Part shown: one piece after another, positions 1-64,000 of the stretch
How positions within the stretch are numbered: position 1 is the first letter of the stretch
Layout: the number at the start of each line of letters is the position of its first letter
DNA from: Candidatus Dactylopiibacterium carminicum
GTDB lineage: Bacteria; Pseudomonadota; Gammaproteobacteria; Burkholderiales; Rhodocyclaceae
Length of the DNA stretch: 64,000 bases
NCBI RefSeq assembly: GCF_014736495.1
Contig: NZ_MDUX01000007.1
Location: forward strand, 1-64,000
Reading direction: 5' to 3'
The notes under the pieces: model-generated
What the model saw: the letters and a program-made list of their open reading frames with translations, nothing else
Told to the model about the DNA's origin: nothing
The model's database searches: none
Translations under genes and position numbers: made by a program

Positions 1-92
1 GCGCCTTCTTGCATCTCGCATGCGCCTATATCTGGCTACTGTGAACACGCCCTAGTAGAGGCGAGGTTCACCAGCCTCGACCACTGCACAAG

Positions 93-118
93 AAAACGCC
101 CCGCTTGCGGGGCGTTTT
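93..118 (-). terminator. Rho-independent terminator
   Basis: A perfect inverted repeat (aaaacgcccc / ggggcgtttt around a short loop) ends in a T run on either strand. It lies downstream of the leftward TRAP transporter genes and can stop their transcript. It would also work for a rightward transcript entering the window. Confidence 0.8.
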
Positions 119-179
119 GCTGTCGGCCAATGCTGGGGCTTGTCTCGTTTCCAGGGAAAATTAGACTCCGATGAAACGC

Positions 180-497
180 TCAGGGCGTCACGGTCACTGT
201 CACGTAGGACGAATCCGTATCGCCACGCGCATCCGCCACCACGTAGTGGATGATCGCAGTACCGGTAAAACCGGGTGCCGGCGTGTATTTGATGACGAAC
301 TTGTCATCCATGTAGTCCTGCGCGACCTCTCCCTGCTTCTCATCAGCGATCGTCACATTGCGGAAAGAGAGCGGATCCCCCTCCTTGTCCGTATCGTTGG
401 CTAGCGCATCGATGAAGACAGCCGTATTGATCCTGGTCGTCGCCACATCGGCTACTGCCACCGGAGGATTGTTGAGTTGCCCCACCGCACGCGGCAA
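180..497 (-). pseudogene. Ig-like/cadherin-like domain fragment in frame behind dctM
   Basis: This 105-codon reading frame directly follows the dctM stop codon in the same frame and ends at TGA. From about residue 10 it resembles one bacterial Ig-like (cadherin/VCBS-type) repeat of large surface adhesins, with the typical pattern PPVAV, then LANDTDKEGDPL, then YTPAPGFTGTA. The only start is a TTG with no visible ribosome site and there is no signal peptide, so it is unlikely to be an independent gene. The first codons (LPRAVGQ) read like the natural end of a DctM protein. The segment is therefore probably a dctM tail joined by rearrangement to an adhesin fragment, separated from dctM by a premature stop. 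Confidence 0.55.
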
Positions 498-1769
498 TCA
501 CAGTGACAGGGCCGGAACGTAGGTCACCAGCATCAGCACGGAGAACAGGATCGCGAAAAACGGCAGCATGGCCTTCACGACGGCCTCGATCTTCAGCCCC
601 GACACCGCGCTGGCCACGAACAGCACCGAGCCCACCGGCGGCGTGATCAACCCCATCCCCAGATTCACCAGCATGATCATGCCGAAATGCACCGGGTGCA
701 CTCCCAGCTCGACCACCACAGGCAACAAGATGGGCGTAAGGATTAGGATCAACGGCGCCATGTCCATCAGCGTGCCCAACAGCAACAACAGCACGTTGAT
801 CGTCATCAGGATGGCGTACCGGTTGTCCGAGATGCTGGTGAAGAAGCTCGAGATCTGGCGTGGCAGATCCAGCATGGTCAGGATGTGGCCGAAAGCCCCG
901 GCAAAACCGATCAGGATCATCACGATGGTCACGGTCTTCACCGTACGGTGTACCAGAATCGGCAATTGCCTCCACTTGTAGTCCCGGTAATAAAACATCG
1001 TGACCAGAAAGCAATACACGCAGGCAATGGCAGCCGACTCGGTGGCAGTGAACCAGCCGCTCAGGATGCCTCCCATGATGATGACCACCGTAAACAGCCC
1101 GGGCAACGCATCGGCCATGATCCACAAGGCCTTCTTGACTGGAATCGGCTCGCCCTTCGGATACCCTCGCCGCTTGGCGAACCAGATGCACAGCAGCCCC
1201 AGCACGAAACTGAGCGTCAGCCCTGGCAGTATCCCGGCGACGAACAGCGCACCGATGCTGACCGTCCCGCCGGCCGCCAGCGAATAGATCACCGAATTGT
1301 GGCTGGGCGGCGTCAGGATGGCCTGCACGGAACCTGACGCGGTCACGGCAGCAGCGTAGTCACGCGGATAGCCACGCTTTTCCATCTGCGGAATCATCAC
1401 CGAGCCTACGGAAGCGGTATCCGCCACCGAGGACCCCGAAATGGCGCCGAACAACGTGGACGCCAGGATGTTGACCAGCGATAGCCCCCCGCGGATGAAA
1501 CCTACGAAGATCGAAGCAAAATTGATCAGCCGCGTGGCGATACCGCCTTCCGCCATGATCGCACCGGCAAGCACGAAAAACGGGATGGCCAACAGAGTGA
1601 ACTTGTTGACGCTGTCACCGATGCGCAGCATGACGGTGGTCATCAGAGACAGATCGCCCCCTGCCACGTAGATGCCGCCAACCATCGCGGTCAGCCCCAG
1701 CGAATACGCCACGGGAACGCCCACCACCAGCAGCGCGAAGAAGGTCACGAGAATAACGAATGCATCCAT
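498..1769 (-). CDS. dctM: TRAP transporter large permease DctM (C-terminus cut short)
   Basis: Large membrane subunit of a tripartite ATP-independent periplasmic transporter, the ion-coupled channel working with DctQ and the DctP binding protein. The 423 residues form about a dozen hydrophobic segments with family motifs such as GSSVADTASVGSVMIPQM and the ITPPVGSVLF segment near the end. The start at 1769 has an AGGAG site nine bases upstream; longer in-frame starts run into dctQ. The protein stops after YVPALSL, where homologues, including the second DctM here, continue with Trp-Leu-Pro and several residues. The stop is TGA, one base from TGG, so it looks like a nonsense change at that tryptophan. 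The lost tail is short, so function may survive. Confidence 0.9.
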   Translation of the reverse strand: MDAFVILVTFFALLVVGVPVAYSLGLTAMVGGIYVAGGDLSLMTTVMLRIGDSVNKFTLLAIPFFVLAGAIMAEGGIATRLINFASIFVGFIRGGLSLVNILASTLFGAISGSSVADTASVGSVMIPQMEKRGYPRDYAAAVTASGSVQAILTPPSHNSVIYSLAAGGTVSIGALFVAGILPGLTLSFVLGLLCIWFAKRRGYPKGEPIPVKKALWIMADALPGLFTVVIIMGGILSGWFTATESAAIACVYCFLVTMFYYRDYKWRQLPILVHRTVKTVTIVMILIGFAGAFGHILTMLDLPRQISSFFTSISDNRYAILMTINVLLLLLGTLMDMAPLILILTPILLPVVVELGVHPVHFGMIMLVNLGMGLITPPVGSVLFVASAVSGLKIEAVVKAMLPFFAILFSVLMLVTYVPALSL

Positions 1770-1788
1770 GATTGCTTGCTCCTGAGGC

Positions 1789-2337
1789 TTAGTGCTGGGC
1801 GTCGGGCTGTGGCTCCACGCCACCGCCATGGCTACCGATCATCACGATGGGCCGTCTGGCCTGGCTGCCAAACAACACCGCCTCGATGATGAACAACAGG
1901 GTCGCCGCCGACCCCAAGGGCAAGGGCAGATAGGTCCAGCTCACCTGAATGGAAGTGAAATCTGCCAGCGTCTGGCCTGTCTTCATGAAAAACAGCACGC
2001 GGTCCGTTCCGTACCAGATGACGAATACGACCAACAACGTCATCAGCATATCGACGGCACGGGCGCAGATGGACTGCAGCCTGGGCGGCAAACGGTCGGT
2101 GACCATGTTCACCGCAATGTGGGCTCCCGCACGGTACGCTGCGGCAGCACCGACAAAGGTGAAGATGATCATGCACATCAGCGCCAGCGGCTCCGGCCAG
2201 GACAGCCCGGTATGCAGAAACTTACGTGCGACGACCTGAATAGGAATGACCACGGTCATCGTGACCAGCGAAAGGCCGGCGATCCAGATGCAGGCCCAAT
2301 AGACCCCATCCATCACCTTCAGATACGCGTTCTTCAT
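1789..2337 (-). CDS. dctQ: TRAP transporter small permease DctQ
   Basis: Small membrane subunit of the TRAP transporter, bridging DctM and the binding protein. The 182-residue product has four hydrophobic segments, as usual for the family, and the typical second-helix region with WPEPLALMCMIIFTFVGAA followed by RAGAHI. The start at 2337 (MKNAYLKVMDG) follows an AGGA site; the longer open frame upstream crosses the terminator hairpin and is unlikely to be translated. It ends 19 bases before dctM on the same strand, so the two are co-transcribed. Confidence 0.9.
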   Translation of the reverse strand: MKNAYLKVMDGVYWACIWIAGLSLVTMTVVIPIQVVARKFLHTGLSWPEPLALMCMIIFTFVGAAAAYRAGAHIAVNMVTDRLPPRLQSICARAVDMLMTLLVVFVIWYGTDRVLFFMKTGQTLADFTSIQVSWTYLPLPLGSAATLLFIIEAVLFGSQARRPIVMIGSHGGGVEPQPDAQH

Positions 2338-2439
2338 CGTGTGCTTCCTTTCTTTCAGGCAAACAAGCCCCTGCACCGATCGCTGACGCGACAGCGCAGC
2401 CCAAAAAGGGGACATTCTTTGTCTTGGGGCTGTCCGGCG

Positions 2440-2469
2440 AAAAAAAAGCGGGCACGCGAACGCGCCCGC
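2440..2469 (-). terminator. Hairpin and T run between dctP and dctQ
   Basis: On the minus strand, behind the dctP stop, a GC-rich stem (GCGGGC / GCCCGC, extended by further pairs around a TTCG loop) is followed by eight T residues. It is a good intrinsic terminator. Because dctQM lie downstream without another obvious promoter, it probably acts as a partial terminator that keeps binding-protein mRNA in excess over permease mRNA. Confidence 0.8.
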
Positions 2470-2484
2470 CAGTTTTTCTGGCAG

Positions 2485-3456
2485 TTACTTCACGTCCTGG
2501 ATGCGTTTGATCAAGCCGGCATAGTCTTTGCCGTACTTGTCGCGAACAGGCTGTGTTGCCTTGAAGAAAGCTTCCTTGTCGACATCAGCGATCACCGTCA
2601 CGCCATCCTTCTTCATCTGGGCGCGTGAATCGGCCACCTTCTTGTCCCACAAGGCACGCTGCTCGAGCTGCGCCTCACGCGACAGCTTCTTGATCAGATC
2701 CTGGTCTTCCTTGGATAGGCGATTCCACTTCACCTTCGAATACACGAAGATTTCAGGCAGGATCAGGTGACCGGTGAGGTCGTAGAACTTGGCCAACGTA
2801 TGGTGGTTCTGCGTAACGTAGGTCGGCTCATTGTTCTCGGCGCCATCGACCACACCGGTCTGCAGTGCGCTGAACAGCTCACCGAAGCCTATCGAGATTC
2901 CAGAGCCGCCCATGGCGTTCATGGTTTCGATGAACAACGGATTGCCGATCATGCGGATCTTCTGGCCCGCCAGATCAGCCGGCCTGCGGATGGGTTTCTT
3001 GGTATAGAGGTTACGCGTGCCGCCATCCATCCAGCCGAGCCCCACCAGACCAGCGGAGCTGGCTGTGATCTTGTCCAAAAGCTCCTGACCGATCGGACCG
3101 TCGATGATCTTGCGCATATGCGCTTCATCGCGAAACACGAATGGCATATTAAAGACATTGACATCCGGAACCACCGGCCCTATCGGGCCAAGCGAAATAC
3201 GGATGATGTCGATGCCGCCAGCCTGGGCCTGCTCAATGACGGACTTTTCGTCACCGAGTACAGCATTCGGGAACATCTTCAGCTTCATGCGCCCCTTGGT
3301 TGACGCCTCCAGCTTCTTGCCAAGGTTTTGCATGGCAACGACATTCGGATACCCCTCGGGGTGAACATCGGCGGCTTTGAGTTCCTGCGCAACGACAGGG
3401 GTGGATGCGAACACTGCGGCTGCCAGGATTGCTGCCAGTTTTGATACTCGCATCAT
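2485..3456 (-). CDS. dctP: TRAP transporter periplasmic binding protein DctP
   Basis: Substrate-binding subunit of the TRAP system. The 323-residue protein starts with a cleavable signal peptide (MMRVSKLAAILAAAVFAS, cleavage near VVAQE). It then shows the DctP fold, including the KIRM motif near the middle whose arginine salt-bridges the substrate carboxylate, and the GAENNEP segment. It shares the opening ADVHP-x2-YP with the second DctP of the window, which sits among uronate genes, so a sugar acid ligand is plausible for both; this is inference. The start at 3456 has AGGAG seven bases upstream; the annotated frame could extend twelve codons further but without a ribosome site. Confidence 0.9.
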   Translation of the reverse strand: MMRVSKLAAILAAAVFASTPVVAQELKAADVHPEGYPNVVAMQNLGKKLEASTKGRMKLKMFPNAVLGDEKSVIEQAQAGGIDIIRISLGPIGPVVPDVNVFNMPFVFRDEAHMRKIIDGPIGQELLDKITASSAGLVGLGWMDGGTRNLYTKKPIRRPADLAGQKIRMIGNPLFIETMNAMGGSGISIGFGELFSALQTGVVDGAENNEPTYVTQNHHTLAKFYDLTGHLILPEIFVYSKVKWNRLSKEDQDLIKKLSREAQLEQRALWDKKVADSRAQMKKDGVTVIADVDKEAFFKATQPVRDKYGKDYAGLIKRIQDVK

Positions 3457-3549
3457 CGTGTGTCTCCTCGAGTGTAGCGAAAAAGCATACAAACCTGATC
3501 AAGGCCAGACGCAACGGGATCTACTGCCTGACAACGACCAGCACACATC

Positions 3550-3573
3550 CTGGAAGCCTTTCGGCCTCCAGGC
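3550..3573 (-). other. Hairpin in the gntR-dctP intergenic region
   Basis: A near-perfect inverted repeat (cctggaagcc / ggcctccagg around tttc) lies between the end of gntR and dctP. No T run follows on the minus strand, so it is only a weak terminator candidate; it may stabilise an mRNA end. Confidence 0.4.
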
Positions 3574-3600
3574 AGCGAACAAGCATGCCGCGTTTACTTT

Positions 3601-4371
3601 TCATGCAGCCCGCTCGCCATCCAAAAGGGCAGCTGACGATTCAACCGCTCTTCTGACCGGGGCCCTCGAACAGACGACGCCGGGCGTTGCCCAGATGAAA
3701 GCGCATGCCTTCCGATGCATCCAGCCTTTCTCGATCGCCGTGAGGATTTCCTTGTGTTCGATCTGTACCATTTCGCGCCAGACGCGCTCACGCTCCAGCG
3801 ATAAGTTCAGTGCCAACTTCATGCCCACACGCATCTGCTCGACGATCATGTCCAGCGCGGTCACGAAGAAAACATTCTGCGAGGCACGTGCCACCGCAAG
3901 GTGAAACTGCAGGTCGCCTTCCACGAAGCTTTCGTTGTCATCCTCGCAGCGGGCTCGCTCCATCTGCTCGAAACAACGCTGGATCTCATCTAGATCGCGC
4001 GGCGTACGCAGATCGGCGACCAACCCCGCACCGGTGGATTCGAGCGCGACACGAAAGGCAAAACAACGCTGTACGTCGGCAATGCTTTCGATGGGCGCAA
4101 AGCGTTTGATGTTGCGATCCGGGCGACGCAATACGAAGCTGCCGGATCCTCGCCGGGATGCAATCAGCCCATCCAGACGCAAGCGTGACAAGGCTTCGCG
4201 CACTGTCGGACGGGAAACACCATAACGTTCGGCCAGCTCGGTTTCGGTAGGCAGACGCCCACTCTCTGGGAACTCGCCACTGGACATCGCCTCGACGATC
4301 CCGTTGTAGACGGCATCAACCCGGTTGCCACTGCCATGCCTTACCTTGCGTTCAGCATCCGTCTGACTCAT
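3601..4371 (-). CDS. GntR-family (FCD) transcriptional regulator, frameshifted near its end
   Basis: FadR-subfamily regulator, presumably controlling the adjacent dctPQM operon. Residues about 15-80 form the winged helix-turn-helix (ELAERYGVSRPTVREALSRL), and residues about 90-220 the all-helical FCD ligand domain with FHLAVARAS. After EKG (about base 3738) the open frame continues into an untypical tail. One base is apparently missing: in the next frame the sequence reads DASEGMRFHLGNARRRLFEG and stops at 3641, the normal FCD ending, giving 243 residues. The last metal- or ligand-site histidine of FCD proteins lies in this tail (RFHLGNA), so the in-frame product probably has an impaired sensor domain. 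Either a real mutation or a sequencing error. Confidence 0.85.
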   Translation of the reverse strand: MSQTDAERKVRHGSGNRVDAVYNGIVEAMSSGEFPESGRLPTETELAERYGVSRPTVREALSRLRLDGLIASRRGSGSFVLRRPDRNIKRFAPIESIADVQRCFAFRVALESTGAGLVADLRTPRDLDEIQRCFEQMERARCEDDNESFVEGDLQFHLAVARASQNVFFVTALDMIVEQMRVGMKLALNLSLERERVWREMVQIEHKEILTAIEKGWMHRKACAFIWATPGVVCSRAPVRRAVESSAALLDGERAA

Positions 4372-4555
4372 CTCCGCCTCATTCCAATCGATTGTTAGAA
4401 CATTTTGCCTTACATGTCACCAATGTTGTCAAGCTGAGAGGCAGCCACACGGGAAATTTCCATTTAGTTTCTATTAATCAAAGAATTAGGGTAACCACCT
4501 ACTTACAGAAACGGTATTCCGAAATTCTATAAGTCAGACAACAAACTCAGCTTAT
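4372..4555. promoter_or_regulatory. AT-rich upstream region of the gntR gene
   Basis: This gap between the end of the MFS gene and gntR is clearly more AT-rich than its surroundings. It holds TGTT-AG-AACA at 4393-4402, a small inverted repeat in the size range of GntR-type operators, close in front of gntR. Self-regulation of gntR is plausible; no exact promoter can be fixed. No gene is seen. Confidence 0.3.
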
Positions 4556-5800
4556 CTACAAAGCATTTTCAGCAGGAAGATAACGCGCCGCCAGTATCCC
4601 TACGATCAGGCATGACAGCTCGATCATCAGGAACGTAGTCTGCAATCCCCAGGCGTCCGCCATCCTGCCAAGCAGGATCGTGCCAATAGGGCCTGGCAGG
4701 ATGGTCACGAAACGCATCGAAGTCACCATCCTCCCCAACAGACCATTAGGCGTCACGGCCAGGCGCAGACTCAGGTAATTGACAACATAAAGCGTACTGC
4801 CGATGCTGAACACGAACAGTGCGGCAGCAGCGGCAAGCGCCGCGTGAGGCCAATCTGCACGAGGCCACGCATAGAGCAGATAACCCAGTCCAGCCAGCAT
4901 CACGCCCACCACCAGCGTGCTGCGCATGCCATGGCGTGCAGCCAACGTCCGTGCCAACGGAGCCCCAAGCAAGCCTCCCAGTGCTCCCAGGGTATTGATC
5001 AAGCCGATGCTTGCTTCACCCAGTCCGAGATTACGTGCTGCATGCAGGACATATAAAGCTTTGAAGCCATCCGACAGGATGATCCACATCGCGACCACTC
5101 CCACCAGCCCGCGCAACATCGGCGTATGCCACACCAGCAACAGCCCCTCGCGCACCTGCGCGAGCACGGAAGCCCCCGGATGCGACTCCACCCGTTCATG
5201 CAAACGGATGCTGCCTACAAGAAAACCTGCCAGCACGAAACTGAGGACATTCAGACTCACCGCCAGAGGGGCTCCCATGAGCGCGATTAGCAATGCCGCC
5301 AGCGCCGGGCCACACACTTGCGCCACCGAACTGGCCGCGGACAGGCGGGCATTCGCATCGACCAGACGTTCGCGTCCGACCAGCAAGGTCGTCATTACCT
5401 GCGTGGCCGAACCACCCACGGCCTCGGTGGTGGAAACCACGAACCCCACCAGATACAGCAGTCCCATCGACAGGAAACCCGCCTCATGCCCCAGCGGAAC
5501 CAATGCCAGGCCGCCTGCCGCAACGAAATTGAACAGCACCGCCAGGCGCTGCTTGTTGGAGCGATCGATCCAGACACCGGCGGGCAGCCCGATGGTGATG
5601 AACGGCAATAGCTCGCAAGCGACCAGGATGCCCATCTCGGTTGCGCTGGCGTGCAGCAGATTGATCGCGGTGAGCGGCAAGGCCATCAGGGAGATGGCGG
5701 TACCGAAGGCTGAAAGCGTACTGGCGGCGAAAAGGCGCAGGAAACCAGGATCCCGCCACAAGGATTCGGCGGCGGGGTAGGAAAAGCGGGGATTCGGCAT
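4556..5800 (-). CDS. MFS exporter of the MFS_3 (EntS-like) family
   Basis: The 414-residue protein has about twelve hydrophobic segments in the arrangement of major facilitator drug or siderophore exporters. Near the N-terminus are RLFAASTLSAFGTAIS and, in the loop between helices 2 and 3, GVWIDRSNKQRL, the MFS signature with an acidic and several basic residues. The family includes the enterobactin exporter EntS and macrolide pumps, but substrate cannot be deduced. The gene is complete and divergent from proA, with a 106-base gap. No siderophore genes are nearby. Confidence 0.8.
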   Translation of the reverse strand: MPNPRFSYPAAESLWRDPGFLRLFAASTLSAFGTAISLMALPLTAINLLHASATEMGILVACELLPFITIGLPAGVWIDRSNKQRLAVLFNFVAAGGLALVPLGHEAGFLSMGLLYLVGFVVSTTEAVGGSATQVMTTLLVGRERLVDANARLSAASSVAQVCGPALAALLIALMGAPLAVSLNVLSFVLAGFLVGSIRLHERVESHPGASVLAQVREGLLLVWHTPMLRGLVGVVAMWIILSDGFKALYVLHAARNLGLGEASIGLINTLGALGGLLGAPLARTLAARHGMRSTLVVGVMLAGLGYLLYAWPRADWPHAALAAAAALFVFSIGSTLYVVNYLSLRLAVTPNGLLGRMVTSMRFVTILPGPIGTILLGRMADAWGLQTTFLMIELSCLIVGILAARYLPAENAL

Positions 5801-5906
5801 GGGGGCGCGAGTGTGACCGTGGGGTCTGGCCCGGTCAAGCGTGGCACAAAGCGACGGCGGGATGCTCTAATGCCGATCTCCCCATCTGACGTTTTTGTGT
5901 TCCCCC

Positions 5907-7184
5907 ATGGACATCACTCATTACATGCAGGCGCTCGGGCAAGGGGCGCGCCAAGCCTCTCGCCAAATGGCCGCAGCCTCCACCGCAGCCAAGAATGACG
6001 CACTGAACGCCATCGCGACCAGGATTCGCTCCCGTGCGGAGGAACTGCTTGCAGCCAATGCCCGCGATCTCGACCAGGCCCGGGCCGACGGTCTGGAACC
6101 CGCCTTGCTTGATCGCCTGACCCTGACAGCCAAAGGCATAGAATCCATGGCGACCGGGCTTGAGCAGATCGCAGCCCTGCCCGACCCCGTCGGCGAAATC
6201 AGCGACGTCAAACGCCGCCCCTCGGGGATCCAGGTCGGCCACATGCGCGTGCCACTCGGCGTCGTTGGCATCATCTACGAAGCACGACCGAACGTGACGG
6301 CGGATGCGGCCGGTCTCTGCATCAAGAGCGGCAATGCGGCGATCCTGCGAGGCGGTAAGGAAGCACTGCACTGCAACCAGGCCATTGCCGCCTGTGTGCG
6401 TGAAGGCCTCGAGCATGCAGGCCTTCCTGCAGCCGGGGTGCAAGTTGTGGAAACCACGGACCGCGCAGCCGTTGGCGCTCTGATCACCATGCCGGAATTT
6501 GTGGACGTGATCGTGCCGCGCGGCGGCAAAGGCCTGATCGCACGTATCAGCCAGGAAGCCCGAGTGCCTGTGATCAAACACCTCGACGGTAACTGCCATG
6601 TTTATCTGGATGACGCGGCAGACATCCAGAAAGCGCTGCCAATCGTGGAGAACAGCAAGACCCAACGCTATGGCACCTGCAACACGGCGGAATCGCTACT
6701 GGTGGCACGCGCACGCGCAAACGAACTGCTGCCACAGGTAGGCGCCCTGCTGGCGGCCAAGGGGGTGGAACTGCGCTGCTGCCCGGAAAGCCTCGAAATC
6801 CTTGCCGCCGGCAACATCCCCGAAGAGCTGATCCGCATGGCAGACGAATCCGATTGGCGCGAGGAATACCTCGCACCGATCATCGCCATCAGGGTGGTCG
6901 CCGGGCTGGATGAAGCCATCGACCACATCAACCGCTACAGTTCCCAGCACACCGAAGCCATCGTCACCGAGAATCACAGCCATGCAATGCGCTTCCTGCG
7001 TGAGGTCGACTCATCTTCTGTGATGGTCAATGCCTCCACCCGCTTTGCCGATGGCTTCGAATACGGACTTGGCGCGGAAATAGGAATCTCCACCGACAAG
7101 ATCCACGCTCGTGGCCCGGTCGGTCTGGAGGGGCTGACCTCGCAGAAATGGATTGTCTTCGGCAACGGAGAAGTCCGTCGTTGA
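5907..7184 (+). CDS. proA: Glutamate-5-semialdehyde dehydrogenase (gamma-glutamyl phosphate reductase)
   Basis: Second enzyme of proline biosynthesis: NADPH reduces gamma-glutamyl phosphate to glutamate-5-semialdehyde. The 425-residue length is typical. Visible signatures are [12 protein letters not shown], the [13 protein letters not shown] segment, and RYGTCNTAE with the catalytic cysteine near residue 258. The C-terminal half ends with the oligomerisation region [21 protein letters not shown]. The start at 5907 (MDITHYM) fits homologues; four further upstream codons exist without better support. There is no clear Shine-Dalgarno. proB is not adjacent. Confidence 0.95.
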
Positions 7185-7208
7185 AAGCCATAAGGCCCTT
7201 CTCAAGGC

Positions 7209-7237
7209 TTGAACAGCTGTAACCAAAGTCGTATAGT
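7209..7237 (+). promoter_or_regulatory. Sigma-70 promoter in the proA-ogt gap
   Basis: TTGAAC (7209-7214) and TATAGT (7232-7237) are separated by exactly 17 bases, a near-consensus pair. Transcription would start near 7244, directly in front of the hairpin-rich segment listed next. Confidence 0.65.
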
Positions 7238-7243
7238 GCGTGC

Positions 7244-7322
7244 CGGGTCTGGGCGGGGGATCCCGTCCGAACCTGACAGCATCTTGGCCGCCGATTGCGC
7301 TATGTGACCGGCGGCCTTTTCA
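7244..7322 (+). ncRNA. Candidate small RNA or ogt leader with terminator
   Basis: From the predicted start near 7244 the transcript folds a seven-pair hairpin (gggcggg / cccgtcc with a ggat loop). After a linker it reaches a second hairpin (ggccgccg / cggcggcc, 7289-7317) followed by a T run. This gives a self-contained unit of about 75-80 nt without an open frame. It could be an independent small RNA or an attenuated leader of ogt, which starts 57 bases further on. I do not recognise it as a known family. Confidence 0.45.
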
Positions 7323-7378
7323 TGCCAGTCACGACCCGCTCTATCATTCCGCATCATGCCTTCACGGAGCACCTATCC

Positions 7379-7870
7379 ATGCGTGCCCGCCCTGCCGACG
7401 GATTCACTGCCATCGTCGCCCTGCCTACCTGCCGCCTTGGCATGCGGGAATCAATCGACGGAACGATGGCAAGAGAGATCGTTTTCCTGCCACCCGAGCA
7501 TCCCCTGGTGATGACGGAATCCGCCCTGGCGAAATGCTTCGCACAGGAAATACAGCACTGGCTGAAAAACGCTCGCCATACGCCCACCATCCCCCTGGAA
7601 ATTCATGGCACGCAATTCCAGCGTCGTGTATGGCAGCTCATAGATGCAATCCCCGCGGGCCAGACACGACGCTATGGTGAGCTGGCGCAAACACTAAACA
7701 GCGCAGCTCGTGCGGTCGGACAAGCTTGCGGCTCCAATCCGTTCCCCATCCTGACGCCATGCCATCGCGTAGTCGGTCAGCGCGATGTCGGCGGCTTCGC
7801 CCACAGTCGTGAAGACTGGCTGCTGAGCACCAAACATTGGCTGCTCACACGCGAAGCCACGCTGCCATGA
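7379..7870 (+). CDS. ogt: Methylated-DNA--protein-cysteine methyltransferase
   Basis: Suicide DNA-repair enzyme that moves the alkyl group of O6-alkylguanine onto its own cysteine. The 163-residue protein has the C-terminal helix-turn-helix domain with FQRRVWQLIDAIPAGQTRRYGELA. The active site LTPCHRVVG has the cysteine near residue 128, and AVGQACGSNP carries the asparagine hinge. The start at 7379 (MRARPADG) is preceded by GGAG at nine bases; the longer frame from 7295 runs through the terminator of the upstream RNA. The stop overlaps the xerD start by four bases, so the two are coupled. Confidence 0.9.
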   Translation: MRARPADGFTAIVALPTCRLGMRESIDGTMAREIVFLPPEHPLVMTESALAKCFAQEIQHWLKNARHTPTIPLEIHGTQFQRRVWQLIDAIPAGQTRRYGELAQTLNSAARAVGQACGSNPFPILTPCHRVVGQRDVGGFAHSREDWLLSTKHWLLTREATLP

Positions 7871-8772
7871 ATATCAGCGAATCACACCTGATCGAGATCG
7901 ACAGCTTCATCGAAGAAATCTGGCTACGGGATGGCCTTGCCCGGAATTCGCTCGAAGCCTATCGCAGCGATCTGCAACAATTCTCCCGATGGCTGATCGA
8001 TCGTTCGGCCACACACCCAATTTACCAGAGCAGCCAGGAAACACTGACCGATTATCTAGCCAGTATTTCCAGAATCAACAAACCTTCCAGTCAGCGTCGC
8101 CTGCTATCCAGCCTGAGGCGCTTTTTCCGCTACCACCTTCAGAACGACAACATCAAACAGGATCCCATGCTCCACATGGGGAATCCCGGAAACCTCGAGC
8201 GTTTTCCGAAAACGCTCAGCGAGACGCAGGTGGAAGCCCTGCTGGAAGCGCCGGATTGCGCCGACACATTCGGTCTACGTGATCGCGCCATGCTGGAAAC
8301 CATTTACGCCAGCGGACTCCGGGTCTCAGAGCTGGTATCCCTGCAGATGCATGAAATGGATTTACATGCCGGCCTGCTCCGCATCACTGGCAAGGGTAGC
8401 AAGGAGCGCTTGGTCCCCCTTGGCGAATGGGCACTTGAATGGATTCAACGCTATCTTCAGGAAAGTCGCCCGCAGCTTCTCCGATTACCGGCCGATGCCG
8501 TTTTTATTACCCGATTTGGCTCCAGCATGACCCGACAGATGTTTTGGCACATCATTAAACGCCACGCTGCCAGTGCGGGAATTTCCAGCAATGCAATTTC
8601 GCCGCACACGCTGCGCCATGCCTTTGCCACCCATCTGCTCAATCACGGCGCTGATCTGCGCGCACTGCAGCTGCTACTGGGGCATGCAGATATTTCCACT
8701 ACCCAGATATATACCCACGTGGCGCAGGAACGCCTGAAGCAGATTCATTCCACACACCATCCACGTGCCTGA
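7867..8772 (+). CDS. xerD: Tyrosine recombinase XerD
   Basis: Site-specific recombinase that, with XerC, resolves chromosome dimers at dif during division. The 301 residues comprise an N-terminal SAM-like core-binding domain (about 1-95) and a catalytic domain with all key residues. These are Arg152 (SGLRVSEL), the beta-hairpin lysine in GKGSKERL, His247 and Arg250 (HTLRHAFATH), His273 (LLGHADI) and the nucleophile Tyr282 (TTQIYTH). Length and context match the housekeeping XerD rather than an integrase. It is translated from an ATG that overlaps the ogt stop. Confidence 0.93.
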   Translation: MNISESHLIEIDSFIEEIWLRDGLARNSLEAYRSDLQQFSRWLIDRSATHPIYQSSQETLTDYLASISRINKPSSQRRLLSSLRRFFRYHLQNDNIKQDPMLHMGNPGNLERFPKTLSETQVEALLEAPDCADTFGLRDRAMLETIYASGLRVSELVSLQMHEMDLHAGLLRITGKGSKERLVPLGEWALEWIQRYLQESRPQLLRLPADAVFITRFGSSMTRQMFWHIIKRHAASAGISSNAISPHTLRHAFATHLLNHGADLRALQLLLGHADISTTQIYTHVAQERLKQIHSTHHPRA

Positions 8773-8819
8773 AGAGAGACATCGACAACGTGCGCCGGAA
8801 ATCGTTCTTTTCACATTCC

Positions 8820-8849
8820 TTGGCAAATCGAATTTGCCATTCTTAAATT
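8820..8849 (+). promoter_or_regulatory. hns promoter with palindromic operator in the spacer
   Basis: TTGGCA (8820-8825) and TAAATT (8844-8849) with an 18-base spacer form a plausible sigma-70 promoter. The palindrome GGCAAAT-cga-ATTTGCC (8822-8838) overlaps the -35 box and half of the spacer, the position of a repressor site. Confidence 0.5.
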
Positions 8850-8973
8850 AGTGGGGCAGAATCCACAGGCCAAAGGGCATGGCCTCCTTGTATATCCGTT
8901 GGCCGGCTGCCATAAAACAACCTGGATCACCCCTAGTATCTCCCGTTCGATTCGGAAAATAAAGGAACATCAA

Positions 8974-9345
8974 ATGCTGCTGACCAAATCCCAGCTCGCC
9001 AAAGCCAACGAAAAGGAACTCAACCAGGCCGCAGAAGCCATCAAGGCTGAAATCACCAAGCGTGCCAGCAATGCCAAGGAGAAAGTTCTGAAGGAACTCA
9101 AGGCTGTTGCCGCCAAGCATGGCGTATCTCTCGAATCCCTGATCGGAAAGGCCCCGCGTACCGCAGCAAAACCGGTCCGTGGCGCAAAGAAGGCTGGCGG
9201 CAAGACTGGCGCTAAGGTGGCAGCGAAATATGCGAACCCGTCCAATCCCGCACAAACCTGGACCGGTCGCGGCCGTCAGCCGCTGTGGGTCGGCGAACAG
9301 CTGACTGCCGGCAAGAATCTCGAAGATCTCTTGATTGCCAAGTAA
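8974..9345 (+). CDS. H-NS family nucleoid-associated protein
   Basis: DNA-bridging histone-like protein that silences AT-rich genes. The 123-residue product has an N-terminal helical, charged oligomerisation region (about 5-60), an Ala/Lys/Gly-rich linker (about 65-90), and the C-terminal DNA-binding motif YANPSNPAQTWTGRGRQP with the AT-hook-like core. This layout matches the short betaproteobacterial type (BpH3 and Bv3F). The ATG at 8974 has AAAGGA seven to eight bases upstream; the frame open from 8851 lacks a ribosome site and crosses the likely 5' leader. A terminator follows directly. Confidence 0.9.
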   Translation: MLLTKSQLAKANEKELNQAAEAIKAEITKRASNAKEKVLKELKAVAAKHGVSLESLIGKAPRTAAKPVRGAKKAGGKTGAKVAAKYANPSNPAQTWTGRGRQPLWVGEQLTAGKNLEDLLIAK

Positions 9346-9364
9346 TCGAGCCTCTCGGGAATAC

Positions 9365-9393
9365 AAAAAAGCGGCCTTCCGGCCGCTTTTTTT
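9365..9393 (+). terminator. Bidirectional terminator between hns and folB
   Basis: Six A, then gcggcc-tt-ccggccgc... stem, then seven T. It terminates the hns transcript and, from the other strand, folB, which converges here. Confidence 0.85.
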
Positions 9394-9422
9394 CATCCTC
9401 GCACCATCCAAACACGGAAGAT

Positions 9423-9830
9423 TCAGTTGCGCAGCATCCCCATGGGGATCGGCAATCCCGAAAGGCTCTCGCCATTTCTTCCTCGCTCGATATACACCCC
9501 GACACGACGCACATCCTTCATCACGCCAGGCTTTGAAATCGAAACCCGTACCCAGGGCGCCTTGAACTCCTCGAACATCAGCGCCACCACGAATTCTCCC
9601 AGCGTTTCAAGCAGGTTGAACTGGCGCTGCGCCAACACCTCCCGCACCCGCTCGACCACCTGGTCATAACCGATCGTATCCGCGATATCATCGCGCAGCG
9701 CTGCCGTGTCCGGCACGCCGAAAGTCATGTTGATCTCCAGCGGCTGAGGAGCACTACGCTCACGCGGAAATATTCCAACGTTGGCGTCGACCAGCATGCC
9801 TTCAATGAATATGAAGTCCATCCCATCCAT
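9423..9830 (-). CDS. folB: Dihydroneopterin aldolase FolB
   Basis: Folate-pathway enzyme cleaving 7,8-dihydroneopterin to 6-hydroxymethyl-dihydropterin and glycolaldehyde. The 135-residue protein carries the conserved start IFIEGMLVDANVGIFPRER, TIGYDQVVERV and the LLETLGEFVVALMF helix with the active-site glutamate. The closing part has VRVSISKPGVMKDVRRVGV with the catalytic lysine. Two possible ATG codons lie three residues apart; I give the first. The gene is divergent from plsY with a 27-base gap, an arrangement common in betaproteobacteria. Confidence 0.92.
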   Translation of the reverse strand: MDGMDFIFIEGMLVDANVGIFPRERSAPQPLEINMTFGVPDTAALRDDIADTIGYDQVVERVREVLAQRQFNLLETLGEFVVALMFEEFKAPWVRVSISKPGVMKDVRRVGVYIERGRNGESLSGLPIPMGMLRN

Positions 9831-9857
9831 TCATGAAGCCGCAAGGCTCTGTCAATA

Positions 9858-10466
9858 ATGCTGCCGATTCTACTCCTGCTGCTTGCCTACCTCATTGGCT
9901 CGATTCCATTCGCTCTCATTGTTTCCCGTGCCATGGGACTGGCAGATCCGAGGAGTTTCGGCTCGGGGAATCCGGGGGCAACCAATGTGCTACGTAGCGG
10001 CAACAAGACAGCCGCCGCACTGACCTTGCTCGGTGACGCTGCGAAAGGTTGGCTGGTCGTCTGGCTGGTGCGCCATCATGGCGCGGACTGGGGGCTGGAT
10101 GTCTGGACCCAGGCCGGCGCAGCTGTGGCGGTCTTTCTGGGGCATGTGTTTTCGTTTTTTCTGCGTGGCAAGGGCGGCAAGGGCGTGGCAACCGCCGCCG
10201 GCGTGCTTTTCGGCCTGAGCCCTGCCCTGGGAGGCCTAGTGCTCGCAGTCTGGCTCGCCACGGCAATCATCACGCGTTACTCATCACTCGCAGCCATTCT
10301 CGCAGCCGTTTCTGCGCCAGCCCTGACCCACTGGCAAATGGGCGCGGAACACTGGACCACGGCAGTCGCTGCGATGGTGGCTGTCCTCATCTGGCGTCAT
10401 CAGGCCAATATCCAGCGCCTGCTACGCGGCGAGGAAAGCCGTATAGGCCGCAAGAAAAAAACCTGA
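9858..10466 (+). CDS. plsY: Acyl-phosphate glycerol-3-phosphate acyltransferase
   Basis: Membrane enzyme that transfers the acyl group from acyl phosphate to glycerol-3-phosphate, the first step of phospholipid synthesis. The 202 residues form five hydrophobic segments. Signature motifs are [17 protein letters not shown], the glycine-rich [13 protein letters not shown] and the cytoplasmic [16 protein letters not shown]. It converges on tsaD with a three-base gap, so no separate terminator is present. Confidence 0.93.
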
Positions 10467-10469
10467 GCA

Positions 10470-11498
10470 TCAGCCGATCTCAGCCAATGGCCAGCGCGGG
10501 CGAACGGCAAAAGCGCCTTCGCCTCGCTCCACCTGATGACTTGCGCGCAAACGCATGGCACAGGCAAAGGCGATCATTGCACCATTATCCGAACAGTATT
10601 CCAGCTCAGGGAAATAGACCTTGCCGCCGCGCCGTCCAACTTCTTGATGCAGACGCTCACGCAGACGCGCATTGGCCCCCACGCCCCCCGCAACTACCAG
10701 TTGTTTCAGCCCGGTTTGCTTCAGCGCTTCGCGCGCCTTAACGCATAGCACCTCGACCACGACCTCCTGGAATTCCGCGGCCAGATCCGCCATTTGTTCC
10801 GGCCTGAAATCCGCCCTGCGGGTTGCCGTCAGCACGGCAGTCTTGAGTCCGCTAAAACTGAACATCAAATCACCGGAATGCTTCATCGGGCGCGGCAACC
10901 GGAATTTCCCCGGTACCCCCTGCGTCGCCAGACGAGATAACGCCGGCCCGCCTGGATAGGGCAGCCCCAGCAGTTTTGCCGTCTTGTCGAACGCCTCGCC
11001 GGCGGCATCATCCACACTCTCGCCCAGCAATGCATACTCGCCGACGCCACTGACACGCATCAGTTGAGTATGCCCACCAGACACCAGCAAGGCCACAAAA
11101 GGAAAGACGGGCGCATCGCTGGAGAGCATCGGGGAAAGCAGATGACCTTCCAGATGGTGGATGGGGACAGCTGGAATCTGCAATGCAAACCCCAGCGACT
11201 CCGCTACCGCGGCGCCAACCAGCAGAGCGCCTGCAAGCCCTGGCCCCGTTGTGTATCCGATGGCATCCAGTGCGGTCAGTTCGCACTCGCCTGCCGCCAG
11301 AGTCTCACGGATCAGTGGAACGATGCGACGCACATGGTCGCGCGAAGCCAGTTCGGGCACCACACCACCGTAGGCCGCATGCAGGTCGATCTGGGAAAAT
11401 ACGCGGTGTGCCAGCAGGCCCCGCTCGGTATCGACCAGACCGATACCGGTCTCGTCGCAGGAGGATTCGATGCCGAGAACGAGTAGGGACTTCTTCAT
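10470..11498 (-). CDS. tsaD: tRNA N6-adenosine threonylcarbamoyltransferase
   Basis: Catalytic subunit for the t6A modification at position 37 of ANN-decoding tRNAs, working with TsaB and TsaE. The 342-residue protein opens with [16 protein letters not shown] (nucleotide-binding fold). The metal-binding pair is in [13 protein letters not shown], near residues 110-115, followed by [11 protein letters not shown]. The C-terminal motif is [16 protein letters not shown], then [11 protein letters not shown]. It is divergent from rpsU, the usual arrangement in many proteobacteria. Confidence 0.95.
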
Positions 11499-11532
11499 GA
11501 CTGCAATTCTACGCTGGGTGTTGACAAAGGGC

Positions 11533-11561
11533 TTGGAATTTCAAGCCGGAACGGATAGACT
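11533..11561 (+). promoter_or_regulatory. Putative promoter of the rpsU-rpoD operon
   Basis: TTGGAA (11533-11538) and TAGACT (11556-11561) are 17 bases apart, in front of rpsU. The imperfect palindrome GGCTTG-gaattt-CAAGCC (11529-11546) overlaps the -35 box. A second -35-like TTGACA at 11521 lies too far from this -10. Confidence 0.5.
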
Positions 11562-11600
11562 AGCGAGTTTTCCCATAGTCTGTCCAGCAAGGAATACAGA

Positions 11601-11813
11601 ATGCCTGGTGTACGCGTCAAGGAAAACGAGCCGTTTGAAGTCGCCATCCGCCGCTTCAAGCGCACCATTGAGAAGGCCGGCACGCTGACCGAACTGCGTG
11701 CTCGCGAGTTCTACGAAAAGCCCACGGCCGAGCGCAAGCGCAAGAAGGCCGCCGCAGTGAAGCGCCTGCACAAGCGCCTGCGCAGCCAGACCCTGCCGCC
11801 GAAGCTGTACTGA
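11601..11813 (+). CDS. rpsU: 30S ribosomal protein S21
   Basis: Small basic ribosomal subunit protein involved in start-site selection on mRNA. The 70-residue product is typical: [21 protein letters not shown], then [25 protein letters not shown] and a lysine/arginine-rich tail. It opens the macromolecular synthesis operon rpsU-yqeY-dnaG-rpoD; a terminator-like hairpin behind it would let S21 mRNA be made in excess. Confidence 0.96.
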
Positions 11814-11861
11814 TCGGCCGGGGCCGCCCGTCGGCCCTCAGCACGATTTGCTGGATGCAAG

Positions 11862-11893
11862 ACCCGGAGCCTAACCAGGCGGCCGGGTTTTTG
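11862..11893 (+). terminator. Terminator-like hairpin behind rpsU
   Basis: A stem (acccgg and gcct pairing with aggc and ccgggt around aacc) is followed by a T run. As in the E. coli rpsU-dnaG-rpoD operon it may be a partial terminator, since yqeY and dnaG follow on the same strand. Confidence 0.6.
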
Positions 11894-11916
11894 TGTTTTG
11901 CCCTACCGGAGAAATC

Positions 11917-12363
11917 ATGAGTCTCAAGGAACGCATCTCGGAAGACATAAAGGCCGCCATGCGCGCCAAGGAAAGCGCGAAACTCGGCACCATCCGCCTG
12001 TTGCTGGCCGCCATCAAGCAACGGGAAGTCGACGAAAGGATCACGTTGGATGATGCTGCAATCCAGGTCGTCATCGACAAGCTAATCAAACAGCGCCGCG
12101 ATTCCGTAAGCCAGTATGAAGCTGCCGCCCGCCTAGGTCTGGCCGACGCAGAGCGCGCCGAGATCGAAGTGCTCAAAGCCTACATGCCTGCCGCACTTTC
12201 CGATGCGGAGATCGACGCCGAGATTGCCGCAGCCATTACAGCGACTGGTGCCGCCAGCCCGGCCGACATGGGCAAGCTGATGGGCGTGCTCAAACCGAAG
12301 CTTGCAGGCCGCGCGGACATGACTGCCGTATCGGCCAAGGTGAAGGTGGCGCTAGCAAAATAA
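11917..12363 (+). CDS. yqeY: GatB/YqeY domain-containing protein
   Basis: Small helical protein of the YqeY family, related to the C-terminal tRNA-binding domain of GatB; exact function is not established. The 148-residue sequence starts MSLKERISEDIKAAMRAKES and has the conserved KQREVDERITL and VLKAYMPAALSDAEI segments. The start at 11917 has CCGGAG seven bases upstream. Its place between rpsU and dnaG is common in beta- and gammaproteobacteria. Confidence 0.92.
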   Translation: MSLKERISEDIKAAMRAKESAKLGTIRLLLAAIKQREVDERITLDDAAIQVVIDKLIKQRRDSVSQYEAAARLGLADAERAEIEVLKAYMPAALSDAEIDAEIAAAITATGAASPADMGKLMGVLKPKLAGRADMTAVSAKVKVALAK

Positions 12364-12448
12364 ACGCAGCGGTACATACAACAAGTGGATGGCGAGACCC
12401 CTTCGGCCTCACATACCGCTGGCTGTGCAGCCCGCATCACTCGCCGTC

Positions 12449-14236
12449 ATGATCCCCGAATCCTTCATTCAGGAAGTTCTGGCCAGAACCGACATCGTCG
12501 GCCTGATCGAACGTTACGTGCCTCTCAAGAAAGGCGGAGCCAATTACATGGCCTGCTGCCCTTTCCACAACGAGAAGAGCCCGTCGTTCACGGTCAGCCC
12601 GACGAAGCAGTTCTACCACTGCTTCGGCTGCGGCGCGCACGGCACAGCCGTCGGCTTCCTGATGGAGTATTGCGGCATGTCCTTCCGCGATGCCATTACG
12701 GATCTCGCCCAGCAGGCCGGCCTGCAGCTGCCCGCAGAAAATGCGCCGCAGGTCGGCCGCAGCCAGCTGTCCTCGCTACACGAGGCCACGGAGCGCGCCA
12801 CGCGCTATTTCCGTGACCAGCTGCGCCACGCACCGCAGGCCATCGAATACCTGCGCCAGCGCGGCCTGACCGGAGAGATCGCCAAACGCTTTGCCATCGG
12901 TTACGCACCGGACGACTGGAACGCCTTGCGCCAGACCTTCGGCAGCGATTACGACAGCCCCGCACTGCTCGAAGCCGGCCTGGTGATCCAGAACGACACA
13001 GGTCGCCGCTACGACCGTTTCCGCGACCGCATCATGTTCCCCATCCAGGATCAGCGCGGCAACATCATCGGCTTCGGTGGGCGCGTGCTCGGCCAAGGCG
13101 AGCCGAAGTACCTGAACTCTCCCGAAACTCCACTCTTCGACAAGGGCCGCGAGCTTTACGGCCTGTTCGGCGCACGTCAGGCCATTCGCGAAAGTGGCGT
13201 GGTCGTGGTGGTGGAAGGCTACATGGACGTCGTAGCGCTGGCGCAATACGGTTTTGGATCCGCAGTGGCTACACTCGGCACGGCCACTACGGCGACGCAC
13301 ATCCAGAAACTGTTCCGCCAGTCAGAAAAGGTGGTGTTCTGCTTCGATGGTGACAACGCTGGCCGCAAAGCCGCCCGTCGAGCACTGGAGAACAGCCTCG
13401 ACCAACTCGCGGATGACCGCGAAGTGCGCTTCCTGTTTCTGCCACCCGAACACGATCCGGACAGCTACATCCGCGCGGAAGGGCTGGAAGCATTCCAACG
13501 CGCGGTACACGACGCCATGCCGCTGTCTGAATTCCTGCTGCGCGAGCTGCGCGGCGATCTGAATCTCAGCATCCCCGAGGATCGGGCCAAACTGGTTCAC
13601 GAAGCCAAGGCCCTGATCCCGCGCATCAGCGCACCAATACTGCAACTGCAGACACTGCGCCTACTGGCCGACGACGCACAGATGGACCAGACAGAAGTCG
13701 CTCGCGCCCTGGGGTTACGCGCACCAGCCCGCGAGGGAGGCAAGAAACGCACGGCGCCACGCCCTAGCGGGCCCCGCAAGCCTCCCACCAGCCCGCAGCG
13801 CGGGCTGCTTCGCCTGCTCGCCAGCCGGCCACGACTGATGGACAGACTGCCTGGCGACATCGCCGAGCTCGTCGGCGAAGGCCTCGAAGGCGGCTTGCTG
13901 CAAGCGATGCGCGACATCCACGACCACCACGATCTCGACGGTGCTGCGCTGGCTGCGCTCTATCAATCCAGCGAAGACGAAAACCGACGCACGCTGCTTG
14001 CCGAGTTGCTGAGTGGCGAGGATCTGCTTCCTGAGCAAGAAGCAGACCCCCAACTGGAAGAGCAGGAACTACTTGGTTTCGTCACTAGTTTGCGTGTCGC
14101 AAGCCTGGATCAGCGCTTCGCCGCGCTGCAGCAGCGCCTGGCCGCCGGAGAGCGCCTGAGCACCGAGGAAATGCGCGATTACGCAACGCTTCCCGCGCAA
14201 AAACAGAAGCTTAGAGCTGGACAAAAACCCGTCTGA
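12449..14236 (+). CDS. dnaG: DNA primase
   Basis: Synthesises RNA primers for replication. The 595-residue protein has the N-terminal CHC2 zinc domain with Cys37, His40 and the FYHCFGCGAHG pair. The TOPRIM catalytic core (about residues 170-350) includes RIMFPIQDQRGNIIGFGGR, VVVEGYMDVVAL and CFDGDNAGRKAA. A C-terminal helicase-binding region comes after a basic linker near residue 430. The start at 12449 (MIPESFIQ) is the family start; twenty extra codons upstream are open but not conserved. It is followed by rpoD after 52 bases. Confidence 0.95.
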   Translation: MIPESFIQEVLARTDIVGLIERYVPLKKGGANYMACCPFHNEKSPSFTVSPTKQFYHCFGCGAHGTAVGFLMEYCGMSFRDAITDLAQQAGLQLPAENAPQVGRSQLSSLHEATERATRYFRDQLRHAPQAIEYLRQRGLTGEIAKRFAIGYAPDDWNALRQTFGSDYDSPALLEAGLVIQNDTGRRYDRFRDRIMFPIQDQRGNIIGFGGRVLGQGEPKYLNSPETPLFDKGRELYGLFGARQAIRESGVVVVVEGYMDVVALAQYGFGSAVATLGTATTATHIQKLFRQSEKVVFCFDGDNAGRKAARRALENSLDQLADDREVRFLFLPPEHDPDSYIRAEGLEAFQRAVHDAMPLSEFLLRELRGDLNLSIPEDRAKLVHEAKALIPRISAPILQLQTLRLLADDAQMDQTEVARALGLRAPAREGGKKRTAPRPSGPRKPPTSPQRGLLRLLASRPRLMDRLPGDIAELVGEGLEGGLLQAMRDIHDHHDLDGAALAALYQSSEDENRRTLLAELLSGEDLLPEQEADPQLEEQELLGFVTSLRVASLDQRFAALQQRLAAGERLSTEEMRDYATLPAQKQKLRAGQKPV

Positions 14237-14288
14237 GAACCTAGAATTTACGGTTTTCCCGAATTAACGCCCTTGAACCGAGGAACAG

Positions 14289-16283
<1,995 letters not shown>

Positions 16284-16317
16284 ACCGTTCCACCGCCCGC
16301 GCCTGTGCGCGGGCGTC

Positions 16318-16600
16318 GGGCCTCTAGCTCATGCCTGGTTAGAGCAGCGGACTCATAAAATTTGTGCCGTACGTGTGGAAACTGCGTACGGGATGGCGTC
16401 AAATTCGGCGAAACCTAAGTGCGGCAACGCATACGGCAACACCGAGCCAAGCTTCGATGCGCAAGCATCGTTGAAGGTGTAGAGACTAGACGGCGCCCAC
16501 CTACAGCGAAAGCCATGGTGAAGGCATAGTCCAGGGAGTGGCGAAAGCCACACAAACCGGAATCCGTTGGTGCCGAGTTCGACTCTCGGGGGGCCCACCA
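16318..16600 (+). tRNA. tRNA-Ile (CAU) interrupted by a group I intron
   Basis: The two exons, 16318-16356 and 16561-16600, join to a complete cloverleaf. The acceptor is GGGCCTC/GGGGCCC with discriminator A and encoded CCA. The D arm is GCTC/GAGC, the anticodon stem GCGGA/TCCGT with loop CTCATAA, and the T arm CCGAG/CTCGG. The anticodon CAT, the location behind rpoD and the intron point to the minor isoleucine tRNA whose C34 is changed to lysidine by TilS, rather than methionine. A typical elongator tRNA-Met is present separately at 32.7 kb. The intron interrupts the loop directly behind the anticodon, so splicing is needed for function. Confidence 0.93.
16357..16560 (+). ncRNA. Self-splicing group I intron in the tRNA-Ile anticodon loop
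   Basis: The 204-nt intron strongly resembles the 205-nt Azoarcus tRNA-Ile ribozyme, from memory of that sequence. The guide GTG at 16364-16366 can pair with the anticodon CAT, putting the G-U wobble at the 5' splice site. Core segments are recognisable in order: TCAAATTCGGCGAAACCTAAG (J3/4 to P6 side), GGTGTAGAGACTAGACGG (P3/P7) and the closing P9 part, ending in CCGG with the terminal G at 16560. Peripheral stems P2, P5, P6 and P8 differ in sequence but keep pairing. No endonuclease gene is inside. Confidence 0.93.
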
Positions 16601-16632
16601 AAAACAAGTAGCAGAACGTATCAAAACCTCTC

Positions 16633-16659
16633 AAAAGCCTGCACAATGCGGGCTTTTTC
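16633..16659 (+). terminator. Terminator behind tRNA-Ile
   Basis: aaaagcctgca-caa-tgcgggcttttt forms a ten-pair stem with a T run, 33 bases behind the tRNA CCA end. It ends the rpoD/tRNA transcript and faces the convergent lacI-type gene. Confidence 0.8.
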
Positions 16660-16687
16660 TTTGTCAGCCACCGATAACGACCCACGC

Positions 16688-17695
16688 TCAGACCCTGCCC
16701 AGCTGCGTCGACGCACGCACAAGTAGGCGCGGCTCCAGGTATTCGACCGTCGGGCTGTAGTCCCCACTCTGGATGGCACGATGCAGGCGCTCCAGCGAAT
16801 GGCCGCCCAGATCTTCGCTGCGCATGTCCACAGTAGTCAGCGATGGCGTGACGTAGCGCGACACCGGAATGTTGTCGAAGCCGGCGAGCAGGATGTCGTC
16901 AGGCACCCGTACGCCCAGCGCGCACAAACCGTGCAGCAGGCCGATGGCGATCATGTCGTTGTAGCAGACGATGGCGTCGGTCTTGTAGTCGTCGTAGACG
17001 AGGCTCGCAGCAATCGCCTCGCCGGCCTCCATTGTCTGCGTATCGACGCTGAGCTCGCGCACCTCCGCACCGTTCGCCAGCTCACGCAACGCATTGACAC
17101 GGTCGGCATTCCAGATCGACTTGCCGTAACCCACATAGGTGATGCGCTGACGCCCTGCTTCCAGGACGTGGCGACCTAACAGCAACGCTGCTTCCCAGCC
17201 ACGAATCTGGATCGAAGGCGAAGGCGGTGGCGCCCCCGGCTCGTGCAGGGTCTGGCCGAACAGCACCGCTGGTTTGCCCAGCTGCAGCGGCAGGTCGCGT
17301 GCTGCTTCCGGCAAACGCAGGCTGAGGATCAGCCCATCGACACGCCGGGCCAGATCATCGATGGTCTGCTGTGCGTGCGACACATCCTCCTTCAGATCCA
17401 CCACGATCAGGTTGTAACCATGCGCCTGTGCCCTGATGCTGGCGCCGTGGACGATATTGGTGAAGTGCGGGTTGCGGATATCCAGCACCACCAGACCGAT
17501 GGAGCCGAACAGGCCTGTGGCCATGCTGCGCGCCCCTGGATTCTGACGATAGTTCAGGGCCACGATGGCCTCGCGCACACGCGCCTCGACCTCCGGCTTG
17601 AACTGGTAGCGGCGGTTGAGAATCATCGAGACGGTGGCAGTCGACACGCCGGCAGCGGCAGCAACATCCTTCAAGGTAGCGGGTCGTTTTGACAT
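16688..17695 (-). CDS. LacI-family transcriptional regulator
   Basis: Sugar-responsive repressor, presumably for the divergent uronate operon starting at 18.2 kb. The 335-residue protein has the N-terminal helix-turn-helix (TLKDVAAAAGVSTATVSMILN, about 7-27), the hinge helix region near 50-60, and a periplasmic-binding-like effector domain. The latter includes GLVVLDIRNPHFTNI, DGLIL and the LLAGFDNIPVSRYVTPSLTTVD core. It ends close behind the tRNA terminator, converging with rpoD. Ligand cannot be read from sequence; a uronate or KDG-type inducer is inferred from the neighbours. Confidence 0.9.
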   Translation of the reverse strand: MSKRPATLKDVAAAAGVSTATVSMILNRRYQFKPEVEARVREAIVALNYRQNPGARSMATGLFGSIGLVVLDIRNPHFTNIVHGASIRAQAHGYNLIVVDLKEDVSHAQQTIDDLARRVDGLILSLRLPEAARDLPLQLGKPAVLFGQTLHEPGAPPPSPSIQIRGWEAALLLGRHVLEAGRQRITYVGYGKSIWNADRVNALRELANGAEVRELSVDTQTMEAGEAIAASLVYDDYKTDAIVCYNDMIAIGLLHGLCALGVRVPDDILLAGFDNIPVSRYVTPSLTTVDMRSEDLGGHSLERLHRAIQSGDYSPTVEYLEPRLLVRASTQLGRV

Positions 17696-18167
17696 GACGG
17701 ATCCGTGGGTAAACCAAAGCCGAGAGGGTTACTGCACGGCTGACGAAGTTCGTACCGCATTTTGCCAGTCACCGATCCAAAACGGCGGACAGAAGGACGA
17801 TTCACGGCAGGAAACTCTTGCTCCAAAAGATCGATTATTGATGGCCTTAAATAAATCAGGCGACACACTCTCCAGCCCCCTAAAAAGACAACCAGGGCTC
17901 TGGAAAAACATCACTACATGCAGCGAAACACTCATCTAACCAGATGATTTATATGACAGTACAGATACATAAAGCAAGTAAACACGCTTCACACAAACAG
18001 ACCTAACGATGCCAAACACATTCGTTGATTCACATCAAGCAGGCTGAATCTTGTTGGTAAACCCTAGCTTTATCTCTGGAAATTGAAGCTCTTTAATTGC
18101 TCTCGACCAAGCTTCCAGATGCCCGGTATCGGCGAGGCGTGGCCATCCACCAAAAAGGAGAGCAGAC
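17696..18167. promoter_or_regulatory. Divergent control region between lacI-type gene and TRAP operon
   Basis: This 472-base gap holds no gene. The middle (about 17830-18090) is distinctly AT-rich and must contain promoters and operators for both directions. Short palindromic stretches such as TTGATTCACATCAA (about 18023-18036) are visible, but I cannot assign a LacI-type operator with confidence. Confidence 0.5.
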
Positions 18168-19139
18168 ATGAAGACGAAACAAGTGGCCGTCGTTGCGACG
18201 CTGTGCGCGACGATCTTCGCGGGCGCAGCCCAGGCACGCGATTTCCGTTCGGCGGACGTGCACCCGCGCGACTATCCGACCGTCCAGGCGGTCGAATACA
18301 TGGGCAAGATCCTGCAGGAGAAGACCAAGGGCAAATACGGCGTGAAGGTCTTCGTCAACAGCACGCTGGGCTCGGAGAAAGATGTGGTCGAGCAGGTGAA
18401 GATCGGCACGCTGGATATGTCGCGCCTGAGCATCAGCACCTTCCATGGCATCGTGCCGGAAACGCAGGTCCCTTCCTTCCCGTTCATCTTCCGCGACAAC
18501 GCGCACTTCCAGAAAGTGATCCGTGGCCCGGTCGGCGACGAACTGCTGGCCAGCTTCGAGAAGGCCGGCTTCATCGGCCTGGCGCTGTATGACGCCGGCG
18601 CCCGCTCGGTGTACGCGAAGAAACCCGTACGCACGCCCGCCGACATGAAGGGGCTGAAGATCCGCGTGATCTCGTCCGACCTCTTCGTGAGCATGATCCA
18701 GGCACTGGGTGGCTCGCCCATCCCCATCCCGACCGCCGAGGTCTACACCGCGCTGCGCACCGGTCTGGTCGAGGCCGCCGAAAACAACTATCCAACCTTC
18801 GAAACCGCACGCCACTACGAAGTGGCCACCTTCTTCAGCGAAATCCAGCACACCCGCATTCCGGAAGTGGTGGTGTTCTCCAAGAAGGTGTAGGACACGC
18901 TGCCCGCCGAGGAGCAGAAAATCATCCGTGAAGCCGCCAAGGCCTCGGTGGATTACTACCAGAAGCTGTGGGACGCCAAGATGGAAGCGTCCAAGAAGAT
19001 CCTCACCGATGCCAAGGTCACCTTCGTCAATGACGTGGACCACAACGCCTTCGTGGCGCTCGAAAAGCCGGTGTGGGACAAGTTCTCCACCACTCCCCAG
19101 GCAAAGGAACTCGTGAAGAAGATCGTCGAGGTCAAGTAA
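18168..19139 (+). pseudogene. dctP: TRAP binding protein DctP, interrupted by an amber stop
   Basis: Second TRAP binding protein. It has a signal peptide (MKTKQVAVVATLCATIFAGAA, then QARD), the carboxylate-binding KIRV motif and the EAAENNYPTF segment. At 18891-18893 a TAG interrupts the frame after VVFSKKV; the same frame goes on with DTLPAEEQKIIREAAK to a normal end at 19139. Without the stop the protein has 323 residues, exactly the length of the first DctP. Homologues read SKKVWDTL here, so TGG to TAG is likely. The truncated 241-residue product lacks the last helices. The ATG at 18168 follows GGAGAGCAGAC. It opens the operon for uronate uptake and breakdown. Confidence 0.88.
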
Positions 19140-19172
19140 CGCGTCTTTGTGGGCCTCACGGCCCGGATGAAA

Positions 19173-19194
19173 GGGAGGTGCTCCGGCACCTCCC
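19173..19194 (+). other. Strong hairpin between dctP and dctQ
   Basis: gggaggtgc-tccg-gcacctccc is a perfect nine-pair stem with a four-base loop directly upstream of the dctQ ribosome site GGGGAG. No T run follows, so it is more likely an mRNA-stabilising element for dctP than a terminator. Confidence 0.65.
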
Positions 19195-19206
19195 GGGGAG
19201 AAACGG

Positions 19207-19701
19207 ATGAACTGGTTGACCCGCCTGAATGCAAGGTTGTCACGCTGGGCGATGTACGTCGCCGTGGCCGCCCTGCTCGGCATCACCGCCCTCGTGCTGT
19301 GGGGTGTGGTGATGCGCTACGTGTTTCACAACGCACCGCCCTACGTGGAGCAGCTTGCGCTGATCCTCGTGATCTCCGTGGCGATGTTCGCCGCTTCCGC
19401 CGGTGTGCGCGAGGCCGGGCACATCGGCATGGATTCGCTGGTGGTGATCCTGCCGAAGAAAGTGCAATTCATCATCGGCGTCATCGTCGGTCTGCTCAGC
19501 ATCGCCTTTGGCGTCGTGCTGTTCGCCGGCAGTCTTCAGATGGCCCTCGCGGTCTATAGCAACATGATCCCGACACTCGATATCTCTGAAGCCGTGCGCT
19601 ACGCGCCCTGCGTGATCGCCGGCGTGCTCATCGTGCTGTTCTCGATAGAGCATCTCATTGCCATGTTCACCGGCAAGGAAGTGGAGCCGTCATGGTACTG
19701 A
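19207..19701 (+). CDS. dctQ: TRAP transporter small permease DctQ
   Basis: Small membrane subunit of the second TRAP transporter. The 164-residue protein has four hydrophobic segments and the family-typical region YVEQLALILVISVAMFAASAG with REAGHIG after it. GGGGAGAAACGG precedes the ATG. Its last ten bases overlap dctM, so translation is coupled. It is intact although both partner genes are damaged. Confidence 0.9.
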   Translation: MNWLTRLNARLSRWAMYVAVAALLGITALVLWGVVMRYVFHNAPPYVEQLALILVISVAMFAASAGVREAGHIGMDSLVVILPKKVQFIIGVIVGLLSIAFGVVLFAGSLQMALAVYSNMIPTLDISEAVRYAPCVIAGVLIVLFSIEHLIAMFTGKEVEPSWY

Positions 19702-21037
19702 CCGTCCTTTCGCTGAGCTTCCTGCTCTTCCTGATGCTCGGCCTGCCGGTCGCCTTTGCGATCGCGCTGTCGTGCATCCTGGCCTTCCTCGTCGAGGGCC
19801 TGCCGCTGGCCACCGCCTTCCAGTCGATGGTCTCGGGCATGAACGTGTTCTCGTTCCTGGCCATTCCTTTCTTCATCTTCTCCGGCGAGATCATGCTGCA
19901 CGGCGGCATCGCCGAGAAGATCGTCACCTTCGCGCGCAACATGGTCGGCCACTGGCGCGGCGGCCTGGGCATGGCCAACGTCATGGCCTGCACGCTGTTC
20001 GGCGGCGTCTCCGGTTCGCCGGGCGCCGACGTATCGGCGATGGGCGGGGTGATGATCCCGATGATGAAGAAGGAGGGCTACAGCGCCGACTACGCAGTCA
20101 ACGTCACCACCCATGCGGCGCTGTGCGGCGCGCTGATGCCCACCTCGCACAACCTGATCATCTATGCCTTCGCTGCCCAGGGCGCGAGCGGCCTCGTGAA
20201 TGGTCAGATGGTGCGCGGCGTGTCCATCGGCGATCTGATGTTCGCCGGCTTGCTGCCGGTGGTCTGCCTGATGATCTGCATGCTCTTCGCAGCCTACTGG
20301 GTCGCCGTCAAGAACGGTTTTCCCAAGCGTGCCGACGGCAGCACGGTGCTCGACCGCTTCCCGGGCTGGAATGCAGTGCTGCTGTCCTTCGTGGCCGCGG
20401 GCTCTTCGTGGTGGCCATCATCCTCGGCTGCATCATCGGCGGTGTGACCACTGCGACCGAGGCGGCAGGCATCGCGGTGTGCTACTCGCTGGCGCTGACC
20501 TTCCTGGTCTATCGCACGATGAACTGGAAGAAGCTGATGATGGCCTGCTCGAAGGCAGCCAAGACTACCGGCATCGTGCTGCTGCTGATCGGGGTGTCCA
20601 ACATCCTGCAGTGGCAGATGGCCTACCTGGAGCTGCCGGACCTGACGGCCAAGCTGCTGCTGAGCGCAACGGACAACCCGCTGATCATGTTCGCGCTGAT
20701 CAACATCATCCTGTTCGCGCTCGGCACCTTCATGGACATGGCCGCCACCATCCTGATCTGCACGCCGCTGTTCCTGCCGCTGGCGATGCAGATGGGCATG
20801 GGCCCGGTGCAGTTCGGCATGGTGCTGCTGCTCAACTGCGCGCTGGGGCTGAACACGCCGCCAGTGGGCACCGTGCAGTTCATCGGTTGCGCCATCGGTG
20901 GCGTATCGGTGGGGCAGGTCATGCGCACCATCCTGCCCTTCTACATGGCGTTGTTCGTGGCCATGGCGGTGGTCACCTATGTGCCCGGCTTCTCCACCTG
21001 GCTGCCCAGCCTGATCACGGGGCACCCCGTGATGTAA
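19692..21037 (+). pseudogene. dctM: TRAP transporter large permease DctM with a frameshift
   Basis: Large membrane subunit of the second TRAP system. The first frame runs from 19692 through MLGLPVAFAIALSCILAFL and GGVSGSPGADVSAMGGVM to about 20400, then derails and stops at 20447. The rest of the family sequence continues in another frame, from GLFVVAIILGCIIGGVTTATEAAG to TYVPGFSTWLPSL, ending at 21037. Adding one base at about 20400 (GCGGGC) restores one frame of 448 residues. The frameshift removes the C-terminal half of the channel, so the transporter should be dead if the lesion is real. Confidence 0.88.
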
Positions 21038-21040
21038 CAC

Positions 21041-21087
21041 AGGCCCGGCCCGCGCAGCGGCAGCGCGACGGGCCGGCGCCTTTCCAC
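21041..21087 (+). other. GC-rich hairpin between dctM and the lyase gene
   Basis: Long inverted repeat (ggcccggcccgcgc pairing with gcgcgacgggccgg in imperfect form) directly behind the dctM stop. Only short pyrimidine runs follow, so terminator strength is uncertain. Confidence 0.4.
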
Positions 21088-21107
21088 CTTTCATGAAGGA
21101 ATACACC

Positions 21108-22340
21108 ATGACCAGCCCGAGCCAGGCGACGCCCACGCTCGTCACGACGGGTGCGAACGCCAACGATCAGCTCCTGTATTTCACCAGCTCCAGCCTGTCC
21201 GGCAGCGACGACTGTCTGGTCTTCATCAGCGACCGCAGCGGCCACCCGAATCTTTACCTGAAGCGCCTGCCCGATGGCGAAGAGGTGCAACTGAGCGCCA
21301 ACACCGAGGGCACGCTGAAGTCCTACGTCTATTTCAACGGCAATCCGCGGCGCGGCTTCGGCAAGGCCAGCGTCAGCTTCGATGCCGCCGGCCGCAAACT
21401 CTATTACTTGCAGGGCGATGACATCGTGTGCTGCGACCTGCAAGGCAATCGCCGCGTGCTCGGCCGGATTCCGGCCGACCAGGTCACCGCCTTCACCCAT
21501 GTTTCGACCGACGGCCAGCGCCTGTGCATCCCCACCACCGATGCGCGTGCGCTGGAAGCGGAAAGCTTCGTCAACGATGCGCCGAACTACAGCGTGGGTG
21601 ACGGCGAGAAAAAGAATGAAGTCATCGCGGACAAGCCCGATTACGACATCGATGCGCGCGTACAGGCGGAAAACCTCAACTCCTACCTCAACGTGTATGA
21701 CACGGAAAGCGGCGGGCTGCTCAAGCGCGAACGGGTCAGCCGTGCGTGGATCACCCATGTTCAGTTCAGCCCGGTCGATGCAGATGTAATCCTCTATAAC
21801 CACGAATGGCCTGGCGATTGCGGCATCCGCCGGATGTGGATCTGGAACGGGCGCGAACACATCCGCCTGCGTCAGGAGGGTGACGGCCGCTCCCGCGCCG
21901 ATTGGACCTGCCACGAAATGTGGGAGGCCGACGGCAGCCACATCATCTATCACGGCAAGTACGCCAACGGCCTGGCTTACGTTGGCCGCGTCGATCCGCA
22001 AGGGCACGCCCCGGTGGAGATCGCCCTGCCGGCCGCCTACCACCGCTACGGCCACTTCACCGCTGGCAATCGGCATGGCAACTGGCTGGTGTCCGACGGC
22101 TACTACCACCCCGAGGGCGCGCCCGAAAACGAGAACTGGGGCGGAGAATGGATCTGCCTGCAGCAGGTCGACTGGGCCCGCCGCCAGATCGAATGGCGCC
22201 CGCTGTGCCAGCACCGATCGATCTGGGACTGCCAGGACAGCCACCCGCACCCGATCTTCAACCACGCCGACGGCGCCGTCTTCTTCACCTCCAACGCCAG
22301 CGGCCGGCGTGCCGTCTATCGCGTGGCGGTGCCTGACTGA
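21108..22340 (+). CDS. Oligogalacturonate lyase family protein
   Basis: Cytoplasmic lyase expected to cleave unsaturated digalacturonate and short oligogalacturonides to 5-keto-4-deoxyuronate. The 410-residue protein is a beta-propeller of TolB-like repeats ([15 protein letters not shown] is one). The metal-binding histidines known from Yersinia OGL (a Q-x2-H-x-H motif plus one more His) match CQDSHPHP near residue 370. [14 protein letters not shown] or [16 protein letters not shown] can supply the remaining ligand and active-site residues. I place the start at MTSPSQA (21108); an alternative five codons earlier exists. No signal peptide is seen. The neighbours (uronate reductase and dehydratase) support the role. 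Confidence 0.82.
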
Positions 22341-22384
22341 CTCCGCCCGGACAACCACCTCATTCCGAAAGAAAGACCCGCATC

Positions 22385-23893
22385 ATGAAGCGCATCACGC
22401 AGTTCGACGCCCTGCCCGCCAGCGTCGCCCGGCCTGGCTATGACCGCCAGGCCCTCAAGACCCGCATCGTGCACATCGGCTTCGGCGCATTCCACCGCGC
22501 CCATCAGGCGGTGTTCGCAGAGCAGCTCGCGCAGTCGCACGGTAGCGATTGGGGCTATTGCGAGGTAAATCTCGTCGGTGGCGAACAGCAGATCGCCGAT
22601 ATCCGCGCCCAGGACCACCTCTTCACCGTCGCCGAGATGGCGCAAGACCACTGGCATTGCCGCGTCGTCGGCGTGGTCCGCCAGGCGCTGCACGCCGCCG
22701 TCGACGGACTGGCACCAGTGCTCGAAGCCCTGTGCGACCCTGCGGTCGCCATCGTCTCGATCACCGTCACCGAAAAAGGCTACTGCCACCATCCCGCCAC
22801 CGGCGCGCTGAACGCCGATCACCCGATGATCCAGCACGATCTCGCTCACCCGGATACACCGCAATCGACGCCCGGTGTGATCGTTGCCGCACTACGACAA
22901 CGCCGTGACCGGGGGCTGCCGGCGTTCAGCGTCATGTCTTGCGACAACATGCCGGAAAACGGCCACGTCACGCGTAACGTCGTGCTGGGCCTCGCCCGCG
23001 CGCAGGAACCCGCGCTGGCCGACTGGATCGAAACCCATGCGAGCTTCCCCTCCACCATGGTCGACCGCATCGTGCCGGCAGTGACCCCCGAAACGCTGGC
23101 CAAGGTGCGCGAACTGCTCGGCGGCATCGACGATCCGGCTGCGGTTGCCGGCGAGCCCTTCCGCCAGTGGGTCATCGAGGACAACTTCGTCGCCGGCCGG
23201 CCAGCCTGGGAAAAGGTCGGCGCCGAACTGGTCGCCGACGTGCTGCCCTACGAAGAAATGAAGCTGCGCATGCTCAACGGCAGCCACAGTTTCCTCGCTT
23301 ATCTGGGCTATCTCGGCGGCTACGCGCACATCTGCGACTGCATGGAAGACCCCGATTACGCCACGGCCGCGCACGCGCTGATGCTTCAGGAACAGGCGCC
23401 CACGCTGCGAGTGACCGGTGTCGACCTGGCGGCCTATGCCGGCTCGCTGATCGACCGCTACCGCAACAAGGCCCTCAAGCACCGCACCTGGCAGATCGCC
23501 ATGGATGGCAGCCAGAAGCTGCCGCAGCGCCTGCTCGACCCGATCCGCTGGCTGCTCGCCCACGGCAAGCGCTTCGACCACCTCGCGCTCGGCGTGGCGG
23601 CGTGGATGCGCTACGTCGGCGGCATGGACGAACAGGGTCATCCCATCGAGATCAGCGATCCGCAGCGCGAGGCCATCGCCGCCAAGGTCGCCGCCAGCGC
23701 CGAGGGCGATGCGCGCGTACGCGCCCTCCTCTCACTGGAAAGCATTTTCGGGCGCGACCTGATCGACAGCGAAACCTTCGTGCGGGCCGTAAGCACCGCC
23801 TACGCGGGTCTGCTGGCCGGTGGCGCTCGCGAAGCGGTCCGACAGCTCAACCGCCAATCCTGGAGCCAGCAGGCTTCCTTGAACCAGAACTGA
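22385..23893 (+). CDS. uxuB: Mannitol dehydrogenase family protein, probable D-fructuronate reductase
   Basis: NAD-dependent oxidoreductase of the long-chain polyol dehydrogenase family; UxuB reduces D-fructuronate to D-mannonate. The 502-residue protein has the nucleotide-binding start [16 protein letters not shown]. The middle includes [19 protein letters not shown] and [14 protein letters not shown], and the catalytic helix [17 protein letters not shown] carries the conserved Lys-x4-Asn-x2-His. It has a slightly extended C-terminus. Its position directly before mannonate dehydratase favours fructuronate rather than mannitol or tagaturonate as substrate. RBS AAAGAAAGACC is weak. Confidence 0.88.
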
Positions 23894-23904
23894 AGGCAAC
23901 GACC

Positions 23905-25119
23905 ATGAAGATCCAGAAAGCCGAAGTATTCGTCAGCTGCCCGGGGCGCAATTTCGTGACCCTGAAGATCACCACCGAGAGCGGCCTCACCGGCCTGGGG
24001 GATGCCACCCTCAACGGCCGCGAGCTGCCAGTGGCCTCCTATCTGCGCGACCACCTGTGCCCGCAGTTGATCGGGCGTGACGCCCACCGGATCGAGGACA
24101 TCTGGCAGTTCTTCTACAAGGGCGCCTACTGGCGCCGCGGCCCGGTCACCATGTCGGCGATATCGGCCATTGACCAGGCGCTGTGGGACATCAAGGGCAA
24201 GGCCGCCAACCTGCCGGTCTACCAGTTGCTCGGCGGTGCCTCGCGCAGCGGCGTGATGGTGTACTGCCACACCACCGGCCACACCATCGACGAGGTGCTC
24301 GACGACTACGCCAGGCACAAGGAGCAGGGCTTCAAGGCGATCCGTGTGCAATGCGGCGTCCCCGGCATGAAGACCACCTACGGCATGGCCAAGGGCAAAG
24401 GCCTGGCCTATGAACCGGCCACCAAGGGCCACTGGCCCGAAGAGCAGATCTGGTCCACCGAGAAATACCTGGATTTCACACCGAAGCTTTTCGAAGCGGT
24501 ACGTGCGCGTTTCGGTTTCGATGAGCATCTGCTGCACGACATGCACCACCGCTGCACGCCGATCGAGGCCGCGCGCTTCGGCAAGGCCGTGGAAGATCAC
24601 CGCCTGTTCTGGTTGGAAGACCCAACGCCAGCCGAAAACCAGGAATGCTTCCGCCTGATCCGCCAGCACACCGTCACGCCCATCGCGGTCGGTGAGGTGT
24701 TCAACAGTATCTGGGATTGCAAGCAGCTCATCGAGGAACAGCTCATCGACTACATCCGCACCACCATAACGCATGCCGGCGGCATCAGCGGCATGCGCCG
24801 CATCGCGGATTTCGCCTCGCTCTACCAGGTGCGCACCGGCTCGCACGGGCCGTCAGACCTGTCTCCCGTCTGCATGGCTGCGGCGCTGCACTTCGACCTG
24901 TGGGTACCCAACTTCGGCGTGCAGGAATACATGGGCTACTCCGAGCAGATGCTGGAAGTCTTCCCGCACAACTGGAGCTTCGAGGATGGCTACATGCACC
25001 CGGGCGACAAGCCGGGCCTGGGCATCGAATTCGACGAGAAGCTGGCGGCGAAATACCCCTATGAGCCCGCCTACCTGCCGGTGGCACGCCTGGAGGACGG
25101 TACGCTCTGGAAGTGGTGA
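23905..25119 (+). CDS. D-mannonate dehydratase of the enolase superfamily (ManD/RspA type)
   Basis: Mg-dependent dehydratase expected to turn D-mannonate into 2-keto-3-deoxygluconate (KDG). The 404-residue protein has the N-terminal capping domain and an (alpha/beta)7-beta barrel. Metal ligands are recognisable in [17 protein letters not shown] and AVGEVFNS, and the later [12 protein letters not shown] and [19 protein letters not shown] segments are typical of ManD proteins. It follows uxuB after 11 bases. The family also contains enzymes of very low activity, but the gene order argues for true mannonate dehydration. It ends the operon. Confidence 0.88.
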
Positions 25120-25134
25120 GTCACCAACGGCACT

Positions 25135-25186
25135 GATTCCGGCGAAAGCCGGAATCCGGGACATCCAGATTTCCAGGGATCCCGGA
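25135..25186. repeat. Dispersed palindromic repeat
   Basis: gattccggcgaaagccggaatc is an inverted repeat followed by a second arm (catccagatttccagggatcccggatg). A close relative (cattccggtgcaagccggaatg) occurs at 57340-57365, so it is probably an intergenic repeat family of the genome. Confidence 0.5.
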
Positions 25187-25258
25187 TGGCTTTTCATGCC
25201 CACGACCCGCGTGGCTGCGCTATCGTTGCAGGCCAGCCGCCCCAGAGGACACCTGCGC

Positions 25259-25978
25259 ATGAACGCCGTCGCCATCCGCCATCTCGCCTTCGAAGATCTC
25301 GGCAGCCTCGCAGGTGTGCTGTCCGAACGCGGCATCGCGCATGAATACCGCGATGCCGGCGTCGATGATCTCGCCACGCTGGACCCGCTCGCGCCGGACC
25401 TTCTCGTGGTTCTGGGTGGCCCCATCGGGGCCAATGATGAAACCGACTATCCCTTCCTGCGGGATGAGCTCGACCTGCTGCGTGCTCGCCTGGCGGCAGA
25501 CCTTCCCACGCTGGGCATCTGTCTCGGCGCCCAGTTGATGGCCAGGGCGCTCGGGGCACGCGTATTTCCCGGCCCAGCCAAGGAAATCGGCTGGGCGCCT
25601 CTGACGCTCACCGAAGCCGGACAACAATCGTCATTGAGCCACCTGGGTGAAGAACACACCAGCATGCTGCACTGGCATGGAGATACATTCGAATTGCCAG
25701 AGGGCGCACGCCTGCTGGCTTCCACGCCGCTCTGCGCACATCAGGCCTTCACTTGGGGACGGCATGCGCTGGCCTTCCAGTGCCATCCGGAAGGCAGCCA
25801 GCCTGCGCTGGAGCGCTGGCTCATCGGCCACGCAGGGGAGATCAGTGCGGCAGGCCTGTCGGTGACGCAACTGCGCACGGACAATCTGCGTTTCGCCCCA
25901 GTCCTGCAGCAACAGGCCCGTCAGGCCTTCAGCGCATGGCTGGACAGCGTCGGCCTGCGCACGCATCGGGCAGCCTGA
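25259..25978 (+). CDS. Class I glutamine amidotransferase (GMP synthase-like)
   Basis: Stand-alone glutamine amidotransferase or glutaminase-like protein of 239 residues. The fold is shown by LLVVLGGPIGANDE, the nucleophile elbow LGICLGAQLMA with its cysteine near residue 90, and the catalytic histidine in LAFQCHPEG near residue 180; a glutamate should follow to complete the triad. No synthetase domain is attached, so the ammonia acceptor is unknown; some relatives act on gamma-glutamyl compounds. The start at 25259 has GAGG ten bases upstream; the long open frame before it overlaps the dehydratase gene. Confidence 0.85.
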   Translation: MNAVAIRHLAFEDLGSLAGVLSERGIAHEYRDAGVDDLATLDPLAPDLLVVLGGPIGANDETDYPFLRDELDLLRARLAADLPTLGICLGAQLMARALGARVFPGPAKEIGWAPLTLTEAGQQSSLSHLGEEHTSMLHWHGDTFELPEGARLLASTPLCAHQAFTWGRHALAFQCHPEGSQPALERWLIGHAGEISAAGLSVTQLRTDNLRFAPVLQQQARQAFSAWLDSVGLRTHRAA

Positions 25979-25987
25979 AACCCCACC

Positions 25988-26356
25988 ATGCGCCGCGCAT
26001 TGATCGCCCTCGCCTGGCGCTGCCTTGCATTGCTGAGCCTGGCACTGGGCATCGTCGGCATCTTCCTGCCCGGCCTGCCGACCGTCCCATTCGTGCTGCT
26101 CGCAGCCTGGGCCGCCGGCCGGGGCTGGCCGCGGCTGGAGGCCTGGCTGCTGGACCATCCCCGCTGGGGGCCGGATATCCGGCGCTGGCGCGAGCGCAGG
26201 GCCATCCCGCGCAAGGCGAAATGGCTCGCCTGCGCCATGATGAGCGTGAGCCTTGCCTGGATGTGGCTGGCGCCAATGCCTCTATCCGCACAGATCGGCG
26301 TCAGCATCGTGCTGGCAGGTGTGGCCATCTGGATGTGGCAGCGGCCGGATGCCTGA
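25988..26356 (+). CDS. DUF454 (YbaN) family inner membrane protein
   Basis: Small membrane protein of 122 residues with three to four hydrophobic segments. The family signature is LGIVGIFLPGLPTVPFVLLAAW, followed by a basic cytoplasmic loop (RRWRERRAIPRKAK). Function of the family is not known. It follows the amidotransferase gene by nine bases and is probably co-transcribed. Confidence 0.88.
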   Translation: MRRALIALAWRCLALLSLALGIVGIFLPGLPTVPFVLLAAWAAGRGWPRLEAWLLDHPRWGPDIRRWRERRAIPRKAKWLACAMMSVSLAWMWLAPMPLSAQIGVSIVLAGVAIWMWQRPDA

Positions 26357-26489
26357 GAATGGCTGTTTGTGATCTCTTGCCGTGCTTCGGACCCTTAGCC
26401 GGTACGCGTAGCGCACCCTACTGCCAAAATTCATGCCGATCGCACAGGGTGTGCCACGCGCATCGCGGGCCTGTATCTGACCGGTGGGA

Positions 26490-27356
26490 TCATTTCTTCA
26501 GGCTCAAGCCATAGTCGTACAACGCGTTCTTCGCCGCCCCTGTGATCTCCGCCGCGAGCTTTGCCGCGGTCTTCAGCGGCAACTCGGCCAGCAGCAGTTC
26601 GAGCACCCTGCGCGCCTGCGCATCCAGTCCTTCGCCGGGCACGGGAGGCCCCACCAGCAACACGAATTCGCCGCGCTGGCGGTTGGCATCCGCCGCCAGC
26701 CATGAAGAAGCCTCGGTCAGCGGCATGCGCACGATCTGCTCGAAGAGTTTGGTCAACTCGCGTGCGAACACGATCTCGCGCGCGGGCTCCAGGACGGCCG
26801 CCAGATCCGCCACGGTTTCGGTCACGCGGTGAGGTGCCTCATAGAACACCAGCGTGGCTGGAATAGCCTTCAATGCCTCCAGCGCCGCGCGCCGCGCCGC
26901 CGTCTTCGGCGGCAGGAAACCATGAAAATGGAAATGCGGCGCCATCAAACCCGAAGCGCTGAGTGCAGCCACCGCCGCACAGGCACCCGGCACCGGCACC
27001 ACGACATGCCCGGCCTCCTGCACGCGTGCCACCAGCCGTGCGCCGGGGTCCGACACCGCTGGCGTGCCGGCATCGGTGATCAACGCCACATGTTCGCCGG
27101 CATCCAGCCGTTCGATGATCCGTGTGGCGGCCTCCTGCTCGTTGTGCTCATGCACGGCCAGCATCCGCGTATCGACACCGTGCGCATCGAGCAGACGCTG
27201 CGAGTGGCGGGTGTCTTCGGCAGCGATCAGGTTCACCGCGCGCAGCACGGCAAGCGCGCGCAGACTGATGTCCTGCCGGTTACCCAGTGGCGTGGCCACC
27301 ACATACAATGCCGGCGCGGCATGGAGCGGGCTTTCTTCTGACAACAGGATGGCCAT
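26490..27356 (-). CDS. rsmI: 16S rRNA (cytidine(1402)-2'-O)-methyltransferase
   Basis: SAM-dependent methyltransferase of the tetrapyrrole-methylase fold that modifies C1402 in the ribosomal P site. The 288-residue protein has LYVVATPLGNRQDISLRALAVL at the start, AAEDTRHSQRLL, ALITDAGTPAVSDPGARLV and VPVPGACAAVAALSASGL; the C-terminal part ends with the helical RsmI domain. The ATG at 27356 overlaps the divergent yraN ATG in the palindrome CCATGG. No Shine-Dalgarno is visible, so initiation may be unusual; the open frame extends upstream without conserved sequence. Confidence 0.93.
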   Translation of the reverse strand: MAILLSEESPLHAAPALYVVATPLGNRQDISLRALAVLRAVNLIAAEDTRHSQRLLDAHGVDTRMLAVHEHNEQEAATRIIERLDAGEHVALITDAGTPAVSDPGARLVARVQEAGHVVVPVPGACAAVAALSASGLMAPHFHFHGFLPPKTAARRAALEALKAIPATLVFYEAPHRVTETVADLAAVLEPAREIVFARELTKLFEQIVRMPLTEASSWLAADANRQRGEFVLLVGPPVPGEGLDAQARRVLELLLAELPLKTAAKLAAEITGAAKNALYDYGLSLKK

Positions 27357-27774
27357 GGCAAGCTGGACCGAAAGATTCAGGAAAGCGCTGGATTGTCTGC
27401 TGCGGCGCCCTGCGCTGCAAGCCGGCAACGCGGGGGCCAGGGCCGAGCGCCTGGCCGAAGCGCATCTGCACGCGCAAGGGTTGCGCATCCTGGCGCGTAA
27501 TGCCCGCAGCAAAGGCGGCGAGATCGACCTCATCGCACTGGATGGCGCCGCATTGGTCTTCGTCGAGGTCCGTCTGCGTGCCGGGAGTCGCCATGGCGGA
27601 GCCGCCGCCAGCATCACACCGGCCAAGCAACGACGCATCCGGCGCGCAGCCGCTTACTGGCTGCAGACGGAGGGACGTACATGGCAAGGCCGGCCCTGCC
27701 GTTTCGATGCCGTACTGCTGGACAGCCACACGGCAGAAAACATCACCTGGCTGCGTGGGGCATTCACGAACTAA
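27355..27774 (+). CDS. yraN: UPF0102 (YraN) family protein
   Basis: Small predicted endonuclease-fold protein of the UPF0102 family, function unproven. The 139-residue sequence shows the family core: GARAERLAEAHLHAQGLRILARNARSKGGEIDLIA, then VFVEVRLRAG and KQRRIRRAAAYWL. The family usually reads VRYR or VKTR at VEVRLR, still basic here. Start is the ATG at 27355, or a second ATG two codons earlier; AGGA precedes both. Divergence from rsmI is conserved in many proteobacteria, though rarely with overlapping start codons. Confidence 0.88.
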   Translation: MASWTERFRKALDCLLRRPALQAGNAGARAERLAEAHLHAQGLRILARNARSKGGEIDLIALDGAALVFVEVRLRAGSRHGGAAASITPAKQRRIRRAAAYWLQTEGRTWQGRPCRFDAVLLDSHTAENITWLRGAFTN

Positions 27775-28033
27775 ATATGTGCCGGAAACCAGAAAACACG
27801 CTCGCTTGATCCTGCGCAAATGGCTGGAACAACAAGTCCCACGCGTCCGACCGGTTGGATGCGAGGGGCGCGGGATTGGGGTAAACTCGTGCGGCTTGAA
27901 GCCCGAGCAGGCGCCAGCCGCGCACTGCGGGTTCGGTAGCCCCGCCTTCGCTGACGGTGGTACCGGAGTGACAGCCCTCATAGGCCTTTCCCCCTCGGAC
28001 GGGCTTTTCGTTCAACAACGGGAGTAAAACAGA
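27775..28033. other. Leader region in front of the KduD-type gene
   Basis: No gene is visible in these 259 bases. The downstream half is rich in short GC inverted repeats. It must carry the promoter and 5' leader of the following, evidently strongly expressed gene. No RNA family is recognised; it is not RNase P RNA. Confidence 0.4.
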
Positions 28034-28807
28034 ATGAGCAATCCTTTCGACCTGAGCGGCAAAGTTGCCCTCATCACCGGTGGAGCCCAGGGCATTGGCG
28101 CGGCCATCGCCGCCAAGGTGGCCGAAGCTGGCGCCAACGTGATCTGTGCCGACTTCACCCCGATGGCCGCTGAATCGACCGCCGCCATGGACGCTGCCGT
28201 TGCCAAGACCGGCGGCAAGTGGTGGTATCTGCAAGCCAACCTGACCGAGAAGGGTGCCCCCCAGAAGGTCATCGACCAAGCCGTGGAACTGGCTGGCAAG
28301 GTTGACCTCCTCGGCAACGTCGCCGGCACCATCCGCCGCGCCCCGTTCCTGGAGCACTCCGAAGCCGACTTCGACTTCGTCATGCAGATCAACCTGTATG
28401 CACCGATGTACCTGTCGCAAGCCTTCTGCCGCCACGTGGTTGGCCGCAACGGCACCGGCAAGATCATCAACATCTGCTCCATGCTGTCCTACCAAGGCGG
28501 CATCCTGGTCCCGGGCTACACCGCTTCCAAGCACGGCATCGCCGGCATCACCAAGCTGATCGCCAACGAAATGGGCACCAAGGGCATCAACTGCAACGGT
28601 ATCGCCCCGGGCTACATCGCCACCGCGAACACCGCCCCGATCCGCGCTGATGCCGAACGCAACAAGGCCATCCTGGACCGCATCCCCGCGGGTCGCTGGG
28701 GCGAGCCGGAAGATCTGGCGGGCACCGCCGTGTTCCTGTTCGCACCGGCTTCGGACTACCTCAACGGCACCATCGTGAACGTCGACGGCGGCTGGCAAGC
28801 CCGCTAA
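28034..28807 (+). CDS. kduD: Short-chain dehydrogenase, probable 2-dehydro-3-deoxy-D-gluconate 5-dehydrogenase (KduD-like)
   Basis: SDR enzyme of 257 residues. It has the Rossmann motif TGGAQGIG near residue 17, the GNVAGT stretch replacing the usual NNAG, catalytic Ser in NICSMLS and Tyr-x3-Lys in PGYTASKHG. The ending is IPAGRWGEPEDLAG to VNVDGGWQAR. The last part matches KduD, which interconverts 2,5-diketo-3-deoxygluconate and KDG in pectin breakdown, and the oligogalacturonate lyase at 21 kb fits. A different sugar-alcohol dehydrogenase activity remains possible. GGGAG precedes the ATG. Codon use is unusually restricted, suggesting high expression. Confidence 0.75.
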   Translation: MSNPFDLSGKVALITGGAQGIGAAIAAKVAEAGANVICADFTPMAAESTAAMDAAVAKTGGKWWYLQANLTEKGAPQKVIDQAVELAGKVDLLGNVAGTIRRAPFLEHSEADFDFVMQINLYAPMYLSQAFCRHVVGRNGTGKIINICSMLSYQGGILVPGYTASKHGIAGITKLIANEMGTKGINCNGIAPGYIATANTAPIRADAERNKAILDRIPAGRWGEPEDLAGTAVFLFAPASDYLNGTIVNVDGGWQAR

Positions 28808-29110
28808 GCCTGGCTTAGTTCCCGGCTTGACACAGGCCCTCGCCGGTAACCCGGCGGGGGCCTGTTCTCTTTTGTCGTCAGGCCCTGACAGCGTGCGCCT
28901 TCGGCAGGCTGCGTCACCACATCAGGGGCACGCGTCGTTCTTGGTCAGAACCAGAGGCTTTCCCGTGCCCGGCATGGCCGCCCGTCACCGGTTTGCGCAG
29001 CATCGGCGAACCCCTGACAGATTCGCCTGTCAGCATCCACACCGCCTGCAACCAATCCTTAGCATCGCGTGCCTTACAATCCGCACGCTCAAATTCCGAC
29101 CGAGAGAATC
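28808..29110. other. Intergenic region before argC
   Basis: Contains the kduD terminator (28832-28873) and then about 235 bases without a recognisable gene or motif. Confidence 0.5.
28832..28873 (+). terminator. Terminator behind kduD
   Basis: acaggccctcgccgg-taac-ccggcgggggcctgt is a long, nearly perfect stem followed by the pyrimidine run tctctttt. Confidence 0.85.
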
Positions 29111-30061
29111 ATGACTTTCAAGGTATTCATCGATGGCCGTCACGGCACCACTGGCCTGAAAATCGACGAGCGGCTGGCCGCGCGCAAGGATGTGGAGATC
29201 CTCGCCATCCCCGAGGACAAACGCAAGGACCCCGCCGTCAAGGCCGAATACATCAATGCCGCCGACATCGTCTTCCTGTGCCTGCCCGATGCCGCCTCGA
29301 AGGAATCCGTCTCCCTGCTGGCGGCGGGCAACACGCGCACCCGTTTCCTGGATGCCAGTACTGCACACCGTACCAACCCCGACTGGGTCTATGGCCTGCC
29401 CGAACTGCACGGCCAGCGCGAAAAGATCCGCCACTCGCAACGCATTGCCGTGCCGGGCTGCCACGCCACTGGTTTCATCCTGCAGGTCACCCCGCTGGTG
29501 GCGGATGGCACGCTGCCGGCCGACCATCCGCTGACCTGCACCTCGCTGACCGGCTACAGTGGTGGTGGCAAGGAAATGATCGCGGATTACGAAACGCACG
29601 GCAGCCTGGGCCAGGACATGCTCAGCCCACGGATCTACGCATTGGGCCTGGGCCACAAGCATCTGCCGGAAATGGCCGCCATCAGCGGCCTTACCCACCG
29701 GCCGCTTTTCTCTCCGGTTGTCGGCCCCTTCGCGCAGGGCATGCTGGTTTCGGTCCCTCTGCTACCGCGTCTGCTGCCCGGCAAACCAAGCCCTCAGGAC
29801 ATCCACACCCGCCTTGCCGCCTACTATGCGAACGAAGCCTGCGTAAAGGTGATGCCACTGGGCGAAGTGCCGGCGGGCGGCTTCCTGCCGGCCACGGCCT
29901 GCAATGACACCAACCGCGCGGAGCTGTTCGTCTTTGGTCATGAGGAACAGATCCTGCTGGTCGCCCGGTTCGACAACCTGGGCAAGGGCGCTTCGGGCGC
30001 GGCGATCCAGTGCATGAACATCGCCCTGGGCTGCGACGAGCTCACGGGGCTGCAGGCCTGA
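29111..30061 (+). CDS. argC: N-acetyl-gamma-glutamyl-phosphate reductase (type 2)
   Basis: Arginine-pathway enzyme reducing N-acetylglutamyl phosphate to the semialdehyde. The 316-residue protein starts KVFIDGRHGTTGLKI (nucleotide-binding) and has the catalytic cysteine in VPGCHATGFILQ near residue 117. The central GYSGGGKEMI and the histidine in LGLGHKHLPEM follow. This compact form belongs to the shorter argC class of proteobacteria. The start is at 29111 behind GAGAGAATC. It precedes diaA by six bases. Confidence 0.93.
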   Translation: MTFKVFIDGRHGTTGLKIDERLAARKDVEILAIPEDKRKDPAVKAEYINAADIVFLCLPDAASKESVSLLAAGNTRTRFLDASTAHRTNPDWVYGLPELHGQREKIRHSQRIAVPGCHATGFILQVTPLVADGTLPADHPLTCTSLTGYSGGGKEMIADYETHGSLGQDMLSPRIYALGLGHKHLPEMAAISGLTHRPLFSPVVGPFAQGMLVSVPLLPRLLPGKPSPQDIHTRLAAYYANEACVKVMPLGEVPAGGFLPATACNDTNRAELFVFGHEEQILLVARFDNLGKGASGAAIQCMNIALGCDELTGLQA

Positions 30062-31293
<1,232 letters not shown>

Positions 31294-31310
31294 GCACGCG
31301 CCCCGGAATG

Positions 31311-31337
31311 AAAGGCCCGCCCGAGCGCGGGCCTTTT
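31311..31337 (+). terminator. Terminator behind dolP
   Basis: aaaggcccgc-ccgagc-gcgggcctttt, a perfect stem with a short T run. Confidence 0.85.
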
Positions 31338-31493
31338 GCATTTCACTTTACGGAACAAAGGCGTATCTTTTTCCCCTCGGTATTGGCGCCCGTGCCCTCA
31401 ATGGCACGAGGCAATCACGCCCATTGAGGAAATCAATTCCTGACGAAACGATAATCCCCAGGACGCTCTGATCGGTTGAACGGAGGTTGCTGC

Positions 31494-32663
31494 ATGGCAA
31501 GTGAACTCACCTGGCCTTCATCACAGTCTGTTGACGACATCAGCGGAGGGCGCGCAGCGCAAACCCTCCTGGACCAAGCAAACATCAGGATCAATGGCTC
31601 CCGCCCATGGGATCTGCAGATCCGCCACCCCAGCGCCCTGAGACGGATCCTCGCGCAAGGCAGCATCGGCCTCGGCGAAAGCTACATGGATGGCTGGTGG
31701 GAATGCGAACAGATCGACGAACTCATCTCCCGCGTATTGCGTGCCCGGCTTGATGAACAAATTGCCCGCCCAGGGCTCTGGCTGGCGGCGTTGCGCGCCC
31801 GCCTGTTCAATCTGCAGTCGGTGGCGCGCGCCTGGCAGGTCGGCCGTGCGCACTACGATCTCGGCAATGACCTGTACGAAGCCATGCTCGATCCCTACAT
31901 GGCCTATAGCTGTGGCTACTGGGCCAATGCTCAGACGCTAGAGCAGGCGCAGGAAGCGAAGCTGGATCTTGCCTGCCGCAAGCTCGGCCTACGACCCGGC
32001 ATGCGCCTGCTGGATATCGGCTGTGGCTGGGGCAGCCTGATGCGCTTTGCCGCTGAACGTTACGGTGCGGAATGCGTGGGCCTCACGATCTCACGCGAAC
32101 AGGCTCGCTGGGGCGCACAGAAGGCGGAGGGCTTGCCGGTACGCTTCGAGTTCGCGGACTACCGCCAGTTCAACGCAGACGGAGCCCGCAAGTTCGATCG
32201 CATTGCCTCGATCGGCATGTTCGAACACGTCGGCCACAAGAACTATCGCGCCTATTTCGCCATGGCCCGGCGCAGCCTGGCAGCGGACGGACTGTTCCTG
32301 CTGCACACCATCGGCAAGAACACCTCCACACTGGGCATCGACCCATGGATCGAGAAGTACATCTTCCCCAACGGTGCGTTGCCTTCGGTGGCCGAAATTG
32401 CCACCACCAGCGAGACGGATTTCGTGGTGGAGGACTGGCACAACTTCGGCCCCGACTATGACCGCACGCTGATGGCCTGGTACGCACGCTTCGAAGCCGC
32501 CTGGCCCCGCCTGAAGGCGCATTACGACGAGCGCTTCCGCCGCATGTGGCGTTACTACCTGCAGTGCTGCGCAGGCACCTTCCGGGCACGCAGCAACCAG
32601 TTGTGGCAGATCGTGCTGTCTCCGGCAGGCATCATGGGTGGCTATCGCCGGCCATTGGTGTAA
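31494..32663 (+). CDS. cfa: Cyclopropane-fatty-acyl-phospholipid synthase
   Basis: SAM-dependent enzyme adding a methylene bridge to unsaturated acyl chains of membrane lipids. The 389-residue protein has the N-terminal lipid-binding domain (SLGESYMDGWW-like segment IGLGESYMDGWWE). The methyltransferase core starts near residue 130 with HYDLGNDLYEAMLDPYMAYSCGYW, followed by the SAM motif LLDIGCGWGSLMRFAAE and MFEHVGHKNYRAYF. The C-terminal RSNQLWQIVLSP region is present. Start at 31494 follows GGAGG at seven bases. Confidence 0.94.
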   Translation: MASELTWPSSQSVDDISGGRAAQTLLDQANIRINGSRPWDLQIRHPSALRRILAQGSIGLGESYMDGWWECEQIDELISRVLRARLDEQIARPGLWLAALRARLFNLQSVARAWQVGRAHYDLGNDLYEAMLDPYMAYSCGYWANAQTLEQAQEAKLDLACRKLGLRPGMRLLDIGCGWGSLMRFAAERYGAECVGLTISREQARWGAQKAEGLPVRFEFADYRQFNADGARKFDRIASIGMFEHVGHKNYRAYFAMARRSLAADGLFLLHTIGKNTSTLGIDPWIEKYIFPNGALPSVAEIATTSETDFVVEDWHNFGPDYDRTLMAWYARFEAAWPRLKAHYDERFRRMWRYYLQCCAGTFRARSNQLWQIVLSPAGIMGGYRRPLV

Positions 32664-32668
32664 GCCGG

Positions 32669-32700
32669 AAAAACAAAAGCCGCTGACAGGATCAGCGGCT
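32669..32700 (-). terminator. Terminator behind tRNA-Met
   Basis: On the minus strand agccgctga-tcctg-tcagcggct is followed by TTTTGTTTTT. It lies 15 bases beyond the tRNA-Met 3' end and also faces the cfa transcript. Confidence 0.75.
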
Positions 32701-32714
32701 CTGCGTTCTTCCGG

Positions 32715-32791
32715 TGGTGGTGATGGGCGGGATCGAACCGCCGACCTGCGGGTTATGAATCCGCCGCTCTAACCATCTGAGCTACATCACC
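32715..32791 (-). tRNA. tRNA-Met (CAU)
   Basis: A 77-nt cloverleaf on the minus strand: acceptor GGTGATG/CATCACC with encoded ACCA end, D arm GCTC/GAGC with GGTTA loop, and anticodon CAT at 32755-32757 in TTCATAA. The T arm is GGCGG/CCGCC with TTCGATC. The closing A31-C39 pair of the anticodon stem is a mismatch. The sequence is that of an elongator methionine tRNA, uninterrupted, in contrast to the split CAU tRNA behind rpoD. Confidence 0.92.
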
Positions 32792-32949
32792 CCGTAAAGA
32801 GCCCGGAATTATAGAAAGCCGCCACAACTCCGTCAATGATCTTCCGCTGCTTTTCTCATCCGCCGCCCGCGCGCCGGCAGATTGACTAGGCCCGGTGAAT
32901 CGCGGACCATGCGGCCTTCCCGCCACCCTCCTGCTGCCCTGGAAGAGTC

Positions 32950-33387
32950 ATGAAGATCCTGTCCTGCCTCGCACTGTGCCTGGGGATGCTGTGCTCGCTG
33001 CCGCTGGCGGCCCAGACCCTGTCTCTGCGCACCATTCCCGCCGATGCACCGCGCGCCGAGATGAGGCCGGTCAGCGAGCGCCAGATCAAGCTCAACACCC
33101 GGGTCTTCGCGTTGTCAGCCGGCGCCCAGATCCGCAGCGCGCTGAACACCCTGGTACTGACCTCGCAGCTGGGCAGTGGCCCCTTCATCGTCCGCGTGCA
33201 GTTCAACCAGCAAGGCCAGGTGCACCGCGTGTGGATACTCACCGAAGCTGAACAGAAGGTTAATGCGCCGAGGCTTTCGGACGATTCGATCTGGCGGCAA
33301 CTGTTCCCCTGGCTGTACGACGATACAGCCTCTTCGCCCGCGGGCTCGTCGTCATCCTCGTCGTCCGCATCCAGCTCGGCCAACTGA
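32950..33387 (+). CDS. Conserved hypothetical periplasmic protein
   Basis: A 145-residue protein with a clear signal peptide (MKILSCLALCLGMLCSLPLAAQT) and a mainly beta mature part of about 100 residues, including NTRVFALSAGAQIRSALN and GPFIVRVQFNQQGQVHRVWIL. It ends in a run of about 15 serine and alanine residues. I do not recognise a characterised family. GGAAGAGTC precedes the ATG, and it lies 26 bases before miaB, so the two are probably co-transcribed. Confidence 0.75.
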   Translation: MKILSCLALCLGMLCSLPLAAQTLSLRTIPADAPRAEMRPVSERQIKLNTRVFALSAGAQIRSALNTLVLTSQLGSGPFIVRVQFNQQGQVHRVWILTEAEQKVNAPRLSDDSIWRQLFPWLYDDTASSPAGSSSSSSSASSSAN

Positions 33388-33413
33388 TCGCCCCTGAAAC
33401 AAGAAGTGAATAG

Positions 33414-34748
33414 ATGAAGAAGCTGTATATCCGCACCTTCGGGTGCCAGATGAACGAATACGATTCGGACAAGATGGCCGACGTACTCGGTGCCCACGAA
33501 GGTCTGGAAAAGACTGATCGCCCCGAAGACGCCGACGTGATCCTGTTCAACACCTGCTCGGTGCGCGAGAAAACGCAGGAGAAGGTGTTCCACGACCTGG
33601 GTCGGGTCAAGCATCTCAAGCAGGCCAAGCCTGGACTGATCATCGGCGTGGGCGGCTGCGTGGCCTCGCAGGAAGGCGAAGCGATCATCGCACGCGCCCC
33701 CTATGTAGACGTAGTGTTCGGCCCGCAGACCCTGCATCGCCTGCCAGAACTGATCGAAGCCAAGCGCGAAACCGGCAAATCACAGGTAGACATCAGCTTC
33801 CCCGAAAACGAGAAGTTCGATGCGCTGCCACCCGCGCGCGTCGAAGGCGCCACAGCCTTCGTTTCCATCATGGAAGGCTGCTCGAAGTTCTGTACCTACT
33901 GCATCATTCCCTACACCCGTGGCGACGAGCTTTACCGCCCGCTGGCCGACGTGCTCGCCGAGGTGGCCGAGCTCGCCGCCCAAGGCGTCACCGAGGTCAC
34001 TCTGCTGGGGCAAAACGTGAACGCCTGGCGTGCGCCGATGGCGCTCGACTCCGACGAGATGGCGGACTTCGCCTTCCTGATCGAATGCGTGCATGATGTG
34101 CCCGGCATCGAGCGCATCCGCTATACCACCTCACACCCGCGCGAGATGACGGCCAGCGTGTTTGACGCCTACGCGCGCCTGCCGAAACTCGTTTCACACT
34201 TGCACCTGCCCGTGCAGTCTGGCTCGGATCGAGTACTGGCCGCCATGAAGCGCGGCTACACCGTGCTGGAATACAAATCCGTGGTGCGCAAGCTGCGCGC
34301 GGCACGCCCGGATCTATCCATTTCCACCGACTTCATCGTGGGATTCCCCGGTGAAACGGAAGCCGATTTCGAAGCCACGATGAAACTCATCGAGGATGTG
34401 AGATTCGATGCATCTTTCAGTTTCATTTTCAGCCCTCGCCCCGGCACGCCTGCCGCGGAGCTCAAGGATGAGACCCCGCCGGGGGTGAAGACCGCACGCT
34501 TGATGCGCCTGCAGAAACGCATCGAGGAACTGGCCGCGGAAGTCAGCCAGAGTATGGTGGGCAGCACCCAGCGCGTACTTGTCGAAGGATTTTCGAAGAA
34601 GGATCCGGGGGAGCTGGCAGGCCGCACCGACAACAACCGCATCGTGAATTTCAAGGGCAATCCGCGCCAAATCGGCCACTTCATCAATGTGAAGATCACC
34701 TCGGCCCTGCCTCACTCGCTGCGCGGCGAAGTCGCCATCGCGGAGTAA
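33414..34748 (+). CDS. miaB: tRNA-2-methylthio-N6-dimethylallyladenosine synthase
   Basis: Radical-SAM methylthiotransferase acting on i6A37 of UNN-decoding tRNAs. The 444-residue protein has the N-terminal UPF0004 domain with three cluster cysteines (FGCQMN at 11, [14 protein letters not shown]). The radical-SAM triad [15 protein letters not shown] is near 153-161, followed by the [12 protein letters not shown] barrel part and the C-terminal TRAM domain ([22 protein letters not shown]). All key residues are present. Confidence 0.95.
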
Positions 34749-34949
34749 GCCCCGGCAAACGGAGGGCGCGCCATGCACCCTCTGCCCACCTCACCCGGCG
34801 CGCCCCACCATCCCAGCGCCGGCTTGCGTCAACTTCCGGCAAACCGATGCTTGCCGCCTGCTCGGGCGAAGTCCACAATTCGCCCCTTCAGCGGCGGCCC
34901 TAGCATGCTGCCCGCTCACCAGCCTTTCCACCCGCTCTCATTGATCGCC

Positions 34950-35747
34950 ATGAACAAGCTCTCCGCTCTCATCGCCGCACCTTTGCTCGCCGGCCTGCTC
35001 CTGTCCGCCTGTGGCAAGAAGGAAGAAGCCCCCGTAGCAGCCGAGGCACCGGCTCCCGCCGCCAGCAAGATCGTCGTCGGTCTCGACGATCACTTTCCCC
35101 CCATGGGTTTCCGTGACGAAAGCAACCAGCTCGTCGGTTTCGACATCGACATGGCCCGCGAAGCAGCCAAGCGCCTGGGCGTGGAAGTCGAATTCAAGCC
35201 CATCGACTGGAGCGCCAAGGAGGCCGAACTCAATGGCAAGCGTATCGACGTGCTGTGGAACGGCCTGACCATCACCGAAGAGCGTAAGCAGAACATCGGT
35301 TTCACCGCACCCTATCTGGAAAACCACCAGATCGTGATCGTCGCCACCAATTCGCCGATCAAGACCAAGGCCGAACTGGCCGGCAAGATCGTGGGTGTGC
35401 AGGAAGGCTCGTCCGCTGTCGACGCCGTGAAAAAGGATCCGGCCGGCAACACGCTGAAGGAGCTCAAGCAGTTCGGTGACAATGTGACCGCGCTGATGGA
35501 CCTTTCCGCCGGCCGCCTGGATGCCATCGTGGTCGACGAGGTCGTCGGCCGTTACTACGCAGCCAAGAAGCCGGGGGAGTACACCGTGCTCGAAGAGAAC
35601 TTCGGCACCGAGGAGTACGGTGTGGGCGTGCGCCGCGACGACACCGAATTGCTGGCGAAGATCGACCGTGCCATGGCCGACATGAAGGCCGACGGCGCTG
35701 CAGCGAAGATCTCCGAACAATGGTTCGGTGCCAATATCGTCAAGTAA
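34950..35747 (+). CDS. ABC transporter polar amino acid-binding lipoprotein
   Basis: Solute-binding protein of the polar amino acid family (SBP_bac_3). The 265-residue precursor has a lipoprotein signal with lipobox LLSAC (Cys about 18), an Ala/Pro/Glu-rich linker, and the binding fold. Landmarks are VGLDDHFPPMGFRDESNQLVGFDIDMAREAAKRL, GLTITEERKQNIGFTAPYL and VGVQEGSSA. The ligand is likely a polar amino acid such as cystine, glutamine or arginine. It is followed after 285 bases by the permease and ATPase. No clear Shine-Dalgarno precedes the ATG. Confidence 0.9.
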   Translation: MNKLSALIAAPLLAGLLLSACGKKEEAPVAAEAPAPAASKIVVGLDDHFPPMGFRDESNQLVGFDIDMAREAAKRLGVEVEFKPIDWSAKEAELNGKRIDVLWNGLTITEERKQNIGFTAPYLENHQIVIVATNSPIKTKAELAGKIVGVQEGSSAVDAVKKDPAGNTLKELKQFGDNVTALMDLSAGRLDAIVVDEVVGRYYAAKKPGEYTVLEENFGTEEYGVGVRRDDTELLAKIDRAMADMKADGAAAKISEQWFGANIVK

Positions 35748-36032
35748 TCCCATTCCCGGACCAGGTCTGCCTTTGTCGCCTGCGACTTCGTGGCAGCCTT
35801 GATTCGTCAATGGAAGAAGAACCTGTTCAAAGTCTGTAACGAGAAGCCGTCAGCGGAGTGAAGAGCAGCGCAGGAACCGGCGTGTATGGAGATACATGAG
35901 GATTCCGAGTCGCGCATGAACCCCGATCACGGCATCGCAGCAAGGCTATGAACGGATTCCAAGAAACACGGAACGCCAAAGCACCGGCACACGGCCGGCC
36001 CCACAGGGCCGGCCGTGTCTTGAAGGCCTCGC
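35748..36032. other. Non-coding block inside the ABC transporter operon
   Basis: No gene. About 35810-35950 is a distinct block with the small inverted repeat TGTAT-ggag-ATACA, unlike normal operon spacers and possibly a dispersed element. It is followed by the perfect hairpin acacggccggccc / gggccggccgtgt (35989-36018) just upstream of the permease start. Confidence 0.45.
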
Positions 36033-36686
36033 ATGGATTACATCCTCAAGATTCTCCCCCAGCTCGTCGAAGGCGCAGGCGTCACGCTGCAGGTCTTCCT
36101 GATCACCATCGTGCTTTCCATGCCGCTGGGGCTGGCCCTGGCGCTGGGGCGCATCTCGCACTGGCGCCCACTGTCTACGGCCGTCAATGGCTACATCTGG
36201 CTGATGCGCGGCACGCCGCTGATGCTGCAGATGCTGTTCATCTATTTCGCGCTGCCCTTCGTGCCGGTGATCGGCATCCGGCTGCCTGACTTTCCGGCCG
36301 CCATCCTCGCCTTCGTGCTCAACTACGCAGCCTATTTCGCCGAGATTTTCCGCGCCGGCATCCAGTCCATCGATCGCGGTCAGTACGAAGGAGCCAAGGT
36401 GCTGGGCATGAACTACTCCCAGACCATGCGCCGCATCGTGCTGCCGCAGATGATCCGGCGCATCCTGCCCCCGGTCTCCAACGAGACGATCACACTGGTC
36501 AAGGACACCTCGCTGATCTATGTGCTGGCGATGAACGATCTGCTGCGCGCCGCGCGCGGCATCGTGCAGCGCGATTTCACCACCTCGCCCTTCGTCGTCG
36601 CGGCAGCCTTCTACCTGATCATGACGCTGCTGCTCACCTGGGGCTTCCAGTACCTCGAAAAACGTCAAGCCGTCTGCGATGAATGA
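36033..36686 (+). CDS. Amino acid ABC transporter permease
   Basis: Inner-membrane permease of the His/Glu/Gln/Arg type, 217 residues with about five hydrophobic segments. It has the early [27 protein letters not shown], the [19 protein letters not shown] motif, and the cytoplasmic EAA loop [21 protein letters not shown] that contacts the ATPase. It overlaps the ATPase gene by eight bases. Confidence 0.93.
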
Positions 36687-37443
36687 CAAGATGATCAAGG
36701 CCCACGCGCTGCACAAACGCTTTGGCCAACACGAAGTGCTCAAGAGTGTCTCGCTCGAGATGGGCAAGGGTGAGGTCATCGCCGTAATCGGCCCTTCGGG
36801 CTCCGGCAAGAGCACCTTCCTGCGTTGCCTCAACCATCTGGAAACCATCGATGCCGGACGCATCGAGATCGAGGGGGAAGTGCTGGCCGACACCGATGCC
36901 GCCGGCCACTGCCGCTATGCGCCCGACCCGGAACTGCGCCGCATCTGCCGGCGCATGGGCATGGTGTTCCAGCACTTCAACCTGTTCCCGCACATGACGG
37001 TGTTGCAGAACATCATCGAAGCGCCGATCACCGTGAAAGGCATGCGCCGCGAGGAGGTCATCCCGAAAGCCGAGGCCCTGCTCGCCAAGGTCGGCCTTTC
37101 CGCCAAGCGCGACGCCTATCCCGGCCGACTCTCTGGCGGCCAGAAACAGCGCGTGGCGATCGCCCGCGCACTGGCGATGGAGCCGGACATCATGCTCTTC
37201 GATGAGCCCACCTCGGCACTCGATCCGGAACTCACCGGCGAAGTGCTGCGCACCATGCGCGAGCTGGCCGAGGAACACATGACCATGCTGGTCGTCACGC
37301 ACGAAATGGGTTTCGCGCGCGAAGTCGCCAACCGCGTGATCTTCATGGATCAGGGGCAGATCGTCGAAGAGCGTCCTGCTGCCGAATTCTTCGCATCCCC
37401 GGCGCATCCCCGCGCACGAGCGTTTCTCGATAACATGCTGTAG
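36679..37443 (+). CDS. Amino acid ABC transporter ATP-binding protein
   Basis: ATPase of the polar amino acid importer, 254 residues. Walker A is GPSGSGKST near residue 37, followed by the Q-loop ([18 protein letters not shown]), the signature [15 protein letters not shown], Walker [15 protein letters not shown] and the H-loop [12 protein letters not shown]. All catalytic residues are present. It is coupled to the permease gene and ends in TAG. Confidence 0.95.
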
Positions 37444-37466
37444 CACCGTCCTCTCCAGGCCAGACA

Positions 37467-37868
37467 ATGATCGATCACACCGGTATCAACGTCAGCAGTT
37501 TCGTCATCAGCAAGGCGTTCTACGAAACGGTTCTGGCAATGCTGGGCTATACGCTCCGGCTGGGGCTCAAGAAAGCAGCGGGTTTCGGTGATGGCAACGG
37601 AGCCGACCCCGGCGGCGACTTCTGGATTTCGGAAGGCACGCCCTTCACTCCCAGAAGTCACATTGCGTTTCATGCCCGCAACGAAGCGGAAGTGAATGCC
37701 TTCTTTGAAGCCGCACTGGCTGCCGGCGGCAAGAGCAATGGGGCACCGGGGATTCGCCCCCATTACCATGCCAGCTACTACGCCACTTTCGTCCATGACC
37801 CGGATGGCTACAACATTGAAGCCGTCTTCCATGGGAACGGCGCACCCTCACATCCTCCCGAGATCTGA
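37467..37868 (+). CDS. VOC (glyoxalase/bleomycin resistance) family protein
   Basis: Small metalloprotein-fold protein of 133 residues with two beta-alpha-beta modules. It starts IDHTGINVSSFVISKAFYETVLAMLGY, with SHIAFHARNEAEVNAFF in the middle and YYATFVHDPDGYNIEAVFH at the end; His and Glu residues at these places are the usual metal ligands. Related proteins are annotated as lactoylglutathione lyase-like, but the substrate is unknown. It lies between the ABC ATPase and phoH. Confidence 0.85.
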   Translation: MIDHTGINVSSFVISKAFYETVLAMLGYTLRLGLKKAAGFGDGNGADPGGDFWISEGTPFTPRSHIAFHARNEAEVNAFFEAALAAGGKSNGAPGIRPHYHASYYATFVHDPDGYNIEAVFHGNGAPSHPPEI

Positions 37869-37883
37869 TCCAGCCTTCCTACC

Positions 37884-38921
37884 GTGCCGATCGAACCCCA
37901 GAAACCCGCAGCCGCGCCCCGTACCCGCCGCCTCGAAGTCCAGCTCGCGCCACCCGACAACGCCCGCCTGGCGAACCTGTGCGGTGCGCTGGACGAAAAT
38001 CTGCGCCAGATCGAAGCCGCCTACGACGTGGCGATCGCGCGGCGTGGCGAACAACTCACGCTGCACGGAGAGCCTGGCAAGCTGCATTCGGCACGTGCCG
38101 CGCTGCAAGAGTTCTACCGCCGCGCCGAGCAGCATCTGACGGTGGAAGACATCCAGCTCGGCCTGATCGAGCTCGCCAAACGGGACGACACCAGTCCGGC
38201 TGCACCTACGCTACTCACACGCCGCACGGATCTCCACGGCCGCACCCCACGGCAGAACGAATATCTGCGCAACATCCAGAGCCACGACATCACCTTCGGC
38301 CTCGGCCCGGCCGGGACAGGCAAGACCTACCTTGCCGTGGCCTGCGCCGTGGATGCCTTCGAGCGCGAGCAGGTACAGCGCATCATTCTCACCCGGCCGG
38401 CAGTGGAAGCCGGCGAGCGCCTGGGCTTCCTGCCCGGCGATCTCACGCAGAAGGTCGACCCCTATCTGCGTCCGCTGTATGACGCGCTCTACGATCTGAT
38501 GGGCTTCGACCGCGTGGCCAAGATGTTCGAACGCCAGTGCATCGAGATCGCACCGCTGGCCTTCATGCGCGGCCGCACACTGTCCAACGCCTTCATCATC
38601 CTCGATGAGGCACAGAACACCACGCCGGAACAGATAAAGATGTTCCTCACACGCATCGGCATCGGCTCGCGTGCGGTGGTCACCGGCGACCTCACGCAGA
38701 TTGACCTGCCTCGTGGCCACAAGAGCGGGCTACGCGACGCGGTCGGCACGCTTGCCGATGTGCGGGGCATCGCCATGACCCGTTTCAACCGTGAGGACGT
38801 GGTGCGCCATCCGCTGGTCGCCCGCATCGTCGAAGCCTATGAACGTGCGGCAGCGCAACGGGAAGCCGCCGAGGATGGGCGCACGGCTCCTGGCGAAGCA
38901 ACGACGGGCGCCGCCAAATGA
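37884..38921 (+). CDS. phoH: PhoH family ATPase
   Basis: Predicted nucleotide-binding protein linked to RNA metabolism. The 345-residue sequence has an N-terminal KH-like region and the ATPase core with Walker A GLGPAGTGKTYLA near residue 135, LTRPAVEAGERLGFLPGDL, the Walker B AFIILDEAQNTTPEQIKMFLTR, and VTGDLTQIDLPRG. A GTG at 37884 is the likely start. In most proteobacteria phoH (ybeZ) is followed by ybeY; here murU follows instead and a transporter separates it from miaB. Confidence 0.92.
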   Translation: MPIEPQKPAAAPRTRRLEVQLAPPDNARLANLCGALDENLRQIEAAYDVAIARRGEQLTLHGEPGKLHSARAALQEFYRRAEQHLTVEDIQLGLIELAKRDDTSPAAPTLLTRRTDLHGRTPRQNEYLRNIQSHDITFGLGPAGTGKTYLAVACAVDAFEREQVQRIILTRPAVEAGERLGFLPGDLTQKVDPYLRPLYDALYDLMGFDRVAKMFERQCIEIAPLAFMRGRTLSNAFIILDEAQNTTPEQIKMFLTRIGIGSRAVVTGDLTQIDLPRGHKSGLRDAVGTLADVRGIAMTRFNREDVVRHPLVARIVEAYERAAAQREAAEDGRTAPGEATTGAAK

Positions 38922-38978
38922 CATATCCCCGGGGCTTGCCACGCACCGTGCATCCGTTATCGCGTCTCACGTAACGCC

Positions 38979-39668
38979 ATGAAAGCCATGATCCTCGCCG
39001 CCGGTCGCGGTGAACGCATGCGACCGCTGACCGACCACTGCCCGAAGCCCATGCTTTTCGCCGGAGGCAAGCCTCTGATCGTCTGGCATATCGAACGACT
39101 GGTACGCGCGGGTTTCCGCGAACTGGTGATCAATCATGCCTACCTGGGTCACATGCTGGTCGAACGCCTGGGCAATGGCGAGGAATGGGGTGTGCATATC
39201 GACTACTCGCAGGAAGCAGAAGCACTGGAGACTGCCGGCGGCATCGCCAAGGCCCTGCCCTTGCTGGGCGATGCACCTTTCCTGGTCGTGAATGGCGATG
39301 TGTACTGCGAGTTCGATTTCGCCACCTTCAGTGCGCGGGCGCTAGCACGCATCACCCAGGGCAAGCAGGCGCACATCGCACTGGTGGGCAACCCCCCGCA
39401 TCATCCGGCCGGAGATTTCGTGCTCGATGCCAGTGGTCAGGTCCGCTCCGAAGGTGGCAGCACCCTGACATTCAGCGGAATCGGCGTATATCGTCCGACG
39501 CTGTTTGCCGGCGTCGAGCGAGGCAGTAAGGCACGCCTTGCGCCCTTGTTGCGTGGCGCCATCCAGACAGGCCAACTATCCGGTGAACATTTCCGTGGCC
39601 GCTGGGAAGATGTCGGGACTCCGGAACGGCTGGCCGAGCTGGATACCGAACTGCGTCAGTTTTTCTGA
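38979..39668 (+). CDS. murU: N-acetylmuramate alpha-1-phosphate uridylyltransferase
   Basis: Nucleotidyltransferase of the peptidoglycan recycling route that makes UDP-MurNAc, working with the kinase AmgK. The 229-residue protein begins MKAMILAAGRGERMRPLTDHCPKPM with the nucleotide-binding loop and catalytic lysine, and has LETAGGIAKALPLLG, FLVVNGDVY with the metal aspartate, and the WEDVGTPERLAELD ending. The general NTP-transferase family also includes mannose-1-phosphate guanylyltransferases, but length and ending fit MurU. amgK is not adjacent. Confidence 0.88.
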   Translation: MKAMILAAGRGERMRPLTDHCPKPMLFAGGKPLIVWHIERLVRAGFRELVINHAYLGHMLVERLGNGEEWGVHIDYSQEAEALETAGGIAKALPLLGDAPFLVVNGDVYCEFDFATFSARALARITQGKQAHIALVGNPPHHPAGDFVLDASGQVRSEGGSTLTFSGIGVYRPTLFAGVERGSKARLAPLLRGAIQTGQLSGEHFRGRWEDVGTPERLAELDTELRQFF

Positions 39669-39681
39669 ACAGGCAATCACC

Positions 39682-40401
39682 ATGAAACGAGCCCTTGTCA
39701 CCGGCGCCAGCGGCGCCATCGGTGGAGCCATCGCACGCCGCCTGGCTGCCGCTGGCCACGAAGTCATCGTCCATGCCAATCGCCAGCTGGTTGCCGCCGA
39801 AGCCCTGGCGATGGAACTCGTCGCCGCAGGCTACAAGGCCCGTGCAGTGCAGTTCGACGTCACGGATGCTGCAACCTGCCAGACAGCGCTGGAAGCACTG
39901 CTTGCCGAAGGCCCCATCCAGATCCTGGTGAACAACGCCGGCATCCACGATGACGCCGTATTCCCCGGCATGAGTGCCACACAATGGCAACGCGTGATCG
40001 ACGTCTCGCTCAATGGCTTCTTCCACGTCGCCCAGCCGCTCACGATGCCCATGATCCGCACACGCTGGGGTCGCATCATCACCATCAGCTCGGTGGCCGC
40101 CATCACTGGCAACCGGGGGCAGGTGAACTATGCCGCGGCCAAGGGCGCGTTGCATTCGGCCAGCAAATCATTGGCGCTTGAGCTGGCCAGCCGGGGCATC
40201 ACAGTGAACGCAGTGGCACCTGGCATCATCCAGTCGGACATGACCAAGGATGTGTTCGACGCCGAGACGGTCAAGCAGATGGTACCGATGAAGCGCGCGG
40301 GCCAGCCGGACGAGGTGGCGGCGCTGGTCGCCTTCCTCGCCTCGGATGAGGCCGCGTACATCACCGGCCAGGTCATCTCCATCAACGGCGGCATGATCTA
40401 G
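39682..40401 (+). CDS. 3-oxoacyl-ACP reductase, FabG-like SDR
   Basis: NADPH-dependent SDR of 239 residues. It has VTGASGAIGGAIARRL, LVNNAGIHDDAVFPGM, catalytic Ser in TISSVAAITGNRGQVNYAAAKG with Tyr-x3-Lys, and VAPGIIQSDMTKDVF to the end VISINGGMI. The GNRGQVNY and QVISINGG forms match the FabG2 (ApeQ-type) reductases of aryl polyene gene clusters better than housekeeping FabG, but no other such genes are in this window. It follows murU by 13 bases and uses a TAG stop. Confidence 0.82.
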   Translation: MKRALVTGASGAIGGAIARRLAAAGHEVIVHANRQLVAAEALAMELVAAGYKARAVQFDVTDAATCQTALEALLAEGPIQILVNNAGIHDDAVFPGMSATQWQRVIDVSLNGFFHVAQPLTMPMIRTRWGRIITISSVAAITGNRGQVNYAAAKGALHSASKSLALELASRGITVNAVAPGIIQSDMTKDVFDAETVKQMVPMKRAGQPDEVAALVAFLASDEAAYITGQVISINGGMI

Positions 40402-40589
40402 GGGCTACTGACATTAATTCCAATGCTATTCATCTGTTGATCGGCTACGCCCCAGCCCACTCTTAACACCTGCAAAACGCGTTAAAGAGAACGCTGGAAA
40501 CCCTTCCTCCACGCTAAGCTGCGAATGTGGTGGGGACTGTCGACCCCGTCCGTGGGCAGGGAGTTTGCATGAGGTTCGAAGGGGTGTGC

Positions 40590-41150
40590 ATGAACGGCAG
40601 AACTGTCTGGTTGAGCGGCCTCGCCGCCTTCTGGCTGGGCGGCTGCATCATCACACCCAGTCCGGAACTCGTGGCCTTGCAACTGGCCGGCACCGCCGTG
40701 ACCACCGTCGCCTCGGTGGCGCCGGACTCCCCGGACACTCCGATCGTCCACACCTACGAAAGGCCCAGGATGGTGTGCATCGAATACAACCCGGTGGTCA
40801 GCGTGGAAGACTTCGTACCCTCGCTGCAGGCCGAATTCAGCCGGTTCGGCGTGGAAACGCGCGTGTATGAGGGCGGAATGCCGGAGAGTTGCCGCTACAC
40901 CCTGCACTACGTCGCCCAGCGAGAATGGAATCGGAGCACATTCGGTAGCGATTACAGCAGTTACATGAGCTCGGCGCGCCTGGAACTGCGCCTACGCGGC
41001 AGCATGTTGGCTGCGGCCAGCTACAGACCGGGCATGCTCGGCTATGACAAGTGGGCCAGCACCCGCAGCAAACTATCACCGTCGGTACGCGTGCTGGTGT
41101 ACGGCAACGCGGAAGGGAAACCACCAGTGACCAGCAGCAGTACCCCTTGA
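40590..41150 (+). CDS. Sbal_3080-type lipoprotein
   Basis: Lipoprotein precursor of 186 residues with signal MNGRTVWLSGLAAFW and lipobox LGGC. The mature part has MVCIEYNPVVSVEDFVPSLQAEF, SCRYTLHYVAQREWN and SSARLELRLRG, which resembles the small Sbal_3080 lipoprotein family of unknown function. An alternative in-frame ATG lies seven codons upstream (40569), also with a ribosome site. It is followed by the 69-residue gene. Confidence 0.72.
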   Translation: MNGRTVWLSGLAAFWLGGCIITPSPELVALQLAGTAVTTVASVAPDSPDTPIVHTYERPRMVCIEYNPVVSVEDFVPSLQAEFSRFGVETRVYEGGMPESCRYTLHYVAQREWNRSTFGSDYSSYMSSARLELRLRGSMLAAASYRPGMLGYDKWASTRSKLSPSVRVLVYGNAEGKPPVTSSSTP

Positions 41151-41177
41151 ATCCAAACCCCATCAGGAGTCTAGAAC

Positions 41178-41387
41178 ATGAGCAGCATACGTCCAGTCAA
41201 TCATCCCGCCCTATCGAGGAGCTACGTTCAGGAGTTTGCCAATGGCACCGAAAACCGGATAAAGCAGTTCGGCAATGCGTTGGGCAACGCCATAGGGAGT
41301 GGCGCATCAGCCGTAGTCGGCACCGTCAGTGACGGAGTCGGTATTGGCGTGCGCGCAGCGGGGAAGATCATCGACATCTGGGTGTGA
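41178..41387 (+). CDS. Small hypothetical glycine-rich protein
   Basis: A 69-residue frame with a strong ribosome site (AGGAG, eight bases before ATG). The second half is a glycine/alanine-rich amphipathic stretch (FGNALGNAIGSGASAVVGTVSDGVGIGVRAAG), reminiscent of small membrane-active or secreted peptides. No homology is recognised and there is no signal peptide. It ends five bases before the convergent flgH stop. The ribosome site supports translation; the function is open. Confidence 0.55.
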   Translation: MSSIRPVNHPALSRSYVQEFANGTENRIKQFGNALGNAIGSGASAVVGTVSDGVGIGVRAAGKIIDIWV

Positions 41388-41391
41388 GACA

Positions 41392-42105
41392 TCACCAGAG
41401 CGTCAGCGAATCTGTAAGCATGCGCTGCAGCCAGCTGCGGTCGGTGGTATCCGTGATCAAACCCACACCAACCTGCTCCAGCCGCGCATCCATCACATCA
41501 CCCGAAGCCACGATTCGCCCGGACTTTATGTCGATAGGATCGACCACACCCGAAAAGCGCAGGGTGTTGACCGAACCGTTGAAGGCAATGCTCTTTTCAC
41601 CGGCTACGACCAGATTTCCGTTGGGCAGCACATTGATCACCGAGGCCGCCAGCTTGCCCGAAAGCTTGTTGGTGGTTTCGGTCGTGCCGGAACCATCGAA
41701 GGAATCGCTGCCACTGGCCGAATAATCCGCATTGATGATCCGGTTGATCAGGCTGCTCATGGTATCGGCGCCGCCCGGCCCCTTGGTGGCCACCTGATTG
41801 TCGCGCGAGGTATTCGTCTTGACCTTCTGACTGGCGGTCAGGCTCTCGGAGATCTCGATCTTCAGCGAATCTCCGACATAGCGCGGCTTGGTATCCCCCT
41901 GCAGCATCTGCATGCCGCCAGGGCTGGCTGCCTGAAAGATCGCACCTGGATTCGTCTGACGTTCGACACTGGCACGCGACATCACGGGACGATTGTCGGT
42001 AGGTAGTTGCACCAGGCTGGGCTTTCCGGCGCACGCTTGCAGACAGGCCAGCAGCACCAGCCCTGCTCCCTGCCGCACACCCCGGTATTCCCCCTTGCGC
42101 AACAT
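41392..42105 (-). CDS. flgH: FlgH-like L-ring lipoprotein, isolated
   Basis: Homologue of the flagellar L-ring protein, 237 residues. It has a lipoprotein signal with lipobox LQAC. The mature part carries the FlgH hallmarks: YVGDSLKIEISESLTASQK, NKLSGKLAASVINVLPNGNLVVAGEKSIAFNGS, LRFSGVVDPIDI and the ending WLQRMLTDSL. No other flagellar gene is in the window, whereas flgH normally sits between flgG and flgI. It may serve an outer-membrane role elsewhere or be a relic. The start at 42105 is chosen because the signal peptide begins there. Confidence 0.8.
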   Translation of the reverse strand: MLRKGEYRGVRQGAGLVLLACLQACAGKPSLVQLPTDNRPVMSRASVERQTNPGAIFQAASPGGMQMLQGDTKPRYVGDSLKIEISESLTASQKVKTNTSRDNQVATKGPGGADTMSSLINRIINADYSASGSDSFDGSGTTETTNKLSGKLAASVINVLPNGNLVVAGEKSIAFNGSVNTLRFSGVVDPIDIKSGRIVASGDVMDARLEQVGVGLITDTTDRSWLQRMLTDSLTLW

Positions 42106-42308
42106 CACACCTGCCCCCGCAAGCCATGTCAGACGGAGCTTATTATCCCGAGACAGGTGCAAAACGACCTTTATGGCAGATTAACTCTCCTCAAGATGCG
42201 CAAAACTTTAACAAGAACACACCCGACCATCGACCTAGAAGGCAAGCACGACATGCCGGGACACCGCACATGCCGACACACGGCGGTCACCCTGCCGCGA
42301 AGCAGGAC

Positions 42309-42836
42309 TCAAGACCCGGGGCGGAATGCCTTGCACACGGCGGGATCGGTCTCCAGGCGGGCACCTTCGATGAGATCGATGCAATAGGGCACCGCTGGGA
42401 ATACCGCGTCCAGGCAGTCCGCGATCGCCGAGGGCTTCCCCGGCAGATTGATGATCAGGCAACGGCTGCGAATGCCAGCAGTCTGCCGTGACAGAATTGC
42501 GGTGGGCACCACTTTCAGGGATGCCGCGCGCATCAGCTCGCCAAAACCCGGCAGCATCTTGTCGCACACAGCTTCGGTGGCTTCGGGGGTCACATCGCGC
42601 GGTGCGGGGCCAGTATCGCCGGTGGTCACGATGAGACAGCAACCCGCCTCATCGACAAGCTCGCGCAGGGCAGCCTCGATCCCCGCACGGTCATCCGGGA
42701 TCAGGCGCGGCACGCCCTCCCAGGGAGAGCTCAGCGCACGTGCCAGCCAGGCCTGGATCGCCGGGCCGCCCTTGTCTTCGTAGATCCCGGTGCTGGCGCG
42801 ATCGGAAACGGTCAGAATGCCGATGCGGGCGCTCAT
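42309..42836 (-). CDS. mog: Molybdopterin adenylyltransferase
   Basis: Adenylates molybdopterin before molybdate insertion. The 175-residue protein starts ARIGILTVSDRASTGIYEDKGGPAI and has IVTTGDTGPAPRDVTPEAT and MRAASLKVVPTAILSRQTAGIR, then CLIINLPGKPSAI. The ATG overlaps the moeA stop (ATGA), so both are translated together. Confidence 0.93.
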   Translation of the reverse strand: MSARIGILTVSDRASTGIYEDKGGPAIQAWLARALSSPWEGVPRLIPDDRAGIEAALRELVDEAGCCLIVTTGDTGPAPRDVTPEATEAVCDKMLPGFGELMRAASLKVVPTAILSRQTAGIRSRCLIINLPGKPSAIADCLDAVFPAVPYCIDLIEGARLETDPAVCKAFRPGS

Positions 42837-44095
42837 GTGTGCTCTCCAAAAGTATCCGCAACCCGGAAGACAGCCTGATCCAGCAGATGGACCCGGACCT
42901 CGTCGCCTGCCGCAAGCCCGCCGGCCCCGACAGGCGCCCGCAGCAGACCATCGGCCAGCATCATCGATTGCAACAGGGCACTGCCCTGTGCGCCGGTCGG
43001 CCGCGCGAGCCATCGGCCCTCGTCATCCCGGGTCAGCCGCACGCGCACGAACTCGGTCCGCTGTGGATGGGTACGTATGGGCTCCAGCAGACGTGCACGT
43101 ACCTCCGTACGGCATACACGACGATGCCCCATCAGCCTGCGCAACGCAGGCAGTACGAACAGTTCGAAACACACCATGCTGGAGACGGGATTGCCGGGCA
43201 GACCGAAGACATGTCCGCCGGCATGGCTGCCGAACATCAGCGGATGACCGGGTCGCATCGCGATGCGACCAAAATGCTGCTTCACACCCAGCGCCTGCAG
43301 GGTCTGCTGCACATAATCATGTTCGCCGACCGAAAAGCCTCCGGAAACCAGCAGCACATCCGCGATCTCCAGTCCGCGCGCCAGCGCAGCCTGCAGCGCC
43401 ACCGGCTCGTCCGGTGCGATACCCAGCAAGTCCGGCTCGATGCCCAGTGCCTGCACCTGCGCCATCAGCGCGTAGCTGTTGGCATCCGGAATCTTCAGAG
43501 GATCCACGGGGGCATCCAGCGCTTCCAGTTCATCGCCGGTCGACAGGATGGCCACACGCGGCAGCCGGTGCACACGAACCTGCACCACCTTGAGCGTGGC
43601 GAGCACGCCAATGGCGCCCGGCACCAGTTCGCAGCCGGCCTGCATCACCACGTCACCAGCACGCATGCTGTCCCCCTGGGGACGCACGTGATGCCCGATC
43701 GATGCACTCTCCAGCAATTCGACCTGATCACCGGACAGACGCCGCGAGCCTTCCACGCGCACCACCCCGTCTGCGCCGGCAGGCAGGGGCGCGCCGGTCA
43801 TGATGCGGGCGCATTGCCCGGCCGCCAGTGCAAACCGGGGCTGCCGGCCGGCGCAGATCTCTTCCGTCACCGCGAGCCCGACCGGCACCGTCGCCACATC
43901 GGTACTGCGCACGGCATAGCCATCCATCATCGACACTGCGCTCGGTGGCAGGTCACGGCTGGCACACAGATCCTCCGCCAGCACCCGTCCCCGGGCCCGC
44001 GTGAGCGGCACCCGTTCGATGCCCAGAGGGCTCACCGTCTCCAGCACGCAGCGCAGCGCAGCATCCACCGGCCAGCCGTGTTCGTCGAAAACCAT
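42833..44095 (-). CDS. moeA: Molybdopterin molybdenumtransferase
   Basis: Inserts molybdate into adenylated molybdopterin. The 420-residue protein shows the four-domain MoeA layout: SMMDGYAVRSTD and ARIMTGAPLPAGADGVVRVE in the first part, RVAILSTGDELEALD and LLVSGGFSVGEHDYV in the MogA-like domain, GLPGNPVSSMVCFELFV, and a C-terminal beta domain. Upstream, a 200-base gap separates it from moaE. Confidence 0.93.
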   Translation of the reverse strand: MVFDEHGWPVDAALRCVLETVSPLGIERVPLTRARGRVLAEDLCASRDLPPSAVSMMDGYAVRSTDVATVPVGLAVTEEICAGRQPRFALAAGQCARIMTGAPLPAGADGVVRVEGSRRLSGDQVELLESASIGHHVRPQGDSMRAGDVVMQAGCELVPGAIGVLATLKVVQVRVHRLPRVAILSTGDELEALDAPVDPLKIPDANSYALMAQVQALGIEPDLLGIAPDEPVALQAALARGLEIADVLLVSGGFSVGEHDYVQQTLQALGVKQHFGRIAMRPGHPLMFGSHAGGHVFGLPGNPVSSMVCFELFVLPALRRLMGHRRVCRTEVRARLLEPIRTHPQRTEFVRVRLTRDDEGRWLARPTGAQGSALLQSMMLADGLLRAPVGAGGLAAGDEVRVHLLDQAVFRVADTFGEHT

Positions 44096-44149
44096 CGTTT
44101 CAATCCCTCAGAGGCCGTTCACGATCTCGAAAAATGTAGTTCGGGCGCC

Positions 44150-44270
44150 CATTCATGCTTCGATACCTCAGCACGAACGGGGTTTAGACACGGGCTAGGT
44201 TCATGGAAACCGTTCGCCCCCGGATCGGGTCCAGGGCTGGCTCTGAGCTTGTCGAAGGGCGAATAAATGA
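44150..44270. repeat. Intergenic repeat-like sequence between moaE and moeA
   Basis: Contains CTTCGATACCTCAGCACGAACGG and GAGCTTGTCGAAGGGCGAA, the two arms of the CTCAGC/GTTCG-type palindromic elements often scattered in GC-rich proteobacteria. No gene is present. Confidence 0.4.
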
Positions 44271-44295
44271 CAAAAAAATGACCATGAACAGCTTC

Positions 44296-44634
44296 TCAGG
44301 GTCTGGGGCTCACCCAGTACTTACCGCCCGGCGTGCTTTCCTTCTTCCAGATCGGCACCCGTTCCTTGAGCGCATCGATCAGCCATTGGCAAGCTTGCAG
44401 CGCAGGCGCACGATGCTCCGCACCGGTGACGATCAGCACGATGTTTTCGCCCGCCAGGATGCGTCCCACGCGATGCACGATACGCGCGCCAAGCAGGCCG
44501 TATTGCACGCGGGCCTCGTCGCACAGGACCCGCATCTCGGCGAGCGCCATGCGCTCGTAGGCCTCGAAATTCAGTTCGCTGACCACTTGCCCCTGCGAAA
44601 AATCCTCCGTCTGCAGCCGTATCGCATCAGCCAT
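44296..44634 (-). CDS. moaE: Molybdopterin synthase catalytic subunit, with an internal deletion
   Basis: Large subunit of molybdopterin synthase, which with thiocarboxylated MoaD adds two sulphurs to precursor Z. The 112-residue protein has FEAYERMALAEM, IVHRVGRILAGENIV, AEHRAPALQACQWLIDALK and the active-site ending VPIWKKESTPGGKYW with both lysines. Other MoaE proteins have about 150 residues. After the N-terminal EDFSQG the sequence jumps directly to QVVSELNFEAY, so about 30 residues, including the conserved GAVVTFxGxVR segment with an active-site arginine, are missing. GGAGG precedes the ATG, two bases behind moaD. Activity is doubtful. Confidence 0.85.
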   Translation of the reverse strand: MADAIRLQTEDFSQGQVVSELNFEAYERMALAEMRVLCDEARVQYGLLGARIVHRVGRILAGENIVLIVTGAEHRAPALQACQWLIDALKERVPIWKKESTPGGKYWVSPRP

Positions 44635-44636
44635 GC

Positions 44637-44885
44637 TCAGCCTCCGGAAAACATCGCCATGAAGACCAGCTCGCAATCTGCTGGCAGCTCGCAACCGGCT
44701 TGTGCCGCAGGTGTCATGCGTTCGCCATCCAGCGCCACCACGGTGACCAGTCGCCTCGCCTCGGGCTGGCGCTCGGCCATCAGCGCCAGCACGTCCGCCA
44801 CCCTCAGCCCGGGCCGGTGTTCCAGCGTGAAGCCTCGCAGGCCGGCGGCATCCGCCACCGGGCCGAAGAGCAGCACGTTGATCAT
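44637..44885 (-). CDS. moaD: Molybdopterin synthase sulfur carrier subunit
   Basis: Ubiquitin-like sulphur carrier of 82 residues. It starts MINVLLFGPVADAAGLRGF and ends in the obligatory double glycine (FMAMFSGG), the site of thiocarboxylation. Its start overlaps the moaC stop and moaE follows two bases behind. Confidence 0.93.
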   Translation of the reverse strand: MINVLLFGPVADAAGLRGFTLEHRPGLRVADVLALMAERQPEARRLVTVVALDGERMTPAAQAGCELPADCELVFMAMFSGG

Positions 44886-45385
44886 GCATTACCCCCGGAT
44901 CGCCGCCACACGCCGTGCTTGCCACCGTGTTTCTCGTCGAGCTGGATACCCTCGACGCGCATTTCCGGGTCGATCGCCTTGCACATGTCGTAGATCGTCA
45001 GCAGCGCCGCGCTGACAGCGCACAGCGCCTCCATTTCCACGCCCGTGGGGCCGAAGCAGTTCACCGCCACGCATGCTCGCACGCCCGGCTGACCATCCGC
45101 ATCGGCGGGCACGTCCGTGAATGCCACCTCCACACCGGTCAGTGGCAGGCTGTGGCACATCGGAATGGTCTCCGGTGTGCGCTTGGCCGCCATCACGGCG
45201 GCCACATCCGCCACGGCCAGCACATTACCCTTGACCACGCGGCCTTCATGGATGCGCGCCAGCGTGGCCGCCTGCATGCGCAACACGCCGCTGGCGATGG
45301 CCATGCGCGCGGTGGCCGGCTTGGCGGAAACATCCACCATGCGTGCCCGGCCCTCGGCGGAAAAATGGGTGAGATCTTCGCTCAA
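44882..45385 (-). CDS. moaC: Cyclic pyranopterin monophosphate synthase
   Basis: Acts after MoaA to form cyclic pyranopterin monophosphate. The 167-residue protein has LTHFSAEGRARMVDVSAKPAT, VKGNVLAVADVAAVMAAKRT, IPMCHSLPLTGVEVAF and the MCKAIDPEMRVEGIQLDEKHGGKHG ending with catalytic residues. The start is a TTG at 45385 behind GGAGG (six bases), just after the moaA stop; no ATG fits the conserved N-terminus. Confidence 0.92.
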   Translation of the reverse strand: MSEDLTHFSAEGRARMVDVSAKPATARMAIASGVLRMQAATLARIHEGRVVKGNVLAVADVAAVMAAKRTPETIPMCHSLPLTGVEVAFTDVPADADGQPGVRACVAVNCFGPTGVEMEALCAVSAALLTIYDMCKAIDPEMRVEGIQLDEKHGGKHGVWRRSGGNA

Positions 45386-45387
45386 GC

Positions 45388-46419
45388 TCAGCCTCCGATG
45401 TAGGACATCTCGATCTTGCGCCCCGGCTGCCGGCGCTGGATGTGGCGCAACTCGGAATACTGGTCGTCGCGCAGCTGCCAGCATGACGCGATGCGGGCCG
45501 CCAGTGCGGCATCCACCTCACCGGCACGCAAGGGGGCACGCAGATCCAGCCCCTGACGTGCGAACAGGCAGGTATAGAGCTTCCCGTCGGTGGCCAGCCG
45601 CAGCCGGTTGCAGTCGCCGCAGAAGGGCTGGCTTACCGAGGCGACCACGCCGATCTCGGCACTGCCGTCGACCAGCGCCCAGCGCTGCGAGACTTCTCCC
45701 GGATAGGCCGCTTCCAGCGGCCGCAAGGGGTATTCGGCGCCGATCCGGTCGAGGATCTCGCGGGCGCTGATCACATCCTGCGGCCGCCATTCATTGCAGC
45801 CGCCCACGTCCATGTATTCGATGAAACGCAGCACCACGCCGGAATGCCGGAAATGGCGCAGCAGCGGCAGGATTTCGTCTTCGTTGACCTGTCGGCGCAC
45901 CACGCAATTGACCTTCATCGGCCCGAGGCCGACCGCTTGCGCCCGGGCGATGCCTTCGAGCACACGGGCGGGGGAAAAGCGAGAATCGCTCATGCGACGG
46001 AAACCCTGCTCGCTGAGCGCGTCCAGACTCACGGTGACGCGATCGAGCCCGGCCTCGCGCAACGCACGGGCCTTGTCGGCCAGCAGCACGCCATTGGTGG
46101 TCAGTGCCAGTTCGAGGTCGGAGCCATCCAGACAGCGCAGGCGGGCCAGGCGCTCCACCAGCCGCTCGATGTTCCGCCGCAGCAGCGGCTCGCCCCCGCT
46201 CAGCCGGATCTTGCGAACTCCCAGATTCACGAAGATGCCGGCCAGACGGACGATCTCCTCGAAGCTCAGGATTTCGGCGCGAGCCAGGAACTGGTGATCG
46301 TCGAAGGTTTCGCGCGGCATGCAGTAAGGGCAGCGCAGATTGCAGCGATCGGTCACCGAAATGCGCAGATCGCGCAGCGGACGATGCAAGGCGTCGCGCA
46401 GGGTCGGCGCCTTGTCCAT
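45388..46419 (-). CDS. moaA: GTP 3',8-cyclase
   Basis: Radical-SAM enzyme for the first step of molybdenum cofactor synthesis. The 343-residue protein has the N-terminal cluster TDRCNLRCPYCMP (Cys26, 30, 33), RLSGGEPLLRRNIERL, the GTP-contacting RFIEYMDVGG, the C-terminal cluster FCGDCNRLRLATDGKLYTC, and the final double glycine needed for activity. I prefer the ATG at 46419; a GTG eleven codons upstream is possible. It heads moaACDE. Confidence 0.94.
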   Translation of the reverse strand: MDKAPTLRDALHRPLRDLRISVTDRCNLRCPYCMPRETFDDHQFLARAEILSFEEIVRLAGIFVNLGVRKIRLSGGEPLLRRNIERLVERLARLRCLDGSDLELALTTNGVLLADKARALREAGLDRVTVSLDALSEQGFRRMSDSRFSPARVLEGIARAQAVGLGPMKVNCVVRRQVNEDEILPLLRHFRHSGVVLRFIEYMDVGGCNEWRPQDVISAREILDRIGAEYPLRPLEAAYPGEVSQRWALVDGSAEIGVVASVSQPFCGDCNRLRLATDGKLYTCLFARQGLDLRAPLRAGEVDAALAARIASCWQLRDDQYSELRHIQRRQPGRKIEMSYIGG

Positions 46420-46580
46420 GCTGAAAGGAAGATCAAATTTGTCTGAAAACACGCACCAATCTAGCGAAAACCCGGCATGCAGGAAAGCGCCGGATCACGC
46501 ATGGCCGCTATCACGGTCTGCAACATCGCCCATGGGGCGGTGCACGCAGGAGACGTAGAGGTGCGCCATGCGCACCACGC

Positions 46581-47390
46581 TCAAAACGCAGCAGAGAGCA
46601 GAAAAGGCTCAGGACGCTCGCCGGGCAGGCGTTCGTCGCTGTCGTCCTTAAGGTCGACGCCCGTGCGGCCCAGCTGGCGGGCCCCCGCAATCAGGAAGGC
46701 AAGCTTGCGCGCGGCCTCCGCATACGGCAGCCCCTCGGGGCGCACGTTGGAGATGCAGTTGCGCGCGGCGTCCGTGAGGCCGACACGGGGCTGGCCAGTG
46801 AGATAGATCCCCAGGCTGTCCGGCGAGGAAAGCCCCGGCCGTTCGCCGATCAGCACCACCACCATGTCGGCGCCCAGCAACTGCCCCACCTCATCGCCCA
46901 ATGCCACCCGCGCCTGGGTGGCGATCACCACCGGGCACGCATGCAGATCCGGGAAATACGCGGCCAGCGCCTCCAGCAGAGGCAGGCTGTGACGCTGCGT
47001 GGCCAGTGAAGACAGCCCATCGCCGATCACGAAGACGAGCCGGCCCGGCGGCGCAGGCCAGGTCTGGAGCTGCTGTGCCGAGGCTTCGGCCAAGCGCCGG
47101 CCCCAATCCGGCCGGCGCAGATAGACGCCGCGATCTGCCGCCTGGCTCGTCACCGTGCGGGTGAGGTAGCCCGCCGCATGGAATCCGCACGCCAGCGCGG
47201 CAACATCCAGCGGTTGATGGACCGCGTCACGTGCCTGCGCATGCGAGAGGCCGAAGGCCAGCACTTCGCGCGTGGGCAGACTGGCGCCTCTGCGCCCGAG
47301 TGCGATGCGCGCCCGGGTGAGCGACTGCAGGCGCGTCCAGGGGTCCGGCGTGATCAGGCCTGCGCCACGCGCGAGGGGTTTCTCAGCCAC
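46581..47390 (-). CDS. eutC: Ethanolamine ammonia-lyase small subunit
   Basis: Light chain of the coenzyme B12-dependent enzyme turning ethanolamine into acetaldehyde and ammonia. The 269-residue protein has SLTRARIALGRRGASLPTREVLAF at the start, LVFVIGDGLSSLATQRH, VVVLIGERPGLSSPDSLGIYLTG and the LTDAARNCISNVRPEGLPYAEAA ending. Reading frame intact. It overlaps the end of eutB by eight bases. No eutA reactivase is in the window. Confidence 0.93.
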   Translation of the reverse strand: MAEKPLARGAGLITPDPWTRLQSLTRARIALGRRGASLPTREVLAFGLSHAQARDAVHQPLDVAALACGFHAAGYLTRTVTSQAADRGVYLRRPDWGRRLAEASAQQLQTWPAPPGRLVFVIGDGLSSLATQRHSLPLLEALAAYFPDLHACPVVIATQARVALGDEVGQLLGADMVVVLIGERPGLSSPDSLGIYLTGQPRVGLTDAARNCISNVRPEGLPYAEAARKLAFLIAGARQLGRTGVDLKDDSDERLPGERPEPFLLSAAF

Positions 47391-48778
47391 GCCTCGTATC
47401 CTCCAGCCCCGCCAGCGCCAGCAAGGGCTGCTGCTCGGTCTGCGCGATCAGCTCGCCGCGATAGTCGGCAATCCCCATGCGCTCCAGCCACTCCTCGAAC
47501 TCAGGCGCACGCCGGCGGTTCAGCACCCGGCGCAGATAAAGCGCGTCATGAAAGGAGGTGCTCTGGTAGTTGAGCATGATGTCGTCCGCCCCCGGCACGC
47601 CGATGATGAAATTGATGCCGGCCACGCCCAGCAGCGTGAGCAGCGTATCCATGTCGTCCTGATCGGCCTCGGCATGGTTGGTGTAGCAGATGTCGCAGCC
47701 CATCGGCAGGCCCAGCAGCTTGCCGCAGAAATGGTCCTCCAGGCCGGCGCGGATGATCTGCTTGCCGTCGTAGAGATATTCCGGGCCGATGAAGCCGACC
47801 ACGGTATTCACCAACAGGGGCTGGTAACGCCGGGCCAGCCCGTAGGCACGGGCTTCCAGCGTCTGCTGGTCGGCACCGTGATGGCCGTTGGCGGAAAGGG
47901 CGCTGCCCTGCCCGGTCTCGAAATACATCACGTTGTCCCCCACCGTGCCGCGCGCCAGGCCGCGCGCGGCCTGCATGGCTTCCTCCAGAATCGCGGCAGT
48001 GACGCCGAAACTGGCATTCACGGCTTCGGTGCCGCCGATGGACTGGAACACCAGATCCACCGGAGCGCCCTTCTCGATGGCCCGCAGCGTGTTGGTCACA
48101 TGCGTGAGCACGCAACTCTGCGTGGGCACTTCGTATTGCTGACGGAAGCCGTCGATGAGCTGCAGCAGCGCGGTGATGGCGGGCAGGCTGTCGCTGGCCG
48201 GGTTGATGCCGATCACTGCGTCACCCGCGCCATACAGCAGGCCGTCGAGCATGGAGCGCGATGCCCTGCGGATCGTCGGTGGGGTGGTTGGGCTGCAGAC
48301 GCAACGCGAGCCGTCCGTGCAGCCCGAGCGTGTTGCGGAAGCGGGTCACCACCTCGCACTTGGCGGCCACCAGGATCAGATCCTGGTTGCGCATCAGCTT
48401 GCTCACCGCCGCCACCATCTCCGGCGTCAGCCCCGGCGCCAGATCAGCCAGCGTGAAGCGCGAAGCGGCATCCGAGAGCAGCCAGTCGCGGAACTCGCCG
48501 ACGGTGAGGCCAGCCACCGGTGCGAAGGCGGTGGCATCGTGGTGATCGATGATCAGCCGCGTCACCTCGTCCGTTTCGTAGGGCACCACCATTTCCTGCA
48601 GGAAACGCGCCAGCGGCACCTCCGCCAGCGCGATCCGCGCAGCCATGCGTTCCTCTTCCGAGGCGGCGGCGACCCCGGCCAGCATGTCGCCCGAGCGCGC
48701 CGGGCTGGCCTTGGCCAGCAGCGTCTTCAGGTCGGCAAAGACATGCCGCCGCATACCGATGGAAGCTGCATAGGGCAT
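47383..48778 (-). pseudogene. eutB: Ethanolamine ammonia-lyase large subunit, frameshifted
   Basis: Heavy, active-site chain of ethanolamine ammonia-lyase. The first frame (MPYAASIGMRRHVFADLKTL to LRLQPNHPTDDPQGIA) runs from 48778 to about 48255. The rest (MLDGLLYGAGDAVIGINPASDS to the stop at 47383) is in another frame. Removing one base from GCGCTCC restores QGIASMLDGLLYG and a protein of 464 residues, close to the usual 453-465. The break falls in the middle of the barrel, so no active subunit is expected unless this is a sequencing error. Start at 48778, 15 bases behind the permease stop. Confidence 0.9.
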
Positions 48779-48792
48779 CGACCGGCCCTGAC

Positions 48793-50190
48793 TCAACGGG
48801 TTTCCACGGCCGCGCCGACCAGCTCGGCCATGGGCCGCGCGCTGCGCTTGGCATGGGTGGCGCGGAAGTAGGCATAACCGGCAGCCAGGATGCCCACGAA
48901 GACCCCGGCCAGCAGCGGGTTGAACCACACCACGGTGACCAGGCAGACCACCGCGCCCGTCAATGCAATGGCTGGAAACACGGGGAAGAAGGGGGCCCTG
49001 TAACTGCGTGGCAGGTCCGGCTGGCTGCGGCGCAGCTTGAACAGCGAGGCCATGCTCAGGATGTACATCAGCAGCGCACCGAACACCGACATCGTCACGA
49101 TGTTGGCCGTCAGCGTCTGGCCGCCGAAGGACAGCACCTCATCCGAGAAGATCGCCGCGATGCCGACCACGCCACCGGCCAGGATGGCGCGGTGCGGCGT
49201 CTTGAACTTCGGATGCACGGCGCCGAGCCAGCCCGGCAGGTAGCCCGCACGCGCCTGGGCGAAGATCTGGCGCGAGTAACCCAGGATGATGCCGTGGAAG
49301 GAGGCGACCAGGCCGAACAGCCCCAGCCACACCAGCATGTGCAGCCAGCCACTGGATTCGCCCACGATCATCTTCATGGCCTGCGGCAACGGATCGTTGA
49401 TGTTGGCAAGCTTGGTCCAGTCACCCGCGCCACCGGCGAACAGCATCACGCCGAGCGCCAGCACCACCAGCGTGAGGATGCCGCAGGTGTAGGCGATCGG
49501 GATGGAGCGCTTCGGGTCACGCGCCTCTTCCGCAGCCATGGCCACGCCTTCGATGGCGAGGAAGAACCAGATCGCGAACGGGATCGCCGCGAAGATGCCG
49601 GACAGTGACGCCAGCGAGAAGCTATCCGCTCCGGCCCAGCCGCCCTTGGCGAAATTGGCGAAGGAGAAACCGGGAGCGACCACGCCCATGAACACCAGCA
49701 GCTCGAAGATCGCCAGCAGGGTCACGCAGAGCTCGAAAGTGGCCGCGATCGTCACCCCCAGAATGTTCAGCCCCATGAACACGCCATAGGCCGCCACGGC
49801 GGCGAGCTTGGGGTCCAGCGCGGGAAACTGCACGTTCAGATACGCGCCGATGGCCAGCGAGATGGCTGGCGGCGCGAACACGAATTCGATCAGCGTGGCC
49901 ATGCCGGCCAGATAGCCGCCCGTGGGGCCGAAGGCGTGGTAGCTGTAGGCGAACGGACCGCCGGCATGGGGAATGCTGGTGGTCAGCTCGGTGAAGCTGA
50001 AGATGAAGGTGCCGTACATCAACGCCACCGCCACGGTGGTGACAAGAAAACCCAGGGTGCCTGCGGAAGCCCAGCCGAAACTCCAGCCGAAATACTCCCC
50101 CGAGATCACGAGGCCGACGGCGATGCCCCACAGCTGCTAGGTTCCCAGCGTGGCGGCAAGCTTGCCACCGGACGATTCAGACATGCCCAT
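48793..50190 (-). pseudogene. eat: Ethanolamine permease, with an amber codon near the N-terminus
   Basis: APC-family transporter for ethanolamine. From 50190 the frame reads MGMSESSGGKLAATLGT, then TAG at 50137-50139, then QLWGIAVGLVISGEYFGWS, the conserved first membrane segment. Homologues carry GTWQLWG here, so TGG to TAG is likely. Without the stop the protein has 465 residues and about twelve membrane segments. GGAG lies eight bases before the ATG. Re-initiation at an internal start would lose the first half-helix that lines the substrate path. It is the first gene of the eat-eutB-eutC operon. Confidence 0.87.
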
Positions 50191-50770
50191 GATCGATGCT
50201 CCAGAATGAGATGGTGGCATCGTCGCGTGAAGCGCCCGCCACGATCTATCGGCTTTCGGCACGCCGATATCAGGAATCGGCACGAATGGCACCACCGCCA
50301 CATGAAGGCTGTCCGTTGCCCGCGCGGCATGCCCCTCATCTCCCCGGCAATACCGTCATTCGGGCGCATGCCGGGATAACGCGGATTTGAAAGAGGCGGG
50401 CTCAAGTAAACGGAATACCCCTCTCCCCCGCCCTCTCCCACGATGAGAGAGAAAACCCCACGCCACGCGCAGCGACGCGCCTCTCCCCTTGCGGGAGAGA
50501 GACTGGGGGAGAAGGGTCCAGTCGAGCTGGAAACCTCGCCACAACATCCACGCGACCAATCAGGGACAAGGCTGGCACAAGACCCGCGCGCCGCCACTGT
50601 GCATGCCGACGCCAGACGCACCGATGCAGGGCCGATCGGTGGGCGACGGAAGAAGCAGGCACGGAACGAAAGTGCCGGCGCCGCGCGCATCAGCGCCATC
50701 ACATCCCTTCGCCGCACAGGGAATGATGCTTGCTTGGAGTCAAGCATCGACATCCAGCCCATGATGCGCA
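50191..50770. promoter_or_regulatory. Divergent region between the ethanolamine operon and its AraC regulator
   Basis: No gene in 580 bases. About 50419-50516 holds paired pyrimidine and purine arms (ccctctcccccgccctctccc ... gggagagagactgggggagaagg), a common intergenic palindromic repeat in GC-rich proteobacteria. The remainder must hold promoters for both directions; no exact boxes can be fixed. Confidence 0.45.
50419..50516. repeat. CTCTCCC/GGGAGAG intergenic palindromic repeat
   Basis: Two clusters of CTCTCCC on one side and GGGAGAG/GGGGGAGAAGG on the other form a long imperfect inverted repeat, with an inner hairpin cctctcccc-tt-gcgggagag. Confidence 0.55.
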
Positions 50771-51736
50771 ATGAACGCCACGCCCTCCCCTGCGGCCTTC
50801 TCGCCCGGCATGCTGCGGCGGCGGACGCGCGCATCCGATGCGGATGAACACGCGCACAACCTCTCGCAGTGGGATCAGCGCTACGACCAGCTTTCCGCCG
50901 GCAGTTTCGAGGGCTGTGTGACCGAGCTCTGGCTGCCCTGCACGCAGGTATTCGTCGAGCGCGCCAACCGGCGCCTGCGCCAGACCTGTGCGGCGTGGAA
51001 GGACTCCGTATGGTTCGGCATCCCGGCCGCCGAGGAAGGCAGCATGATGCTGGGCCACAAGCGGATCCCCGAGGCCGCCGTGTGCATCCGTGACGGCGGC
51101 GCCGAGTTCGATCTGATCACCGCGCCGGATTTCGATCTGTACGGCGTGGTGGTGGATCGCGCCACCTTCGCCAGCTACCTCGAAACGCACCACCGCACAG
51201 CGCTCGATCAGGCGATCCAGCAACGCGACGTGATCGTACTGCCGCCTCTACAGAAGGCCGGCCTGTGTGCCGCCCTGGCCACCATTCTCGATGACGCCCG
51301 CGATCTGAGCCAGGACAGCCCGGCCGGCCTGCAGGAACGCATCTTCGCGCAGCTCGCGCGCCTATTGCAGCAGGGGCAAGGCAGCCAGCCCGCACGGCGC
51401 AGCCAGCTCACGCATCAGCAGGTGGTCAGCCGCCTGCACGCCCAGGTACTGCAGGATCCCGCCTGCGTACCCACCATCCCCGAACTGTGCGAGCGCCTGC
51501 ATCTGAGCCGGCGGGCCCTGCAGAACTGCGTGGAAGAAATCACCGGACTGTCGCCGCTGGCCTACATGCGCAACATCCGGCTCAACGCCGTGCGCCGCGA
51601 GCTGCGCCGGGGCGACCCCTGCACGCCGATTTCCAGCATCGCCTATGCCTGGGGCTTCGGCCACCTCAGCCAGTTCGCGCAGGATTATCGACAGCAGTTC
51701 GGCGAGCTGCCATCCGCCACGCGCCGGAGCGCCTGA
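50771..51736 (+). CDS. AraC-family regulator, EutR-like
   Basis: Transcription activator of 321 residues with a cupin-like N-terminal part and a C-terminal double helix-turn-helix. The latter is IPELCERLHLSRRALQNCVEEITGLSPLAYMRNIRLNAVRREL, then ISSIAYAWGFGHLSQFAQDYRQQFGELPS, the standard AraC ending. The central LWLPCTQVFVERANRRL stretch resembles EutR-type regulators. Divergence from eat-eutBC makes ethanolamine control likely. Start uncertain by up to about 13 codons because no ribosome site stands out. Confidence 0.85.
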   Translation: MNATPSPAAFSPGMLRRRTRASDADEHAHNLSQWDQRYDQLSAGSFEGCVTELWLPCTQVFVERANRRLRQTCAAWKDSVWFGIPAAEEGSMMLGHKRIPEAAVCIRDGGAEFDLITAPDFDLYGVVVDRATFASYLETHHRTALDQAIQQRDVIVLPPLQKAGLCAALATILDDARDLSQDSPAGLQERIFAQLARLLQQGQGSQPARRSQLTHQQVVSRLHAQVLQDPACVPTIPELCERLHLSRRALQNCVEEITGLSPLAYMRNIRLNAVRRELRRGDPCTPISSIAYAWGFGHLSQFAQDYRQQFGELPSATRRSA

Positions 51737-51747
51737 TCAAAAGCTGC

Positions 51748-53613
51748 TCAGAGGCGGAAACCGCCGATCAGCTCGCGCAGGCGCCGCGACATATCGCCCA
51801 GCATGCCCAGCGTTTCGCGCACGGTCTGCAGATCCTGATCGTTTTCCTGCATGCGTGTGGTCACCTGCTCGGCCGCCTGCGCCATCTGCGTGGTGGCCAG
51901 CTGCTGTTCGCCAGTGGATGCAGCGATATCCTCCAGGCGCTGCAGCGCCTCGCCCATCCGCGTCTGGATCTCCTGCATCTGGCGCGCGGCTTCCTCGCTG
52001 GCGCGCGCCCCCTGGTTCACGCATTCGATGCTGTTTTCCATGCTGGCATAGGCGCTGCCGGTGTCTTGGGTCATGCCCTGGATCATCACACCGATCTCCA
52101 CCGTCGCACGCGCGGTGCGCTCGGCAAGCTTGCGCACCTCATCGGCCACCACGGCGAAGCCGCGCCCCTGTTCGCCAGCGCGTGCCGCCTCGATGGCCGC
52201 ATTCAGCGCCAGCAGATTGGTCTGGTCGGCGATCTCCTTGATCACGTTCACGATGCCGCTGATCTCGCCGGCGCGGTTGTTCAGCGTCTGCATCGTGCCG
52301 GCCAGTTGCTGCACGGAATCAGCTGAGCGGCCGAATTCGCGCGAGACTTCGGCAATCGCCACGGCACCGGTTTCCGACATGCGCCCGGTCTCCCGCATCA
52401 GCGCATTGGCTTCGTCCGCGTTCTCGGCGATATGAGCGATAGATACGGTGATCTGCTCGATGGGGGCGGCATTGGCCGCCGCCGTGTCGGAAAGCTGTGC
52501 GGAATGCTCGGCCAGCACGCGCACGCGTTCGCCCATGGATTCGACGCCGTCCGAAAGCTTGCCGGAATCGCCCCGCACCTCGAGCATCATGCTGCGCAGC
52601 CCGTCCAGAAAGCGGTTGAAGGCCGAGGAGGTCTGCGCGATTTCGTCATGCCCATGCACCGTAAGCTTGCGTGTCAGATCGCCACCGCCCCCCGAGATGT
52701 CCTGCATCAAGTCACGCAGCACGCCCAGACGGCCAAGCAATCGGGCAAACAGCAACGCCATCAGTGGCAAGGCGATGCCGAGCGCCAGCACGGTCACGCC
52801 CAGCGCCGTCCACAGCAGGCGATCCAGCGGAGCCAGCGCGCTCTGGCGATCGATCACCACCCCCAGCCGCAATTCGGTGCCCGGCACCTCGAACAAACCC
52901 GCATAGCTGCGCTTGCCACGCACCCGCGTATCGCCGAGCCCACCGACGAAGGCCCCGCCACCGGCCAGATCCGGGCTCAGCTCGGTGAGCGGCTTGCCCA
53001 GCAATGCACTGTCCGGATGCACGGGGATCTCGCCCTTGCCGGAGGCCAGGAAGGCATAGCCCTCAGCCGAGAACTTCACACCCAGCACCTGCTCGACGAT
53101 GTGCTTGAGCGTGACATCGGCGGCCACCACACCCTTCACCTCGCCCCCCTCGCGATGGGCCTGGGCAAAGGAGACCACCAGCGCCTTGCTGGAAGCATCG
53201 ATGTAGGGCGACGTCATGATCGGCCCCTGGCTGGCGGTAGCCGAGAGATACCAGGGGCGTTGCGTCGGATCGTAGCCTGCGGGCAGCGCCTGAGCATCGG
53301 TGAAAAGCGTGCGCTTGTCCGCATAGCCCACATACACCAGATCGAATCCCCCGGAGCGCTTGGCCTGCTGGAGCACATCGTCCGGCGACTCCAGCGCAGC
53401 CGCCTGCTGGGCCGCCTGCACCACGTTCAGGCTGGTCTTCACCCAGTCTCCCGTAGCCGCAGCGGTGACGCGCGCCACCTCATGGATCTCGCTGCCCAGG
53501 CGCTCGACCAGCGCGCTGCGCGTACTCAGATAGACCCCCAGTGAGACGGACAACAGAGAGATCAACATCAACAGCGCCGTGACGACGATCAGGCGCGTGC
53601 GTATGGATTGCAT
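51748..53613 (-). CDS. Methyl-accepting chemotaxis protein with periplasmic Cache domain
   Basis: Transmembrane chemoreceptor of 621 residues. TM1 is at about 8-30, followed by a periplasmic double-Cache domain (about 35-270; [18 protein letters not shown]-like [19 protein letters not shown] and [12 protein letters not shown]), which usually binds small carboxylates, amino acids or amines. TM2 near 285-305, a HAMP domain and the signalling hairpin with tip [41 protein letters not shown] complete the protein. The start at 53613 has CGAGG eight bases upstream; the longer open frame is non-conserved. Divergent from frdABCD. Confidence 0.92.
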
Positions 53614-54002
53614 GCAAAAAACCTCGAATGAAGGGCGGAATCCGCCCGGATGCTCCCCGCCGCACCCATTGCCGGATACGGGTTTATAGGGATTGTTTTC
53701 AGATAGTGGGTATACGGCTGGCCGAGCGCCACGCTGAAGCCCCGGCACACGACCAACGCACAAATTTCCTTCAGCTTCAGCAGCATCCAGGTAATGCCCA
53801 GAACGTATGGATGACGGGTACTCAGCCCGCGCGGGCAGGCCGGAAACCCTTTGCAGGCAAGGTCTTGATGTCAGGCAAGCCATGCTGACGGCAAAACCGG
53901 TAGGCTGCTTCGGTCTGCTGCGTCAGTCGGGCAAGAGGGTGTGCAATCGGGCACACCCTTTGTTCTTTTCGCCCGGCTCGAAAGTAGCGAGACGAACGGG
54001 AT
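53614..54002. promoter_or_regulatory. Divergent region between the chemoreceptor and frdABCD
   Basis: No gene in 389 bases. It must contain the promoters of both units. I looked for an FNR box (TTGAT-N4-ATCAA) and did not find a convincing one. Only a weak ribosome site (AACGGGAT) precedes frdA. Confidence 0.4.
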
Positions 54003-55754
54003 ATGAAAGTGAGGGTTTTCAAAGCGGATGTGGTCATCGTCGGCGCAGGTAGCGCCGGGCTGCGCGCAGCGATCGCGGCAGCCGAAACAGATGCCACGCA
54101 GACAGTGGCCTTGGTCTCCAAGGTCTATCCGATGCGCAGCCACACCTGCGCGGCAGAAGGCGGCGCCGCAGGAGTGGTCGACGCCAAGGACAGCCTGGAC
54201 GCGCATTTCTACGACACGGTGGCCGGGGGCGACTGGCTGTGCGAGCAGGACGTGGGCGAGCTCACGCGCATCGAGCACTGGGGCTGCCCCTGGAGCCGCC
54301 GCGATGATGGCCGTGTGAACGTGCGCCCCTTCGGTGGCATGAAGAACGAGCGCACCTGGTTCGCCGCCGACCGCACCGGCATGCACCTGCTGCACACCCT
54401 GTTCCAGACTTCGCTCAAGTACCCGGCGATCCGCCGTTTCGACGAATATTTCCTGATCGACCTGGTCGTGGTCGATGGGCACGCGCGCGGCGTGCTGGTG
54501 GTGGAGATCGCCAGCGGCGAATACACGCTGATCGAGGCTGGCGCAGTGATCCTGGCCACCGGCGGCGCGACGCGGGTGTTCCGCGAGAACACCAACGGCG
54601 GCATCGTCACCGGCGACGGCATGGCCGTGGCCTATCGCCACGGCGTGGCGCTGCGCGATATGGAATTCGTGCAATACCACCCGACCTGCATGCCTGGCAC
54701 GGGCCTGCTGTTCACCGAAGCCTGTCGCGGCGAAGGCGGCCTGCTCACGAACCGCGACGGCTACCGCTATCTGCAGGACTACGGCCTCGGCCCGGTGCAG
54801 GACGCACCGCGCAACAAGTTCATGGAACTCGGCCCGCGCGACCGCCTCTCTCAGGCCTTCTGGCACGAGATGCAGAAAGGCCGCACCCTCGATGGCCCCT
54901 ACGGCCCCGTCGTACACCTCGATCTGCGTCACCTCGGCGCCGCTCGGCTGGCCGAGCGCCTGCCGCAGATCTGCGAACTGGCGCGTGAGTTCATGGGCAT
55001 CGATCCGGTGACTGCACCGATTCCAGTACGCCCGGCCGTGCATTACACGATGGGCGGCATCAACGCCGACGCCGATGGCGCCACAACCCTGCCCGGCCTC
55101 TTCGCCATCGGCGAATGCTCCAGCGTGGGCATCCATGGCGCCAACCGCCTGGGGTCGAATTCGCTCTCCGAGCTGCTGGTGTTCGGCCGCCGTGCCGGCG
55201 AAGCGGCCACCCGACTTGCGCGTGAAGCCACGCCGGCCTCGGCCGAAGCCCTGCTCGCACAGGCGGAAGCCGCCGCGCACCCTTCACGGGCACTGCTGCG
55301 CGAGGATGACCGCGAACGCATCGCCGATCTGCGCCGCGCCATGGCGCAGACCATGGAAGACGGCTGCGGCATCTACCGCACGGAAGCCAGCATGCAGGCC
55401 ACCTGCGACACGCTCGCCGAATTGCGCGAGCGCTTCCGGCGGGTGACAGTCACGGATCGCTCCTCGGTGTGGAACAGCGAATGGTTCACCGCCATCGAGC
55501 TGGGCTACCAGCTGGAAGTGGCCGAGGCCATGGCGCATTCGGCGCTCAACCGGCGCGAATCCCGCGGTGCTCACCAGCGCCTCGATTTCGAGGCCCGAGA
55601 CGATGCGCAGTTCCTGCGCCATTCGCTGGCGTACCGCCAGGCCGACGGCGCACCGCAGATCCGCTACCAGGATGTGAACATCACCCGCCTGCCGCCTGCC
55701 GTACGCGCCTATGGCGCCGCCGGGCTGGCCGCGGAAGCAGGAGAGAAGGCATGA
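54003..55754 (+). CDS. frdA: Fumarate reductase flavoprotein subunit
   Basis: Catalytic subunit of membrane quinol:fumarate reductase. The 583-residue protein has the FAD-binding VVIVGAGSAGLRAAIAAAE, the covalent FAD histidine in MRSHTCAAEGGAAG (His47), HPTCMPGTGLLFTEACRGEGG, the active-site region KFMELGPRDRLSQAFW and VHYTMGGINAD, then GANRLGSNSLSELLVFGRRAGEAA. Together with the four-gene order frdABCD it matches the enteric type. Its stop overlaps the frdB start by four bases. Confidence 0.95.
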   Translation: MKVRVFKADVVIVGAGSAGLRAAIAAAETDATQTVALVSKVYPMRSHTCAAEGGAAGVVDAKDSLDAHFYDTVAGGDWLCEQDVGELTRIEHWGCPWSRRDDGRVNVRPFGGMKNERTWFAADRTGMHLLHTLFQTSLKYPAIRRFDEYFLIDLVVVDGHARGVLVVEIASGEYTLIEAGAVILATGGATRVFRENTNGGIVTGDGMAVAYRHGVALRDMEFVQYHPTCMPGTGLLFTEACRGEGGLLTNRDGYRYLQDYGLGPVQDAPRNKFMELGPRDRLSQAFWHEMQKGRTLDGPYGPVVHLDLRHLGAARLAERLPQICELAREFMGIDPVTAPIPVRPAVHYTMGGINADADGATTLPGLFAIGECSSVGIHGANRLGSNSLSELLVFGRRAGEAATRLAREATPASAEALLAQAEAAAHPSRALLREDDRERIADLRRAMAQTMEDGCGIYRTEASMQATCDTLAELRERFRRVTVTDRSSVWNSEWFTAIELGYQLEVAEAMAHSALNRRESRGAHQRLDFEARDDAQFLRHSLAYRQADGAPQIRYQDVNITRLPPAVRAYGAAGLAAEAGEKA

Positions 55755-56506
55755 AGCCGCAGACCAAGACAGTGGCAGTACTGCGCTACCGCCCGGAGCA
55801 GGACAAGGAGCCTTTCTGGCAGGACTACGAGGTGCCTTTCGCCGAGGACACCTCGGTACTCGCCGCGCTGAATTACATCAAGGACGAGCTGGACGGCACG
55901 CTGAGCTTCCGCTGGTCCTGCCGGCAGGCCATCTGCGGCAGCTGCGGCCTGATGATCGGTGGCAAGCCGCGCCTGGCCTGCAAGACATTCCTGCGCGACT
56001 TCGAGGGCAAGGTGACAGTGGAGGCCCTGGCGCACTTCCCCATCGAACGCGATCTGGTGGTGGTGATGGATGACTTCATCGCCAAGCTCGAACGCGTGAA
56101 GCCCTGGCTGATGCCCAGGGAGGAGCGTGCCCCGGAAGACGGCGAATACCGTCAGACGCCGCAGGAGATGTCGCTCTACGAGCAGTTCGCCGGCTGCATC
56201 AACTGCGGGCTGTGCTACGCGGCCTGCCCGCAGGTGGGGCTCAACCCAAACTTCCTCGGCCCGGGTGCGATTGCCCTGCTGCATCGTTACAACCTCGACA
56301 GCCGCGACGGCGGCAGCGAGGAGCGCATGAAGCTGATCAGCGCCGAGCTGGGCGTCTTCAACTGCACCGCGGTGGGCTACTGCTCGGCGGTGTGTCCGAA
56401 GATAGTCGATCCGGCCAATGCGGTGAACGTCAACAAGATGAACAGCGCGCGTGACTACTTCTTCCGCTTCCTGCCGCGCCCCGCGCCGAAGGGAGGCTGC
56501 CAATGA
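55751..56506 (+). CDS. frdB: Fumarate reductase iron-sulfur subunit
   Basis: Electron-transfer subunit of 251 residues. The plant-type [2Fe-2S] ligands lie in FRWSCRQAICGSCGLMIGGKPRLAC, and the [4Fe-4S]/[3Fe-4S] ligands in CINCGLCYAACP and CTAVGYCSAVCPK. All ligand cysteines are present. It overlaps frdA and frdC by four bases each, so the operon is tightly coupled. Confidence 0.95.
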   Translation: MKPQTKTVAVLRYRPEQDKEPFWQDYEVPFAEDTSVLAALNYIKDELDGTLSFRWSCRQAICGSCGLMIGGKPRLACKTFLRDFEGKVTVEALAHFPIERDLVVVMDDFIAKLERVKPWLMPREERAPEDGEYRQTPQEMSLYEQFAGCINCGLCYAACPQVGLNPNFLGPGAIALLHRYNLDSRDGGSEERMKLISAELGVFNCTAVGYCSAVCPKIVDPANAVNVNKMNSARDYFFRFLPRPAPKGGCQ

Positions 56507-56910
56507 GCGCACGCCGCCCCTACATCCGCCCGATGGCGCGCTGGTACCTGCGGGATCCGTTCTTCATCGAATACATGGCGCACGAAGGCACGGCCGTGTT
56601 CGTGTGGCTGTTCGCGCTCGAACTGCTCGCCGGCCTGGTCTGCCTGGCACTCGGCGAGGCCGCCTGGAACGGTTTTCTCGCCTGGCTGGACTGGCTTCCG
56701 GCGCAAATTGCCAACGGACTGGTCCTGCTGATGTTGCTCTACCACGGCATCACCTGGTTCCTGATCCTGCCGCGCACCATCCCGCCAGTACGCATCGGCC
56801 ACGCCCGCCTGCCAGGCTGGGTGCTGAGTGCCGCGGGCATGATGGCGATGATCGCCGCCAGCGCGGTGCTGGCCACCGGCGCCTGGCTGCTTGCACGAGG
56901 AGGTCTGTGA
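56503..56910 (+). CDS. frdC: Fumarate reductase membrane anchor FrdC
   Basis: Membrane anchor of 135 residues with three hydrophobic segments. The start RRPYIRPMARWYLRDPFFIEYMAHEGTAVFV matches the conserved quinone-site region of enteric FrdC. The TGA overlaps the frdD ATG by one base. Confidence 0.92.
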   Translation: MSARRPYIRPMARWYLRDPFFIEYMAHEGTAVFVWLFALELLAGLVCLALGEAAWNGFLAWLDWLPAQIANGLVLLMLLYHGITWFLILPRTIPPVRIGHARLPGWVLSAAGMMAMIAASAVLATGAWLLARGGL

Positions 56911-57275
56911 TGAATGATCCGCTCAAGCGCAGCCACGAACCGATCTTCTGGCTGTTGTTCGGTGCCGGCGGCATGCTTGCCGCAATGCTCGGCGCGATGC
57001 TGGTATTCCTGCTGGCATTCGGTGTGCCCAGCGGACTGCTGCCCGCGGAAGCGCTTTCGTACACAACGATGCGTGACTTCGCCGGCAACGTCTTCGGCAA
57101 GGGCTTCCTCTTCGCGGTGGTGGCGCTGTTCTTCTGGCATGCAGTGCACCGCATCTTCCACAGCCTGCACGACATCGGCATTCACGCCGGTCTGCCCGCC
57201 CGCGTCCTGGTGTACGGCACGGCCGCCATCGGAACCTTGATCGCGGCCGCGGCCCTGCTGGCAATCGGCTTCTGA
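56910..57275 (+). CDS. frdD: Fumarate reductase membrane anchor FrdD
   Basis: Second anchor of 121 residues with three hydrophobic segments. It has KRSHEPIFWLLFGAGGMLAAM and the histidine-rich FFWHAVHRIFHSLHDIGIH, both typical for FrdD. GGAGG lies six bases before the ATG. Last gene of the operon. Confidence 0.92.
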   Translation: MNDPLKRSHEPIFWLLFGAGGMLAAMLGAMLVFLLAFGVPSGLLPAEALSYTTMRDFAGNVFGKGFLFAVVALFFWHAVHRIFHSLHDIGIHAGLPARVLVYGTAAIGTLIAAAALLAIGF

Positions 57276-57580
57276 CCGGCCCGCGCACGCAGACCGGGCC
57301 CCGCGCAGCGGGGCCATGCCATTCAGGTGAGCTCACGCCGTCATTCCGGTGCAAGCCGGAATGACGGGCCTCTGCTTCTGGGCTGCCGCCCGCCCCCGTT
57401 CAAGCCTGGATAGCGTGCTCGAAAAAGGGGTGTGGCAAGGGGCCGTATCTGCACCGAAATCCCTTCGTACCGAAGTATCGAAGTGCGGCGGATTTCGCGA
57501 GCGGCCAGGAATCGCTCACCGGCAAAACAGAAAAAGCCCCACGGCATCGCTGCCGTGGGGCTTTTTCATTCCGGCTGGAT
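57276..57580. other. Intergenic region between frdD and terC
   Basis: No gene. It contains the palindrome cattccggtgcaagccggaatg (57341-57365), related to the repeat at 25135, and a strong terminator at 57531-57566. Confidence 0.55.
57531..57566 (-). terminator. Bidirectional terminator between frdD and terC
   Basis: aaaaagccccacggca-tcgc-tgccgtggggcttttt is a perfect long stem with T runs in both directions; it ends the leftward terC transcript and the rightward frd transcript. Confidence 0.92.
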
Positions 57581-58546
57581 TCAATGTCCCGCCAGGCGGC
57601 GCTTACGTGCCGAATACCACAGGCTGGCGAACACGGAGATCGCAAGAATCACGGCTACCACGGCCAGCGACACCAGCACCGGGATCTTGAACCAGTCGAC
57701 GATCAGCATCTTGGTGCCGATGAAGATCAGGATCGCAGCCAGACCATATTTCAGCAGCTCAAAGCGGTCACCCAGGTTGGCCAGCAGGAAGTACATCGCA
57801 CGCAGGCCCAGGATCGCGAAGAGGTTGGAAGTAAGCACGATGAAAGGGTCGGTGGTGATCGCAAAGATCGCCGGGATGCTGTCGACCGCGAAAATCACGT
57901 CCGAAATCTCTACCAGCACCAGTGCCAGGAACAGCGGCGTGATCATGCGCACACCGTCACGCACGATGAAGAAGCGCTCGCCTTCGAGCTTCTCGGTCAC
58001 CGGATAGTGGTTGCGGATCCAGCGCACGAACGGGTTCTTCGAAAGATCGCTGTCATGCTCGGCAAACCAGGCCATCTTGATCCCGGTAATGACCAGGAAG
58101 GCACCGAAGAGATACAGCAGCCAGTGGAATTCGGAGATCAGCCAGCTGCCAGCGAAGATCATCACCGTGCGCAGGATGATCGCGCCGACGATGCCGTACA
58201 GCAGCACGCGGCGCTGCAATTCCAGCGGCACCGCGAAGAAGCTGAAGATCATCATCCAGACGAAGACGTTGTCGACGGCCAGCGACTTCTCGACCAGATA
58301 CCCGGTCAGGAAGGCCAGCGCCTGCTCGTTGGCGATCTCGCGCCCCAGGCTGCCATCCAGATACCACCACAGGCCGGCGGAGAAGAGCAGCGCCACGCCA
58401 ACCCAGACGCAGGACCAGACACCTGCTTCCTTCAACGACACCTTGTGCTGCTTGCCCCCGCCAAAGACGAGAAGATCCAGCAACAGCATGCCGACCACGA
58501 TGGCAGCAAACACTGCCCACATCCACCAGGTTCCTATCGATTCCAC
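57581..58546 (-). CDS. TerC family membrane protein (Alx-type, manganese-linked)
   Basis: Integral membrane protein of 321 residues with about nine hydrophobic segments. TerC/Alx hallmarks are LLDLLVFGG, the acidic motif [16 protein letters not shown], and the second half [46 protein letters not shown]. Family members such as Alx export Mn2+, often to load exported enzymes. I prefer the GTG at 58546, six bases behind GGAG; a TTG five codons upstream is the alternative. A yybP-ykoY riboswitch and terminator in the leader indicate activation by manganese. Confidence 0.9.
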
Positions 58547-58566
58547 AAAACGCTCCGTCAAAAGAC

Positions 58567-58598
58567 AAAAAAGGCCTGCTCCCTAAAGACACAGGCCT
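58567..58598 (-). terminator. Expression-platform terminator of the terC riboswitch
   Basis: On the minus strand AGGCCTG-N13-CAGGCCT is followed by six T residues, between the aptamer and the terC start. It should stop transcription when manganese is low. Confidence 0.75.
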
Positions 58599-58613
58599 GC
58601 GCTCGTTTTTAAT

Positions 58614-58736
58614 CGCGGACCTCGCCCTTTGGGCAAGGTCTCGCTTGCAACGGAATCGTTGCCCACAGCACCGGGGGACAGAAAATCTGACTACCGGGAT
58701 GACGATGCTGTGGCGGAAAAGCTACTCCCCTTGAAG
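58614..58736 (-). promoter_or_regulatory. yybP-ykoY manganese riboswitch
   Basis: On the minus strand the leader has the aptamer hallmarks in order: CTTCAAGGGGAGTAGC at the 5' side, then CATCGTCATC, a variable stem region, and GCAAGCGAGACCTTGCC with the closing pairs GGGCGAGGTC. These match the conserved loops (GGGGAGUAGC and GCAAGACCUU) that bind Mn2+. The gene behind it belongs to the TerC/Alx group typically controlled by this class. Confidence 0.88.
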
Positions 58737-58786
58737 TGCGTAACTCTAGGCCATGGCCGCGCAAAGTCAAGAGTGCCCGTCCAAAG

Positions 58787-58811
58787 AAAAACCCGCATTT
58801 CATGCGGGTTT
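58787..58811 (-). terminator. Terminator behind the YbaL-type antiporter
   Basis: On the minus strand AAACCCGCAT-ga-AATGCGGGTTTTT, 29 bases behind the stop codon. Confidence 0.8.
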
Positions 58812-58839
58812 CCGGGGGTTCCTGCGAGTAAGCACCTGC

Positions 58840-60576
58840 TCATGCATGCCCGTGCGTGGCTGCTGTGGCCGGTGAAAAGCGCTCCAAGATGTGGCCGGTC
58901 ATGCCCTTGGCGAGCTCCTCTTCGCCGTAGAACACGGTACCCAGCCCGTCCTTGCGCAGCATCGCGGACTCTTCCTCGCTGTGCGTGCGCAACACGATCT
59001 CGATCTCCGGATTCAGCGTGCGCGCGGTTTCCACCATCTGGCGCACCCGCAGTGGATCATAGGCCGCCACCACCAGCATCGCGGCCTTGGCGATATGCGC
59101 CTGTACCAGCACGATGGGATCGGCCGCATTGCCCGAAACGGCCTTGATGTCCTTTTCGCGCAGCCCTTCCACCTGTTCGCGGATCTGCTCCACCAGCACG
59201 TACGGAATTCCCTGCGCTTCCAGCGCCTTGACGATGCGCTTGCCGACGCGGCCATAGCCCACCACCACGACCTGGCCTTCCAGATACTTGCGCTCGGTGC
59301 TCATGGGCAACTCGGCATAGGGGTCGCTGCGTTGCTCCAGGCGGCGCGCCAGATCGGAGCGACGCAGGATCCAGGCCCGGACGGGCTCGATGGCGGCGAA
59401 CAGCACCGGATTGAGCGCGATGGAAATCAGCGCACCGGCCAGCACCAGGTTCATGCCCTCGGTAGGCAGCAGGCCGAGGGAAAGCCCGAGGCCCGCCAGG
59501 ATGAAGGAGAATTCGCCGATCTGTGCAAGGCTGGCGGAAACCGTCAGCGCGGTGTTCAGCGGATAGCGGAAGGCCAGCACCAGCGCCAGCGCGGCAATCG
59601 ATTTGCCGAACATGATGATGAGCACCACGCCCAGCAAATGCACCGGCTGCTCGATCAGAATGCTGGGCTCGAACAGCATGCCGACGGACACGAAAAACAG
59701 CACCGAGAAGGCATCGCGCAGCGGCAGTGATTCCTCGGCCGCACGGTGGCTGAATTGCGATTCACGCATCACCATGCCGGCGAAGAACGCCCCCAGCGCG
59801 AATGACACGCTGAACAGCAGGGCCGCGCCGTAGGCAATACCGATGGCCGCGGCGATCACGGACAGCGTGAACAGCTCGCGCGAACCGGTACGCGAGATCT
59901 GCCACAGCAACCACGGCAACACACGGCGTCCGGCGATCAACATCAATGCGATGAAGGCCGAAACCTGCAGCAGGGTCCAGCCGATGGTGGCCCACAGGGA
60001 TCCGCCCTCGGTGGCCGCTGCAGCAGCTTCGGTAGCCGCCTCGCCATTGCCCAGGACTCCCGCCAGCGGTGGCAGCAGCACCAGGAACAACACAGTGGCC
60101 AGATCCTCAACCACCAGCCAGCCCACGGCAATGCGGCCGTTCATCGTATCGAGCACCCCGCGCGCTTCCAGTGCCTTGAGCAGCACCACGGTGCTGGCGC
60201 AGGACAGCGTCAGGCCGAAGATCAGCGCGCTGCCCCAGTGCCAGCCCCACCACATGGAAACACCCATGCCCAGAATGGTGGCCAGCCCCATCTGCGCCAC
60301 CGCGCCCGGGATGGCGATGCGTTTGACGGCCAGCAGATCGCCCAGCGAAAAGTGCAGACCCACACCGAACATCAGCAGCATGACACCGATCTCCGATAAC
60401 TGGGAGGCCAGGTGCACATCGGCGACGAAGCCCGGCGTGGAAGGGCCGATGATGATGCCCGCGAGAAGGTAACCCACCAGGGCCGGCACCTTGATGCGCT
60501 CGGCGATGAAACCGAGGATCAGAGCGATGCCGAAGCCGGCGGCAAGCGTGGTGATCAGAGGGATGTTGTGATCCAT
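58840..60576 (-). CDS. Monovalent cation:proton antiporter-2 (YbaL/KefB type)
   Basis: CPA2 antiporter of 578 residues. The membrane domain (about 1-390, twelve segments) includes ALVGYLLAGIIIGPSTPGFVAD, LLMFGVGLHFSLGDLLAVKRIAIPG and GWLVVEDLATVLFLVLLP with the ion-binding Asp. The cytoplasmic RCK/TrkA-N domain (about 415-530) starts VVVVGYGRVGKRIVKALEAQG. The order and sequence match E. coli YbaL. The start at 60576 (MDHNIPLITTLAAG) fits homologues; no clear ribosome site is visible. The tail is His-rich (THGHA). Confidence 0.9.
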   Translation of the reverse strand: MDHNIPLITTLAAGFGIALILGFIAERIKVPALVGYLLAGIIIGPSTPGFVADVHLASQLSEIGVMLLMFGVGLHFSLGDLLAVKRIAIPGAVAQMGLATILGMGVSMWWGWHWGSALIFGLTLSCASTVVLLKALEARGVLDTMNGRIAVGWLVVEDLATVLFLVLLPPLAGVLGNGEAATEAAAAATEGGSLWATIGWTLLQVSAFIALMLIAGRRVLPWLLWQISRTGSRELFTLSVIAAAIGIAYGAALLFSVSFALGAFFAGMVMRESQFSHRAAEESLPLRDAFSVLFFVSVGMLFEPSILIEQPVHLLGVVLIIMFGKSIAALALVLAFRYPLNTALTVSASLAQIGEFSFILAGLGLSLGLLPTEGMNLVLAGALISIALNPVLFAAIEPVRAWILRRSDLARRLEQRSDPYAELPMSTERKYLEGQVVVVGYGRVGKRIVKALEAQGIPYVLVEQIREQVEGLREKDIKAVSGNAADPIVLVQAHIAKAAMLVVAAYDPLRVRQMVETARTLNPEIEIVLRTHSEEESAMLRKDGLGTVFYGEEELAKGMTGHILERFSPATAATHGHA

Positions 60577-61057
60577 TTGGAGGTCGACGGCAGATGAGGT
60601 TGAAGGAGTGGAGTCAAAAGCCAGCAGGCTAGAGAGCACAAGGCATGCCAAAGTTCCGAAAGCCTCGGAATCACTTGGCAAACCCATATGCAGAAACGCC
60701 CGCGCGAGCCGACAACAGGCCGACGTTCACACGAAACAGGATTCCTGCAAGGACACAGCGCCTTGCCATCCGCGCCAACACGAATGCAAACCGCATCATG
60801 CCCCGCCTTGCATGCGGACCTCAGCGGCGGCCAAGGTCCCGGAACCTGCTCGACGAACAGGTACTCACTGCGAGGGGGTCACCGCCGCATTATATAAGCT
60901 GACCGGCCGTAAGCCCCGGATAAAGCCCAAAAACCCGGGATCTCCATCGAATCAGCCGCCATCCTTCCAGCATGTGGCGGCGCTCCGGGGCGTGCGGAAA
61001 CGCCTTCGGTCCGGCGCCGGTGCTACCATCCACCGCCTGCCAAGCCAGCCCTTCCCC
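60577..61057. other. Intergenic region between the antiporter and the MFS pump
   Basis: No gene in 481 bases. A rightward open frame crosses it in phase with the MFS gene but has no conserved sequence. Promoters for the two divergent genes must lie here; none can be fixed. Confidence 0.4.
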
Positions 61058-62445
61058 ATGAAGTTCGCCCTGCCCCGGATCCCGCGCGTCGTCCTGATCC
61101 CGATGATCGTTGCCTGTGCCCTGTTCATGGAAAACATGGACTCGACGGTGATCGCGACCTCGCTGCCGGACATCGCGCGGGATCTGGGCGAAGACCCGAT
61201 CTCGCTGAAGCTGGCCCTTACCTCCTATCTGCTGAGTCTGGCCGTCTTCATTCCCATCAGTGACTGGATGGCGGATCGCTTCGGCGCACGCACGGTGTTT
61301 CGCGGCTCGATGATCGTGTTCATGCTGGGCTCGGTGCTGTGCGCGTTTTCCGATTCTCTGGCCGGTTTCGTCGCTGCACGCTTCCTGCAGGACATCGGTG
61401 GCGCCATGATGGTGCCGGTGGGCCGTCTGGTGGTGCTGCGCTCCACCACCAAGGCGGAGATGGTGCGAGCCATGAGCTACCTGACCATTCCCGCGCTGCT
61501 CGGCCCTGTGATCGGACCACCCCTCGGGGGCTTCATCAGCACCTGGTTCCACTGGCGCTGGATCTTCTTCATCAACGTGCCGATCTGCATCGTGGGCTTG
61601 ATCCTGGCGGGCATCTACATCGAAAACACCAAGGCCGAGGAATCGCCCGCGCTGGATGTACCGGGCTTTCTGCTCTCCGCCATCAGCCTTTCGCTGCTGA
61701 TGATGGGCCTGGCCACCTATGGCCGTGGCCTGCTGCCGGTCTCCGTATCGCTGGGCGCGATGCTGATCGGCGCGATGCTGCTGGCCCTGCACATCCGCCA
61801 TGCCCTGCACCGCGAGCACCCCATCCTCAACCTTCGCCTGTTCTGTCTGCCCACCTTCCGCGCGGGCGCGTGGCCGGCGGCTACTTCTTCCGCATCGGCA
61901 TCGGCGCCATTCCCTTCCTGCTGCCCCTGCTGATGCAGCTGGGCTTCGGCATGAACGCCTTCGAATCCGGCCTGCTCACCTGCGCCTCGGCGGTCGGCGC
62001 CCTGTTCATGAAGACGCTGGCAGCGCGCATCCTGCAGCGCTTCGGTTTCCGCCGCGTACTGACCGTGAACGCCGCACTGGTCGCCATCACCCTGGCCGGC
62101 ATCGGCAGCTTCACAGCCACCACGCCGCACCTGTGGATCATCGGCTTTCTGCTGTTTACCGGCTGCCTGCGCTCACTGCAGTTCACCAGCCTGAACACGC
62201 TTTCCTACGCCGAGGTGGACAAACCCGCGATGAGCCAGGCCACCAGCCTCGCCAGCGTGGTGCAGCAACTGGCCGCCGGCACCGGCATCACCGTCGGTGC
62301 GCTGGCGCTGGAAGCCGCCACGCATCTGCAAGGCCAGGGCGGCATCACGGCAGCGGCCTTCACACCCGCCTTCATCTTCGTCGGGCTGGTCTCGGCCAGC
62401 TCCCTGTTCTGGCTGTGGCGCCTGCCGCGCGACGCCGGTGCATAA
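61058..62445 (+). pseudogene. DHA2-type MFS multidrug transporter, frameshifted
   Basis: Member of the 14-segment EmrB/QacA-like group. The first frame, from MKFALPRIPRVVLIPM at 61058, has the MENMDSTVIATSLPDIARDL start, RFGARTVFRGSM and the motif-C region LLGPVIGPPLGGFISTWFHWRWIFFIN, then breaks at about 61868 and stops at 61933. The second part (VAGGYFFRIGIGAIPFLLPLL to the stop at 62445) is in another frame. One added base near GCGGGCGCG gives a continuous 462-residue protein. The short C-terminal length suggests 13-14 segments. Substrate unknown. Confidence 0.85.
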
Positions 62446-62462
62446 ATCTCCGGCCACCGAGA

Positions 62463-63371
62463 ATGAACCGCCTGCCCGCCTCACTGCAACATAGACTGGA
62501 ACAGCTCGCCCGCGAAGCGCTGGGCAACGGTTTCAGGCTTGCCGACGCCCGGCCGGTTGCCGGCGGCGACATCAACACCGCCCTGCAACTACAGGGCGCC
62601 GGGCGTGAGCGCCTATTCCTGAAATTGCGCAAGGCGGCCGATGCAGCCATGTTCGCCGCCGAGGCCGACGGCCTCACAGCTCTGGCTCGCTGCGACGCAA
62701 TCCGCGTGCCGGCCGTGCTGGGGCATGGCGACGAAGGAGAACACGCCTGGCTGCTGCTCGAATGGCTAGATCTCTCGCCGCTGCGCGACACGGCCCACGC
62801 CTGCCGGGCCGGCGAAGCGCTGGCCGCGATGCACCGTCAGGAAGGGGCACATTTCGGCTGGACGCGCGACAACTTCATCGGCGCCACACCGCAAGCCAAT
62901 CCCGCCTACGAAGCCTGGCCACGATTCTTCGTCGAACAGCGTCTACGCCCGCAACTCGCCCTGGCCGCCCGCCGGGGCTTCGGCGGCGAGTTGCAGCGTC
63001 ATGGCGAGCAACTGTGCAAGAACACCGCAGCGCTGTTCCTCGGCGAGCAGCCCCGCCCCAGCCTGCTGCATGGCGACCTATGGGGCGGCAACATCGCGGT
63101 GCTGGCCGACGGCACGCCGGTGCTGTACGACCCGGCCTGCTATTTTGGCGACCGCGAGGCCGATCTGGCGATGACCGAACTCTTTGGCGGATTCCCGCTC
63201 GCCTTCTACGCGGCCTATCGCGCAGCCTGGCCGCTGGCCCCCGGTTTCGAGACGCGAAAGCCCCTTTACAACCTCTACCACGTGCTCAACCACCTGAACC
63301 TTTTCGGCCAGGGCTATCTCTCCCAGGCCGAACGGATGGCCCGCCAACTGGCACGCACGCTGCTGCGCTGA
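62463..63371 (+). CDS. Fructosamine kinase family protein
   Basis: Kinase of the fructosamine/ketosamine-3-kinase family (YniA-like), thought to start repair of glycated proteins or sugar-amines. The 302-residue protein has VAGGDINTALQLQ, the ATP-lysine in LFLKLRK, HAWLLLEWLDL, the catalytic loop LLHGDLWGGNIAVLADG and LYDPACYFGDREADLAMTELFGGF. It lies 17 bases behind the damaged MFS gene and is itself intact. Weak ribosome site. Confidence 0.9.
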   Translation: MNRLPASLQHRLEQLAREALGNGFRLADARPVAGGDINTALQLQGAGRERLFLKLRKAADAAMFAAEADGLTALARCDAIRVPAVLGHGDEGEHAWLLLEWLDLSPLRDTAHACRAGEALAAMHRQEGAHFGWTRDNFIGATPQANPAYEAWPRFFVEQRLRPQLALAARRGFGGELQRHGEQLCKNTAALFLGEQPRPSLLHGDLWGGNIAVLADGTPVLYDPACYFGDREADLAMTELFGGFPLAFYAAYRAAWPLAPGFETRKPLYNLYHVLNHLNLFGQGYLSQAERMARQLARTLLR

Positions 63372-63480
63372 TCGACAGACAGGGTTTTGACTGCTTTTGC
63401 GCAAACGCAAAAATCCGCCCTTGTTGCGGGGAAGTTGCCTTCCTATGCTTCAGGGCATGCCGTTGCGGAGAACCCTTATC

Positions 63481-63657
63481 ATGAAACGTCCCCCATTCTT
63501 CCTGATGCTGCTGTTGGCCACAGCGCTGCCTTGTGCCCACGGCTCGGGAGGAAGCCACAGCGCCACACCTTCACCGGCCAAAACAGAGCCCACCGACCAG
63601 AACGGCTCCGAAGATCTCATCGCGGAGCGCAACCAGTCGGTACGCCCGGCCGCCTGA
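63481..63657 (+). CDS. Small secreted hypothetical protein
   Basis: A 58-residue frame with a signal peptide (MKRPPFFLMLLLATALPCAHG) and a polar mature part of about 37 residues rich in Ser, Pro and charged residues. GGAG lies ten bases upstream of the ATG. No homology is recognised. It converges with the partial gene at the window end. Confidence 0.5.
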   Translation: MKRPPFFLMLLLATALPCAHGSGGSHSATPSPAKTEPTDQNGSEDLIAERNQSVRPAA

Positions 63658-63666
63658 AACAAAGGC

Positions 63667-64000
63667 TCAGGCGCGCAAGCCCTCCCAAGCCCCGCGCATC
63701 ATCGCAATGCCATGCGCGCCATGCGCGCGCGCAATCTCCATATCCGCCGGTGTAACGCCTCCGATGGCAAACACCGGCAACGACAGGCCTGCCACCCGTT
63801 CGGCAAACCCCGCCCAACCCAATGGTGGCTGCCCCACGTGACTCGGCGTAGGCAGCACATGGCCGAGTACCGCGTAATCCAGCCCCAGCGCCGCCGCCTG
63901 CTCCAGTTCGGCCCGGTTGTGGCATGAAGCGCCTACCCATTCGCCCTCGGGCCGCTCGCGCAGGCGCATCAGCACACGCGCCGGCAGGTGGCGCTCGGCC
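63667..64000 (-). CDS. Thiamine-phosphate-synthase-like domain (partial, runs off the window)
   Basis: The C-terminal 110 residues of a gene that continues past position 64000. GLDYAVLGHVLPTPSH, LPVFAIGGVTPADMEIARAHGAHGIAMMRG is the phosphate-binding end of the ThiE/TenI barrel. In betaproteobacteria such a domain is often fused behind a Nudix hydrolase (MutT); whether that is so here cannot be seen. The stop is at 63667. Confidence 0.8.
   Translation of the reverse strand, partial: AERHLPARVLMRLRERPEGEWVGASCHNRAELEQAAALGLDYAVLGHVLPTPSHVGQPPLGWAGFAERVAGLSLPVFAIGGVTPADMEIARAHGAHGIAMMRGAWEGLRA

Follow-up and report, generated by a model that had tools for sequence, protein, structure and literature searches.

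A group I intron in the tRNA-Ile(CAU) gene of Candidatus Dactylopiibacterium carminicum, with relatives in bacterial genomes and viral contigs

The split tRNA-Ile(CAU) gene and the host's probable dependence on it

We have analyzed a stretch of 64,000 nucleotides (the window) from contig NZ_MDUX01000007.1 of Candidatus Dactylopiibacterium carminicum, a near relative of Uliginosibacterium. When introns are allowed, ARAGORN reads positions 16318-16600 of the forward strand as one tRNA gene with anticodon CAT (label Met), in which CAT lies at tRNA position 37 and an intron of 204 nt (16357-16560) starts at tRNA position 40; without introns, the program reports no tRNA at 16318-16600. The joined exons, 16318-16356 and 16561-16600, are recognized as a 79-nt tRNA with CAT anticodon, and the same 79 letters form an uninterrupted gene in three relatives, one from the host's genus (G001, loci L184 and L188) and two from the same family (G019, L010; G014, L012). 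These identical intact genes fix the splice boundary 16356/16561 independently of any model and place the insertion directly 3' of the CAT anticodon of a tRNA-Ile(CAU). The coordinates, the intron length, the junction, the tRNA identity and the completeness of the tRNA formed by the exons, all given in a preliminary description of this DNA, are confirmed by ARAGORN, the intact genes and the alignment of 89 introns presented below. The features of the locus are as follows.

14289-16283, +: rpoD (sigma-70 factor), a 664-aa open reading frame named from its sequence, directly upstream of the tRNA gene
16318-16356, +: 5' exon of tRNA-Ile(CAU), CAT at 16354-16356 (ARAGORN with introns; intact identical tRNA in L184, L010 and L012)
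16357-16560, +: group I intron of 204 nt, final base G (omega G) at 16560 (RF00028, 46.1 bits; covariation over 89 introns)
16561-16600, +: 3' exon of tRNA-Ile(CAU), encoding CCA (ARAGORN with introns; intact genes in relatives)
16633-16657, +: terminator-like hairpin 3' of the tRNA (pattern scan, one found versus 1.1 expected in shuffles, so that its position is the only argument)

A consensus scan of 16200-16720 found no promoter (0.2 expected). Between rpoD and the tRNA lies a GC-rich hairpin (16294-16315) that is unlike the sequence at the same place in relatives and that corresponds to a CRISPR-DR9 match, whereas matches to Trp_leader and Phe_leader over the 3' exon and the terminator fall below cut-off and are explained by the terminator-like hairpin. 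The proximity to rpoD is no fixed property of such introns: a RpoD match is found upstream on the same strand at 35 of the 89 intron loci and partially at two more, while 32 loci with at least 2.5 kb of upstream sequence clearly have none and 20 have too little sequence for a decision.

The CAT anticodon and the label given by ARAGORN could indicate a methionine tRNA. However, both methionine genes, distinguished by sequence, are present elsewhere in the window's genome (G000; 99.31% complete, 122 contigs). Its 46 tRNA matches do not include the split gene, and ARAGORN predicts 45 tRNAs on 31 stretches of it, the one with CAT being the initiator; the other intact CAT gene is elongator-like and lies at 32715-32791 of the window. 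A TilS domain is encoded as well (167.1 bits). The split gene thus combines the features of tRNA-Ile2(CAU), i.e., a CAU anticodon in a tRNA that is neither initiator nor elongator Met, in a genome with TilS. We also take the acceptor pairs C4-G69 and C5-G68 to suit TilS, and in two viral contigs a TilS-domain gene stops 19 nt short of a tRNA that is interrupted by an intron of this kind. A methionine tRNA is therefore extremely unlikely, and the gene presumably specifies a tRNA-Ile(CAU) with lysidine at C34 that is charged with isoleucine.

One tRNA-Ile(GAT) is predicted in the genome by ARAGORN. Neither the tRNA search nor ARAGORN found a tRNA-Ile(TAT) or a second tRNA-Ile(CAU) in the assembly, which leaves the split gene as the only source found of an AUA-reading isoleucine tRNA. 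The gene is thus probably essential for the host. The earlier proposal that an essential isoleucine tRNA depends on the intron is supported in silico, given that the other CAT tRNAs are methionine tRNAs, that no tRNA-Ile(TAT) was found and that tilS is present.

Group I structure and predicted splicing

The region 16344-16553 aligns to positions 1-253 of the Rfam model RF00028 at 46.1 bits, with E 1.2e-10 when 501 bases are searched and E 2.0e-10 for the whole genome, which contains no further match at E <= 0.001. The score is below the curated gathering cut-off of 50 bits, and a default Rfam search of the window therefore lists no intron. The covariance hit on which the preliminary description had made its proposal depend is thus significant in E-value but falls short of the curated cut-off. 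The membership of the intron in group I rests on the structure and boundary tests, the cut-off being a guard of Rfam's listing. A chance match is ruled out by the E-value, the covariation and the exact intact genes in relatives.

Related introns were collected by one exact-pattern scan of named genomes, which yielded at least 119 stretches holding at least 123 matches; among the matches listed, 90 have the 5' exon end GACTCAT upstream and 33 do not. The resulting alignment comprises 89 distinct introns including that of the window, with identical introns counted once, L073 dropped for an N gap, and the window and three relatives added. The structure was laid out manually on the window intron according to established group I features and subsequently counted over the 89 introns. 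Its elements are listed here.

16364-16366, +: internal guide GTG; it forms P1 with the CAT that ends the 5' exon, placing U-G at the splice site, and the three pairs are retained in 88, 89 and 89 of the 89 introns
16367-16391, +: P2 with GAAA loop L2; both-side changes in 6 of 7 stem pairs, 90.4% of cells paired, GAAA in 89/89
16395-16400, +: P3 5' strand, partner 16492-16497; all cells paired, covariation in 2 of 6 pairs
16405-16410, +: P4 5' strand, partner 16440-16445; no pair changes on both sides
16414-16436, +: P5 with receptor-like CCTAAG...TACGG; pairing in 100% of outer and 87.6% of inner cells, receptor form in 12/89
16447-16477, +: P6/P6a; 100% and 96.1% of cells paired
16484-16488, +: P7 5' strand, partner 16527-16531; paired in 89/89 and invariant
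16498-16520, +: P8 with receptor-like CCTACA...CATGG; pairing in 100% of outer and 49-74% of inner cells, receptor form in 4/89
16538-16551, +: P9 with GAAA loop L9; all cells paired, covariation in 3 of 5 pairs, GAAA in 89/89

Across the 89 introns, 94.9% of the 5504 cells of this structure pair, versus 85.3% in shuffles and 27-41% when the partners are slid. Changes on both sides affect 535 cells (shuffle mean 147.5; none of 500 shuffles as high) and 29 of the 63 pairs (shuffle mean 25.9; 29 attained in 11 of the 500). Compensatory changes occur in P2, P3, P5, P6, P8 and P9, the second P6 pair being turned from C-G to G-C in 29 introns, but not in P4. P7, which we take to be the guanosine site as in other group I introns, and P9.0 are invariant and hence receive no support from covariation. 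The alignment contains the ordered core P3-P4-P5-P6-P7-P8 with the P3/P7 pseudoknot. Two P2 pairs are unpaired in 26 of the introns, and the P8 arm varies in length. The minimum-energy fold of the window intron (z -2.28) lacks the native pseudoknot core, as the program cannot form pseudoknots. At the splice sites, the guide GTG proposed earlier indeed lies opposite CAT on the structure alignment; together with the intron-final G16560 this pairing has the group I arrangement, and the U-G pair is kept in all 89 introns. L2 and L9 are GAAA throughout, while their presumed receptors vary, with the forms seen in the window shared by the 12 (P5) and 4 (P8) introns listed above. We assume, as in the Azoarcus structure, that these GAAA loops L2 and L9 dock into the receptors in P8 and P5, respectively.

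The slightly low RF00028 score and two nonstandard pairs, C.A in P4 and A.C among the inner pairs of P8, could be read as signs of a decayed, inactive intron, in which case the tRNA gene would be a pseudogene and another tRNA would read AUA. Yet, the P4 pair concerned is unpaired in 48 of the 89 introns (91.0% of the P4 cells are paired, and 100% when this pair is excluded), and the P8 receptor form of the window recurs in the alignment (4 of 89). All remaining drawn pairs of the window are standard, and its exons are identical to intact genes. Since the assembly yielded neither another tRNA-Ile(CAU) nor a tRNA-Ile(TAT), a pseudogene is implausible, and we regard decay as very unlikely.

Instead, the 204-nt insert very probably excises itself as RNA. 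The pre-tRNA would be transcribed, possibly behind rpoD, and the GTG of the intron would pair with the CAU that ends the 5' exon. Cleavage 3' of U36 by a guanosine bound in P7 would follow, and the freed 5' exon would attack after the last G of the intron, by which the anticodon loop is joined. Subsequent modification of C34 by TilS would allow the tRNA to read AUA.

Spread among bacteria and relatives in viral contigs

The Azoarcus-type tRNA-Ile intron is patchily spread. Of the eight genomes searched in the genus, the host's own included, three carry the intron (G000, G004, G007) and four an uninterrupted gene (G001, G003, G005, G006), with only a weak match in G002. The intron of Uliginosibacterium sp. 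31-16 (L090) shares 90% identity with that of the window. An exact core pattern, which also catches other tRNA introns, occurs in 26 of 297 genomes of the family, and a pattern closer to the Ile type in 10 of 399 genomes and 9 of 159 genera of the order, the host's own genome included in both cases; such exact patterns miss diverged copies.

The kinship of the introns departs from that of their hosts, which points to horizontal transfer. Over 633 nt of rpoD, the row most similar to the window is the intron-less G005 (92%), whereas its intron is closest to that of G004 (98.0% identical), with rpoD ends that are 89.7% identical and flanks that are unlike. Strictly vertical inheritance of an old intron, lost in most lineages and never transferred, would account for the common insertion site of the aligned introns and for the 35 loci adjoining rpoD, as opposed to the 32 with sufficient upstream sequence that do not. 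It is difficult to reconcile with the intron of Limnobacter (Burkholderiales), which shares 98.1% identity with its counterpart in Gulbenkiania (Neisseriales) and 97.6% with the one in Dechloromonas (Rhodocyclales); the corresponding rpoD identities are only 79.5% and 81.6%. In trees of 26 intron rows and 42 rpoD rows, picked from 71 loci with 4 of the many Polynucleobacter, a single clade of the nine introns with Rhodocyclales hosts (hosts partly placed by GTDB kinship) is rejected by the intron data (p 1.1e-6). The rpoD tree requires at least 12 presence changes, a number biased by the partial choice of its 42 rows for holding introns. A single clade of the three Uliginosibacterium-group introns is not rejected (p 0.4); this is compatible with vertical descent within the group, and a single older entry into the genus followed by losses or exchange may have occurred. 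Overall, we judge purely vertical inheritance unlikely. A group I intron in the sole tRNA-Ile(CAU) gene found, spliced by a guanosine-started reaction and most likely acquired horizontally, jointly explains the observations with a probability of roughly 0.93. A homing endonuclease gene inside the intron is ruled out, as 204 nt leave no room for it; the intron most likely reached the locus by exchange of tRNA genes between related bacteria, perhaps via phages.

Several further inserts and fragments were observed in the same searches. A second, larger insert of about 250 nt with the same core pattern resides in tRNA-Ile(CAU) at L192, L205, L208 and other loci of the family, between U33 and C34 and thus three bases upstream of the site used in the window. 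Related introns occur in tRNA-Thr(TGT), tRNA-Ser(TGA) and tRNA-Leu(TAA) of relatives (L006/L211, L215, L018, L025, L206, L207, L216, L217), one of them, in tRNA-Thr(TGT), within the host's own genus. Elsewhere, the intron or its 3' part is followed by the 3' tRNA half without a 5' half (L039, L043, L055, L063, L072, L097, L109 and others). Among the matches listed, 18 of 33 such half copies have enough upstream sequence for a verdict, nine of these 18 in Polynucleobacter; five of the 18 start at the anticodon loop and the rest within the intron, as at the ends of integrated islands. A crude and insensitive motif scan gave no integrase beside the displaced copies in 32 loci and one doubtful match among 90 loci with the 5' exon. 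A diverged intron 3' end with a 3' tRNA half is also located on Comamonas aquatica plasmid pB1A (L224), where an IS3 transposase and genes for type I restriction-modification lie nearby. In Bordetella phage vB_BaM-IFTN8 (L225), 40 nt at 1501-1540 are 97.5% identical to the 3' exon of the window, are continued upstream by GACTCAT and lie beside an annotated integrase. This is likely an attachment site within tRNA-Ile(CAU) that would be disrupted by the intron.

In IMG/VR, the intron-search pattern retrieved six stretches, each with a complete CAT tRNA and intron according to ARAGORN, and a core pattern 17 stretches (L218-L223, L228-L238) that include these six. The 17 tRNAs comprise 12 CAT, three Leu(TAA) and two Lys(CTT), as called by ARAGORN with introns or on exons joined at hand-chosen sites (the boundary in L234 is approximate); with introns allowed, ARAGORN alone gives other labels for L231, L233, L234 and L236 and nothing for L228. 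The six viral loci tested against RF00028 score 45.9-74.9 bits, with L218 below cut-off. L218 carries a terminase gene (PHROGs, 5.8e-12), and its intron groups with the Azoarcus-like intron (97/98). A single clade of viral introns is not rejected (p 0.08). With 73-84% identity to the intron of the window, none of the 12 viral CAT introns is its direct donor. The genes accompanying viral introns are listed below.

L223 757-1392, L220 1724-2359 and L222 681-1316: endonuclease genes (PHROGs; L220 by likeness)
L231 3129-3776 and L236 6250-6897: TilS-domain genes, each with 19 nt between its end and an intron-split CAT tRNA

The endonuclease of L223 and L222 has 211 aa (phrog_15137, E 2e-21); the reading frame in L220, assigned by likeness only, has the same length and is identical over its first 60 residues. 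In all three contigs, the last 42 bases of this frame lie within the tRNA gene and the stop codon straddles the exon/intron border. The TilS domains score 126.6 (L231) and 115.0 bits (L236) versus a cut-off of 93.6. Downstream in L231, a reading frame appears HNH endonuclease-like by eye, its PHROGs family being without known function.

Two named phages contain stretches that resemble the window intron core, namely Gordonia phage Daredevil (75.7%) and Agrobacterium phage Atu_ph07 (76.5%). ARAGORN interprets the surrounding sequences as split genes for tRNA-Lys and tRNA-Leu, respectively, which are not annotated as such. RF00028 has no match at E <= 1e-4 at these two loci (L226, L227). According to a passage of a 2014 review, all phage introns observed by then resided in protein-coding genes despite the many phage tRNA genes (PMC3984707). 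We found no description of a group I intron in a tRNA gene of a phage in the portions of the literature searched, with few subscription journals covered (including PMC8450103, PMC3984707, PMC11835236, PMC10580990, PMC4033280, PMC13096335, PMC1524935, PMC4177764 and PMC8501573).

The related introns, endonuclease genes and TilS-domain genes in viral contigs suggest viruses, more specifically phages, as a vehicle of Azoarcus-type tRNA introns, and we hypothesize that these introns home through phages. The enzyme encoded by the phage endonuclease gene could promote homing into bacterial tRNA-Ile genes that lack the intron. The wider picture, in which Azoarcus-type tRNA introns are living mobile elements with endonuclease-driven homing and tRNA-bearing phages among their vehicles, and in which the window intron is a recent landing, is put forward tentatively and appears rather doubtful as a whole. 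In any case, the viral copies bear on the old question of how tRNA introns devoid of an endonuclease spread between distant bacteria.

Comparison with known tRNA introns

The window intron is a further case of the known Azoarcus-type tRNA-Ile intron family. The 205-nt intron of L203 (G048, same GTDB family), which we take to be that of Azoarcus sp. BH72, resides at the same site 3' of the anticodon of the same tRNA and has the same helix order. The close likeness to this ribozyme noted in the preliminary description is reflected in 169 identical columns out of 209, the differences being 31 substitutions and small indels. It had further stated that the P2, P5, P6 and P8 arms differ but remain pairable, which is largely right: P2 carries compensatory changes with all seven window stem pairs standard, and the P5 and P6 arms are of different length and sequence, but one inner P8 pair is A.C. 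Beyond these arms, P3 also contains a compensatory change, from T-A to C-G. The receptor in P5 reads TACGG in the window and TATGG in Azoarcus, that in P8 CCTACA...CATGG and CCTAAG...TATGG, respectively, while L2 and L9 are GAAA in both. The intron is thus, as proposed, a naturally occurring variant of a small and much-studied ribozyme that is informative on peripheral contacts, with both presumed tetraloop-receptor sites altered and the loops retained; together with its 88 aligned relatives it provides a natural mutagenesis set for these contacts.

The value initially attached to this single intron was nevertheless overstated, considering the related stretches in named genomes (at least 119) and the tRNAscan-SE 2.0 paper (PMC8450103), which already mentions tRNA-Ile2 genes with group I introns for Acidovorax and Burkholderia species. 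The introns mentioned there share with the window intron the tRNA, the group I class and the beta-proteobacterial hosts; the passage concerned presents no sequences or structures, and the host studied here is instead a near relative of Uliginosibacterium. In cyanobacteria, group I introns are described in tRNA-Leu(UAA) and tRNA-fMet, those in tRNA-fMet as recent lateral gains (PMC4033280), and hence in other tRNAs and other hosts than in the window. The closest known counterpart is the Azoarcus pre-tRNA-Ile intron, classified as group IC3 in the title of a reference and only one nucleotide longer than the 204-nt intron of the window.
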